A stretch of DNA of 41,206 nt, from the NCBI GenBank assembly GCA_040752815.1, contig JBFMGC010000014.1, forward strand, positions 22,245 through 63,450, in the 5' to 3' direction. The first letter of the stretch is position 1. Each line of letters begins with the position of its first letter. Shown here piece by piece: positions 1 to 41,206 of this stretch. The stretch is from Candidatus Zixiibacteriota bacterium. GTDB taxonomy: Bacteria; Zixibacteria; MSB-5A5; GN15; FEB-12. The position numbers and the translations under genes are program-made. A model generated the notes under the pieces. The model was not told the DNA's origin. It was given only the letters and a program-made list of their open reading frames with translations, and did not search any database.

Positions 1-30
1 CGGCAACACAAAGAACCGCAGGGCGAAGTC

Positions 31-795
31 ATGAGGGGGCGTTATTACAGTTCTGCTGTCGGTACCATGATCTGTTGGGTCATGCTTGTTGCCGCGGGGT
101 CGGTGCTCGGCGACAGCCTTGTCGTGCAGGGGCAGAACGCCGCCGGAATCTACGACACCAAGATTTACATGAACTACAATGATATCAACTTCGGCGGCTC
201 GCAGACGCTGACGATTCTCAACTCGACCAACCTGCATAGGCGAGTGTTGTTCAAGTTCACGAATATCGATACGGTCGGGGCGGCCAAGATTATCGACTCT
301 GTGGCGATTGACCTATACTGTACTTCACAGGCGGGCGCTACAGTGGGCATGTTCGAGCTTTGGAAGGACTGGTACGAGGGGTCCGGCGATAACGCGGTCG
401 AGGCCGGCGCGGTCGATGACAACCACTGGTATCATCCCGATTCAGCCTGGACCAGGGAAGCGGCCGACTCGGCCAATGACAGCGGCGCTCAGAATCGGGG
501 CAACGGCACCGGCGTGGATCGCAAAGCTACCGCCATGGCCAGTGTCACAGTCTCGGCAGCGTCAACCTGGTACCGGTTTCGGGTCAGCCCAGTCCTGGCC
601 CAGGATTGGTACAGCGGGGCCAAGCAGCCGTACGGCGTGATCTTCATGGAGACCGGCAACAACGGTACCACCGTGTTTGCCTCGTCGGAATACGCCACCG
701 CGACAAACCGCCCCAAAGTGACCATTTACTATCATGCGGCGTCTGCGCAGACCGTGGCGCGTCGGCGGGCCGCGTTGCTCCACACCAGTTCCTGA
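31..795 (+). CDS. Secreted DNRLRE-like structural protein
   Basis: 254 aa with an N-terminal hydrophobic segment (residues about 13-27) that looks like a signal peptide. The body is rich in beta-prone residues and ends with a 'RPKVTIYY' strand, the way DNRLRE/CBM96-like beta-sandwich modules close. The repeated pattern of an asymmetric N-terminal half (RRVLFKF) and a late 'NRPKV.I.Y' strand is the reason for the family call. No catalytic motif is visible, so the likely role is structural or carbohydrate-associated at the cell surface or on a phage-like particle. A start at 67 would still keep the hydrophobic segment; 31 was kept because it is the first start. It is followed after 11 bp by another secreted protein on the same strand, so the two probably form one transcript. 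The family call is from memory of the fold pattern and is moderate. Confidence 0.65.
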   Translation: MRGRYYSSAVGTMICWVMLVAAGSVLGDSLVVQGQNAAGIYDTKIYMNYNDINFGGSQTLTILNSTNLHRRVLFKFTNIDTVGAAKIIDSVAIDLYCTSQAGATVGMFELWKDWYEGSGDNAVEAGAVDDNHWYHPDSAWTREAADSANDSGAQNRGNGTGVDRKATAMASVTVSAASTWYRFRVSPVLAQDWYSGAKQPYGVIFMETGNNGTTVFASSEYATATNRPKVTIYYHAASAQTVARRRAALLHTSS

Positions 796-806
796 GGTAT
801 GAAATC

Positions 807-2285
807 ATGAAAAGACTTTGCGTTGTGCTTGGTTTTGTCGCTGCAGCGAGCGCTGCCGCCGGCGTCGATCTTGGCGTGGTGTCCGCAGCGGACTACATCC
901 GTTTCGAGATCCACGCCCTGGACACGGCCGGAATTCCCACGCCGCCCGATTCGGGCCATATTCTGGTCTGGTTCGAGGGCGAAACCACAACGGATGCGGC
1001 ATCATATACCAATCGCTGGGCGGCCGCCGGAGCGGGGAGCGTCTTTGTCGATAGCGCGCAGTATGCCGGGCATACGTACTACTACTTTGTCGATCAGGTG
1101 GGTGACATCGATAACGACGAGGGCCAGGGACTATACTCGGGCGTGGTTATGCTCTACACCGACGGCGGCCTGCCTACCCCTAACCGGTTTACCTTCACAC
1201 TCGCGGGGGACGAGCTATCGGACTATTGGGCGGAGTTGAAACGGGTTGGGGATTCGATCAACACTCATGACGACTGGGTCGGGCGCCAGGCGGAGATCGC
1301 CAACATTAACGGCTGGAACCCATCGAGTGATTCCACTCATGTCAATGGTCTGAATGCTGCACGCCTGACCCGGCTCGACAACCTCGACGAACCAATCTCC
1401 GGATTGGACGATAACCCGTGGGACAACACCGTACGACAGTTGACAGCTTTGGATGAAGATGTCACCGTGATCGATCTGAACGGAACTATAGTGGTGCCTG
1501 CCGATACCAACCAGTCCGGTGACCGGCTGGCGGTGATGCCGGAACATTGGACCGCAGCGGACTCAACCGCGCATCAGGGGGCGGCGTCGGGTCTGGATTC
1601 AGCCGATGTGGCTCGCGCGGTATGGAATGCACCGGCGGCGAATCATACGAGCTCGGGCACCTATGGCGCCTATCTGGATACGGCCGTTTCCGTGTTCATA
1701 ATCGGTTCCGGCGCTTATTCAATATCGGTGATTGCATACGATTCCGCAAATGACCTTACGGTAGCCGGAGTGCGCCTGGCGGTGCGGAATCTGGAACAGA
1801 GCAGTTTGCTTGCCGCGGGGGCGACCAACTCATCGGGGAGGGCGGGGTTCAATCTCGATGCAGGCAGCTATCTCATCACCGCCACAGCACCGGGTTATAT
1901 GTTCGAAGCTTATGACACGATTTCTGTGACAGGAGGGCAGACCGATACTGTGAGGGGAGTTCGTTTCGATCCCGGTGCGCCATCGGCGCCTGATCTCTGC
2001 AGGGTGTACGGATATCTCTTATCGACCGAGGGTCAGGCGGAGTCGGGAGTTGCGGTGACCGCCTGGCTACCGAGTGGCGTGACCACTCTGAGCGGTATAA
2101 TCATCTCACCGTCGTCGGTGGCCACTGCAACAGACAACTACGGTTACTTCTATCTTGACCTGGTGCCATCGCAACTGATGACCGGCGGGCCGCTCTATGA
2201 GATCACAATCAGCCGCGCCGACGGTGCGATATTGCGCAAGAGAGTTTCCGTGCCCGATCAGGAGACGTGGCAGTTGGCGTGGTGA
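807..2285 (+). CDS. Secreted protein with carboxypeptidase-regulatory-like C-terminal domains
   Basis: 492 aa from ATG 807. The open frame extends upstream to 606, but that part overlaps the previous gene and 807 begins a normal signal peptide (KR then a hydrophobic stretch to 'ASAAAG'). The middle (about residues 190-310) is low-complexity Asp/Ala/Asn-rich and holds 'ARAVWNAPAANH' followed by 'GTYGAYLD', a pattern I associate with phage and metagenomic fibre or tail proteins. The C-terminal third has two beta-sandwich segments of carboxypeptidase-regulatory-like type ('SSGRAGFNLDAGSYLITATAPGY' region and 'DNYGYFYLDL' region). No enzyme motif is seen. Its function is probably structural. It is followed by a terminator hairpin at 2415-2440. 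Confidence 0.65.
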   Translation: MKRLCVVLGFVAAASAAAGVDLGVVSAADYIRFEIHALDTAGIPTPPDSGHILVWFEGETTTDAASYTNRWAAAGAGSVFVDSAQYAGHTYYYFVDQVGDIDNDEGQGLYSGVVMLYTDGGLPTPNRFTFTLAGDELSDYWAELKRVGDSINTHDDWVGRQAEIANINGWNPSSDSTHVNGLNAARLTRLDNLDEPISGLDDNPWDNTVRQLTALDEDVTVIDLNGTIVVPADTNQSGDRLAVMPEHWTAADSTAHQGAASGLDSADVARAVWNAPAANHTSSGTYGAYLDTAVSVFIIGSGAYSISVIAYDSANDLTVAGVRLAVRNLEQSSLLAAGATNSSGRAGFNLDAGSYLITATAPGYMFEAYDTISVTGGQTDTVRGVRFDPGAPSAPDLCRVYGYLLSTEGQAESGVAVTAWLPSGVTTLSGIIISPSSVATATDNYGYFYLDLVPSQLMTGGPLYEITISRADGAILRKRVSVPDQETWQLAW

Positions 2286-2294
2286 TCGAACATT

Positions 2295-2339
2295 GTAGCT
2301 CGGGTTCCGCGCAACATCTAATTGAGCGCGAAACCCGAC
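2295..2339 (-). repeat. Family A 45-bp hairpin repeat, copy A0 (reverse orientation)
   Basis: Read on the minus strand it begins GTCGGGTTT and ends AACCCGAGCTAC. The inner stem arms are CGCGC and GCGCG around a 13-nt loop. This is one of six copies in the window, and the only one lying on the minus strand. Confidence 0.7.
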
Positions 2340-2368
2340 ATTTGGTTGTCCAAAGGAGTGACACTCAT

Positions 2369-2388
2369 CCCACCCGCAAGCGGGTGGG
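2369..2388. repeat. Perfect 9-bp hairpin CCCACCCGC-AA-GCGGGTGGG
   Basis: A perfect palindrome with a 2-nt spacer, followed by GCCACC. A near copy occurs at 30762-30780, also followed by GCCACC, so it is a dispersed element rather than a gene-specific terminator. Confidence 0.65.
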
Positions 2389-2414
2389 CCACCGAGCCAG
2401 TCCCACGCGTGCAG

Positions 2415-2440
2415 AAGGGCCGTCCGCGGAACGGCCCTTT
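2415..2440. terminator. Likely bidirectional terminator between convergent genes
   Basis: AAGGGCCGT pairs with ACGGCCCTT around a 7-nt loop, with a short T tract after it and A residues before it. It lies between the stop at 2285 and the convergent stop at 2460, which fits a shared terminator. The T tract is short. Confidence 0.55.
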
Positions 2441-2459
2441 GCGCAGGCTTAGAATCGAA

Positions 2460-4613
2460 TCATCGGCAGGGCGGGCTGGCCTGCCCGTACAGATAGTTCA
2501 TGTAGTAAATAACGTCCGCAATGTTCACGATGTTGTCGCAATTGCAGTCGGCACGGGCAGCGCCGCCGCTGGGCGAACTGCCGTTGCGCGTGATGAAGTC
2601 AATCAGCAGGAGCAGGTCAGACACGGTGGCGCTGCGGTCACCGTTATAGTCCCCGGCTACGTAGACCGCCGCGCAGTTGTGCTCGTACAGCAGGGCAAAC
2701 GGCCCCAGGTTGTTATCTGAATCATGGCCGATTCCCCGCAGATAGTGGTAGGTGAGGTCAGTTATGCCCTGACTCGGCCAATTTACCGACCAGCCGTCCT
2801 GTCCGTTGAAGTCGACTCCGACCATGGTGCGGGTCACGCTCCAGGCCGAGGCCAAAATAGAAACCATGATGTCGACGCGGTGCCAGCTCCCCTGGATGTT
2901 CAGTTCGCTGTAGCCGTATCGATCCCGCCACAAACAGCTCTGCACAGTTCCCGAAATGGGGTTGGCCACGCTCACGAAATAGGTGGAGTCAGGCCGCAAA
3001 AAGCCAACGAAACCGTCAACCGTAACCCACAGCCCGGGGTTGTTGCCCAGCCCGAGCAATACTACCCGCTCCTCGTCCTCGACCCAGATGCGAAGGTCGG
3101 CATAACTCGGATCACGCTTGTAGTCAAATCTGAATCCGCCGCCTCTGCCGGCAGCATAACTGGTCAGACCGGCCGGCACCGCCTCGTCGTATGTGCCCAG
3201 GAACTGGCGGGTGCGGAACTCCGCGGCGATAGCCTCGGCCACCTGCTGCTGGGTCATCGGATTCCCACCCTGGCGAACGAGCGCCGGATGCCCCCGACTG
3301 TTCCACACAAAAGCCGCGACCGTCGCCGCCACCGGAGCCGAATAGAAATCACCGAACTCGCCGTTGGAGGCGTGATTTCCGTCGGTGAGAATGCCGTTAA
3401 CATCGCCGACAGTTGCCTGGTTCATTGCCGTAACATTGAGAGTGTATACGTTGGCAGCCTGCCGTCGTTGGACTTCGACAAAAGTCATGTTCTCATCGCT
3501 GATGCTCATATTGATGTTGAGCGGCGTGCACATCGGGTATCCCGGGGTCGGGGCAACGATCGTTGCGGTCGGCGGGGTCGGCTCGAGGTAGACTGTGATT
3601 GTAGTCGATGTTGATGCACCCGCCGTATCAACAATCGTCACTCGGAGACTGTAGCTGCCTTCCGGCAGCGACGAAAAATCCCACGGCACACTGAAGCCGT
3701 TGCCGCTGACGGCTGGATTGACGCCGTCACGGAGCGGCGAGACCCCGTCGAAATCCCGCCCGATTTCTACAAACGGGCCGCCGTTGGAATACTCAAACAT
3801 CACGTATTCCACCTGGCCGGTTTGGGCGCGATCCCAGGCCCAAAGCTCCTTGCTGCCGTAGAGAACGGCGCCATTAATAGGAGACACGATTTCCAGAACC
3901 GGCGAAACCCCGGAACCGCCTCCAGGAATACCGGCAACCTCCATTGCGAGGCGACCCGGGAAGGCCCAGGCGCCGCCCCAGTTGGCGCTGTCGCAGAGAT
4001 CAACAAATCCGATAGTGTCGTCCCAGATATTGTAAGTGGCGCACAAGGCGGGGACACTGTCGGTCAGCACTGACGGATTGACGGACGCGGCAAAGGTGTT
4101 GCCAATGTAGAACCCCGCGAAGAAGGGGCCGTTGACGACCAGGGGCGTGTCCAGCGGAACCCAGATATTATAGAAGCCTGCCGAGGGAACCTCCGTGTCC
4201 CAGGTTGTTGACACAGCCAGCAGGATACCGGGAACCGGGCAGCCGGGGAACGTGGTTGAATCTACCGCCTCGACATCGACTCCAATGGTGAGCGGAGTCG
4301 GCGCATCGAACATCATCGGCATGTTGATCGCTGTTATGGTAAACGGGTACGGACCCTCGCACTGGTGGGCCGGATTCATGAGTGATTTGTACAGTTCCTG
4401 TCCGGTAACCCAACCGTTGATCCGCCACATGAGTACCTGATTATCGGAGACGAAACAGGTATCGGCGGCGGCCAGCGACGGCGCCAGGAAGATATCGCTC
4501 TTCGGCACGTCGGAGATCCGTTCCACGCGAACGGCCTGTTTGTTCGCAGCAAGGCCGGCTGATCCCATTGCCAGAGTCACCAGCCAGGCAAGCGCGGCTG
4601 TCCTAAAAGACAT
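2460..4613 (-). CDS. Secreted multidomain protein ending in a dockerin type I repeat
   Basis: 717 aa with a clear signal peptide (residues 1-22, cleavage near 'GLAAN'). The N-terminal half is a beta-rich region. At about residues 235-345 there is an Ig-like/Big-type domain ('VLEIVSPINGAVLYG', then 'GSYSLRVTIVDTAG') and a second starts at about 348 ('PTATIVAPTPG'). The central part contains 'GGFRFDYKRDPSYADL', of unknown function. The last 64 residues (654-717) are a dockerin: two calcium-loop segments, 'GDYNGDRSATVSDLLLLIDF' and 'ADCNCDNIVNIADVIYYMNY', each followed by a helix. Dockerins bind cohesins, or serve as calcium-stabilised C-terminal modules in non-cellulosomal bacteria. A good Shine-Dalgarno (AAGGAG) lies 7 nt before the ATG. 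Convergent with the gene ending at 2285 and divergent from the HD-GYP gene. Confidence 0.75.
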   Translation of the reverse strand: MSFRTAALAWLVTLAMGSAGLAANKQAVRVERISDVPKSDIFLAPSLAAADTCFVSDNQVLMWRINGWVTGQELYKSLMNPAHQCEGPYPFTITAINMPMMFDAPTPLTIGVDVEAVDSTTFPGCPVPGILLAVSTTWDTEVPSAGFYNIWVPLDTPLVVNGPFFAGFYIGNTFAASVNPSVLTDSVPALCATYNIWDDTIGFVDLCDSANWGGAWAFPGRLAMEVAGIPGGGSGVSPVLEIVSPINGAVLYGSKELWAWDRAQTGQVEYVMFEYSNGGPFVEIGRDFDGVSPLRDGVNPAVSGNGFSVPWDFSSLPEGSYSLRVTIVDTAGASTSTTITVYLEPTPPTATIVAPTPGYPMCTPLNINMSISDENMTFVEVQRRQAANVYTLNVTAMNQATVGDVNGILTDGNHASNGEFGDFYSAPVAATVAAFVWNSRGHPALVRQGGNPMTQQQVAEAIAAEFRTRQFLGTYDEAVPAGLTSYAAGRGGGFRFDYKRDPSYADLRIWVEDEERVVLLGLGNNPGLWVTVDGFVGFLRPDSTYFVSVANPISGTVQSCLWRDRYGYSELNIQGSWHRVDIMVSILASAWSVTRTMVGVDFNGQDGWSVNWPSQGITDLTYHYLRGIGHDSDNNLGPFALLYEHNCAAVYVAGDYNGDRSATVSDLLLLIDFITRNGSSPSGGAARADCNCDNIVNIADVIYYMNYLYGQASPPCR

Positions 4614-4913
4614 GAAGTGTCTCCTTGGTAGTTAAGATGTTCTTCTCCTGTTATTTATCGAGCTTTTGGGGCATTTCCTTGAACCGCGCCAAAAGCCGCG
4701 CGAAAACGGCTTCCATGCTGTTATCCGGCTGTTCAGAGCCTTACCAATGGAATACGTGCTTCGATCGGAAACGGTCGTTTAACTGTAAGTCTGGTTTGCC
4801 TCCAATAGTTCACCGCAGGCCGAGCGCAATTATCAGACAAACCGCCCGCCGGGCGTGGGCAGAATTTCAAGGAGGTCGATAACGGGAGAAGCCCGAATTC
4901 AGAAAGGACACCC
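4614..4913. other. Divergent intergenic spacer
   Basis: 300 bp between the divergent dockerin and HD-GYP genes, so promoters for both must lie here. I cannot assign -35/-10 pairs with confidence. An AAGGAGGT sequence at about 4869-4876 looks like a Shine-Dalgarno but is not followed by a usable start; the real gene has its own AAAGGA just before 4914. Confidence 0.5.
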
Positions 4914-6431
4914 ATGGCTCGGGATCGCAGAAGTCGAATACTTGTCGTCGATGATGAAGAGTACATCTGCAAGCTCATTGTCGAGTCCTTAGGCCCGGCT
5001 AATTACGATATTGTTACGTTTCACGAGGCCGCCAGGGCAATTGAACATCTGGCGGCTAACCCGGTCGACCTGGTGCTGACCGACTTAATGATGGGTCGAA
5101 GCTCCGGGATAAAGGTGCTCGAAGCGGCGCTGGAAAACCATCCCGACGCCATCGTCGTCCTCATGACCGCCCACCCGACAGTGGAAACGGCTATCGCAGT
5201 GCTCAAGCGCGGTGCCCACGATTTCCTAGTCAAGCCATTCAAGCTGGAAATGCTCAATCAGGTTGTCGAGCGCGGCCTGGCACATCAGAAGATATTCCGC
5301 GACAACCTGTCACTCAAGGGTCAAGTTGAGTTCCTGCGCGTAGCGAACGCCTTTTTCGGCTCCGGAATGGAGTTCGGCCAGTATCTTGAACTGCTCCTGA
5401 AGTCCTGCAACACCGAACTCTCGGCCGCGGCGTCGGCAATTCTGGAAATCGACCCCCGTTCCAGGGAAATCGTGCGCCGAGTCGCGGCGGCCGGTGATCC
5501 CGGCGACGAGCCTGCGGTCCTCGACACGCGACTGCTCGACCAGTTCAGCGGCAGCCGCAACGCCAATCCGGTAGTGAGCTCAGAACCGGTGATGGTCGAG
5601 AATAACTGCCGCTATCGAATCCTGATCAGCCAGCCGATCATGGTGCGCCGGACACTGCACGGGGTAATCAATGCGCTCATCCTCTCGCGGCAGGAAAGCG
5701 TGCCGTCGGGACGGCTCGACGCTCTTGCGCTTCTGGCCTCATCGGCGGCTTCGGCCATTGCCAACCAGAAGCTCTACGAAGATCTGCAGCAGTCGTATTT
5801 TCAGGCGATTCGGGCGTTGACCAACGCCATCGAAGCGCGAGACCATTGCACGGCGGGTCACACCGACCGGGTCACCCGCCTGGCCGAACAGGTGGCGCTC
5901 CGGCTGGGCTGGACGGAGAAACAGCTTCACAATCTGCGGATCGGCTGCACGCTGCACGACATCGGCAAGATCGGGGTGCCCGACGCCATCCTGAACAAGA
6001 CCGGCATTCTTACCGATGCCGAGCGCAAACGCATGATGAAACACCCCGAAGTTGGACTTAAGATCATCCGCGGGATTGAGCTGTTCCGGCCTTCGATACC
6101 GTATATCATTGCCCACCACGAACGGTACGACGGCCATGGATACCCGCGCGGTCTCCAAGGGGGGGAGATTCCGATCGAGGGGCGTCTGCTGTCTGTGGTG
6201 GACACATTCGACGCGGTCATGTCTGACCGGCCATATCGGGTAGGGGCGTCACTGCGCAAGGCCGTGGGAGAGCTGACCCGGCACGCCGGAACACAGTTTG
6301 ACCCGGACCTGGTGAGAGTTTTCCTCGACGTGCTTCGGTCCGGTTCCGTTGATCTGAAGGAAATGTACGGCCGAAAAGAAGACCTCAGTTGCCTCGAGAC
6401 GATCGGTGCTACCGAAAAGGCACGGGCGTAA
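4914..6431 (+). CDS. Response regulator with HD-GYP output domain
   Basis: 505 aa. Residues 8-125 form a CheY-like receiver: D13/D14 acidic pair, phospho-acceptor D57 in 'LVLTDLMMG', T85 and K107 ('LVKPF'). Residues about 135-290 look GAF-like and lack strong motifs. Residues 295-480 are an HD-GYP domain with H316 ('HTDRV'), the H348-D349 pair ('LHDIGKIGVPD'), H378 and 'HHERYDGHGYP' at 401-411, so the metal site and the GYP signature are intact. HD-GYP proteins hydrolyse cyclic di-GMP, so it probably lowers c-di-GMP when phosphorylated by an unlinked histidine kinase; none is encoded here. Shine-Dalgarno AAAGGACA precedes ATG. Its last 23 bp overlap antisense with the end of the convergent site-2 protease gene. 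Confidence 0.93.
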   Translation: MARDRRSRILVVDDEEYICKLIVESLGPANYDIVTFHEAARAIEHLAANPVDLVLTDLMMGRSSGIKVLEAALENHPDAIVVLMTAHPTVETAIAVLKRGAHDFLVKPFKLEMLNQVVERGLAHQKIFRDNLSLKGQVEFLRVANAFFGSGMEFGQYLELLLKSCNTELSAAASAILEIDPRSREIVRRVAAAGDPGDEPAVLDTRLLDQFSGSRNANPVVSSEPVMVENNCRYRILISQPIMVRRTLHGVINALILSRQESVPSGRLDALALLASSAASAIANQKLYEDLQQSYFQAIRALTNAIEARDHCTAGHTDRVTRLAEQVALRLGWTEKQLHNLRIGCTLHDIGKIGVPDAILNKTGILTDAERKRMMKHPEVGLKIIRGIELFRPSIPYIIAHHERYDGHGYPRGLQGGEIPIEGRLLSVVDTFDAVMSDRPYRVGASLRKAVGELTRHAGTQFDPDLVRVFLDVLRSGSVDLKEMYGRKEDLSCLETIGATEKARA

Positions 6432-7506
6432 ACGACAGCAGCAGAATCACCAGCGATACCAGCCCGGTCACCATCGCGGCCAGTGACACCGGGCGGCGAT
6501 CATCCAATGTCGGTGGATGACCCACACCGAAAGCGAAACCGATCGCCGCAAATACCCACCAGGTCGCCGACTGAAAACCCAGCGCCACAAGAATTCCCAG
6601 CGCAATCCAACCGAACAGCACCTGCCTTCGCCCCGCGAGACCGTAGATGACATGGCCACCGTCGAACTGGCCGATTGGCAGCATGTTCATTGCGGTGATC
6701 AGCAGGCCGACCCAGCCGGCGAATGCTGCCTCGGAGAACAGATAGAGCGATCCTGGCGGCGACGGGCCGATCAAAACCGGCACCAGGGTCTTTACGAGAA
6801 TGGATTCCCCGTCGAGAGAAAAGGCCAGCCCCGCGTACGGCAGCATGTCGCTCGGTGTAACGACCGAATGACTCAGCCCATATACCAGCCAGCCGAGCGC
6901 CACGATCCAGCCGGCTATCGGTCCGGCCGCGCCGACTTCGATTAAATCGCGCCGACTCCAAAAGGGCGACTTGGACCTGATAACCGCGCCGAAGGTCCCG
7001 ATAAAATTGGGTGCGGGAATGAAGTACGGCCACGACGTGACAATTCCGCGTCGGCGGCTGGCCAGGAAATGGCCCATCTCATGAACGAAGAGGATCGATA
7101 TCAGAGCGGCGGTGAACTCGAGGCCGCGCCCCGCCGCCAGATCGTCAAGCGTGGCCGCAACGGCCAGGCGCAGGGTGGGGGCGTTCAGGTTAACCCAAAA
7201 AACCGGGATGAAATAGACCGAGAGCAGGGTCACTACGAACAACACGATGTTTAGTGTCGGTACGCGCAGCTTGCGCTCGGGATTAACCGATAGCAGCAAC
7301 GAGTCTTCGTGGGTGCTGAGGGTGTAGCGATACCCGGCCGAAGTAAGCCGATCCTTCAGCAATGGGATAGCCTTATTAGGATCGAACCGGTGGCTAAGGC
7401 TCAGGACGATTTGGTTGCCGTGCAGGTAGTGGGCATCCACCTGGAACAGGTCGGCCACCAGAGTGGTCAGCTCGTCGGCTCTCTTCTCGAGCGTGGTGCT
7501 GTCCAT
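6409..7506 (-). CDS. Site-2 protease family (M50) membrane metalloprotease
   Basis: 365 aa. The soluble N-terminal part (1-80) is followed by several membrane segments. HEMGH at 142-146 gives the zinc ligands and catalytic Glu. The second motif 'NMLPIGQFDGGH' (274-285) supplies the third ligand, D282. Both are hallmarks of M50 intramembrane proteases. The arrangement, with an N-terminal domain and no PDZ insert, resembles the EGY1-like and archaeal group rather than RseP. The substrate is unknown; an anti-sigma factor is one known type of S2P target, but nothing here ties it to the ECF pair at 15.8 kb. The gene ends inside the convergent HD-GYP gene. Confidence 0.88.
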   Translation of the reverse strand: MDSTTLEKRADELTTLVADLFQVDAHYLHGNQIVLSLSHRFDPNKAIPLLKDRLTSAGYRYTLSTHEDSLLLSVNPERKLRVPTLNIVLFVVTLLSVYFIPVFWVNLNAPTLRLAVAATLDDLAAGRGLEFTAALISILFVHEMGHFLASRRRGIVTSWPYFIPAPNFIGTFGAVIRSKSPFWSRRDLIEVGAAGPIAGWIVALGWLVYGLSHSVVTPSDMLPYAGLAFSLDGESILVKTLVPVLIGPSPPGSLYLFSEAAFAGWVGLLITAMNMLPIGQFDGGHVIYGLAGRRQVLFGWIALGILVALGFQSATWWVFAAIGFAFGVGHPPTLDDRRPVSLAAMVTGLVSLVILLLSFTPVPFR

Positions 7507-7686
7507 GCTGCATTATACGCCGGAACTGATCAAGGAACAAAGGGAGAGATTGGCGGGCGGTTAGAAACAGGCAAAGGGGTCATTAGCAATCGTCGGGCCG
7601 CGGCTCTACAGGTTGGAGCTTTAGGACGACGAAACGCCGTCTATTCATAAGTGGCTCCACCTGGTTGATCCACCCACTGCAGCTCG

Positions 7687-8340
7687 CTAAGTGCCACCTG
7701 AAATGGTCATGAAGGTCATATCGTGCAAAGCGATTGCAAGCCCGACGACTATGCCCACTGGTATGCCGATCAGCAGAAATGTCCGAGTGTAACTGAACCG
7801 TTTTTCTTTGGTCCAGCTCGCAGTGATATCAGAGGTCGGGATAACTATGCTGCGGCCGTCAGCGGAAAGCCCTGTCACACTTTGGCCACCTTCTGTGAAT
7901 CGGCCACTGCGCTTCACAAACTCGATTCGCTGACCGGCAGGCTCCACCGTGTCCGTGTAGACCACCCCCGACTCGCCGTTTTTCCGGGTGAAGGCTTGTG
8001 GGCTGATCTCAGTGATCGTTTCACCCGGAGGATAACTCTGGTAAATCATAGCCGATTTGACCTCGCGCAAATTCAGTTGAACTGGATGGCCGTTCGTAGC
8101 CCGACCGACAAACGTGCCGCTCTGGGCCTCGAATCGTCCCCCGCTACTGTCCAATTGGAGCCAACTACGATCGGTCTTCTGAAGTGAGGCAATCTGAAGG
8201 TGCAAATCGACATGGCTGATTGCCACCGAATCTTGGGGCAGCCGAGCCTCCTCTGTTCGGATGGTCGCGGTATAGGAGCAGCCTATGATAGAGTTGACCA
8301 GGGCAACTACCAGAGTCCATATCAGAGCGTTCCTAAGCAT
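7687..8340 (-). CDS. Putative lipoprotein with C-terminal membrane segment
   Basis: 217 aa. A short hydrophobic N-terminus ends in 'SIIGC' with C21, a plausible lipobox. The middle is a beta-rich region with no family that I recognise. A strongly hydrophobic segment near residues 187-205 ('FLLIGIPVGIVVGLAIAL') may be a second membrane anchor. Shine-Dalgarno AAGGAG lies about 10 nt upstream of ATG. Function unknown. The 180 bp between this gene and the site-2 protease start hold nothing recognisable. Confidence 0.6.
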   Translation of the reverse strand: MLRNALIWTLVVALVNSIIGCSYTATIRTEEARLPQDSVAISHVDLHLQIASLQKTDRSWLQLDSSGGRFEAQSGTFVGRATNGHPVQLNLREVKSAMIYQSYPPGETITEISPQAFTRKNGESGVVYTDTVEPAGQRIEFVKRSGRFTEGGQSVTGLSADGRSIVIPTSDITASWTKEKRFSYTRTFLLIGIPVGIVVGLAIALHDMTFMTISGGT

Positions 8341-8549
8341 GGTCTTTTACTCCTTGTTTGATCTTTTCGCTGCAACTGGGTAATCAAAGAGCGTGCCATG
8401 GTCGGCGGCTGGCATTTTGCTCTGGGAACTCGTTGCCTGACAACAAACCAACTGCGGGTTGGGGAGAGTATGTCACACAGTCAGACCGGCTACCTGTTAT
8501 CCCGGTGGCTATAGAGTGACCATGGAGAATGAAAACGGGTGTTGGGCAA

Positions 8550-9587
8550 CTAATACCCGATCGGAAACCGCGGGTCGAAACGAAGGTGATCCAGCCAGTA
8601 CTCCACCCCCCGGTTCTCTATCAGGTGCTTCACCCGACGGTACCCGTCTCCGTAGACCGGGTCGTGTTCCTCTTCCATTTGGCGCATGACATACCCGGCC
8701 ATGTCGTCGTTGAGCCGGTCGAGAACGAGCGACGAGGCGTAATTGCAGCTGCCTTCGACAAACGTATCGTCGTGCTCCTCGGGCGCATTCACGAACAACC
8801 AGGCGTGCATCAGCTCGTGGGCGGCGGTGGAGATGAAATGCATGCGCGGGAGACCGGTGAGGATATAGACCGTCAACTCGCGGTCCTCAAAAAAGCCCCA
8901 GAAGTTGCTCTTGTCCTGCCGGGTCAGTCCAAGTTGATGGGTGACGGGGCGCCCGAGCAGCTTTGCAAACTGCGCTCGCGTGACCAGTTTGAATTCAACC
9001 TCGTCCATGTCGACGACGATTCCGTGCTCGGCCAGGAGTTTGCCGATTCGATCCAGTTCGTGTCGGCCTTCGTCTTCGTCCGTCACCGCGCTTTTCTCGC
9101 AGCGGGAACAGATATACTGCGCCGGTCCGAACGGGTGGCCGCCGCCGGCCAGGGGATCGGACAGGAAACGGCCGCAAAAGGTGCAGCCGTGCTCTTCTTC
9201 TTCGTGGTATTTGTGGTACCGGTTGCCCCAGTGATCGATCAGGTACTGGCCTTCGATGATCTCGCCGCAGCGGTTGCACCTGATAGCCACGTTCCGGTCA
9301 AAGCACTCCGGGTGGTAGTTACGGCCCTCGTACACGACCCAGTTTTCGCCGACCGGACTGCCACAATAGGCGCACTGCGGCAGGACATGGTCGTAATAGC
9401 ACTCGCGGTGGTAGACCCGGTTTTCGAATGTAATGTACTGGCAGCCGAGGGCCTCCCCGCAGTAGAAGCAGATCATTTCGGAAGCAAACGGCGCTGGAAG
9501 GAGAGTGCCCAGGCATACGCAGAGCCAGACAGTGGCCCGCGCAAAGCCCAGTGATTTGACGTGATTTCCTGTCATAAACAGACCCAT
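8550..9587 (-). CDS. Secreted LIM-domain, DA1-like zinc metallopeptidase
   Basis: 345 aa. Residues about 10-36 form a signal peptide. Three LIM-type zinc half-sites follow in the order C-x2-C, H-x2-C: C40/C43/H60/C63, C72/C75/H92/C95, and C104/C107 with H125/H128. Further CxxC pairs lie at C135/C138 and C160/C163. The C-terminal half carries HELMH at 257-261 and a downstream Glu at 278 ('FVEGS'), matching the gluzincin arrangement of the DA1-like peptidase family (plant DA1 is a ubiquitin-activated peptidase with LIM domains). The predicted location is outside the cytoplasm, so its substrate must differ from that of plant DA1; this is inference. M1 or M5 could be the start and no strong Shine-Dalgarno decides. 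Convergent to nothing; divergent from the lipoprotein at 9695. Confidence 0.8.
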   Translation of the reverse strand: MGLFMTGNHVKSLGFARATVWLCVCLGTLLPAPFASEMICFYCGEALGCQYITFENRVYHRECYYDHVLPQCAYCGSPVGENWVVYEGRNYHPECFDRNVAIRCNRCGEIIEGQYLIDHWGNRYHKYHEEEEHGCTFCGRFLSDPLAGGGHPFGPAQYICSRCEKSAVTDEDEGRHELDRIGKLLAEHGIVVDMDEVEFKLVTRAQFAKLLGRPVTHQLGLTRQDKSNFWGFFEDRELTVYILTGLPRMHFISTAAHELMHAWLFVNAPEEHDDTFVEGSCNYASSLVLDRLNDDMAGYVMRQMEEEHDPVYGDGYRRVKHLIENRGVEYWLDHLRFDPRFPIGY

Positions 9588-9694
9588 CTAAGGTGATTAT
9601 CGGCCGCCGGACGCCGATTTCCGACTTCCAAAAAACGTCGTCTAAGAACGGTGATTCCCCCTGCCGATAAGCTGATAGAAGGCAAGGGAGTATC

Positions 9695-10240
9695 ATGTTC
9701 GGGAAGTTCCACCCATGGTGTTTGATGCTGCTGCTCCTGGCGGCAGCCTGCTCTCAAGAAGCTCCCAGGGACCCGTCGCGGGAGTCGGCGCGAGAGCCGC
9801 TGGTCGATACCCTTGTGGCCATCTTTCAGGAACTAAAGCAGGCGGCTGTCTCCGACCGCCCGGAAAGGCTTGTTTCTTATCTCGACAGCTCCGAGGCCAG
9901 GCGGCTCACCTACGCCTGCCGACAGTACGGTTTTTCGGCGTTAGGGCAGTACCTGCGCTCGCTTTTTGCCGGCTGGCCGGATGTCGACACGCTGCTGGTC
10001 GAAGACTTGATCGTCAAACCTCCCTACGCCCGTGTAACCCTGGCCGGGCCAGGAACCCAATTCGGATACCGCGAGGAGCGCGTCCGGTATACGTTTCTTC
10101 TGTTTCGACGTGAGAGGGCCGACTGGCGGCTGGCGGGGGTATCGTCGCTGGAAAAGGGGCGGTACGATCCGTACGGCACCAGACTTAGCTATCTCGAAAC
10201 GGAACTTCCTCCCAAACTTCGGTTCCCCCGCTTGTTTTAG
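9695..10240 (+). CDS. Small predicted lipoprotein
   Basis: 181 aa with signal peptide and lipobox 'LAAAC' (C19), so it is probably a lipid-anchored envelope protein. The mature part has 'LVSYLDSSEARRL' and a late 'RVRYTFLLFRRERADWRLAGV' region, the layout of small NTF2-like or DUF4878-type envelope lipoproteins, but I do not recognise a defined family. Shine-Dalgarno AAGGGAG lies 6 nt before ATG. It precedes the FtsB-like gene on the same strand by 46 bp, so the two may be co-transcribed. Confidence 0.65.
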   Translation: MFGKFHPWCLMLLLLAAACSQEAPRDPSRESAREPLVDTLVAIFQELKQAAVSDRPERLVSYLDSSEARRLTYACRQYGFSALGQYLRSLFAGWPDVDTLLVEDLIVKPPYARVTLAGPGTQFGYREERVRYTFLLFRRERADWRLAGVSSLEKGRYDPYGTRLSYLETELPPKLRFPRLF

Positions 10241-10286
10241 CACGTTTTTGTTGCTTGACCGAACCACTCGCCTGTTAGTTCGCGCC

Positions 10287-10652
10287 ATGCCCCGCAAAGC
10301 TCGCCAGAAGAAGCCCTCACTGCTGGCCCCAGCCGGAAGCCTGCTCAAGCGACTTTCCAACGCCGACAGCCGTTTCAGGCGACGGGTACTTCAGATCGGC
10401 CTCTGGGCGATGGCAGCGCTGTTTGCCTACGGCCTTTTCATCGGCACCTACAGCGTCCCCCGGATCATTCGGCTAAACATCAAGAAGCAGGCGCTTCTGG
10501 AAACCAACCGTCATCTTGCTGCGGACCTGGTCGATGCCGTCCGAGTGAGTGATATGCTCACGCATGACTCCACCTATATCGAACAGGTGGCACGCACCCG
10601 CTACTACATGGTTCGCCCCAACGAAATCATCTACCGCTTCCGCTCGCGGTAA
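10287..10652 (+). CDS. FtsB/DivIC-like septum formation protein
   Basis: 121 aa from ATG 10287. The frame extends further up but overlaps the lipoprotein gene. Basic N-terminal cytoplasmic tail, one membrane segment (residues about 44-60, 'IGLWAMAALFAYGLFIG'), then a short coiled-coil-like helix and a C-terminal 'YIEQVARTRYYMVRPNEIIYRF', which is the conserved end of FtsB/DivIC ('E..AR.....PGE..Y'). In the divisome FtsB pairs with FtsL and FtsQ. It is 5 bp upstream of recO. The call is based on topology and the C-terminal motif. Confidence 0.75.
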   Translation: MPRKARQKKPSLLAPAGSLLKRLSNADSRFRRRVLQIGLWAMAALFAYGLFIGTYSVPRIIRLNIKKQALLETNRHLAADLVDAVRVSDMLTHDSTYIEQVARTRYYMVRPNEIIYRFRSR

Positions 10653-10657
10653 CCGTC

Positions 10658-11449
10658 ATGGCGCTGGAAAAATCGGACGCGGTTGTCCTGAAAGTCTACA
10701 ATTGGTCGGAATCGTCGCGCACGGCAGTGTTCTTCACCGAACGCTTCGGCAAACTGCCGCTTGTAGACAAAGGGGGGCGCTCCGTCAAGTCGAAACGGGG
10801 GCGGCTCATGCCGTTCGCGCATCTCGAGGTGACCTTCTACAAGTCCGAAAAGCAGACCAGCGCCTACCTCCGCGACTGTGACATCATTCGCGAATTCTCG
10901 GTCGAGAAGGTCGGCTCGCTCGGTCGACTGGCCTACGGTTCCGCCGCATCGGAACTGCTCCTGCTTCTGTTGCCGGAAGGCGAGGCCCAACCGGCGCTGT
11001 TTGGTTATTTCCTGCGCTATCTTGGCAAGGTGTCTGAGATCGAAAAGCAGTTTCTGCCGGCGACCTTTATCAGCTTCTTCCTGCGGACGATGTCACAACT
11101 GGGATATCATCCGTCGCTGGCCTATTGTGTCGGCTGCAGCAAAGAGCTGGAGCGTATCGAGGTTGTCCGCGACAAGCTGATGTTCTCGCCGGAGCGCGGC
11201 GGGCTGGTTTGCTCGTCTTGCCAAAAGCCGGGCGAGTATTATATTGGCCTCTCGGTCCAGCAGGCCCGGTTGCTTTCGGTGCTGCAGAGGGCATCGCTGG
11301 ACGAGGCGGCCACCGTGCCGCTCGGGTTCCAGGAGGCCACGATCCTTGTGGACACCCTGACTAAGTTCGTGAAGCACCAATCGGGGCTGGTCTCGGATAT
11401 CAAGTCGCTGGAGTTTCTTGATAAGCTGAAGAGCAGTCAACTGAGTTAA
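10658..11449 (+). CDS. recO: DNA repair protein RecO
   Basis: 263 aa. The N-terminal OB fold (residues 1-80) starts with the usual 'DAVVLKVYNWSESSRT.V' strand set. The C-terminal half has the four-Cys zinc finger C157/C160 and C185/C188 and the 'ERGGLVCSSC' signature. RecO loads RecA on SSB-coated DNA together with RecR. Length is normal. It follows the FtsB-like gene by 5 bp and precedes the glycyl-tRNA synthetase by 15 bp, so it is likely in one operon. Confidence 0.92.
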   Translation: MALEKSDAVVLKVYNWSESSRTAVFFTERFGKLPLVDKGGRSVKSKRGRLMPFAHLEVTFYKSEKQTSAYLRDCDIIREFSVEKVGSLGRLAYGSAASELLLLLLPEGEAQPALFGYFLRYLGKVSEIEKQFLPATFISFFLRTMSQLGYHPSLAYCVGCSKELERIEVVRDKLMFSPERGGLVCSSCQKPGEYYIGLSVQQARLLSVLQRASLDEAATVPLGFQEATILVDTLTKFVKHQSGLVSDIKSLEFLDKLKSSQLS

Positions 11450-11464
11450 AGAATAGAGCTGCGT

Positions 11465-12802
11465 ATGGGCGCTGAGAAAACCAACGACTTGATGGACAAA
11501 ATCGTCTCACTGTGCAAACGGCGCGGATTCATCTTCCCGTCGTCCGAGATTTACGGCGGCCTCAGCTCCTGCTGGGACTACGGCCCGCTGGGCGCGGAAC
11601 TCAAGCGCAACCTGAAAACCTACTGGTGGGAGGCGATGACCGCGCGCCGCGACGATGTCGAGGGGCTCGACGCCGCAATCCTGATGCACCCGCAAGTGTG
11701 GCATACTTCGGGTCACGTGGCCGAGTTTAACGATCCGATGGTCGACTGCAAGGTATGCAAGGCGCGTTTCCGCGCCGACAAGCTGGCCGAAGCGCGCTGC
11801 CCGATGAAGCCGTCGAAATCACCCCTCGAATGCGGCGGAGAACTGACCGAGGTTCGCAAGTTCAATCTGATGTTCAAAACGCATATCGGACCGATGGAAG
11901 ACTCGGCCTCGGAGATATACCTTCGCCCGGAGACGGCGCAGGGGATTTACGTCAATTTCCTCAACGTTAAGAATTCGTCACGCCAGAAGATTCCGTTCGG
12001 GATTGCGCAGATCGGCAAAGCGTTTCGCAATGAAATCACGCCCGGCAACTTCACCTTCCGCACCCGCGAGTTCGAACAGATGGAGATGCAGTATTTCATT
12101 CATCCCAGCGAGGACGAGAAGTGGATGGGATACTGGCGCGAACAACGCTGGCAGTGGTACCAGGGGCTGGGGATCAACATGAACAAGCTGCGCTGGCGAG
12201 AACATGCCCACGACGAACTCGCCCACTACGCCAAGGCGGCGTGGGATGTCGAGTATGAGTATCCTTTCGGCTGGCAGGAACTTGAAGGCGTGCATAATCG
12301 CACAGATTTCGATCTCCGAAGACATATGGAGGAGTCTGGCAGGGACTTGCGCTACCAGGATGAACGCTTCGCGGAAAAATTCATCCCGTATATCATTGAG
12401 ACGTCGGCTGGGTGTGATCGCACGCTGCTGACGATTCTGGTCGATGCGTACGATGAAGCCGAGGTTAAAGGCGAGAAGCGGGTGTTCCTCCGCCTGTCAC
12501 CGAGAGTTGCGCCGATCAAAGTGGCGGTGTTCCCTTTAGTAAAGAAAGAAGGGATGCCGGAGTACGCCGAGAAAGTGTATCACGAACTCAAGAAGCGCTT
12601 CAAGGTGTTCTATGATGAATCGGGCGCCGTGGGGCGCCGCTACGCTCGGATGGACGAAGCCGGCACGCCGTACTGTGTGACGGTCGACGGCCAGACGCTG
12701 GAAGACGACACCATGACGGTGCGCGAGCGCGACAGCATGGAACAAACGCGCATGAAGACCGCCGAGGTGATGGCGTTCCTGGAGGAGAAGATAAGCGGGT
12801 AG
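11465..12802 (+). CDS. glyQS: Glycyl-tRNA synthetase (alpha2 type)
   Basis: 445 aa, the single-chain class II type found in many bacteria, archaea and eukaryotes, rather than the two-subunit GlyQ+GlyS of E. coli. Motif 1 region 'FPSSEIYGGLSSCWDYGPLGAELK' (residues 23-46) is typical. The insertion with C-x2-C ('DCKVCKARF') and a second Cys pair may bind zinc. Motif 2 is 'AFRNEITPGNFTFRTREFEQMEMQYF', and the class II motif 3 region is near 'TSAGCDRTLL'. The C-terminal anticodon-binding domain ends with 'EYAEKVYHELKKRFKVFYD'. It follows recO by 15 bp. Confidence 0.95.
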   Translation: MGAEKTNDLMDKIVSLCKRRGFIFPSSEIYGGLSSCWDYGPLGAELKRNLKTYWWEAMTARRDDVEGLDAAILMHPQVWHTSGHVAEFNDPMVDCKVCKARFRADKLAEARCPMKPSKSPLECGGELTEVRKFNLMFKTHIGPMEDSASEIYLRPETAQGIYVNFLNVKNSSRQKIPFGIAQIGKAFRNEITPGNFTFRTREFEQMEMQYFIHPSEDEKWMGYWREQRWQWYQGLGINMNKLRWREHAHDELAHYAKAAWDVEYEYPFGWQELEGVHNRTDFDLRRHMEESGRDLRYQDERFAEKFIPYIIETSAGCDRTLLTILVDAYDEAEVKGEKRVFLRLSPRVAPIKVAVFPLVKKEGMPEYAEKVYHELKKRFKVFYDESGAVGRRYARMDEAGTPYCVTVDGQTLEDDTMTVRERDSMEQTRMKTAEVMAFLEEKISG

Positions 12803-12893
12803 TAGGGCAGGTCCGCTTCGCCTGCTCGCCGTGGCGAGAACCTGCTGATGGTCTCGCGAAGACGATGGCGGGATCGAAGCGGTCCCGCCCTAC
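12802..12893. repeat. Family C palindrome with GTAGGGC / GCCCTAC ends
   Basis: About 92 bp bounded by GTAGGGC (12802-12808) and GCCCTAC (12887-12893), with internal hairpins such as CTCGCC-GTGGCGAG. It starts at the last base of the glycyl-tRNA synthetase stop codon. Related elements occur at 24608-24766, 26757-26828 and 30001-30049. Confidence 0.6.
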
Positions 12894-13003
12894 GATCTCA
12901 AAGTGGCCATCGTATGATCGGCAGGCATCCGCGCCTGCCGTCATGACGAACGGCAGCGACAAGGTGTTGGGATGGCAAGCATCCCGAGCTACCAGCAGCA
13001 CTT

Positions 13004-13561
13004 ATGCTCTCACAACCTAAAACTGTTATCTTCATCCTTATCTCAGCCGTGATTATCTGGCTGACGCGGCGGACACTTAGTGATATCCGATCCCACGGCT
13101 TCTACCGCTTCTTTGCTTGGGAGGCGATTTTAGCGCAGATCATACGCAATGTCGAGCACTGGTTTCACGAACCGTTTAGCGTACATCAGATGGTCTCGTG
13201 GACGCTATTGGTCTTATGCTCTTACCTGGTCATTCATGGCACGCTGGCTCTTCGTCGAATGGGAAAGCCGAGTCGCGAGCGGCAGGACCCATTACTGTTT
13301 CCAATCGAGAAGACGACGCAGTTAGTAACGACAAGCATCTACCGATACATCCGCCACCCAATCTATAGTTCGTTGATATGCCTCACCTGGGGACTCTACT
13401 TCAAAAGCCCGGATTTGATTGACGCCCTGCTGGCAGTTGCGGCTACTTGTATTCTTTTTGCTACTGCCAAAGTCGAAGTGGCAGAGAATGTTCGGTACTT
13501 CGGTGATACCTACCGCGAATACATGAGCCGAACGCGGATGTTCATTCCATACCTGTTTTGA
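13004..13561 (+). CDS. Isoprenylcysteine carboxyl methyltransferase-like (PEMT/ICMT) membrane protein
   Basis: 185 aa with several hydrophobic segments (near residues 7-20, 64-82 and 133-152). The C-terminal signature of the family is present: 'YRYIRHPIYSSL' (RHP motif for SAM and lipid substrate) followed by E-x-x-N, 'YFGDTYREYMSRT' and a final 'FIPYLF'. Members methylate isoprenylcysteines or phospholipids; the bacterial substrate is usually unknown. No Shine-Dalgarno is visible. It stands alone between a repeat and an unrelated minus-strand gene. Confidence 0.85.
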   Translation: MLSQPKTVIFILISAVIIWLTRRTLSDIRSHGFYRFFAWEAILAQIIRNVEHWFHEPFSVHQMVSWTLLVLCSYLVIHGTLALRRMGKPSRERQDPLLFPIEKTTQLVTTSIYRYIRHPIYSSLICLTWGLYFKSPDLIDALLAVAATCILFATAKVEVAENVRYFGDTYREYMSRTRMFIPYLF

Positions 13562-13819
13562 GGGGTGAGACCGCCCTCCGCCAATACCGGATTCGCCCTT
13601 ATGTCAATCCCCAGTGCGATTATTTGTCATTCTCCGGTTCAACCGGGGAATCCATGTCCACTCGCCTTTGGTGCTCACCTCGGTAACACACGCGCAATGG
13701 TCAAAGAAGTAGACGGATAGTTATCGGGTGGGTCGCCCGACCACACACCGTAAGCGCAGCTAGCCTGCGGGTCGGGCAGACCGGGAGGTTTGCCGCGCAC
13801 AATCGTCGGGTCGATCTTC
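13562..13819. other. Noncoding spacer with one inverted repeat
   Basis: 258 bp between the methyltransferase and the glutaredoxin-like gene, whose 3' ends face each other. It contains CCGGTT-C-AACCGG near 13636-13649, but no T tract follows, so I do not call it a terminator. A second short palindrome (GGGTCGCCCGACC) lies near 13729. Nothing else is recognisable. Confidence 0.5.
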
Positions 13820-14077
13820 TCACAGCGACCAGACATGCCGTTCGAGGGCATCGGCAATGTCTTTGATTGACGGGTACATCGACGGACTCTCCTCACGCGG
13901 CGCACGTCGCTGATCCTTCAGCGCGTGGCCGTCGATTATGAGAGTCGGCGATGAGACATCGCTCTCGCGTTCGAACACCCGGGCCAGTACCCCCCGCTTC
14001 TTAAGAAACTCGTGCACAAAATCCCTGGCTCTGGTCTGCCGCGGATCCTTTTGCGAATATACCAGGCCAATATCCAT
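13820..14077 (-). CDS. Glutaredoxin-like protein without the CxxC motif
   Basis: 85 aa. 'IGLVYSQKDPRQTRARDFVHEFLKKRGV' resembles the first strand and helix of glutaredoxins, and 'SSPTLIIDGH' resembles the cis-Pro strand ('vPtlvi.g'). The positions where Grx has C-P-Y-C are D/P/R/Q here, so both cysteines are missing and thiol chemistry is not possible in the usual way. The Shine-Dalgarno AGGGAGG about 7 nt before the ATG makes it a real gene. It lies downstream of selD on the same strand after a 290-bp gap. Alternatives: a thioredoxin-fold binding protein, or a family that I do not know. Confidence 0.55.
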   Translation of the reverse strand: MDIGLVYSQKDPRQTRARDFVHEFLKKRGVLARVFERESDVSSPTLIIDGHALKDQRRAPREESPSMYPSIKDIADALERHVWSL

Positions 14078-14367
14078 CTCAGCCTCCCTGTATGCGAAAT
14101 CAACTACGTTCTCTTCCTCAGGTCAACTACAACCTGTGCGTTATACAACCAAAGTTTCCCGCGCGATTGTTCCTACGTCACACAGTTCATAATACGGGAG
14201 AGTTGCGGTGGTGATTACTTCGCGCGCGACCCGCGTAACCGGGTGCATCATCTTTCCCCGGCTTTCGTTCAGGCATGATGTCTGTCACATCGGCAGGGAC
14301 AAGCTCTGCCGATCGGAATCATGATTCTGAATAATGCGGAGAACCGAATGCAGAATTGACGATTGTG
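14078..14367. other. Spacer downstream of selD with two palindromes
   Basis: 290 bp. It holds a perfect 8-bp stem ATCGGCAG / CTGCCGAT (14289-14296 and 14306-14313, 9-nt loop) and the perfect 12-bp palindrome GAATCATGATTC (14316-14327). No T tract follows the stem on the minus strand, so the terminator role is uncertain. No tRNA-Sec is visible here. Confidence 0.45.
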
Positions 14368-15432
14368 TTAGTCGGAATTTACTACCGTAATGACATGAGT
14401 ATCGCGCGCAATCACTTCGCCGATCACATCGCTATGCAGTCCGGCTTGCCCGAGCTCGCGTGCAAATTCGTCGGCACGGTCGGCGCCAATCGCCATCAGC
14501 AGGCCGCCGGAGGTCTGTGGATCGTACAGGACCTCTTCAAGAGACGTCCGTACGGTCGGAGCGATAGCCACGCGGTCCTGAAGCCAGGAACGGTTATCGC
14601 TTGCTCCGCCCGGATTGACACCCTCGGTTCCCAGCCGCTCCGCCTCCGTCAGGATAGGGATCGCATCTGCAAAGAACCGCAGGCTCACGCCTGAGGCCTC
14701 CGCCATTTCCATGCCGTGGCCGAGAAGACCGAAGCCGGTTATATCCGTGGCGGCGTGCGCGTCATACTTGAGCATCAACTCTGCGGCGGTACGGTTAAGC
14801 GAAGCCATCTGCTTGATTACCAACTGGGTAAGAGCAACAGACACTACGCCGCGCTTGATGCCGGTGGTGATAATACCGGTCCCGAGCGCCTTAGTGAGGA
14901 ACAGCTTATCGCCGACTTCGGCGCCGGCGTTGGTGACAATTCGACCCGGTTCAACTATGCCGGTCACCGCCAGGCCGAACTTTAACTCCTTGTCCTTAAT
15001 CGAGTGCCCGCCGACCACAACCGCGCCGGCCTCAAGGACCTTGTCGTTTCCACCGCGCAAGATATCACTTAGTATGCTGGGGGACAGAGTGCCCAGTGGA
15101 AATCCAACGATGTTCAGCACGGTGAGCGGTCGCCCGCCCATGGCATATACGTCCGAGAGCGCGTTGGCGGCAGCGATCTGGCCGAAGAAGTACGGATCGT
15201 CGACAATCGGCGGAAAAAAATCGACCGTCTGGACCAGAGCTGTCCGCTCGTCGAGGCGAAACACCCCGGCGTCGTCAGCCTTATTGAACCCGACCAGAAG
15301 GTCAGGGTGCGCCGACTGCGGCAGGTCTTTGAGCACGTCGGCCAGGAACCCCGGCCCGAGTTTGGACGCTCAACCGGCGCAGGAGACTTCGGCGGTCAAT
15401 TTAATCGTGGTTTCTCTACGTTTGTCTTCCAC
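14368..15432 (-). CDS. selD: Selenide, water dikinase with selenocysteine (TGA) at the active site
   Basis: SelD makes selenophosphate from selenide and ATP. From GTG 15336 the protein is standard: 'VQTVDFFPPIVDDPY', 'ANALSDVYAMGG', 'DITGFGLLGHGMEM', 'DPQTSGGLL'. Translating upstream in frame on the minus strand through a single TGA at 15370-15372 gives S-C-A-G-(TGA)-A-S-K-L-G-P-G-F, exactly the conserved Cys/Sec region with Lys three residues after the Cys/Sec position. The first in-frame stop further up lies beyond 15480. From GTG 15432 the protein is 354 aa with Sec21, the usual family length. Right after the TGA, GGCC-GGGGTTCCT-GGCC can fold as a SECIS-like stem with a G-U-U loop, about 20 nt downstream. 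The exact start (GTG 15432 or TTG 15399) is not settled, and no Shine-Dalgarno is seen. Confidence 0.88.
15331..15369 (-). promoter_or_regulatory. Candidate bacterial SECIS hairpin in selD
   Basis: On the minus strand, downstream of the TGA at 15372-15370, GGCC...GGCC with an inner GG/CC pair leaves a G-T-T apical loop. The loop is about 20 nt from the TGA, within the known bacterial range. The loop G followed by U agrees with the SelB-binding requirement. This is a reading by eye; no fold energy was computed. Confidence 0.5.
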
Positions 15433-15829
15433 GGGGGTAAGGGTAGCACAATACTTAAGGCAATGCAAGATGCAGGCTGCTTGTGTCAAGATTCTTACCG
15501 GTCACCCGTGTCCGGTATAGACCGTACCTTCTTGTCATCGGTTGACTTGAATCAAAGCGGAACCTGTTGCGTACAATGTTATGGTTGATATAAAAGATGG
15601 TAATAAAGGTCCGCTTGGGCGATTAAATTATCTTGTTTCCTGATCGCCTGATACGTATCTTGACTTGCGAGACAGGCCCCGGCCGCCATCCCTGCGATTC
15701 TTGCCCAAGACGTTGGCAGGTATGACATTGTCAGGGCAGCACGCAGCTAATTGATCCGGGAACTTCATCCATGAGCAATCTGTTTAGACAGAAGAGCCGC
15801 GAAGGCGGCGAACTTTTGGGCATGTTGGG
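15433..15829. other. Divergent spacer between selD and the sigma-factor gene
   Basis: 397 bp. Both genes need promoters here. A weak candidate on the plus strand is TTGCGT (15567-15572), 16 bp, then TATAAA (15589-15594). A possible 20-codon leader ORF sits at 15771-15833. The remainder shows nothing recognisable. Confidence 0.4.
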
Positions 15830-15833
15830 GTGA
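15771..15833 (+). CDS. Possible 20-codon leader ORF, coupled to the sigma-factor gene
   Basis: ATG 15771 encodes 20 residues (M-S-N-L-F-R-Q-K...G-M-L-G) and stops with TGA at 15831-15833, which overlaps the GTG at 15830 and ends 5 nt before ATG 15839 of the sigma gene. The spacing would suit translational coupling. The upstream Shine-Dalgarno is weak, and a chance ORF of this size is possible. Confidence 0.25.
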   Translation: MSNLFRQKSREGGELLGMLG

Positions 15834-15838
15834 AAAGT

Positions 15839-16426
15839 ATGCCCGAGAGTTCGGTAAGACAGGTTGACAAGCGGAAGCAATTCGAGGCCGAAGCCCTGCC
15901 TCACATGGATGCGCTCTACCGCACGGCACTGAGGATGACTAAGAATCAGTCCGACGCGGAGGACCTTGTCCAGGAGACGATGGTCAAAGCCTACCGCTTC
16001 TGGGACAAGTTCGAACCGGGTTCGAACTGCCGGGCCTGGCTGTTCAAGATCATGACCAACATATTCATCAACGAATATCGGTCAAAATCGCGAACGCCGG
16101 TTTCGGTCAACATGGACGACATCGACGACAACTTTCTTTACGGACAGTTGGCGACGGTGAAGCCGGAAAAGAACCCGGAAGAGCAGTTATTTGCAAAGAT
16201 TTTTGACGATGACGTCAAGAAAGCGATCGAGGAGTTGCCCGATGATTTTAGGCTGGTAGTGGTGCTGTCGTTTCTTGAGGATTTCTCCTATCAGGAGATC
16301 GCCGACATAGTCGAGCTGCAATTGGGAACGGTCAAATCGCGACTGCACCGCGGCCGCAAGCTCCTGCAGAAGAAGCTTTATGACTACGCAGTCAAGAATG
16401 GTTACATCAAGGACCTCACTACATGA
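15839..16426 (+). CDS. ECF sigma-70 factor (SigR/RpoE-like)
   Basis: 195 aa from ATG 15839, or 198 from GTG 15830. Region 2 covers about residues 22-80 ('DALYRTALRMTKNQSDAEDLVQETMVKAY' and 'CRAWLFKIMTNIFINEYR'). Region 4 is about residues 127-183 with 'AIEELPDDFRLVVVLSFLEDFSYQEIADI' and the helix-turn-helix 'LGTVKSRLHRGRKLL'. Regions 1 and 3 are absent, as in ECF factors. It overlaps the anti-sigma gene by 4 bp (ATGA), so the two are translated together. Members of the SigR-like group with a zinc anti-sigma often respond to thiol oxidative stress; that role here is inference. Confidence 0.93.
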   Translation: MPESSVRQVDKRKQFEAEALPHMDALYRTALRMTKNQSDAEDLVQETMVKAYRFWDKFEPGSNCRAWLFKIMTNIFINEYRSKSRTPVSVNMDDIDDNFLYGQLATVKPEKNPEEQLFAKIFDDDVKKAIEELPDDFRLVVVLSFLEDFSYQEIADIVELQLGTVKSRLHRGRKLLQKKLYDYAVKNGYIKDLTT

Positions 16427-17244
16427 ATTGCCAGGAAGCACTGAGCCTGCTCTATGACATAATTGATAAAGAAGCTTCCGACATCGACACCAAGCAGGTT
16501 GAAGCGCACCTTCGCAATTGCAGGGATTGTTCCGGGGTCTATCGGCTGGAGCGCTCGGTCAACGAGTTGATCCAGGAGAAGCTGGCACACCAGCGGGTTA
16601 CGCCGCGGCTCGACTCGCTCAAGGCTAAAGTCCTGTCAGAGCTCGATCAGATGGACTGCGCCAATCGGCCGCAGGCCACTCTCGAAAAGAAACAGGTAGA
16701 GCCGCTTCCCCGACCGGCGCTCCGCCTCGGCTGGGGGCTGGCGTTAGGCGCCGCCGCGGTAGTTCTGGTCGGCGTCATTCTCATCGCTAAAGACGTTTTC
16801 ATCGATCACCGCGCTTATCTTCCGCTCGAACAGGCGCACTGGGCCGCCGCGGAGCAAATGGACCGGTATCGTGATCAGGCGGTCACCAGTGAGGCGCTGG
16901 CCGGCACAAGTGTATCCCTCGCTTATGATTTGTCGTCGCATGTGAACAGCTTCACAATGGTCGGTGGCCAGATGGAGACCGTTGACAACATTCCCATGGC
17001 GCACTTCGTTTACCACAACCAGGATCGCATCGTATCGGTATTCGTGGTCGATGTCAAGCGGATGTCAGTGCCAGAGGACCTTCGGGAGACCCTGGTGCAT
17101 AGGAACGGGATCGAGTTCTATGATCATAACTGTCGTGGCTGCCGGCTGGTCTATCACCGCGTGGGCGACGCCTGGATCATCACCGCGACCACCCAGCGCG
17201 ATGTTGAGCTTTTGGATTTCGTGCCGGGCCACGGGCCGGTGTAA
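16423..17244 (+). CDS. Zinc anti-sigma factor, membrane-anchored
   Basis: 273 aa. The N-terminal ZAS domain has C3, then the H-x3-C-x2-C signature H29, C33, C36 ('AHLRNCRDC'). One membrane helix follows at about residues 107-124 ('LALGAAAVVLVGVILIA'). The C-terminal part (about 130-273) is periplasmic, with a C-R-G-C pair near residue 236-239 and no known enzyme motif; it may sense a signal. It sits directly after the sigma gene with a 4-bp overlap, the standard arrangement for a regulator pair. The ATG at 16423 is decided by the overlap. Confidence 0.9.
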   Translation: MNCQEALSLLYDIIDKEASDIDTKQVEAHLRNCRDCSGVYRLERSVNELIQEKLAHQRVTPRLDSLKAKVLSELDQMDCANRPQATLEKKQVEPLPRPALRLGWGLALGAAAVVLVGVILIAKDVFIDHRAYLPLEQAHWAAAEQMDRYRDQAVTSEALAGTSVSLAYDLSSHVNSFTMVGGQMETVDNIPMAHFVYHNQDRIVSVFVVDVKRMSVPEDLRETLVHRNGIEFYDHNCRGCRLVYHRVGDAWIITATTQRDVELLDFVPGHGPV

Positions 17245-17284
17245 GCACTCTTTACATTCCTGCAGGACGCACGGTTGATTCACA

Positions 17285-17317
17285 AAATCCGGCGCAACGG
17301 ACGCGCCGGTTTTTTTT
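17285..17317 (+). terminator. Rho-independent terminator after the sigma/anti-sigma operon
   Basis: CCGGCGC pairs with GCGCCGG around a 7-nt loop, followed by eight T residues at 17310-17317 and preceded by AAAA. Textbook form; ends the operon 45 bp after the stop. Confidence 0.85.
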
Positions 17318-17402
17318 GTGGCTGCTTGTCTGAGAGTTCGGCAGTTGATTCACGCCTCCGCTTTTTGTTGAGTCGGGCCCGGGCGGCTCTAAATTGCCCG
17401 CG

Positions 17403-18437
17403 ATGTCGGAGCGATGCTGTCACTCACTCATTGGCGGGTTTGTCGTCTTGTTTCTGGCGGCGCCTGCCGCGCTTCAATCGGGCGAATATCCGGATGAATC
17501 AGTAAGAGAAGCGTTGCTGTGTTCCCAGACGCTTTTGTTCAATGACCATTTCGCTCAGGCGGATTCCGTCCTCAGTGACCAGATAACAGTCAATCCACAT
17601 GATCCCTCTGCCTATCTCTTCCGCGCCGGGGCGCTTTTCGCCGAGATGACCGACCGCGAGGAGAATCTGCACGAACCCCTGTTTAAGCAGTTGCTGAATA
17701 CAGTTGATACACTGACTCTAAGTGTGCTCGACACCTGCGATAGCAGCACCGCCGCCTGGATGTATCTCTTCCGCGGCCATGCCCGGGCGTACCGGGCGCT
17801 GTGGGAATCGAAGTTCGGCTCCTCCGTTAGGGCCATGAAACTGGGTCTTTCCACAATTGATGAGTACCAGGCCGGGCTGCGCAGAGACAGCACGGTGCTC
17901 GACGTGTATGCCGGGATCGGCTCTTATCATTACTGGAAGTCGGCGCGGGCCGGGCTGCTACGCTGGCTGTTCATCTTCAAGAATGAAAAAGCCAAAGGGA
18001 TCGCCGAGCTGCGCCTGGCCGCTGATTCATCACTGCTGCATCGCGATATCGCCCGCAGCGCTCTGATCTGGGTGTACCTCGATCACAAAGATTACGGTTC
18101 GGCTGTCGCGCTGGCCGAGGACTTCGTGCGAAAGTATCCCGAAGGGAAAACCTTCCATTGGCCGATGGCGCAGGCACGGTTCAAACAGGGACAGTATGCG
18201 GAGGCTGCCGTAGTATTCGAGAGACTTCGGAGCTTTTTCGACACCGCCCCCGGCAATTACTTCAACCTGGTCGAGTGTGATTATCATCTCGCTCGCTGCT
18301 ATAGCTGGATGGAGGATCATGACCGGCTCCGCGAAACGCTCACGCGATTCAAGACGTACTCTGATCTGGTACCGCGCTCCACACAGCAGCGTCAGAGCGC
18401 CAGGTTGAATTACTTGCGAAAGATGGTGGCGCGGTAG
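17403..18437 (+). CDS. Exported TPR-like repeat protein
   Basis: 344 aa from ATG 17403; a TTG at 17394 would add three residues. The N-terminal hydrophobic stretch (about residues 8-25) is a likely signal peptide. The rest is alpha-helical with TPR-type periodicity, for example 'LFNDHFAQADSVLSDQITVNPHDPSAYLF', 'VYAGIGSYHYWKSARAGL' and 'FKQGQYAEAAVVFERLRSFF'. TPR proteins make protein-protein scaffolds; the partner is unknown. Upstream is the terminator of the sigma operon, so it needs its own promoter. It is followed by 484 bp of repeats. Confidence 0.7.
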   Translation: MSERCCHSLIGGFVVLFLAAPAALQSGEYPDESVREALLCSQTLLFNDHFAQADSVLSDQITVNPHDPSAYLFRAGALFAEMTDREENLHEPLFKQLLNTVDTLTLSVLDTCDSSTAAWMYLFRGHARAYRALWESKFGSSVRAMKLGLSTIDEYQAGLRRDSTVLDVYAGIGSYHYWKSARAGLLRWLFIFKNEKAKGIAELRLAADSSLLHRDIARSALIWVYLDHKDYGSAVALAEDFVRKYPEGKTFHWPMAQARFKQGQYAEAAVVFERLRSFFDTAPGNYFNLVECDYHLARCYSWMEDHDRLRETLTRFKTYSDLVPRSTQQRQSARLNYLRKMVAR

Positions 18438-18531
18438 ACGCGTTGACGAGTCGGGCTCGGAGCCCGGTGCCACACCCTTTGGGTGGGAAGGCTATACGGT
18501 ACGAACCCACGACATAGGTTACAGGTTATCC

Positions 18532-18628
18532 GGTAGCCTACAGCTTGCTGTGGGTTGGAATTGGTCGCGAAGAGAGCGATGTCGGGTTTCTCGCTCAAAT
18601 GGTCAATGCTCGGAACCCGACCTACGTG
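18532..18628 (+). repeat. 97-bp direct repeat, unit 1 (holds family A copy A1)
   Basis: Begins GGTAGCCTACAGCTTGCTG and ends CCGACCTACGTG. The 45-bp family A hairpin is at 18581-18625: outer arms GTCGGGTT and AACCCGAC, inner arms CTCGC and GCTCG. Confidence 0.75.
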
Positions 18629-18779
18629 ACTGTGCCTGTGCGCCGCAGGCGCGCGGTGCGGTTTCAACATCGGGAAACTATCGGTACCCCACCCAACGGG
18701 TGGGTTCTTCATTCCCTGCAATCAAACCACAAAACTTCGTGCTGTCGGGCGACCCTGCCCGGCAGACGTTCGTGCGTCC

Positions 18780-18876
18780 GGTGGCCTACGGCTTGCTGTG
18801 GGTTGGAATTGGTCGCGAAGAGAGCGATGTCGGGTTTCTCGCACGAATGGTCAATGCTCGGAACACGACCTACGTG
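18780..18876 (+). repeat. 97-bp direct repeat, unit 2 (holds family A copy A2)
   Basis: Matches unit 1 with about five differences and starts 248 bp after it. The family A core is at 18829-18873, and its right arm has one substitution (AACACGAC), which weakens the outer stem. Confidence 0.75.
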
Positions 18877-18921
18877 CCTGCTTCATAACGTCCGCCGCTC
18901 ACGATATTGATTCTTGTGGCG

Positions 18922-20307
18922 CTAGTCCCCGCGAAGCTTGCCGCGCGCCAGCGACGCGAATATGCCTCCCAGGCAGAGCACTGCAAACACGGCGAAAGTC
19001 ACTCTCGCGGAGGTGACGAACAACTCCTTGTTGGCCGGCTCAATTGCAGCCTTGCCGAGAAAGAGGGCCATGAGCATCATGAGGATTCCCATAGAGAACA
19101 TCATCCCCAACTGGCGCACCATGGCGACCATTGCCCCTACCACGCCGAGGTAGCGCCGCTCGACTGAGCTCATGATGGCATTGGTGTTAGGGGAGGTAAA
19201 CAAGGCGAAGCCGAATCCGAGAATGACCAGGCAAGTAACAACGTAGGTGATCGACGAGGCCGACGTGAGAAACACAAGGCAAACCAGCCCAAGCAGGCAG
19301 ACCGCCATGCCGGTCGACGCTACCGTGCGGGGCTCAGTCTTGTCAGACAGGCGACCCGCCAGTGGCGAAAAGATCGTCTGGACAATCGGCTGGGCCATGA
19401 GCACAATCCCGGCCTCCTTCGGCGTGAGTCCTTTCAGGTTTTGCAGGTACAGACTCATCAGAAATCCGACTGCGAAAGTTGCAGAGTAGTTTATGAGTGC
19501 GGCCAGGCTCGAGAAGGCAAAAACCGTGTTGTGGCGAAACAGGCCGATATCAATAAGCGGATGGTCGATCTGCTGCTCGTAAATTACAAAGGCGATCACG
19601 CCGATCAGCCCGGTTGAACCGATCACTGCGGGCAGGGTGTCCGGCAGCTTGGAGAAGCCGTACATGGCCAGTAGGAGCGACAGGGCCAAAACGAGCGATC
19701 CGGCCAGATCGAATTTCGAGCCTTTGGCCTCCGCCCAGTCGCCCTTCAGCATGTACAGAATCACAGTGGCCAGAAAAACACCGATCGGGAGATTCATCCA
19801 GAAGATAAACCGCCAGCCCAGGTGCTGGGTAATCACACCGCCCATGAACGGCCCGACCGAAAGACCAAGATATACCGCCGAAACGGCAATCCCCAGCGCC
19901 TTCCCGCGTTCGCCCACGGGGAAGACCGAGATCAGAATGGGCATTCCGGTGGCAAAGATCATCGAGGAGCCAATCCCCTGCATCACGCGCGAGAATATCA
20001 GCCAGCCCGCCGACTGGGAGATCGCCACCAGTCCGGACGACAGCGTAAAAAGGGTTACTCCGTAGACATAAATGCGTTTACGGCCGTAGATATCGCCCAG
20101 GCGCCCGAAAGGAATCACAAAGGCGGCAGCAGAGAGTAGGAAGGCGGTGTTGACCCAGCCGAGCGTGACCGCTCCCATGGCCAGGTTCTGGCCGATAGTG
20201 GGGAGGGCTACATTGACCGACGAACCCATGAACGGGCCAAGAAAGGAACTCAGGGTGGCGACAATCAGCGCCGCCCGCTTGGAGGATCGGATCTCATCGG
20301 GTTGCAT
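18922..20307 (-). CDS. MFS drug-type transporter (DHA2 family)
   Basis: 461 aa, nearly all hydrophobic. I expect about 14 membrane helices, which is typical of the DHA2 (EmrB/QacA) group. Motif A is clear at the first loop ('GRLGDIYGRKR', about residues 68-78), and the motif C-like 'LSVGPFMGG' lies near residue 150. This suggests proton-coupled export of drugs or organic compounds. No substrate can be inferred. It is convergent with the TPR gene across the repeat block and divergent from the S8 protease gene. Confidence 0.9.
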   Translation of the reverse strand: MQPDEIRSSKRAALIVATLSSFLGPFMGSSVNVALPTIGQNLAMGAVTLGWVNTAFLLSAAAFVIPFGRLGDIYGRKRIYVYGVTLFTLSSGLVAISQSAGWLIFSRVMQGIGSSMIFATGMPILISVFPVGERGKALGIAVSAVYLGLSVGPFMGGVITQHLGWRFIFWMNLPIGVFLATVILYMLKGDWAEAKGSKFDLAGSLVLALSLLLAMYGFSKLPDTLPAVIGSTGLIGVIAFVIYEQQIDHPLIDIGLFRHNTVFAFSSLAALINYSATFAVGFLMSLYLQNLKGLTPKEAGIVLMAQPIVQTIFSPLAGRLSDKTEPRTVASTGMAVCLLGLVCLVFLTSASSITYVVTCLVILGFGFALFTSPNTNAIMSSVERRYLGVVGAMVAMVRQLGMMFSMGILMMLMALFLGKAAIEPANKELFVTSARVTFAVFAVLCLGGIFASLARGKLRGD

Positions 20308-20658
20308 GGGTCAATTAGCGGGAATGATAGCACCGGGCGGTTCCCCGCACCATACAAATGTGACATTAGTCCCGGTTACGCAGCCGCCGGGCCCGCACGG
20401 GCGCTTTTTGACGGGCCAAAAAAAGTTGTTGCCTCGATTTGACCAAGTGGGGTATTTTTTAACCTGAAGACGAAATCCAATAAGCCAAGTAGATTTGACA
20501 CCCCTCCGGATTATGCTTCTCTGGCGATAGAGAACATTCAGGTGCGACAGCTCGGTCGTTCCCAAGGAGGTGGTGCGTTAATTTAATACGACTGATCATG
20601 AGAGTTTTTAGCGTTCCATACGAGTAACTAACCTCTTTCTACGGTCAAAGGAGAATCT
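20308..20658. other. Divergent spacer between MFS transporter and S8 protease
   Basis: 351 bp. AAGGAGGTG at about 20563-20571 looks like a strong Shine-Dalgarno but is followed only by a two-codon GTG frame. An isolated TTGACA at 20495-20500 has no matching -10 at the usual distance. The real start at 20659 has its own AAAGGAG. A palindrome-rich GC stretch lies near 20388-20405. Confidence 0.4.
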
Positions 20659-23553
20659 ATGAAGCACTTCGCCCTTTTGGCGGCATGCGGCCTGCTGCTT
20701 GTGGCCGGTTCGGTTTTCGCGCAGGATGTGGCGAAGGTGAATCGCCCCGCGAATGTACCTTCGTTTGTCGGCTATGTCCCGGATGAGTTCATAGTCGTGC
20801 TTCGGTCGGACATAGGCAAGCTCAATACCCGGCCGGCAGCCAACGGTGTGATCGAAACCGGCATGTCCGATCTCGACGCACTGTCACACCGCTTTGCCGT
20901 TTCCAATTTCACCAAGCAGTTCCCCGGCAGCAACGAGGCACTGGTCTCGCTGACGCGCAATCTCGCCCGGTACTACAAGGTCAAATTCGAGTCGGGGACT
21001 CTCGATGACGCTATGGCGGCGTACCGCCAACACCCGCTGATCGACCATGTCGAGCCGATCGGCATTCACACCGTGTACGCCACGCCTAACGACGGATTCT
21101 ACGGCGATCAATGGCACCTGACACAGGCTAACGATCACGATGTCGATGCCCCGGAGGCGTGGGATCTGGAGACCGGCGACCCCGCGATCATTGTCGCCAT
21201 TTTAGACACGGGCGTGCGGTACTATCATAAAGACCTGGGTGGGTCGAATGCCTCGTCGACCAATCCGACCGCCGCCGACGGAAACATGTGGATCAACTGG
21301 ACCGAGAAGAACGGTGCGGCCGGTGTCGACGATGACGGCAACGGGTACGTTGATGACTGGGTCGGCTACGACTGGGTAGACGGCGCCACGCCGTGCTGGT
21401 CGGGCGAGGACTGCAACACCGCTGACAACGACCCGCGCGATTTCAACGGCCACGGCACGCACTGTGCGGGCAATGTGTCCGCGATTACGAACAATGGATA
21501 CGCCACGGCGGCCGTCAGCGGAGGCTGGGGCAACGGCACGCTCCAACCGACCGGAAACGGGGTCAAGACCATGGCTTGCCGTATCGGCTGGTCGGGTACT
21601 TACATTATCTGGGAAGTCGGGTATGTCCGGATGGATTTTGCCGCCTCGGCATTCTATTACGCCGCCAACAACGGTGCCCGGATTGCCTCCTGTAGTTGGG
21701 GTTCATCGAACTCCGGCGGTATCGACGCCGCGGTAACCTACTTCATCAACAGCGGTGGTCTGGTTTTCCATGCGGCGGGGAACGACGGCTCGCAGACGGC
21801 CGACTATCTGGGCGGCCGCACCGATGTCATCAATGTCGCCGCCACCGACAGCCTGGACTGCAAGGCGGACTTCTCGACCTACGGTACGTGGGTGGATATT
21901 TCCGCTCCCGGTACCGGTATTATGAGCCTGTATCACGATCATTCCGACCCGGCGAGCGATTATGTAGCGATGATGGACGGTACCTCGATGGCCACGCCGA
22001 TTTCGGCGAGTGTGGCCGGGCTGATATGGTCGCGGCACCCCGATTGGACAGCCGCGCAGGTGCGCGATCGCCTGTATGCCACCGCTGACAACATCTACGG
22101 CCTGGGGTGCAACAGCAGCTATGCCGGAAAGCTTGGTGCGGGGCGTGTCAACGCGTTTAACGCCGTGAATGACGGTCCAGTGTGTGACGTGATCGCCAAT
22201 TTCTCGGCAACCCCGACCAGCGGCTGCGCGCCGCTGGTAGTCAACTTTACTGATCTGTCCACTGGAACCGGGATCGATTCCTGGGCCTGGACATTCGGTG
22301 ACGGGGGCACATCCACAGCACAGAATCCGAGCTACACCTATACCACAGCCGGGACCTATACGGTCACGCTGACTGCCACGAGCAGCAGCCAGGGATGCTC
22401 TGACGGCGAGACCAAGACCGCATACATAACGGTATCGACGACGCCGGTGGCCAATTTCTCGGGATCACCGACGAGCGGGTATGCGCCGCTGACCGTCAAC
22501 TTCACCGATCTGTCGACCGGCGGCGCAACATCATGGAGCTGGGATTTCGGCGATTTGGGAACGTCGACCGCACAGAACCCTTCTCATGTCTATGCCTCAG
22601 CGGGGACGTACACCGTAACGCTGACGGCGAGCAATGCGTGCGGATCGGACGGCGAAACCAAAGTCGGCTATATCACCGTGTCCACACCACCCGCGCAGCA
22701 GTGTGACGATTTCAACGACGGCAACCTCACCGGCTGGGTCAATGCTCTCGGGACGTGGACCGCGACGGGTGGATACATGCGCGGCAATTCGAACACCACG
22801 AATGCGCGGATCACGTCGCCCTTCGGCTCGTTTACCACGGCGACTATTGACTGCGACGTGCGCATGAACTCGGGCCGCTCCCAGAGGAATGCGCGGATCA
22901 TCTTCGCTTACCGGGACGCCAGCAATTACCGGTTCGTACAGGGTGATGATGTCGGCAACACCTGGAAGATTTACAATCGTGCCGGCGGTTCCAACACGCA
23001 GGTGGCCTCCTGGGCGCGCACGATCACTACTGGTGTATGGTATCATGTGCAGGTGATTGAGGCCGCCGACGGCACGACCACTCTGAAAGTCGACGGGGTC
23101 ACTGTAGGCACCTACAAATTCGCCTCGGCGCTCGCCGGAGCGGTGGGCTGCGGGTTTACCAAGTCGGTATCTGATTTCGATAACTTCTGTGTGGGCGCGT
23201 CGGCCGGAGCTGCTGCCTTTACTGACGAAATCGCCGCCGAAACAGTGGCTCGGAGTCAAGACGGTATGATGCCGGCCGACTTCACGCTGGATCAGAATTA
23301 TCCTAACCCGTTTAACCCGGCCACGACTATCGGCTATTCGCTGTCGGTCCCTGTGCATGTGACACTGGAAGTTTATAATGTCATCGGGCAGCGTGTGCGT
23401 ACGCTTGTGGACCAGGCGCAGAGCCCCGGGCATTACGAAGTGGAGTGGAATTCGACCGATGAGGCCGGCAAACCGGTGGCCTCGGGAGTGTACTTCTATC
23501 GTCTGACGACTGACACACAGACGATGGCGAAGAAGATGCTTCTGCTCAAGTAA
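20659..23553 (+). CDS. Secreted subtilisin-family (S8) protease with PKD domains and C-terminal sorting domain
   Basis: 964 aa. Signal peptide 1-21; propeptide-like region about 35-140. The S8 catalytic domain (about 165-505) has the complete triad: D183 ('ILDTGV'), H265 ('NGHGTHCAG') and S443 ('GTSMATP'), plus the oxyanion N375 ('AAGND'). Two PKD domains follow (about 510-592 and 596-675; 'WAWTFGDGG' and 'WSWDFGDLG'). Next comes a LamG-like beta-sandwich (about 680-850). The last 90 residues begin with 'FTLDQNYPNPFNP' and end 'GVYFYRLTTDTQ...KKMLLLK', a FlgD-like/T9SS-type C-terminal sorting domain. So this is an exported, probably surface-anchored or released protease. Shine-Dalgarno AAAGGAG precedes ATG. 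No T9SS machinery is in the window. Confidence 0.92.
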   Translation: MKHFALLAACGLLLVAGSVFAQDVAKVNRPANVPSFVGYVPDEFIVVLRSDIGKLNTRPAANGVIETGMSDLDALSHRFAVSNFTKQFPGSNEALVSLTRNLARYYKVKFESGTLDDAMAAYRQHPLIDHVEPIGIHTVYATPNDGFYGDQWHLTQANDHDVDAPEAWDLETGDPAIIVAILDTGVRYYHKDLGGSNASSTNPTAADGNMWINWTEKNGAAGVDDDGNGYVDDWVGYDWVDGATPCWSGEDCNTADNDPRDFNGHGTHCAGNVSAITNNGYATAAVSGGWGNGTLQPTGNGVKTMACRIGWSGTYIIWEVGYVRMDFAASAFYYAANNGARIASCSWGSSNSGGIDAAVTYFINSGGLVFHAAGNDGSQTADYLGGRTDVINVAATDSLDCKADFSTYGTWVDISAPGTGIMSLYHDHSDPASDYVAMMDGTSMATPISASVAGLIWSRHPDWTAAQVRDRLYATADNIYGLGCNSSYAGKLGAGRVNAFNAVNDGPVCDVIANFSATPTSGCAPLVVNFTDLSTGTGIDSWAWTFGDGGTSTAQNPSYTYTTAGTYTVTLTATSSSQGCSDGETKTAYITVSTTPVANFSGSPTSGYAPLTVNFTDLSTGGATSWSWDFGDLGTSTAQNPSHVYASAGTYTVTLTASNACGSDGETKVGYITVSTPPAQQCDDFNDGNLTGWVNALGTWTATGGYMRGNSNTTNARITSPFGSFTTATIDCDVRMNSGRSQRNARIIFAYRDASNYRFVQGDDVGNTWKIYNRAGGSNTQVASWARTITTGVWYHVQVIEAADGTTTLKVDGVTVGTYKFASALAGAVGCGFTKSVSDFDNFCVGASAGAAAFTDEIAAETVARSQDGMMPADFTLDQNYPNPFNPATTIGYSLSVPVHVTLEVYNVIGQRVRTLVDQAQSPGHYEVEWNSTDEAGKPVASGVYFYRLTTDTQTMAKKMLLLK

Positions 23554-23588
23554 CCGCGAAAGCGGTATCGCCCTCCTTTCTTTGCAAG

Positions 23589-23619
23589 AAGGGGCGGGTC
23601 GGAAACGGCCCGCCCCTTT
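23589..23619 (+). terminator. Terminator-like hairpin after the protease gene
   Basis: GGGGCGGG (23591-23598) pairs with CCCGCCCC (23609-23616), with a GTCGGAAACGG-type loop, then TTT. The long GC stem supports a terminator; the T tract is short. Confidence 0.55.
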
Positions 23620-23725
23620 GGCGTGGTGAAGCGGGCGCTCGTCGGCGGACTGGCGGCGGACAGGATCTCCCGCAACGGATTACATTTGAGTCCCGTTTCA
23701 CTGATCCACCAATTATATTTCCGCT

Positions 23726-24586
23726 ATGCAAGTCATCCGCTCAGTCAGGAAGATGCAAACGGTCTCGCGGCAACTCGCGGCGCGGGGAAAGAAAATTGCC
23801 GTTGTCCCGACCATGGGGGCGCTGCACGAGGGCCATCTGGCGCTGGTGCGCCGCGCGATGAAAGAAGCCGATGTCGTGATCACGACTATCTTCGTCAACC
23901 CCGCCCAGTTTGCCCCGCACGAAGATCTCGCCAAGTACCCGCGCGATGAGAAGTCCGATGTTCAGAAAATCAAAGCCACCCTGGGGAAGAGCGGGCGTTC
24001 GGGTATAGTGTTCGTGCCGAAGGCAGGGGAGATCTACCCGGACGGCTTTCAAACATGGCTGAATGTCGACAAGCTCTCCCAGGCGCTCGAAGGCAAGCGG
24101 CGTCCAGGGCACTTTCGCGGTGTGGCTACGGTGGTCGCCAAGCTATTCAACATCTGCCGTCCCGATGTCGCCGTATTTGGCATGAAGGACTACCAACAGG
24201 CGGTAGTGCTTCGCCAGATGACCCGCGATTTGGGCTACCCGGTCAAGTATATCATTGCACCGACCGTGCGCGAACCCGACGGCCTGGCGATGTCATCGCG
24301 AAATCGTTATTTCAATGAGCGCCAGCGCTGGGAGGCGGTCTGTTTGTATTATGCGCTGATGTCGGCGAGATCGATGGTCAGGTCGGGCATCGTCGACGTC
24401 AAGAAGATCACGAAAGAGATGCGCGCTGTCATTCGCGCCACCTGTCCCAGCGCGGAGATACATTATATTGCGTTTACGGACTTTGATACGCTGAAGGCTG
24501 TGGACACGGTCATGCGCAACACGGTTTGCTCATTATCGGTCAAAGTGCACGGGGTGAGTTTGATTGATAATATGAGGGTGGGGTAG
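23726..24586 (+). CDS. panC: Pantothenate synthetase
   Basis: 286 aa. The enzyme joins pantoate and beta-alanine using ATP (CoA pathway). The N-terminal 'VVPTMGALHEGHLALVRRA' holds the HxGH nucleotide motif, and 'VITTIFVNPAQFAPHEDLAKYPR' is the signature strand and loop. 'RRPGHFRGVATVV', 'FGMKDYQQ' and 'MSSRNRY' (KMSKS equivalent) are also conserved. Length is normal. No Shine-Dalgarno is visible. panD lies about 980 bp downstream, past a Nudix-like gene and repeats. Confidence 0.95.
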   Translation: MQVIRSVRKMQTVSRQLAARGKKIAVVPTMGALHEGHLALVRRAMKEADVVITTIFVNPAQFAPHEDLAKYPRDEKSDVQKIKATLGKSGRSGIVFVPKAGEIYPDGFQTWLNVDKLSQALEGKRRPGHFRGVATVVAKLFNICRPDVAVFGMKDYQQAVVLRQMTRDLGYPVKYIIAPTVREPDGLAMSSRNRYFNERQRWEAVCLYYALMSARSMVRSGIVDVKKITKEMRAVIRATCPSAEIHYIAFTDFDTLKAVDTVMRNTVCSLSVKVHGVSLIDNMRVG

Positions 24587-24862
24587 GATTGGGATGCCGA
24601 TAAATTCGTAGGGCAGAATCCCCCGCGGCTTCTGCGGGGTGATTCTGCCATCTGGCTGCGAGGCAATAGAGCGCGGTGGACGAGGATGTCCTTTACGCTC
24701 GAATGGCGTGAGTGATATCGCAGAATCACTCCGGCCGAAGCGGCCGGAGGATTCTGCGCTACGAATTCTCATTCGTGTTCCCCGCCCGCATCCCATCTTT
24801 CCCCTTGACCCTCCCTCCAAAACCACTACCTTCCCGCCACGCGAAAGGAGACATCTTTCACC
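24587..24862. other. Repeat-bearing spacer upstream of the Nudix-like gene
   Basis: 276 bp. Almost all of its first 180 bp belongs to one composite family C element (24608-24766). The last 20 bp carries AAAGGAGA, which serves as the Shine-Dalgarno for ATG 24863. Confidence 0.55.
24608..24766. repeat. Composite family C element with GTAG...CTAC ends
   Basis: Two hairpins. The left has GGCAGAATC (24612-24620) pairing with GATTCTGCC (24641-24649) around a CCCCGC stem. The right has CGCAGAATC and GATTCTGCG flanking CTCCGGCC-GAAGC-GGCCGGAG. The outer ends GTAG and CTAC match. It resembles a small non-autonomous palindromic element. Confidence 0.55.
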
Positions 24863-25342
24863 ATGCCTAAGCCGCGTCGAGATATCGGAATCGTGCCCAA
24901 AGGGTTCAACGCCGCGATCGTCAAACAGGATGCCGACGGTTGGAAATACCTGGTCTTTCAACGGGCCGAGTCGGAAACCTACGCCGGCTACTGGGGTTTT
25001 CTCACCGGTGAAAAACGCACCGACGAGTCAGTCGCCCAGGCAGTGGCGCGCGAGATTAAACACGGCCTCGGCCTGACCAATATCCGCATATTCGCCACCG
25101 AGTATCTGGTGCAGTTTTTCGAGCCGGAAAACGACAAAGTCTGGATTCTGCCGCTAATTGTCGTGGTCGTGCCGCCCGATGCGCAGGTGACTTTGTCCGA
25201 CGAACATCAGCAGGCCCAGTGGCTCACCTCACGGTCGGCCAAGCACCGGGTGAGCTGGAAGAACCTCGTTAAGGCGGTTGACGATATCGCCGACGAGCTC
25301 GAAATCTTTCCGGCCAAAAACTGGGTCGAAATCCACCCGTAA
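24863..25342 (+). CDS. Nudix-like hydrolase with altered Nudix box
   Basis: 159 aa. Nudix-fold features include the 'FNAAIVKQDADGWKYLVFQRA' strand pair and 'GYWGFLTGEKRTDE'. The box starts correctly (G49-x5-E55-x7-R63-E64), but the next part, normally U-x-E-E-x-G-U, reads I-K-H67-G68-L-G-L, so the two metal-binding/catalytic Glu are His and Gly. Hydrolysis is therefore doubtful, unless other residues take over. A Shine-Dalgarno (AAAGGAG) lies some 12-18 nt upstream. Located between panC and panD; any link to CoA metabolism is inference. Confidence 0.7.
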   Translation: MPKPRRDIGIVPKGFNAAIVKQDADGWKYLVFQRAESETYAGYWGFLTGEKRTDESVAQAVAREIKHGLGLTNIRIFATEYLVQFFEPENDKVWILPLIVVVVPPDAQVTLSDEHQQAQWLTSRSAKHRVSWKNLVKAVDDIADELEIFPAKNWVEIHP

Positions 25343-25362
25343 GGAACCGGCCGGAACGACGG

Positions 25363-25374
25363 AACCAATTGGTT
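25363..25374. promoter_or_regulatory. Perfect 12-bp palindrome upstream of panD
   Basis: AACCAATTGGTT, 190 bp upstream of panD, is operator-like in symmetry. No partner site or regulator is visible, so a role is a guess. Confidence 0.3.
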
Positions 25375-25407
25375 TACAGCCTGTTAGAAGCATGCTGAAG
25401 ACTCAGG

Positions 25408-25437
25408 TTGCATAAGTGCGCCATTTAGATATATATT
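25408..25437 (+). promoter_or_regulatory. panD: Candidate promoter upstream of panD
   Basis: TTGCAT (25408-25413), 18 bp, then TATATT (25432-25437), in the only AT-rich stretch of this spacer. Between it and the start lie a GTCTG-CT-CAGAC palindrome and the perfect hairpin GGCAGATG-CCCA-CATCTGCC (25496-25515), which may affect the leader RNA. Confidence 0.35.
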
Positions 25438-25563
25438 CGGGCCGCTTAGTCTGCTCAGACCGGCCAAAGATGACTGTACCGGCGATGCTGTGCCCGGCAG
25501 ATGCCCACATCTGCCGAGAGGCGAGGCCCGCCGCCTGAGCTGCAACCGAGCAGGCAGATACAA

Positions 25564-25917
25564 ATGCTGATCACCGTCTGCAAATCCAAAATCCACCGCG
25601 CCACGATCACCGAGGCCAATCTCAACTATGTCGGGTCGTTGACTATCGACGAGAACCTGATGAAGCTGGCCGATCTGGTTGAGTTCGAACGGATTTCGAT
25701 TGTCAACGTGAACAACGGCGAGCGGTTCGACACCTATGTCATCCGCGGTGAGCCGGGGAGCGGCACGATTACGCTCAATGGGGCCGCCGCGCGCAAGGGG
25801 CAGCCGGGGGACCTGATCATCATTATCGCCTGGGCCTTGATCGACAAGAAAGAGGCGGCCACATTCAAGCCGGCCGTGGTCCATGTCGATCAGAATAACA
25901 GGCCGACCAGGAAGTAA
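25564..25917 (+). CDS. panD: Aspartate 1-decarboxylase
   Basis: 117 aa from ATG 25564. The upstream frame to 25501 has no homology and crosses a hairpin. The enzyme makes beta-alanine from aspartate. It self-cleaves between G24 and S25 ('YVGSLTID'), giving the pyruvoyl group. K9 in '[11 protein letters not shown]', 'RFDTYVI' and '[20 protein letters not shown]' are conserved. With panC it supplies the beta-alanine half of pantothenate. Confidence 0.95.
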
Positions 25918-25964
25918 ACGTCGGCGCCCGGCGCCGAACTTCAGCTTACATCGGGTAGGAAAGT

Positions 25965-26705
25965 TTGACACGCAAGAAATCTGCAATTGTCCTCGCGGCA
26001 GGCAAGGGAAAGCGGATGAAATCCGACCTGCCCAAAGTGCTGCACGAGATCAACGGTCAGCCGATGATTCGGCTGCTGTTGGACACGCTCATCCCTGTCG
26101 GCTTTGATCACCTGGTTTTGGTTATCGGGCATAAGGCGGACTTGGTGCGCGAGGCCTTGGCGGATTATCCGGTGACGTTTGTTCTTCAGGAGCGCCAGCT
26201 TGGCACGGCCCACGCCGTCAGCATGGCAAAGGACAAGCTGGCCAGATTCGACGGTACCACTCTGGTGGCGGCCGGCGATGTGCCGTTTCTGTCGCGATCC
26301 TCAATCGACCGGCTTTTCGGGATCCATGAGAAATCGGGGGCGGCGGCGACCTGTTTATCGGCTGTCTTTGACGATCCGACCGGGTACGGTCGTATCGTGC
26401 GCAAACACGGTACCGATCTGATCGAGGAAATAATCGAGCACAAGGACGCCACTCCTGATGTCCTGAAAATCAGAGAGATAAACACCGGCACATTCTGTTT
26501 TGACAACCGGCTGCTGTTTGAGGCGATCGAGCAGATCGACTGCGCGAACGTCCAGCAGGAGTACTATCTGACTGACGCTGTGCGGATACTCAATCAAAAG
26601 GGTTATCCGGTCGCGGTCGTGCAGGCGCCCGACCCGGATGAAGTCCGCGGGGTGAACTCGGTCGAGCAGTTGCGCGAGTTAGCAGAAAAATTCGCCGGTG
26701 ACTGA
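25965..26705 (+). CDS. Stand-alone GlmU-type uridylyltransferase
   Basis: 246 aa, starting at TTG 25965 with AGGAAAG just upstream. Residues 7-33 hold the Rossmann-like NTP motif 'VLAAGKGKRMKSDLPKVLHEINGQPM'. 'LQERQLGTAHAV', 'AAGDVPF', 'GYGRIV', 'EINTGTFCFD' and 'NVQQEYYLTDAV' match the N-terminal half of GlmU (GlcNAc-1-P uridylyltransferase). The C-terminal left-handed beta-helix acetyltransferase half of bifunctional GlmU is absent, and the sequence after the stop is noncoding. It may act with a separate acetyltransferase, or use another sugar-1-P. A true glmU role is likely but not proven. Confidence 0.85.
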   Translation: MTRKKSAIVLAAGKGKRMKSDLPKVLHEINGQPMIRLLLDTLIPVGFDHLVLVIGHKADLVREALADYPVTFVLQERQLGTAHAVSMAKDKLARFDGTTLVAAGDVPFLSRSSIDRLFGIHEKSGAAATCLSAVFDDPTGYGRIVRKHGTDLIEEIIEHKDATPDVLKIREINTGTFCFDNRLLFEAIEQIDCANVQQEYYLTDAVRILNQKGYPVAVVQAPDPDEVRGVNSVEQLRELAEKFAGD

Positions 26706-26756
26706 AAGAAACAGACGTTTTTTGCCAACCGGCCGACCGGTGGAGCGTTATAACTA

Positions 26757-26828
26757 GCGTAGGGCAGGTCCCCGTGGACCTGTCGATAGCGGCAGGAAGC
26801 CCGTCACTGGCGGGCACCTGCCCTACGC
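26757..26828. repeat. 72-bp element with perfect 13-bp inverted ends (family C)
   Basis: GCGTAGGGCAGGT (26757-26769) is the exact inverse of ACCTGCCCTACGC (26816-26828). The interior carries further small stems. It resembles a MITE or REP-like unit. No target-site duplication is obvious. Confidence 0.7.
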
Positions 26829-26910
26829 CAACCGGAAAACGGTTCCACTTTTTTTGATTGACGTATGCGTCGGGCCGCGCTAATATAATGCTGGGATTGG
26901 AGATAACGCC

Positions 26911-27396
26911 ATGAAACGGATAGTCGCCACAGCCCTCTTGACACTCGCTCTAACCGGCGCGCCGGCTGCGCAGCAGGCCGATGTTGCGTCGCTCAAGGAC
27001 TCCCAGGCCAACGCCGCAACCGGATTCGGTCTGAATCCGGCCGGCACGCCGTTTTCTCTGATCGACCTCTCGCGCATCAAGTGGTCAAACAGCTACTCTG
27101 TAGCGTTTTTCAGCGGCGGTGGTTCATCGGGATCGGTGGGCCTGTGGAGCACCACAATGGATTATGTAATCTCTTCTAAATTGCACTTGGCAATAAACTT
27201 AGGTGTTCTGCATAACCCCGGCTCCCTGTGGGGTCGGGCCGAATCTGAGGCCAGCTTCCTGCCCGGCTTCCGGCTCGATTATCGTCCGTCGGATAAGGTG
27301 CTGATGTCTCTTAGCGTACAGCGCGGAATCGGCTACTATGATCCCTACTACGGGCGGCCATACGGCGGCCGGTGGAGTCCCTTTCTAATTGAGTGA
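26911..27396 (+). CDS. Small exported protein of unknown function
   Basis: 161 aa with a signal peptide (1-20, 'ALLTLALTGAPAAQ'). The mature part has alternating hydrophobic residues, aromatic pairs and 'GRPYGGRWSPFLIE' at the end, which could form a small beta-barrel or surface-exposed strands. No family is recognised. GGAG about 8-12 nt before ATG can serve as Shine-Dalgarno. Confidence 0.55.
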   Translation: MKRIVATALLTLALTGAPAAQQADVASLKDSQANAATGFGLNPAGTPFSLIDLSRIKWSNSYSVAFFSGGGSSGSVGLWSTTMDYVISSKLHLAINLGVLHNPGSLWGRAESEASFLPGFRLDYRPSDKVLMSLSVQRGIGYYDPYYGRPYGGRWSPFLIE

Positions 27397-27456
27397 AAAA
27401 CCTGATGGCCCGTTCTCTTCGAGTTTTCTCAGACCCAAGCTTCCCCCGACAACCCA

Positions 27457-27975
27457 ATGTTTAACCGCAAGCGCTCGCATCCGGCGGCGCCATCGCCGGA
27501 CAGCATTCCGCAGGCAACTCCTCGGTACCGCCGACTGTCTCGGATTCTGGACGTAGCGTTATTGCTGGGATGCGTTGCGGTAGTAGTGTACCTCGGCGTG
27601 AGAGCCTATCCGGTTGCCGGCGGCTACTCGCTGGAAAAACCGACCCCGCACCATCAGGTGCGTCTGCAAATCGTCGATGCATCCGGAAAGCTGGGAGGAA
27701 TTAAGCAATTGGCGGAACAAATTGAGGCTGTTTCCGATTTAGAAATCGAAGTCTCCATTGTAGAAACGAAGCGGTTCGATACCCGTCAGATTTCGAAGTC
27801 GTTCCTGCTTTCGCGCGTTGACGACTTGGCGGCCTGTCGCATCTTAGCCGAGCGGCTCGGAATGGAGCCCGGTGAGGTCGAGTATAAACCCCTGGAGAAC
27901 AATCGTGAGGTAATCACCGCCACGCTGGTAGTCGGCGCCGACGGCATCCGCCCTGCCGTGGTGGCGTCGAAATAA
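27457..27975 (+). CDS. Membrane protein with LytR C-terminal-like domain
   Basis: 172 aa. One membrane segment at about residues 33-50. The extracytoplasmic part has 'VRLQIVDASGKLGGIKQLAEQIE' and 'ACRILAERLGMEPGEVEYKPL', the strand-helix pattern of the LytR_C domain. It lies 21 bp upstream of rsfS, an arrangement seen in other bacteria, so it is probably in the same transcript. The exact role is unknown, probably cell-envelope related. Confidence 0.65.
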   Translation: MFNRKRSHPAAPSPDSIPQATPRYRRLSRILDVALLLGCVAVVVYLGVRAYPVAGGYSLEKPTPHHQVRLQIVDASGKLGGIKQLAEQIEAVSDLEIEVSIVETKRFDTRQISKSFLLSRVDDLAACRILAERLGMEPGEVEYKPLENNREVITATLVVGADGIRPAVVASK

Positions 27976-27996
27976 ACAGGAGATTCAGATCGCAAT

Positions 27997-28353
27997 TTGA
28001 GAAAACTTTCCCCGCTTGCTCTCGCCCGTGCGGCCGGTCGGCTCGCTCTCGAAAAAAAAGGTTTCGATGTCAGAATACTCAAGCTCAAGGACTTGTCATC
28101 CGTCTGTGACTACTTTGTTATCGCTTCGGGCGAGGCCGATATCCATGTACGGGCGATCGCGGAAGAGATTTACGACGGCCTGGCTGACCTGGGCCAAAAG
28201 CCAACTTACCGCGAGGGTCAGCGCGAGGGCAATTGGGTATTGCTTGACTATATCGATGTAGTTGTGCATGTTTTCTATGAACCAACCCGGCGCTTCTATG
28301 CTCTGGAGAGACTGTGGGGCGATGCCCCGGTCGAAGAACTCTCGGACGACTGA
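27997..28353 (+). CDS. rsfS: Ribosome silencing factor
   Basis: 118 aa starting at TTG 27997, with AGGAG about 20 nt upstream. RsfS (Iojap family) binds ribosomal protein L14 and blocks 30S-50S joining in slow growth. Conserved segments: 'KGFDVRILKLKDLSSVCDYFVIASGEADIHVRAIAEEI' and 'EGNWVLLDYIDVVVHVF...RRFYALERLWGDA'. Length is normal. Followed 15 bp later by rho. Confidence 0.93.
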   Translation: MRKLSPLALARAAGRLALEKKGFDVRILKLKDLSSVCDYFVIASGEADIHVRAIAEEIYDGLADLGQKPTYREGQREGNWVLLDYIDVVVHVFYEPTRRFYALERLWGDAPVEELSDD

Positions 28354-28368
28354 GGAAAGGTAACCTGT

Positions 28369-29652
28369 TTGGAAACAAAAACTGATAACAAAAACTCCGC
28401 AATGGAACTGGCCGAGCTGAAGAAGAAGACGATCGCCGAGCTTCTCGCGGCGGCCGAGGCGCTGGATATCCCCGGGGTGTCCGGCTTGCGCAAGTCCGAG
28501 CTGATCTACAAGATCATGGAGGCTCAGTCCACCGGCAGCGAGGGCATGATTTTCGCCGAGGGTGTTCTGGAGACCATGGAGGAGGGGTACGGTTTCCTCC
28601 GCTCGCCGGACTACTGCTACCTGCCCGGCCCGGATGATATCTACGTGTCACCGTCGCAGATCAAGCGCTTCGACCTCCGCACCGGCGATACCATCTCCGG
28701 CCAGGTGCGTCCGCCCAAGGATAACGAGCGGTATTTCGCGCTGCTCAAGATCGAGGCGGTCAACTACGACGATCCGGATGTTGCCAAGCACAAGACGCTG
28801 TTCGATAACCTGACCCCGCTCTATCCGGACAAGGCGTTCAAGCTCGAGGTGGGCCAGCAGGAAGTCACCACTCGCATCATCGATCTTATGTGCCCGATCG
28901 GCCGGGGCCAGCGTGCGCTGATTACGTCGCCGCCTAAAGCCGGCAAGACGATCATCCTGCAGAAGATCGCGCAGGCGATCACTGCCAATCATACCGAAGT
29001 CAAGTTGATCGTGCTTCTTATCGACGAGCGCCCCGAAGAGGTCACCGACATGCGCCGCTCGGTCAAGGGCGAGGTGATATCCTCTACTTTCGACGAACCC
29101 GCCGAGCGCCACGTGCAGGTTGCCAAGATGGTTTTGGAGAAAGCCAAGCGCCTGGTCGAGCACAAGCAGCACGTGGTTATCCTGCTCGATTCCATTACCC
29201 GCCTGGCCCGCGCCCATAACGCGGTGGTGCCGCACTCAGGCAAGATTCTTTCCGGCGGTGTCGATTCCAACGCCCTGCACATGCCGAAACGGTTTTTTGG
29301 CGCGGCGCGCAATATCGAAGAAGGCGGCTCGCTCACGATTATCGGCACGGCGCTGATCGAGACCGGCTCGCGCATGGACGAGGTCATTTTCGAGGAGTTC
29401 AAGGGCACCGGCAACATGGAGATGGTGCTGGACCGTCGCCTGGCGGAACGGCGCATTTACCCGGCGATGGACATCAACCGGTCCGAGACTCGCAAGGAGA
29501 ATCTGCTGCTGGAAGAGGATGTGCTGTCCAAGCTGTATATCCTGCGGCGGTTCCTGGCGGAGATGAATCCGATCGAGTCGATGGAGTTCCTCCTGGGCCG
29601 CATCCAAAAAACCGAGAGCAACCGCAAATTCCTGGCCTCGATGAAGGATTAG
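28369..29652 (+). CDS. rho: Transcription termination factor Rho
   Basis: 427 aa from TTG 28369, with AAAGG about 8 nt upstream; an ATG at 28402 is the alternative and lacks an SD. N-terminal Rho_N ('[34 protein letters not shown]'), RNA-binding OB fold ('[26 protein letters not shown]') and RecA-like motor with Walker A '[10 protein letters not shown]' and Walker B '[16 protein letters not shown]'. The Q-loop and R-loop ('[11 protein letters not shown]', '[14 protein letters not shown]') are intact. Length matches the E. coli protein. Confidence 0.97.
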
Positions 29653-29783
29653 TCGGGCGGGTTGGCTTCATACCCGCTATGGGACGATTTCGGGACTAAC
29701 AGGACGTTGTGGACGAGCACCTCGGATCGAGAGCAGATGTCGGGTTTCTCGCTCAAGTGGTCAATGCTCGGAACCCGACCTAC
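29653..29783 (+). repeat. 131-bp unit with hairpin GCGGGT...ACCCGC and family A copy A3
   Basis: Begins right after the rho stop. GCGGGT pairs with ACCCGC around a 9-nt loop (29657-29677), and the 45-bp family A hairpin is at 29739-29783. Confidence 0.65.
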
Positions 29784-29849
29784 AACGCTATCCTCATACA
29801 ACAGGTAGCCCACAGCTTGCTGCGGGTACGTTTTTCTTTTAGAGGATTG

Positions 29850-29980
29850 TCGGGCGGGTTTGCTTCATGCCCGCTATGAGATGATCTCGGGGCTAACAGG
29901 ACGTTGTGGACGAGCAGCTCGGATCAAGAAAAGATGTCGGGTTTGCCGCTCCATTGGATAATGCGGCGAACCCGACCTAC
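29850..29980 (+). repeat. 131-bp unit, second copy, with family A copy A4
   Basis: Same layout as the unit at 29653. The family A core (29936-29980) has inner arms GCCGC and GCGGC, which pair perfectly although both differ from the copy at 29739. Confidence 0.65.
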
Positions 29981-30000
29981 AGTCTGAGAGCGCCAAGTTC

Positions 30001-30049
30001 GTAGTGGCAGAACTACCTCGGCCGAAGCGGCCGAGGGGTTCTGTCCTAC
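30001..30049. repeat. Family C-type palindrome with GTAG...CTAC ends
   Basis: GTAGTGGCAGAAC at the left and GTTCTGTCCTAC at the right, enclosing CCTCGGCC-GAAGC-GGCCGAGG. Near-identical in plan to the right hairpin at 24720-24766, with different stem bases. Confidence 0.6.
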
Positions 30050-30405
30050 CGCTTCTTCGTGTACTTCGGTTGGTATAGCTCCACTTTGATGTCGCCGGGC
30101 ATCATGAGGTGGGTGACGAAACCGTAACCGTGATCTTCAATGTCGTCCACGAACTGCACGCCGCGAGATTTCAGCTCCGCAACTGTTGCGTTGATGTCGT
30201 CACAGTAGAACGAGATATACGGTTGTCCCGACGGCTGCCCGTTGGCCGGGTCGTCCGGGTGGCAACCCATGTCGGCCTCGGGCAAGTTGAATGTCAGCCA
30301 GCCGTCGCCGACATCGGTGTAAGAGAACCGGAGTTTGTCACGAATGAACGCCCGCAGCTCCTCCGGCTGCGACGTAAAGAACATCGTATGTACGCCTTTG
30401 ATCAT
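30046..30405 (-). CDS. VOC-family (glyoxalase/bleomycin-resistance-like) protein
   Basis: 119 aa from ATG 30403-30405, with a strong Shine-Dalgarno GAAGGAGA 5 nt upstream that decides the start; the frame further up only runs through repeats. Fold features: 'VHTMFFTSQPEELRAFIRDKLRF', 'GWLTFNLPEADMG', 'PYISFYCDDINATVAELKSRGVQF' and 'GFVTHLMMPGDIKVELYQP'. H6 and E109 could be metal ligands. Single-domain VOC proteins act on diverse small molecules, so no substrate is named. It is flanked on both sides by hairpin repeats, and its stop codon falls inside the element at 30001-30049. Confidence 0.85.
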   Translation of the reverse strand: MIKGVHTMFFTSQPEELRAFIRDKLRFSYTDVGDGWLTFNLPEADMGCHPDDPANGQPSGQPYISFYCDDINATVAELKSRGVQFVDDIEDHGYGFVTHLMMPGDIKVELYQPKYTKKR

Positions 30406-30925
30406 CGGGTCTCCTTCAGGTTGTGTCAGCCCAAGCCAAAGATGCGGTGTTTGGATCGAGGAGGGCAACGATTTTGGTCTCGTGGTCTTGTAAGGATGCT
30501 GAATCCAATTCCAGCGCAAGCGCTGGGGCACCAGACCGGAACCTCCCGCACACGATGAGGTGTCGGGTTTCTCGCTCAAATGGTCCATGCTCGGAACCCG
30601 ACCTACAGCACTGACCGATATACAGGAGCGCAACCAGAGAGGGGCAGACCAGGAGGCCAGCCGCCCACGCTCCAGCCGAGTCTCGTAAGGCTGGTTTGCT
30701 TCATACCCGCCATGAGATGAACGTTGCACTTAATGTATCGTTGTGCACGGAGCACTAAAGACCCACCCGCAAGCGGGTGAGCCACCAAGCGGGAGCTCTG
30801 CCGCCCACGGTTACGCTGGGGCACCAGCACCAGCTGCGCATCGGAGCTTTTATCTTGTTGCTCATCCAATCCCGCAGCATCATAATCAGTTACGGATGAC
30901 ATGAACTCGGTCTGCATATCAGCCG
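30406..30925. other. Repeat-rich noncoding block upstream of ftsE
   Basis: 520 bp. Contains hairpin CCAGCGC-AA-GCGCTGG (30511-30526), family A copy A5 (30562-30606), a partial copy of the GCGGGT...ACCCGC element near 30690-30713, hairpin ACCCACCCGC-AA-GCGGGTGA (30761-30780) and GCTGG-GGCA-CCAGC (30828-30841). The motif GGCACC or GCCACC follows several of these. Promoter for the ftsE operon must lie near its end but is not identifiable. Confidence 0.65.
30562..30606 (+). repeat. Family A 45-bp hairpin repeat, copy A5
   Basis: Outer arms GTCGGGTT and AACCCGAC, inner arms CTCGC and GCTCG, ending CTAC. Same plan as the copies at 18581, 18829 and 29739. Confidence 0.7.
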
Positions 30926-31603
30926 ATGGGTACAATTATCATGAAAGAGCCGGTCGTTGAGCTTACAAATATCCACCAGCGCGTTGAACGCGGCGGCTTT
31001 CTCTTTCGCGGCTTGAATCTCAAGCTCGAATCCGGCTGCTCCGCGGTGATCGCCGGCGCGTCGGGCTCCGGTAAAACCACACTGGTCGAGATGATGCTCG
31101 GCCTTCGCACACCGGAGCAGGGGCAGGTGCTCATGTTCGGCCAGTCACTGTTTCCGCTGCGACGCCGGATTGTCCGCCAGGTCCGCCGACAGATCGGCGG
31201 GGTGGGCGGGCCGTTCGGCCTTGTGCCGACATTGACGGTAGCGGAGAATATCACCCTGCCGCTGGTTCTCAACGGCGAGCACAAGCGCGCCCAGCAGGAG
31301 CGGCTGTTTCGTATGCTCTCCGAGTTCTCCCTGCTGAAACTGGCCGCCAAGTACCCGCGGCATTTGACACGCGTGGAGACCATGCTGGTCCAGTTCGCCC
31401 GCGCCGCGATTGCCGATCAGCCGCTCATACTGGTCGATGAACCGTCGGCCGGTCTCGATTCGACCAGTTACCAGCGGGTGATCGAATCGCTCGTGAAAGT
31501 GGCGCTGTCGGGCAGCTCGATGCTCATACTCGCGTCGCAGCCCCCGCCGGGAGAGATTCCACACAGCCGGACTTACTTTCTTCGCAACGGGGTCCTGGAA
31601 TGA
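30926..31603 (+). CDS. ftsE: FtsE-like ABC protein with degenerate ATPase motifs
   Basis: 225 aa; ATG 30926, or 30941 for a start at M6; neither has a clear Shine-Dalgarno. Walker A is intact (G44-x4-G-K50-T51, 'GASGSGKTT'), as are Walker B with catalytic Glu ('LILVDEPSAGLD', E172). Three other conserved parts are lost. The Q-loop is 'GGVGGPFG' (91-98) where FtsE has a Gln ('VFQD'). The signature is 'LTRVE' (147-151) instead of LSGG(E/Q). The H-loop is 'LASQP' (202-206) with Gln where His is expected. ATP binding is likely, but normal hydrolysis is doubtful. It overlaps ftsX by 4 bp, which is why I call it FtsE rather than another ABC protein. Confidence 0.8.
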   Translation: MGTIIMKEPVVELTNIHQRVERGGFLFRGLNLKLESGCSAVIAGASGSGKTTLVEMMLGLRTPEQGQVLMFGQSLFPLRRRIVRQVRRQIGGVGGPFGLVPTLTVAENITLPLVLNGEHKRAQQERLFRMLSEFSLLKLAAKYPRHLTRVETMLVQFARAAIADQPLILVDEPSAGLDSTSYQRVIESLVKVALSGSSMLILASQPPPGEIPHSRTYFLRNGVLE

Positions 31604-32460
31604 GCCGGGCGGCGCACACGGCCATGCGCGTGGGCCGCAACCTGCGTCACAATGCCGGGACTGCGGCGGCCTCGCTGTTATCACTTACCCTGCTGTTTCT
31701 TCTTTTTGATTTCTTCTGGATCGCCGCCGGAACTGCCGATCGCTTCTATCGTGATCTTCTCTCCGAACTTCGCGTGGAGGTGTTCGTTGACGAGGCGGTG
31801 TCGGATTCGACCCTTACCGGCATAGCCGATTGGGTGATGCAGATCGACGGTGTAATCAATTGCGAACTCATCTCCCGCGACCTGGCCCGGCAGCGCCTGG
31901 CCGACATGGTGGGCACCGATCTTCTCGTGGGATACGAACAAACCAACCCGCTGCCGCGCTCGTATATGTTGACCGTACAGGATGATTTCCGCAACGGCGC
32001 CGCCATGGCGAAGTTGGAACAAGGTTTGAGAACGATTGCCGGGCTGAGCGAAATACACTACAGCCGCGAATGGCTGGACAAGGCCGAGCGGGCCAAGGAG
32101 GTCATATTCCAAATCGGCCTGGTGCTCGGAGTGCTGATATTCGCAGGAGCGCTTGTCAGCTCGGCCAACAACATTCGTCTGATGACCCGTGCCCAGGCGG
32201 TCGGGTTCCGCCAGATGCTGCTCTTGGGAGCCGGGCGCGTCTTTCTTTCTCTGCCATTTCTGATTGAAAGCTTCCTGATAAGTGGTGTCGCCGCGCTCCT
32301 GGGCTGGGCGCTGATCTTTTATGGCCGCACGCGGATCGGTCTGGCCCAAATCGATATCGTCTTTCCGTCGACAAATGAGATAGCATTGTTCTGTGCAGGC
32401 GCGGCTCTGCTTGGCGCTGTAAGCGGGCTGCTCGGACTGCGCAAGATGCTGAGAGATTAG
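31600..32460 (+). CDS. ftsX: FtsX-like membrane protein
   Basis: 286 aa. Four membrane helices fit FtsX: about residues 23-43, 169-190, 216-240 and 262-282. The large extracytoplasmic part between the first two (about 50-165) includes 'ELRVEVFVDEAVSDSTLTGI' and 'PLPRSYMLTVQDDFRNG', where FtsX contacts its hydrolase activator. 'SSANNIRLMTRAQAVGFRQMLLLGAGR' is the typical cytoplasmic loop after the second helix. It starts inside the end of ftsE and is followed after 1 bp by the EnvC-like gene. Confidence 0.88.
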   Translation: MSRAAHTAMRVGRNLRHNAGTAAASLLSLTLLFLLFDFFWIAAGTADRFYRDLLSELRVEVFVDEAVSDSTLTGIADWVMQIDGVINCELISRDLARQRLADMVGTDLLVGYEQTNPLPRSYMLTVQDDFRNGAAMAKLEQGLRTIAGLSEIHYSREWLDKAERAKEVIFQIGLVLGVLIFAGALVSSANNIRLMTRAQAVGFRQMLLLGAGRVFLSLPFLIESFLISGVAALLGWALIFYGRTRIGLAQIDIVFPSTNEIALFCAGAALLGAVSGLLGLRKMLRD

Positions 32461-32461
32461 T

Positions 32462-33628
32462 ATGACGGTGCGAATGTGCGGTGCAATCGCGACGGTTGTC
32501 TTCGTTCTGTCGGGAGTCGTCCGAGCTGATGACGAATCCGCCGACATCCTCCGGCAGAAAGTAGAACTGGAAAAAATCCAGAAGGATGTCGACGCCGGAC
32601 AGCGTCGCCTTGACTCGCTTGAAGCCGAGCAAGGCAAGGTGCTGAAGGCGATCGGCAAGTACGATGAGCGCATCGCGTCGGACCGCCAGGTCCTTCGTCG
32701 CCTGAACAAACAGCTAAGCCAGTTGCAGGCCGATATCAAGCGGGGCGATTCCCTCCTGAACGCCTACCGTGAGCAGTATGATCGCCGTCAGCGGCGGTAT
32801 CTCGGCAACATTCGCCAATTCTACGCCCTGGCGAGGAAGCCGATGAAAGCGTTCACTGCTGATCCCAACGAAGAACTGGAGTACAACCGCAAGATCGTCT
32901 ATCTGACGGCGCTGGCGGATTTCGAATCCGGTACGGTCAGAGATGCGTCTGCGATGGTGGACCAGTCGGCGGTTCAGCTTGGTGATATGAGCGATCGCCA
33001 AAAACAGATCTCGACTCTGAAAAAAGAGCGCGAGACCAGCCGCGCCCTGGGCGAGTCCCAGAAGCAGCGCCAGGAGAAGAGTCTCGACCAATTGCGCCGC
33101 AAGAGCATGGCCGAGGCCGACCGGGTGATCAGCCTTCGCCAGGCGGCCGAGGAGATGCAGAATATTCTGGAGCGACTCGAAAAAGCCCGCCTGAGCCGAC
33201 CGACCCCACAGGCCGATAAGGGACCGTCGGCGTTCGCCGCCCTGCAGGGGAAGCTGCTCGCGCCGTGCCGAGGGAAGATCGTGGTCAATTTCGGCGAACA
33301 GGTCGATCCGGTTACTCGCCTGCGATCGTTCTCACCCGGGGTTTCCATACGGGCGAGACCCGGGGCCGATATTGATTGTGTGGCGTCGGGCACGGTGGCG
33401 TATTCGGGTAATTTGCGCGGTTACGGGAATTTTGTTATCATCAATCATGATCACCAGTTCTACAGCACCTATGCCGGTCTCGGCGAGATATTGGTGTCCG
33501 AGGGCCAGTTTGTGGCGTCGCGGACGAGACTCGGCCGCGCCGCCAAGGATGGTGTAGTCAGGTTTGAACTGCGTAACGGACGTGAACCGCTCGACCCGGT
33601 GAAGTGGATTCAGATTGAGTCGCTTTGA
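32462..33628 (+). CDS. EnvC-like murein hydrolase activator with degenerate LytM domain
   Basis: 388 aa. Signal peptide 1-22. Residues about 30-250 are a long coiled coil ('EKIQKDVDAGQRRLDSLEAEQ', 'LKKERETSRALGE'). The C-terminal LytM/M23 domain (about 265-388) has lost the zinc site: 'SPGVSIRARPG' replaces the H-x-x-x-D motif, 'YAGLGEI' replaces 'YAHL', and 'VRFELR' replaces 'HxH(F)E'. Degenerate LytM domains are the rule in EnvC and NlpD, which switch on amidases rather than cut peptidoglycan. It lies next to ftsX, the known partner of EnvC, which supports that role. Its last 14 bp overlap holB. Confidence 0.88.
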   Translation: MTVRMCGAIATVVFVLSGVVRADDESADILRQKVELEKIQKDVDAGQRRLDSLEAEQGKVLKAIGKYDERIASDRQVLRRLNKQLSQLQADIKRGDSLLNAYREQYDRRQRRYLGNIRQFYALARKPMKAFTADPNEELEYNRKIVYLTALADFESGTVRDASAMVDQSAVQLGDMSDRQKQISTLKKERETSRALGESQKQRQEKSLDQLRRKSMAEADRVISLRQAAEEMQNILERLEKARLSRPTPQADKGPSAFAALQGKLLAPCRGKIVVNFGEQVDPVTRLRSFSPGVSIRARPGADIDCVASGTVAYSGNLRGYGNFVIINHDHQFYSTYAGLGEILVSEGQFVASRTRLGRAAKDGVVRFELRNGREPLDPVKWIQIESL

Positions 33629-34850
33629 TATTGTTCAGGGGCAGTCGAAGGCATGGACAATACTCGCCCGCGCCCATGCGGCCGGGAAGGTGGCGTCGAC
33701 CTATCTGTTCCACGGCCCCGAAGGTGTGGGCGCCTGGAGCCTGGCGATCGAGTTCGCCGCGCTTCTGAACTGCGAGTCGCCCCTTGGTACGCCGGACCGA
33801 CCCGATACGCGCCGACCCTGCGGCGAATGCCGTAACTGCCGTCTCGTACACGATCTCAATTTCGAGGGACTACATCTGATCGTCCCGCTTCCGCCGCACA
33901 AGGAGCAGGCTGACTCGGGGACCGTGGTCGACGAGGCCGGGCGGGTCGCACGCGGGAAAGCGAGGGCTGATGATGATGACGAAGTCCCTGAAGACACTAT
34001 TGGCCTGACCAACCTGGTGCTGAAATCGAAGCGGGAAGAACCGTTCGCGCTGTTGGATCGCGCGCGCTCCATCAGCATACCGATTGAACTGGCCCGCAAG
34101 GTGAAGCGGCAACTTTCGGTGCGCGGCCCGGCCGGGATTGTGCGCGTGGTCGTCTTTTACCAGATGGATACGATGAGGCCGGTCTCCGCTGATGCGCTGC
34201 TCAAGCTGATCGAGGAACCGCCGACGGATACCGTGATCATCCTGACGGCCCTGAATCCCGACAAGATTCTGCCCACCATTCTTTCTCGCGCCCAGAAGAT
34301 AAGGCTGGATCGGCTGCCGGAGCCGATGATCGTGCGCTATCTTGTGGAAAAGTACAAGGTATCGGAGACCGAGGCTCGCCGGGCTGCCAGAGTGACCGAG
34401 CGCTCGCTGGGCCGGGCGATCAGTATCCTGCCGGTCGAGGGCGAAGAGCGTAGCGACACCCGTGAGATCGCATGGATACTTTTCCGGGCACTCGTACACG
34501 GCTCGGCATCGGAGCTGGTGGGCAGGATGAGCGAAAGCCTGAATTTCCGAGATCGCGGGCAGGCGCAGGAACTGGTTCTGGCGTGGCAATCCCTGCTGCG
34601 CGATTGCGCCTGGATGGCGCATACGGGCGACGACGCGGAACTCGTCAATGTTGATCATACGCATGAGATCAGCGAAATGGCGGTACGCTTTGGCGATGCC
34701 TCTGCGGTGCAGCGGATGATCGTCACGACCAAGAATACGCTTGCCGACTTGCAGCTCAATGTGCATATTCAGCCTGCGTTACTTGCTATGGCCCTTAAAC
34801 TTAAGGTCGACCTGCAGCCGGACGGCAAGGCCGCGGCCCGACGGATATAG
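33615..34850 (+). CDS. holB: DNA polymerase III delta-prime subunit
   Basis: 411 aa, starting at TTG 33615. That start gives the standard 'FDIVQGQSKAWTIL' N-terminus, and the start overlaps the EnvC-like gene by 14 bp. Zinc-site cysteines C53, C69, C72 and C75 ('PCGECRNC') are present. The P-loop equivalent (34-41, 'GPEGVGAW') has no Lys, as expected of the non-ATPase delta-prime. 'ALLKLIEEPPTDTVIILTA' and 'ILSRAQKIRL' are the RFC-box-like motifs. A long acidic insertion (about 97-130) is unusual. Delta-prime is part of the clamp loader. Followed after 1 bp by ricT. Confidence 0.88.
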   Translation: MSRFDIVQGQSKAWTILARAHAAGKVASTYLFHGPEGVGAWSLAIEFAALLNCESPLGTPDRPDTRRPCGECRNCRLVHDLNFEGLHLIVPLPPHKEQADSGTVVDEAGRVARGKARADDDDEVPEDTIGLTNLVLKSKREEPFALLDRARSISIPIELARKVKRQLSVRGPAGIVRVVVFYQMDTMRPVSADALLKLIEEPPTDTVIILTALNPDKILPTILSRAQKIRLDRLPEPMIVRYLVEKYKVSETEARRAARVTERSLGRAISILPVEGEERSDTREIAWILFRALVHGSASELVGRMSESLNFRDRGQAQELVLAWQSLLRDCAWMAHTGDDAELVNVDHTHEISEMAVRFGDASAVQRMIVTTKNTLADLQLNVHIQPALLAMALKLKVDLQPDGKAAARRI

Positions 34851-34851
34851 T

Positions 34852-35760
34852 ATGGCAGAACTGTTTCAGGTAGAATTCAAAGGCTCCCGGAGGGAGTACT
34901 TCTATAATAGTTATCACCACAGTCTGAAAATCAACGACTACGTGATCGTACAGGCGGAACAGGGCGAAGATATGGGCCGCCTATCCAAACGCATAACTGT
35001 CGAGATGCAATTCGATGCCAAGTCGATTCCGCGATCAATCCTCCGCAAAGCGGGCGAGGAGGACCTCAGCCACTATCGCCGCCTCAAGGCCGACGAGGAG
35101 CGCTTCCAAAAAGAGGTCGTGGGCATTATCAAAAAACACGGTCTCGCCATGAAAGTGGTCGATGTCGAGTGCCTGTTCGATGGGGGTAAGATCACGTTCT
35201 ACTTCACGGCCGATCACCGCGTGGATTTCCGCGCGCTGGTGCGTGACCTGGCCTCGCGCTATCGCACGCGAATCGAACTCAGACAGATCGGTGTGCGCGA
35301 CGAAGCCCGTCGGCTCGACGGGATGGGCATCTGCGGCCGCCGCCAGTGCTGCAACTGCCACATTAAGGAGTTTGCGCCGGTGTCTACGTCTCATGCGCGC
35401 GACCAGGATCTCTCGCTCAATCCGGCCAAGATCTCCGGCAACTGCGGCCGCCTGCTGTGCTGCCTGCGCTACGAGGCTGAGTTTTATTCGTCGGTCAAGA
35501 AGAAGTTTCCGCCAGTGGGCGCGGTCGTGCTGACCGACAAGGGTTCGGGCCGCATCAATAGAATCGACGTATTCCGCCAGGAGGCAGTATTCCTAAACGA
35601 CGAGGACGTTCCGTGCCGCGCCTGCCCGCGCGAGATCAAGAACATTCTCGACACCCGCGGCCGGTGGGAACCGTCGATGCGGCCCGGTGAAATCCCCCTG
35701 GATGAGGAAGAGCGTCGCCGCCTGGAGCTGCTCGACGACGAGTCGTCCAATCATCAGTAG
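34852..35760 (+). CDS. ricT: PSP1-domain protein RicT (YaaT-like)
   Basis: 302 aa from ATG 34852; the upstream frame overlaps holB. PSP1 domain over about residues 1-240. 'DEARRLDGMGICGRRQCCNCHIKEF' and 'SGNCGRLLCCLRYEAEF' give several Cys, in line with iron-sulfur binding in the Ric complex. In B. subtilis RicT works with RicA and RicF in RNA processing and sporulation control, and is encoded near holB, as here. The order holB-ricT-metG-tatD-rsmA is close to the B. subtilis arrangement. The C-terminal tail is acidic and variable. Confidence 0.9.
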   Translation: MAELFQVEFKGSRREYFYNSYHHSLKINDYVIVQAEQGEDMGRLSKRITVEMQFDAKSIPRSILRKAGEEDLSHYRRLKADEERFQKEVVGIIKKHGLAMKVVDVECLFDGGKITFYFTADHRVDFRALVRDLASRYRTRIELRQIGVRDEARRLDGMGICGRRQCCNCHIKEFAPVSTSHARDQDLSLNPAKISGNCGRLLCCLRYEAEFYSSVKKKFPPVGAVVLTDKGSGRINRIDVFRQEAVFLNDEDVPCRACPREIKNILDTRGRWEPSMRPGEIPLDEEERRRLELLDDESSNHQ

Positions 35761-35783
35761 CATTCCTGAAACGAGGTCATCCC

Positions 35784-37703
35784 GTGGCAAAACCGTTCTA
35801 CGTTACCACTCCCATATACTATGTGAACGACATTCCCCATATCGGACACGCTTACACGACTATCGCCGCCGACATGCTGGCCCGGTTTCACCGGCTGGCC
35901 GGACGCGAGGCTTTCTTTCTGACCGGCACCGATGAACACGGCAGCAAGGTCGCCGATGCCGCTCGCGCCGCCGGGAAGTCGCCGCAGGAATTGTGCGACA
36001 CGATTGTCACCAAGTTCATTGATACCTGGAAAGCGCTCGATATCGAGAACGACTATTTCATCCGCACCACCTCCGAACGCCACGCCCAGGGCGTGCGGAA
36101 GATTCTCGATGTCATGTTGAACGCCCGCACCGATGACGGCCGTGAGGTGGTTTACTCCGATTATTACGAGGGTTTGTACTGCACCGGCTGCGAGAAGTTT
36201 ATCACGGAAAAAGACCTTGTCAACGGGCTATGTCCCGATCACAAAAGGCCGCCGGAAAAGATCAGGGAGAAGAACTACTTTTTCCGCCTGACCGCCTATA
36301 TCGATAAAGTAAAGGAACTGATCGAATCGGGAAAGATGCTCGTGTTGCCTGAGGAGCGCCGTCGCGAGGTGCTCGGCCTGATCGGGCAGGAGCTGCCCGA
36401 TTTTTCTCTTTCCCGCGAGCGTGTGGAGTGGGGGATTTCGCTGCCGTTTGATTCGACGCAGGTGGCGTATGTGTGGATCGACGCCCTCTCCAATTATATC
36501 ACGGCTATCGGCTACGGGGACGACCCGAAGGCTTTCGCGAAGTGGTGGACCAACAGTGAGGTGGTCCATCTGATGGCCAAGGACATCCTCAAATTCCATT
36601 GCCTCTACTGGCCCGCCATGCTCATGGCGGCCGGGCTCAAGCCGCCGGATATACTCTTTTTGCATGGGTTCTTCACGGTCGACGGTGACAAGATGTCCAA
36701 GTCGCTCGGCAACCAGATCGATCCGAATGACATGGTCAGGCAGTTCGGCCCCGACGGCACGCGGTACCTGCTCCTGACACAGTATCCGTTCGGTGTCGAC
36801 GGCGACATTCAGGCCAAACGATTCGGAGTGCAGTATAATTCCGATCTGGCCAACGATCTCGGTAATCTTGTGTCGCGGGTGCTGAAGATGGTCGCGGTCA
36901 ATTTCGATGGCCGTGTTCCCAAGCCGGCGCGCGGGCTTGACGGTCTCGACGATCTCGTTGCTGTGGCCGAGGCGCTGCCGGGAATCACCTATGAGCATAT
37001 CAAGCAGTACCAGTTGACCCATGCCATCGGCGAATCGATCAAGCTGGTCCGCCAGGCCAACAAGTTCTTCAACGATACCACCCCATGGATTCTCGCCCGG
37101 AACGGTCAAACCGAAAAGCTGGGCGGCATCCTGTATGCCTGCCTTGAAGTCATGCGGATTGTCTCGATCACGCTCTATCCGATTATGCCCCGCAAGATGC
37201 GAGAGTTGCGCAAGGTCCTCGGACTCGATGATTCTACTTTGACTCTTTACAACGCCCAGAAGTTTTTCGAGCTGCAGCCGGGCTCACCGGTCAGTATCGA
37301 ACAGGCGATCTTCCCGCGCGTAGAAGTCGCAGACCAATCCGCCGAGCCGGCCAGAACAGAAGTGGCAGCATCATCGGACGGCCTAGTGGACATCTCTGTG
37401 TTTGGACGATTGGAGCTCCGTGTTGCGGAGATAATCCAGGCCGAACGGGTGGCGGGAGCCGATCGCCTGCTGAAGCTCCAGATAAGCCTCGGGTCCGAGA
37501 AACGGCAAATAGTGGCCGGGATAGCCGAATTCTATTCGCCCGATCAGGTGGTAGGCCGGAAGATTGTTGTGGTTGCCAATCTCAAGCCGACTACTATCCG
37601 CGGGATCGAATCGCGCGGTATGCTGCTCGCCGCCAAGAAGGGGAGCCAGTTGTCGCTCGTGTCGCTCGATCGAGATCTTCCTCCCGGCGCCAAAGTCAGT
37701 TGA
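35784..37703 (+). CDS. metG: Methionyl-tRNA synthetase with C-terminal tRNA-binding domain
   Basis: 639 aa. Class I catalytic domain: 'VTTPIYYVNDIPHIGHAYTT' with the HIGH equivalent, and KMSKS at residues 303-307. The connective domain has a zinc-type set ('CTGCEKFITEKDLVNGLCPDHKRP'). The anticodon-binding helical domain follows, and the last 115 residues are an EMAPII/Trbp111-like OB fold ('RLELRVAEIIQAERVAGADRLLKLQISLG') that aids tRNA binding. Length is normal for the long form. Its stop codon shares a base with the ATG of tatD. Confidence 0.96.
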   Translation: MAKPFYVTTPIYYVNDIPHIGHAYTTIAADMLARFHRLAGREAFFLTGTDEHGSKVADAARAAGKSPQELCDTIVTKFIDTWKALDIENDYFIRTTSERHAQGVRKILDVMLNARTDDGREVVYSDYYEGLYCTGCEKFITEKDLVNGLCPDHKRPPEKIREKNYFFRLTAYIDKVKELIESGKMLVLPEERRREVLGLIGQELPDFSLSRERVEWGISLPFDSTQVAYVWIDALSNYITAIGYGDDPKAFAKWWTNSEVVHLMAKDILKFHCLYWPAMLMAAGLKPPDILFLHGFFTVDGDKMSKSLGNQIDPNDMVRQFGPDGTRYLLLTQYPFGVDGDIQAKRFGVQYNSDLANDLGNLVSRVLKMVAVNFDGRVPKPARGLDGLDDLVAVAEALPGITYEHIKQYQLTHAIGESIKLVRQANKFFNDTTPWILARNGQTEKLGGILYACLEVMRIVSITLYPIMPRKMRELRKVLGLDDSTLTLYNAQKFFELQPGSPVSIEQAIFPRVEVADQSAEPARTEVAASSDGLVDISVFGRLELRVAEIIQAERVAGADRLLKLQISLGSEKRQIVAGIAEFYSPDQVVGRKIVVVANLKPTTIRGIESRGMLLAAKKGSQLSLVSLDRDLPPGAKVS

Positions 37704-38479
37704 TGATCGACTCGCATTGTCACATCGATTTTCGCGATTTCGACGGGATTCGCGACGAAGTTGTCAGCGAGGCCCGCGAGGCCGGTGTGCATACCATTAT
37801 TAATGTGGGCGCAGATTTGGAATCATCCCGGCGCGCGGTCGAGCTGACCGGACGCTACGAGATGATTCGTGCAACAGTGGGCATACACCCCCATGATGCC
37901 AAGACTCTCACGCCCGAAGCACTCGCGGAAGTCAGGAGCCTGGCCGGTAGACCGAAAGTGGTGGCGATAGGAGAAATAGGGCTGGATTTCTACCGCGATC
38001 TCTCTCCGCGGCCGGTTCAGAAAACGGCGTTCCATCAGCAGATGCAATTGGCGGTCGAGTTGAAGCTACCGGTTGTCATTCACACGCGCGAGGCATTTGA
38101 TCAAACCTGTTTGATCGTTGGCGAGTACGCTGAACTGCTGCCAGGCGGGGTGTTCCATTGTTTTCCGGGCGACGTCGACGAGGCATATCGCGTGATCGAA
38201 ATGGGGTTTGTGATTGGAGTCGGCGGCGTGGTGACCTACGACCAATCGCGCCTGTCACGTGTGGCGGCGGAAATCCCGCTCGATAAGATGATTATCGAAA
38301 CCGATGCTCCCTATCTCGCACCGATACCTTTTCGCGGCAAGATCAATCGCCCCGCATACGTGCGGTATGTGCGCGACAAGATCGCGCAGCTTCGAGGCAT
38401 GCCTCCGGCGGAAGTAGAGAAGCAAACCGACCGCGCCTGTCGCAAGCTGTTTCGTCTCGCGGAGACCTTCGGGGGTTAG
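37703..38479 (+). CDS. tatD: TatD-family metal-dependent DNase
   Basis: 258 aa from ATG 37703; TTG 37700 is the only alternative. 'DSHCHIDFRDF' gives the first metal ligands, 'IGEIGLDFYRD', 'LPVVIHTREA', 'GVFHCFPGD' and 'IIETDAPYLAP' give the others. The TIM-barrel hydrolase acts on DNA and possibly RNA 3' ends. Position next to metG and rsmA is common in Gram-positives. It overlaps metG by 1 bp and precedes rsmA by 2 bp. Confidence 0.95.
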   Translation: MIDSHCHIDFRDFDGIRDEVVSEAREAGVHTIINVGADLESSRRAVELTGRYEMIRATVGIHPHDAKTLTPEALAEVRSLAGRPKVVAIGEIGLDFYRDLSPRPVQKTAFHQQMQLAVELKLPVVIHTREAFDQTCLIVGEYAELLPGGVFHCFPGDVDEAYRVIEMGFVIGVGGVVTYDQSRLSRVAAEIPLDKMIIETDAPYLAPIPFRGKINRPAYVRYVRDKIAQLRGMPPAEVEKQTDRACRKLFRLAETFGG

Positions 38480-38481
38480 CG

Positions 38482-39282
38482 GTGCCCGCGTACCACGCCA
38501 AGAAACGGCTGGGGCAGAACTTTCTTAAGAGCGAGGAGGTTATCGGCCGCGTAATCGAGCTTCTTGCACCGGCACCGAATGACATTATTGTAGAAATCGG
38601 CCCCGGCCGTGGTGCGCTGGCCCTGCCGCTGGCCAGGGCGGGCGCCACCCTGTGGGCGGTAGAATTTGATCGTGACCTGATCGGGTATCTCTCTTCACTG
38701 TTGTCTGATTACGCCAACGTTCAATTACTAAACGACGACTTCCTAAAATTCAATCCGACAGCCCGTGAGCTGGGGCGATTCAAACTGGTCGGCAATCTCC
38801 CGTACAATATCACCTCGCCGGTGCTCGACTGGTGTTTGCGTTATCGTGAATATCTGGTGACAGTCGTGTTAATGGTGCAGCGGGAACTGGGAGCGCGAAT
38901 TGCAGCGTCGCCGGGAAGCAAAGACTGGTCACCGCTCGGCATACTGACACAATCAGCCTTTTCGGTCGAACGGGCATTCGATGTCTCCGCCGAGCATTTT
39001 GAGCCGAGGCCCGATGTGATGTCGACCGTAGTCAGGCTGACTCCGTTGCCGGAGCCGGCCGCCCCGGTCACCGGCTTGTTCGAGCGCGTAGTGCGGGCGT
39101 CGTTTCAACATCGCCGGAAGACCCTTCTGAACAACCTGGTACCCACATTCTCACTGGACACCAAAGTGGCCGGCGGATTGCTCACCGAGCTTGGCTTGTC
39201 GCCCATGACTCGCGCTGAAGAGCTGTCTATCGCTCAGTTTTTGACATTGACGGCTGCGCTGGAACGCCATAAGCTTCTGTGA
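38482..39282 (+). CDS. rsmA: 16S rRNA dimethyladenosine transferase
   Basis: 266 aa starting at GTG 38482. 'KKRLGQNFLKSEEVIGRVI' and SAM-binding motif I 'IIVEIGPGRGALALPLA' match KsgA. The catalytic motif 'VGNLPYNITSPVL' (N-L-P-Y) is intact. The C-terminal helical domain ends with 'ASFQHRRKTLLNNL'. The enzyme dimethylates two adenines at the 3' end of 16S rRNA. Length is normal. Confidence 0.96.
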   Translation: MPAYHAKKRLGQNFLKSEEVIGRVIELLAPAPNDIIVEIGPGRGALALPLARAGATLWAVEFDRDLIGYLSSLLSDYANVQLLNDDFLKFNPTARELGRFKLVGNLPYNITSPVLDWCLRYREYLVTVVLMVQRELGARIAASPGSKDWSPLGILTQSAFSVERAFDVSAEHFEPRPDVMSTVVRLTPLPEPAAPVTGLFERVVRASFQHRRKTLLNNLVPTFSLDTKVAGGLLTELGLSPMTRAEELSIAQFLTLTAALERHKLL

Positions 39283-39333
39283 CGGCAGGCTGAGTTGCCG
39301 CAGAAAACGTGGTTAATATAGGGGACTAAGTCC

Positions 39334-40065
39334 ATGGCTCTTTTGAGCGTGAATCTCGATCAAGTTGCGGCGCTCCGTGAGGTGCGCAAGCGGCGCGAAC
39401 CGGACCCGGCCCAGGCCGCGGTGATGGCCGAGTTGGCCGGCGCCGACGGTATCGCTATCGCGCTTCGCCGCGACCGGAAATATATCCGCGATCGCGACCT
39501 GTATATCCTGCGCGAAGTGGTCAAGACGCGCCTGATTATCGAAGTGCCTCCCACTGAGGAGATTATCGCGCGCGTGCTCGAAGTCAAGCCGGCCATGGTG
39601 ACTCTGGTCGCCGACCACGCCGATCCTGATCTGCAGGTTTCCGGGATCGATTTTCATTCCGCGCCTGTGGATTTCTCCGATGTGGCCGGCCGCTTCAAGG
39701 GCGCCGGGATAGGCGTCTGTTTCTTTGTCGAGCCTGAGCCCGATACTGTCAAGGGGGCCGCCAAAGCGGGGGCCGATGCCGTGCTTATCAACTGCGGCAG
39801 TTTCACCCTGGCGCTGACGCTCGAGGAAGCCCAGCGCGAACTGGACCGGATCGATAACGCCGCCCAGGCCGCGTCGAAAGCCGGCCTGTCGGTTTATGCC
39901 GGGCGCGGTATCAACAGCAAGAACGTGATGGCCCTGCACGAACTGGGCCTGTTTGACGAGTTTTTCGTGGGCCACTCGATTATCTCGCAGGCGTTGCTGG
40001 CGGGGATGACAGCGGCGGTGGCGGAGATGCTCGCCGCCATACGCACTGATGTGCGTGAGGGATAA
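39334..40065 (+). CDS. PdxJ-family protein missing two catalytic His
   Basis: 243 aa, TIM-barrel, clearly of the PdxJ (pyridoxine 5'-phosphate synthase) family: 'SVNLDQVAALREVRKRREPDPAQAAVMAELAGADGI', 'IIEVPPTEE', 'FVGHSIISQALLAGM'. Compared with E. coli PdxJ recalled from memory: H45 is A43; E72 is kept as E70; H193 of 'NAGHGL' is R191 ('YAGRGI'). The 'HLREDRRH' stretch is 'ALRRDRKY', and the 'RQEVTTEGG' loop is replaced by 'ADPDLQVSG'. The conventional PNP-forming reaction is unlikely. It could have a new function, or be regulatory. It lies between rsmA and rluD, 5 bp before the latter. Confidence 0.85.
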   Translation: MALLSVNLDQVAALREVRKRREPDPAQAAVMAELAGADGIAIALRRDRKYIRDRDLYILREVVKTRLIIEVPPTEEIIARVLEVKPAMVTLVADHADPDLQVSGIDFHSAPVDFSDVAGRFKGAGIGVCFFVEPEPDTVKGAAKAGADAVLINCGSFTLALTLEEAQRELDRIDNAAQAASKAGLSVYAGRGINSKNVMALHELGLFDEFFVGHSIISQALLAGMTAAVAEMLAAIRTDVREG

Positions 40066-40070
40066 TCGCG

Positions 40071-41063
40071 GTGTCGGACCACGAGGACGAATTACCCGGC
40101 GAAACGATCACCCACCAGGTGCCGCCCGATATCGGCGCTGCTCGTCTGGACAAGTACCTTGGGGATCATCCGGAGATCGGGCTGACCCGCTCACGCGCTC
40201 AAAAGCTGATTTTCCAGGGGTTGATATTAGTCGATGGCCGCAAGGTGGTTGCCAAGCATTCTCTGAGCGGTGGGGAACTGATCGAAATGACCATCCCGCC
40301 CCTGCCGGTGGAGGGTATCAAAGGCGAGAATTCTCCTCTAAACATTGTATTTGAGGATGATTGGTTAATTGTGGTCAACAAGCCGGCCGGCATGGTGACG
40401 CATCCGGGTGTTGGCAACCGGAGCGGCACGCTGGCTAACGCGCTGGTCTATCATTTCGAAAAGCTCTCACATGAGTCCGGGAAACACCGGCCGGGAATCG
40501 TGCATCGGCTTGATCGCGACACTTCCGGCCTGCTCGTGGTCGCCAAGGACGATGATACTCATCTTGCCTTGCAGCAGGCGATCAAGGCACGTGAGCTCAA
40601 GCGCACCTACATGGCGCTAATCTGCGGCCACATGAAGGGAGACACCGGGGAGATTGACCTGCCGGTCGGGCGTGACCCGAAAAACCGCACGCTTATGGCG
40701 GTCGAGGGTGACGATCCGCGCGAGGCGACCACGCGGTGGCGGCTGATCGAACGGTACCGCTCCTACGATCTGCTGGAAGTTTCGCTCGATACCGGGCGGA
40801 CTCACCAGATTCGCGTGCATTTTTCGCATCTGGGGCACCCGGTGTTCGGTGATCCTGATTACGGCGGCCGTGAGCAATGGGTGAACGCGATGTTCGGCCC
40901 TGAGCGCCCGCTGGCGCGTCGCCTTCTGGAGGCTCTGCCGCGCCAGGCGCTCCACGCTGCTAAGATCGAATTCCCACACCCGAAGACAGGGGAAAGGATG
41001 ATGTTTGAGGCGAAGCTGCCGGGGGATCTGACGAGCGTGATTGATGTTCTGCGCGCAGAATAG
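40071..41063 (+). CDS. rluD: RluA-family pseudouridine synthase (RluD-like)
   Basis: 330 aa, starting at GTG 40071. N-terminal S4 RNA-binding domain (about 25-75, 'RLDKYLGD...RSRAQKLIFQGLILVDGRKV'), then the catalytic domain with 'VVNKPAGMVTHPG' and 'GIVHRLDRDTSGLLVVAK' (catalytic D148). 'LDTGRTHQIRVHFSHLGHPVFGDPDYGG' is typical. Isomerises uridines in 23S rRNA. Its stop is only 17 bp from the stop of the IS110-type transposase on the other strand. Confidence 0.93.
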   Translation: MSDHEDELPGETITHQVPPDIGAARLDKYLGDHPEIGLTRSRAQKLIFQGLILVDGRKVVAKHSLSGGELIEMTIPPLPVEGIKGENSPLNIVFEDDWLIVVNKPAGMVTHPGVGNRSGTLANALVYHFEKLSHESGKHRPGIVHRLDRDTSGLLVVAKDDDTHLALQQAIKARELKRTYMALICGHMKGDTGEIDLPVGRDPKNRTLMAVEGDDPREATTRWRLIERYRSYDLLEVSLDTGRTHQIRVHFSHLGHPVFGDPDYGGREQWVNAMFGPERPLARRLLEALPRQALHAAKIEFPHPKTGERMMFEAKLPGDLTSVIDVLRAE

Positions 41064-41080
41064 TAGCGACTGTGTTGAGA

Positions 41081-41206
41081 TCAAGTCAATTTTGGTTCCC
41101 AGTATTGGTTTTTGGCGAGCATGGCGTTGAGGATGGTGATGAGCTTGCGCATGCAGGCCACGTTAGCGGTCATCTTTGATTTGCCGGACGCCAGAAGGCG
41201 CTGGTA
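41081..41206 (-). mobile_element. 3' end of an IS110-type transposase (cut by window edge)
   Basis: On the minus strand the last 41 codons read 'YQRLLASGKSKMTANVACMR' onward through 'KLITILNAMLAKNQYW', then a TGA at 41083-41081. This matches the conserved C-terminal region of IS110/IS1111 transposases ('FYQRLLA.GK..k.AltA.MRKLL.ilN.ml'). The start and most of the protein lie outside the window. These enzymes use a bridge RNA for recombination. Confidence 0.8.

What the first reader, a model, noticed from the sequence alone, without database searches (positions are those of the whole stretch)
8550..9587. Secreted bacterial LIM-DA1 peptidase
LIM-type zinc domains are mostly eukaryotic, and DA1 peptidases are known from plants as ubiquitin-dependent growth regulators. 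Here three LIM-like half-sites precede an HELMH gluzincin domain behind a signal peptide. An extracytoplasmic location points to a substrate other than ubiquitin.
Basis: partly seen in the sequence, partly recalled or inferred. Interest (0 to 1): 0.6.

Follow-up and report, generated by a model that had tools for sequence, protein, structure and literature searches.

The report
Exported bacterial LIM-DA1 zinc peptidase
A bacterium of the little-known phylum Zixibacteria encodes an apparently exported protein-cutting enzyme that joins LIM zinc fingers to the same kind of peptidase as the plant growth regulator DA1; bacterial relatives were already reported, but the export signal and catalytic residues are shown here to be conserved across many phyla.

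Summary
Window 8550-9587 (-) encodes 345 residues: an N-terminal signal sequence, four (not three) LIM-type zinc sites in series, and a C-terminal peptidase matching Pfam DA1-like (E 4.9e-15, above cut-off). An AlphaFold2 model (pLDDT 89.8) shows four finger repeats and a gluzincin-like fold. HExxH, the third-ligand Glu and a Tyr-Gly pair are invariant in 66 relatives. The source is Candidatus Zixiibacteriota: 30 of 97 genomes of the phylum carry the gene, and relatives occur in Ignavibacteriota, Calditrichota, Marinimicrobia and others. Every Zixibacteria copy with a readable N-terminus (over 30) begins with a signal-like sequence; across phyla 6 of 66 copies lack one. No gene neighbour is widely conserved, and no plasmid or phage match was found. 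Best explanation: an exported zinc endopeptidase that processes or quality-controls envelope proteins, the LIM array serving as substrate-binding or regulatory arm, without ubiquitin input. Only architecture and conservation are shown; the mechanism is inferred. Bacterial LIM-DA1 proteins were already reported (Roseiflexus; Burroughs 2011, cited by Dong 2017), so this is a well-supported new member of a known kind, of moderate interest.

The parts
8550..9587 (-). whole gene, 345 aa plus stop (alternative start at M5, 9573-9575)
9480..9587 (-). signal sequence or N-terminal membrane anchor, about residues 1-36
   Evidence: hydrophobic core in the window and in all readable Zixibacteria relatives; model helix 12-28; no dedicated signal-peptide predictor was available
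9399..9470 (-). LIM-type zinc site 1, C40-C43-H60-C63; apparently a hybrid left by loss of one finger
   Evidence: hairpin 51-60 plus helix 61-68 in the model
9303..9374 (-). LIM-type zinc site 2, C72-C75-H92-C95
   Evidence: hairpin 84-91 plus helix 93-100
9204..9278 (-). LIM-type zinc site 3, C104-C107-H125-H128
   Evidence: hairpin 115-125 plus helix 128-131
9099..9185 (-). LIM-like zinc site 4, C135-C138-C160-C163, invariant in the 23 aligned proteins
   Evidence: hairpin 150-160 plus helix 161-165
8553..9098 (-). DA1-like gluzincin peptidase domain, residues 164-345
   Evidence: Pfam PF12315; domain model pLDDT 95.9; structural alignments to M1/M2/M3 peptidases, Z about 11
8805..8819 (-). 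HELMH zinc-binding motif, residues 257-261
   Evidence: H, E and H invariant in 66 sequences
8754..8756 (-). third zinc ligand E278, 16 residues between it and H261
   Evidence: invariant in 66 sequences; the same spacing in 60 of 67
8649..8654 (-). invariant Tyr-Gly pair Y312-G313, candidate transition-state tyrosine
   Evidence: invariant in 66 sequences; role inferred

Best explanation
This is an exported zinc endopeptidase of the DA1 family. The signal sequence sends it through the Sec pathway to the periplasm or cell surface (strongly indicated, not shown). There the C-terminal gluzincin domain binds one catalytic zinc through H257, H261 and E278, with E258 as general base and Y312 perhaps stabilising the transition state (conservation shown, roles inferred from gluzincins). 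The four LIM-type fingers each hold one structural zinc and form an arm next to the active site that binds the substrate protein or gates access (inferred, by analogy with plant DA1, whose LIM-like part is needed for activity). Because the N-terminus carries an export signal where plant DA1 has ubiquitin-interacting motifs, activity must be controlled otherwise: by substrate presentation, by metal, or not at all. The likely task is limited processing or quality control of one or a few envelope proteins encoded elsewhere in the genome.
For: DA1-like and LIM matches in the window and in all aligned relatives. The family profile matches paxillin and PINCH LIM domains at E 9e-25 and 2e-19. The model has four finger repeats, and Foldseek places the finger half on PINCH, LHX3 and LMO2 LIM structures. 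The peptidase half aligns with M1, M2 and M3 gluzincins at Z 10-11 over about 150-190 residues, with a weak sequence match to M1 aminopeptidases around HExxH (E 0.008). HExxH, E278 and Y312-G313 are invariant in 66 sequences, so the family is kept for catalysis. A signal-like sequence stands in all readable Zixibacteria copies and most others. Conserved His among the finger ligands (H92 invariant, H60 and H128 nearly so) argues for zinc rather than disulphides. In plant DA1, C274Y in the LIM-like part abolishes peptidase activity (PMC5322733).
Against: No substrate, partner gene or phenotype is known, and the gene neighbourhood is not conserved, so processing of a specific envelope target is inference only. 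The window copy's signal sequence is the weakest of the set. The fold matches to gluzincins have middling Z, Foldseek alone gave no significant match for the domain, and sequence searches of the PDB showed no DA1 structure to compare with. A few cytoplasmic relatives exist.
Confidence: 0.7

Rival explanations
1. Membrane-anchored rather than released: the N-terminal hydrophobic segment stays uncleaved and tethers the peptidase to the outer face of the inner membrane, where it trims membrane or nascent exported proteins.
For: Weak, non-canonical cleavage region in the window copy (PAPFAS before EMIC); a relative with an N-terminal transmembrane segment in RYN_339 (L116) and a probable lipoprotein relative in a spirochaete genome (L119). 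The abstract of the 2011 review, recalled and not readable here, speaks of membrane-associated peptidases.
Against: Many relatives have a typical small-x-small site just before the first finger, which fits cleavage.
Confidence: 0.3
2. A general digestive exoenzyme that degrades external protein for nutrition, with the LIM fingers as a mere stabilising scaffold.
For: Exported; scattered, single-copy occurrence without partner genes; the window also encodes a large exported subtilase with sorting domains.
Against: LIM arrays are protein-binding modules and the finger ligands are kept over large distances, more than a digestive enzyme would need; no secretion-sorting C-terminal domain is present.
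Confidence: 0.12
3. The fingers act as a zinc or redox sensor: loss of zinc or oxidation of the Cys ligands in the envelope switches the peptidase on or off.
For: Four to six Cys-rich sites in an extracytoplasmic protein; the number of fingers varies while the last ones are fixed.
Against: No direct evidence; His ligands are conserved as well, as expected for stable structural zinc.
Confidence: 0.12
4. A catalytically dead binding protein.
For: None found.
Against: All catalytic residues are invariant in 66 sequences.
Confidence: 0.03

Closest known systems
Plant DA1/DAR peptidases (Pfam PF12315)
   Same: LIM and LIM-like fingers followed by a zinc peptidase with HExxH and a Glu about 16 residues on (HEMMHx15EE in plants; PMC5322733)
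   Different: Plant DA1 works inside the cell, has ubiquitin-interacting motifs and is activated by ubiquitylation; here an export signal stands at the N-terminus and no UIM is detected
Bacterial LIM-DA1 proteins of Roseiflexus (Burroughs et al. 2011, cited in PMC5322733)
   Same: LIM-like CxxC/H pairs in a bacterial protein highly similar to the DA1-family C-terminal region
   Different: [quoted passage not shown] the window protein has eight ligand pairs and several relatives twelve. Whether the Roseiflexus proteins are exported was not tested here
M1 aminopeptidases and other gluzincins (M2, M3)
   Same: HExxH...E zinc site and similar catalytic fold
   Different: Much smaller catalytic domain, none of the other domains of those enzymes, and LIM fingers instead
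Eukaryotic LIM proteins (paxillin, PINCH, LHX3, LMO2)
   Same: Zinc-finger sequence and fold of the N-terminal half
   Different: Evenly spaced single fingers rather than canonical two-finger LIM units in the window copy; fused to a peptidase; exported

Membership tests
DA1-like peptidase (PF12315) | match to the family profile above its curated cut-off | tested here: met
   55.9 bits against 25; 23 of 23 aligned proteins match
DA1-like peptidase (PF12315) | HExxH with a downstream Glu as third zinc ligand | tested here: met
   H257, E258, H261 and E278 invariant in 66 sequences
DA1-like peptidase (PF12315) | LIM or LIM-like fingers directly before the peptidase | tested here: met
   four sites, the last ending at residue 163; LIM profile hits
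Plant-type DA1 | N-terminal ubiquitin-interacting motifs | tested here: not met
   no UIM among Pfam matches up to E 10; the N-terminus is a signal sequence
Plant-type DA1 | activation by ubiquitylation | not testable with these tools
   biochemical property; improbable outside the cytoplasm
LIM domain (PF00412) | two fingers, CCHC plus CCC(C/H/D), joined by a two-residue linker | tested here: inconclusive
   the window copy scores just over the cut-off (23.3 against 22.9) and has evenly spaced single fingers; relatives with more fingers keep a canonical first LIM, and the family profile matches LIM structures at 9e-25
Gluzincin (clan MA(E)) peptidase | catalytic fold of the clan | tested here: met
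   VIA-align Z 10-11 to M1, M2 and M3 structures over 150-190 residues; Foldseek alone gave no match under 0.001 for the domain
Gluzincin (clan MA(E)) peptidase | zinc-dependent proteolysis | not testable with these tools
   needs an assay

The most novel reading that the evidence does not exclude
An exported branch of the DA1 family, spread over Zixibacteria, Ignavibacteriota, Calditrichota, Marinimicrobia and neighbours, in which an array of four to six or more LIM-type zinc sites works outside the cytoplasm as a substrate-binding or metal- or redox-gated regulator of an envelope peptidase: an undescribed kind of envelope proteolysis and a ubiquitin-free mode of action that may be older than that of plant DA1.
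Probability: 0.2. Interest if true: 0.65.

Novelty: new member of a known kind. Interest (0 to 1): 0.38.

Why it matters
It shows that the LIM-DA1 architecture exists in a form that can hardly depend on ubiquitin, so the LIM part must have a function separate from the ubiquitin system. A small bacterial homologue with a confident model would also be a practical route to a DA1 structure and to a test of how LIM fingers control this peptidase, an open point in plant growth control.

Tried and rejected
Single-sequence scan of genome contigs found no relatives; the alignment-based scan found 66 loci. Conserved gene neighbours: sought by all-against-all comparison of ORFs around some 70 loci; only local synteny within lineages (ArsR-type regulators with an ACR3-like transporter, a penicillin-binding-protein-like gene, MATE efflux, threonine synthase; recO-glyS near the window gene and in L032), nothing widely shared, so no operon partner. 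Mobile elements: no match in plasmids or phages; two viral-contig hits are short HExxH proteins without fingers. Defence: only a weak PADLOC hit, E 0.005, around HExxH, not pursued. Ubiquitin-conjugating enzyme in the own genome: none found, but the control rang nowhere either, so the result says nothing. LIM elsewhere in the own genome: no match at the genome-wide threshold, which also missed this gene's own weak LIM match. Viral fold library: no match under 0.001. The 2011 review on prokaryotic LIM domains is not held in the paper library, so what it says about export could not be checked. A direct comparison with plant DA1 sequences and a joint tree were not possible with the collections at hand.

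Full report
What is there. The reverse strand of 8550-9587 encodes 345 residues. Pfam gives DA1-like (PF12315) at E 4.9e-15 and LIM at its threshold. The cysteine and histidine pairs fall into four complete sites: 40/43/60/63, 72/75/92/95, 104/107/125/128 and 135/138/160/163. The peptidase follows at once, with HELMH at 257-261 and E278 after a 16-residue spacer.

Where it comes from. Relatives found by an alignment-based scan are mostly Candidatus Zixiibacteriota, then Ignavibacteriota, Calditrichota, Marinimicrobia, Bacteroidota, Eisenbacteria, Spirochaetota, Verrucomicrobiota and a cyanobacterial MAG, RYN_339. The window's nearest relative, L041 (the same contig as L045), at 41-42% identity, is a Zixibacteria MAG of the same family as the window's genome. 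In the phylum 30 of 97 genomes have a match, nearly always one gene; among spirochaetes 2 of 100, one of them the genome the survey was centred on.

Is it exported? In the aligned Zixibacteria proteins a hydrophobic stretch (12-residue Kyte-Doolittle mean 2.2-3.5) lies shortly before the first zinc Cys. Nine further stretches from Zixibacteria genomes were read and all begin likewise; several of these, and many genome-contig loci, repeat genomes already in the set, so the count of independent Zixibacteria copies is somewhat over 30. Across phyla, copies without a signal are three from spirochaetes, one Fusobacteria MAG, one Bacteroidales MAG and one RYN_339 copy. On a tree of 66 proteins the trait needs about three changes (quick tree with many open forks). 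As a control, 260 of 656 other ORFs in these loci reach the same hydrophobicity in their first 45 residues, against 58 of 67 DA1 proteins; the DA1 start codons were chosen with the hydrophobic stretch in view, so this comparison leans towards export and is support only. No trained signal-peptide predictor was at hand.

Anatomy. AlphaFold2 on the 23-row alignment gives pLDDT 89.8 and pTM 0.78, with four hairpin-plus-helix fingers and a mainly helical peptidase; the peptidase alone with 66 rows gives pLDDT 95.9. Foldseek places the finger half on PINCH, LHX3, TES and LMO2 LIM pairs, E down to 1.5e-5; the family profile finds paxillin LIM2/3 at 9.4e-25. The peptidase half aligns with oligoendopeptidase F, M1 aminopeptidases and ACE at Z 10-11, and by sequence weakly with M1 enzymes around the zinc motif (E 0.008). 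Foldseek itself had no significant match for the domain alone, so 'gluzincin fold' rests on the second aligner, the motif and Pfam together.

Finger number. Most exported relatives have four to seven CxxC pairs before the peptidase, and four Zixibacteria have eleven or twelve. The six-site pattern of L022 is a canonical LIM (CCHH-CCDC) followed by CCHC, CCHC, CCHH and CCCC sites. The window and L041 lack the stretch between the His of finger 1 and the last ligands of finger 2, about one finger's length and in frame, which leaves a hybrid first site (alignment). The later sites are the fixed ones: C75, H92, C95, C104, C107, C135, C138, C160 and C163 are invariant.

How it may work. Shown: architecture, conserved catalytic residues, conserved signal-like N-terminus. 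Inferred: zinc proteolysis, fingers as substrate arm or gate, envelope substrates. The best analogy is plant DA1, a latent endopeptidase whose LIM-like part is needed for activity (PMC5322733). In plants activation comes from ubiquitylation through UIMs; these are not detected here, and export would put the protein out of reach of any such system. The lack of widely conserved neighbours gives no hint of the substrate.

Against what is known. Bacterial proteins with LIM-like fingers and similarity to DA1-family proteins were described from Roseiflexus (Burroughs 2011, as cited by Dong 2017). From memory, the abstract of the 2011 paper also says that prokaryotic LIM domains partner membrane-associated peptidases; the text was not available. 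Searches of the paper library found no account of exported LIM-DA1 proteins in Zixibacteria or relatives, but most subscription journals are not held. The finding is thus a solid new member of a known kind; the exported, many-fingered form may deserve the name of a variant if the earlier work did not describe it.

Noticed in passing
L122, L123, L124, L129 (other families of the same class as the window's genome): DA1-type proteins with eleven or twelve CxxC pairs before the peptidase, HEIAHAW/HETTHAW-type motifs and a signal-like N-terminus: a second exported subtype with about double the number of Cys pairs.
   Followed up: partly
L119 1405-2298 (-) and L116 424-1389 (-): A copy from a spirochaete-survey genome with a probable lipoprotein signal and few fingers, and a RYN_339 copy with an N-terminal transmembrane segment and few fingers: membrane-anchored minimal forms.
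   Followed up: partly
window 6409-8340 (-): Downstream of the DA1 gene and on the same strand lie a 217-aa predicted lipoprotein (IIGC lipobox, 7687-8340) without any Pfam match and an M50 site-2-type protease (6409-7506). Neither is conserved near other DA1 genes.
   Followed up: partly
window 20659-23553 (+) and 2460-4613 (-): Large subtilase with PKD, FlgD-like and Por/CHU-type sorting domains, suggestive of type IX-like secretion; a 717-aa protein with dockerin and Ig-like domains.
   Followed up: no
PDB 3cmn: A Chloroflexus aurantiacus 'putative hydrolase with a novel fold' aligns with the DA1 peptidase domain at Z 10.6 over 164 of 298 residues; possibly an unrecognised structural relative.
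   Followed up: no
L038, L039, L044, L049, L057: DA1 genes lie near ArsR-type regulators and, in some, an ACR3-like transporter; possibly chance, since some of these loci are related.
   Followed up: no
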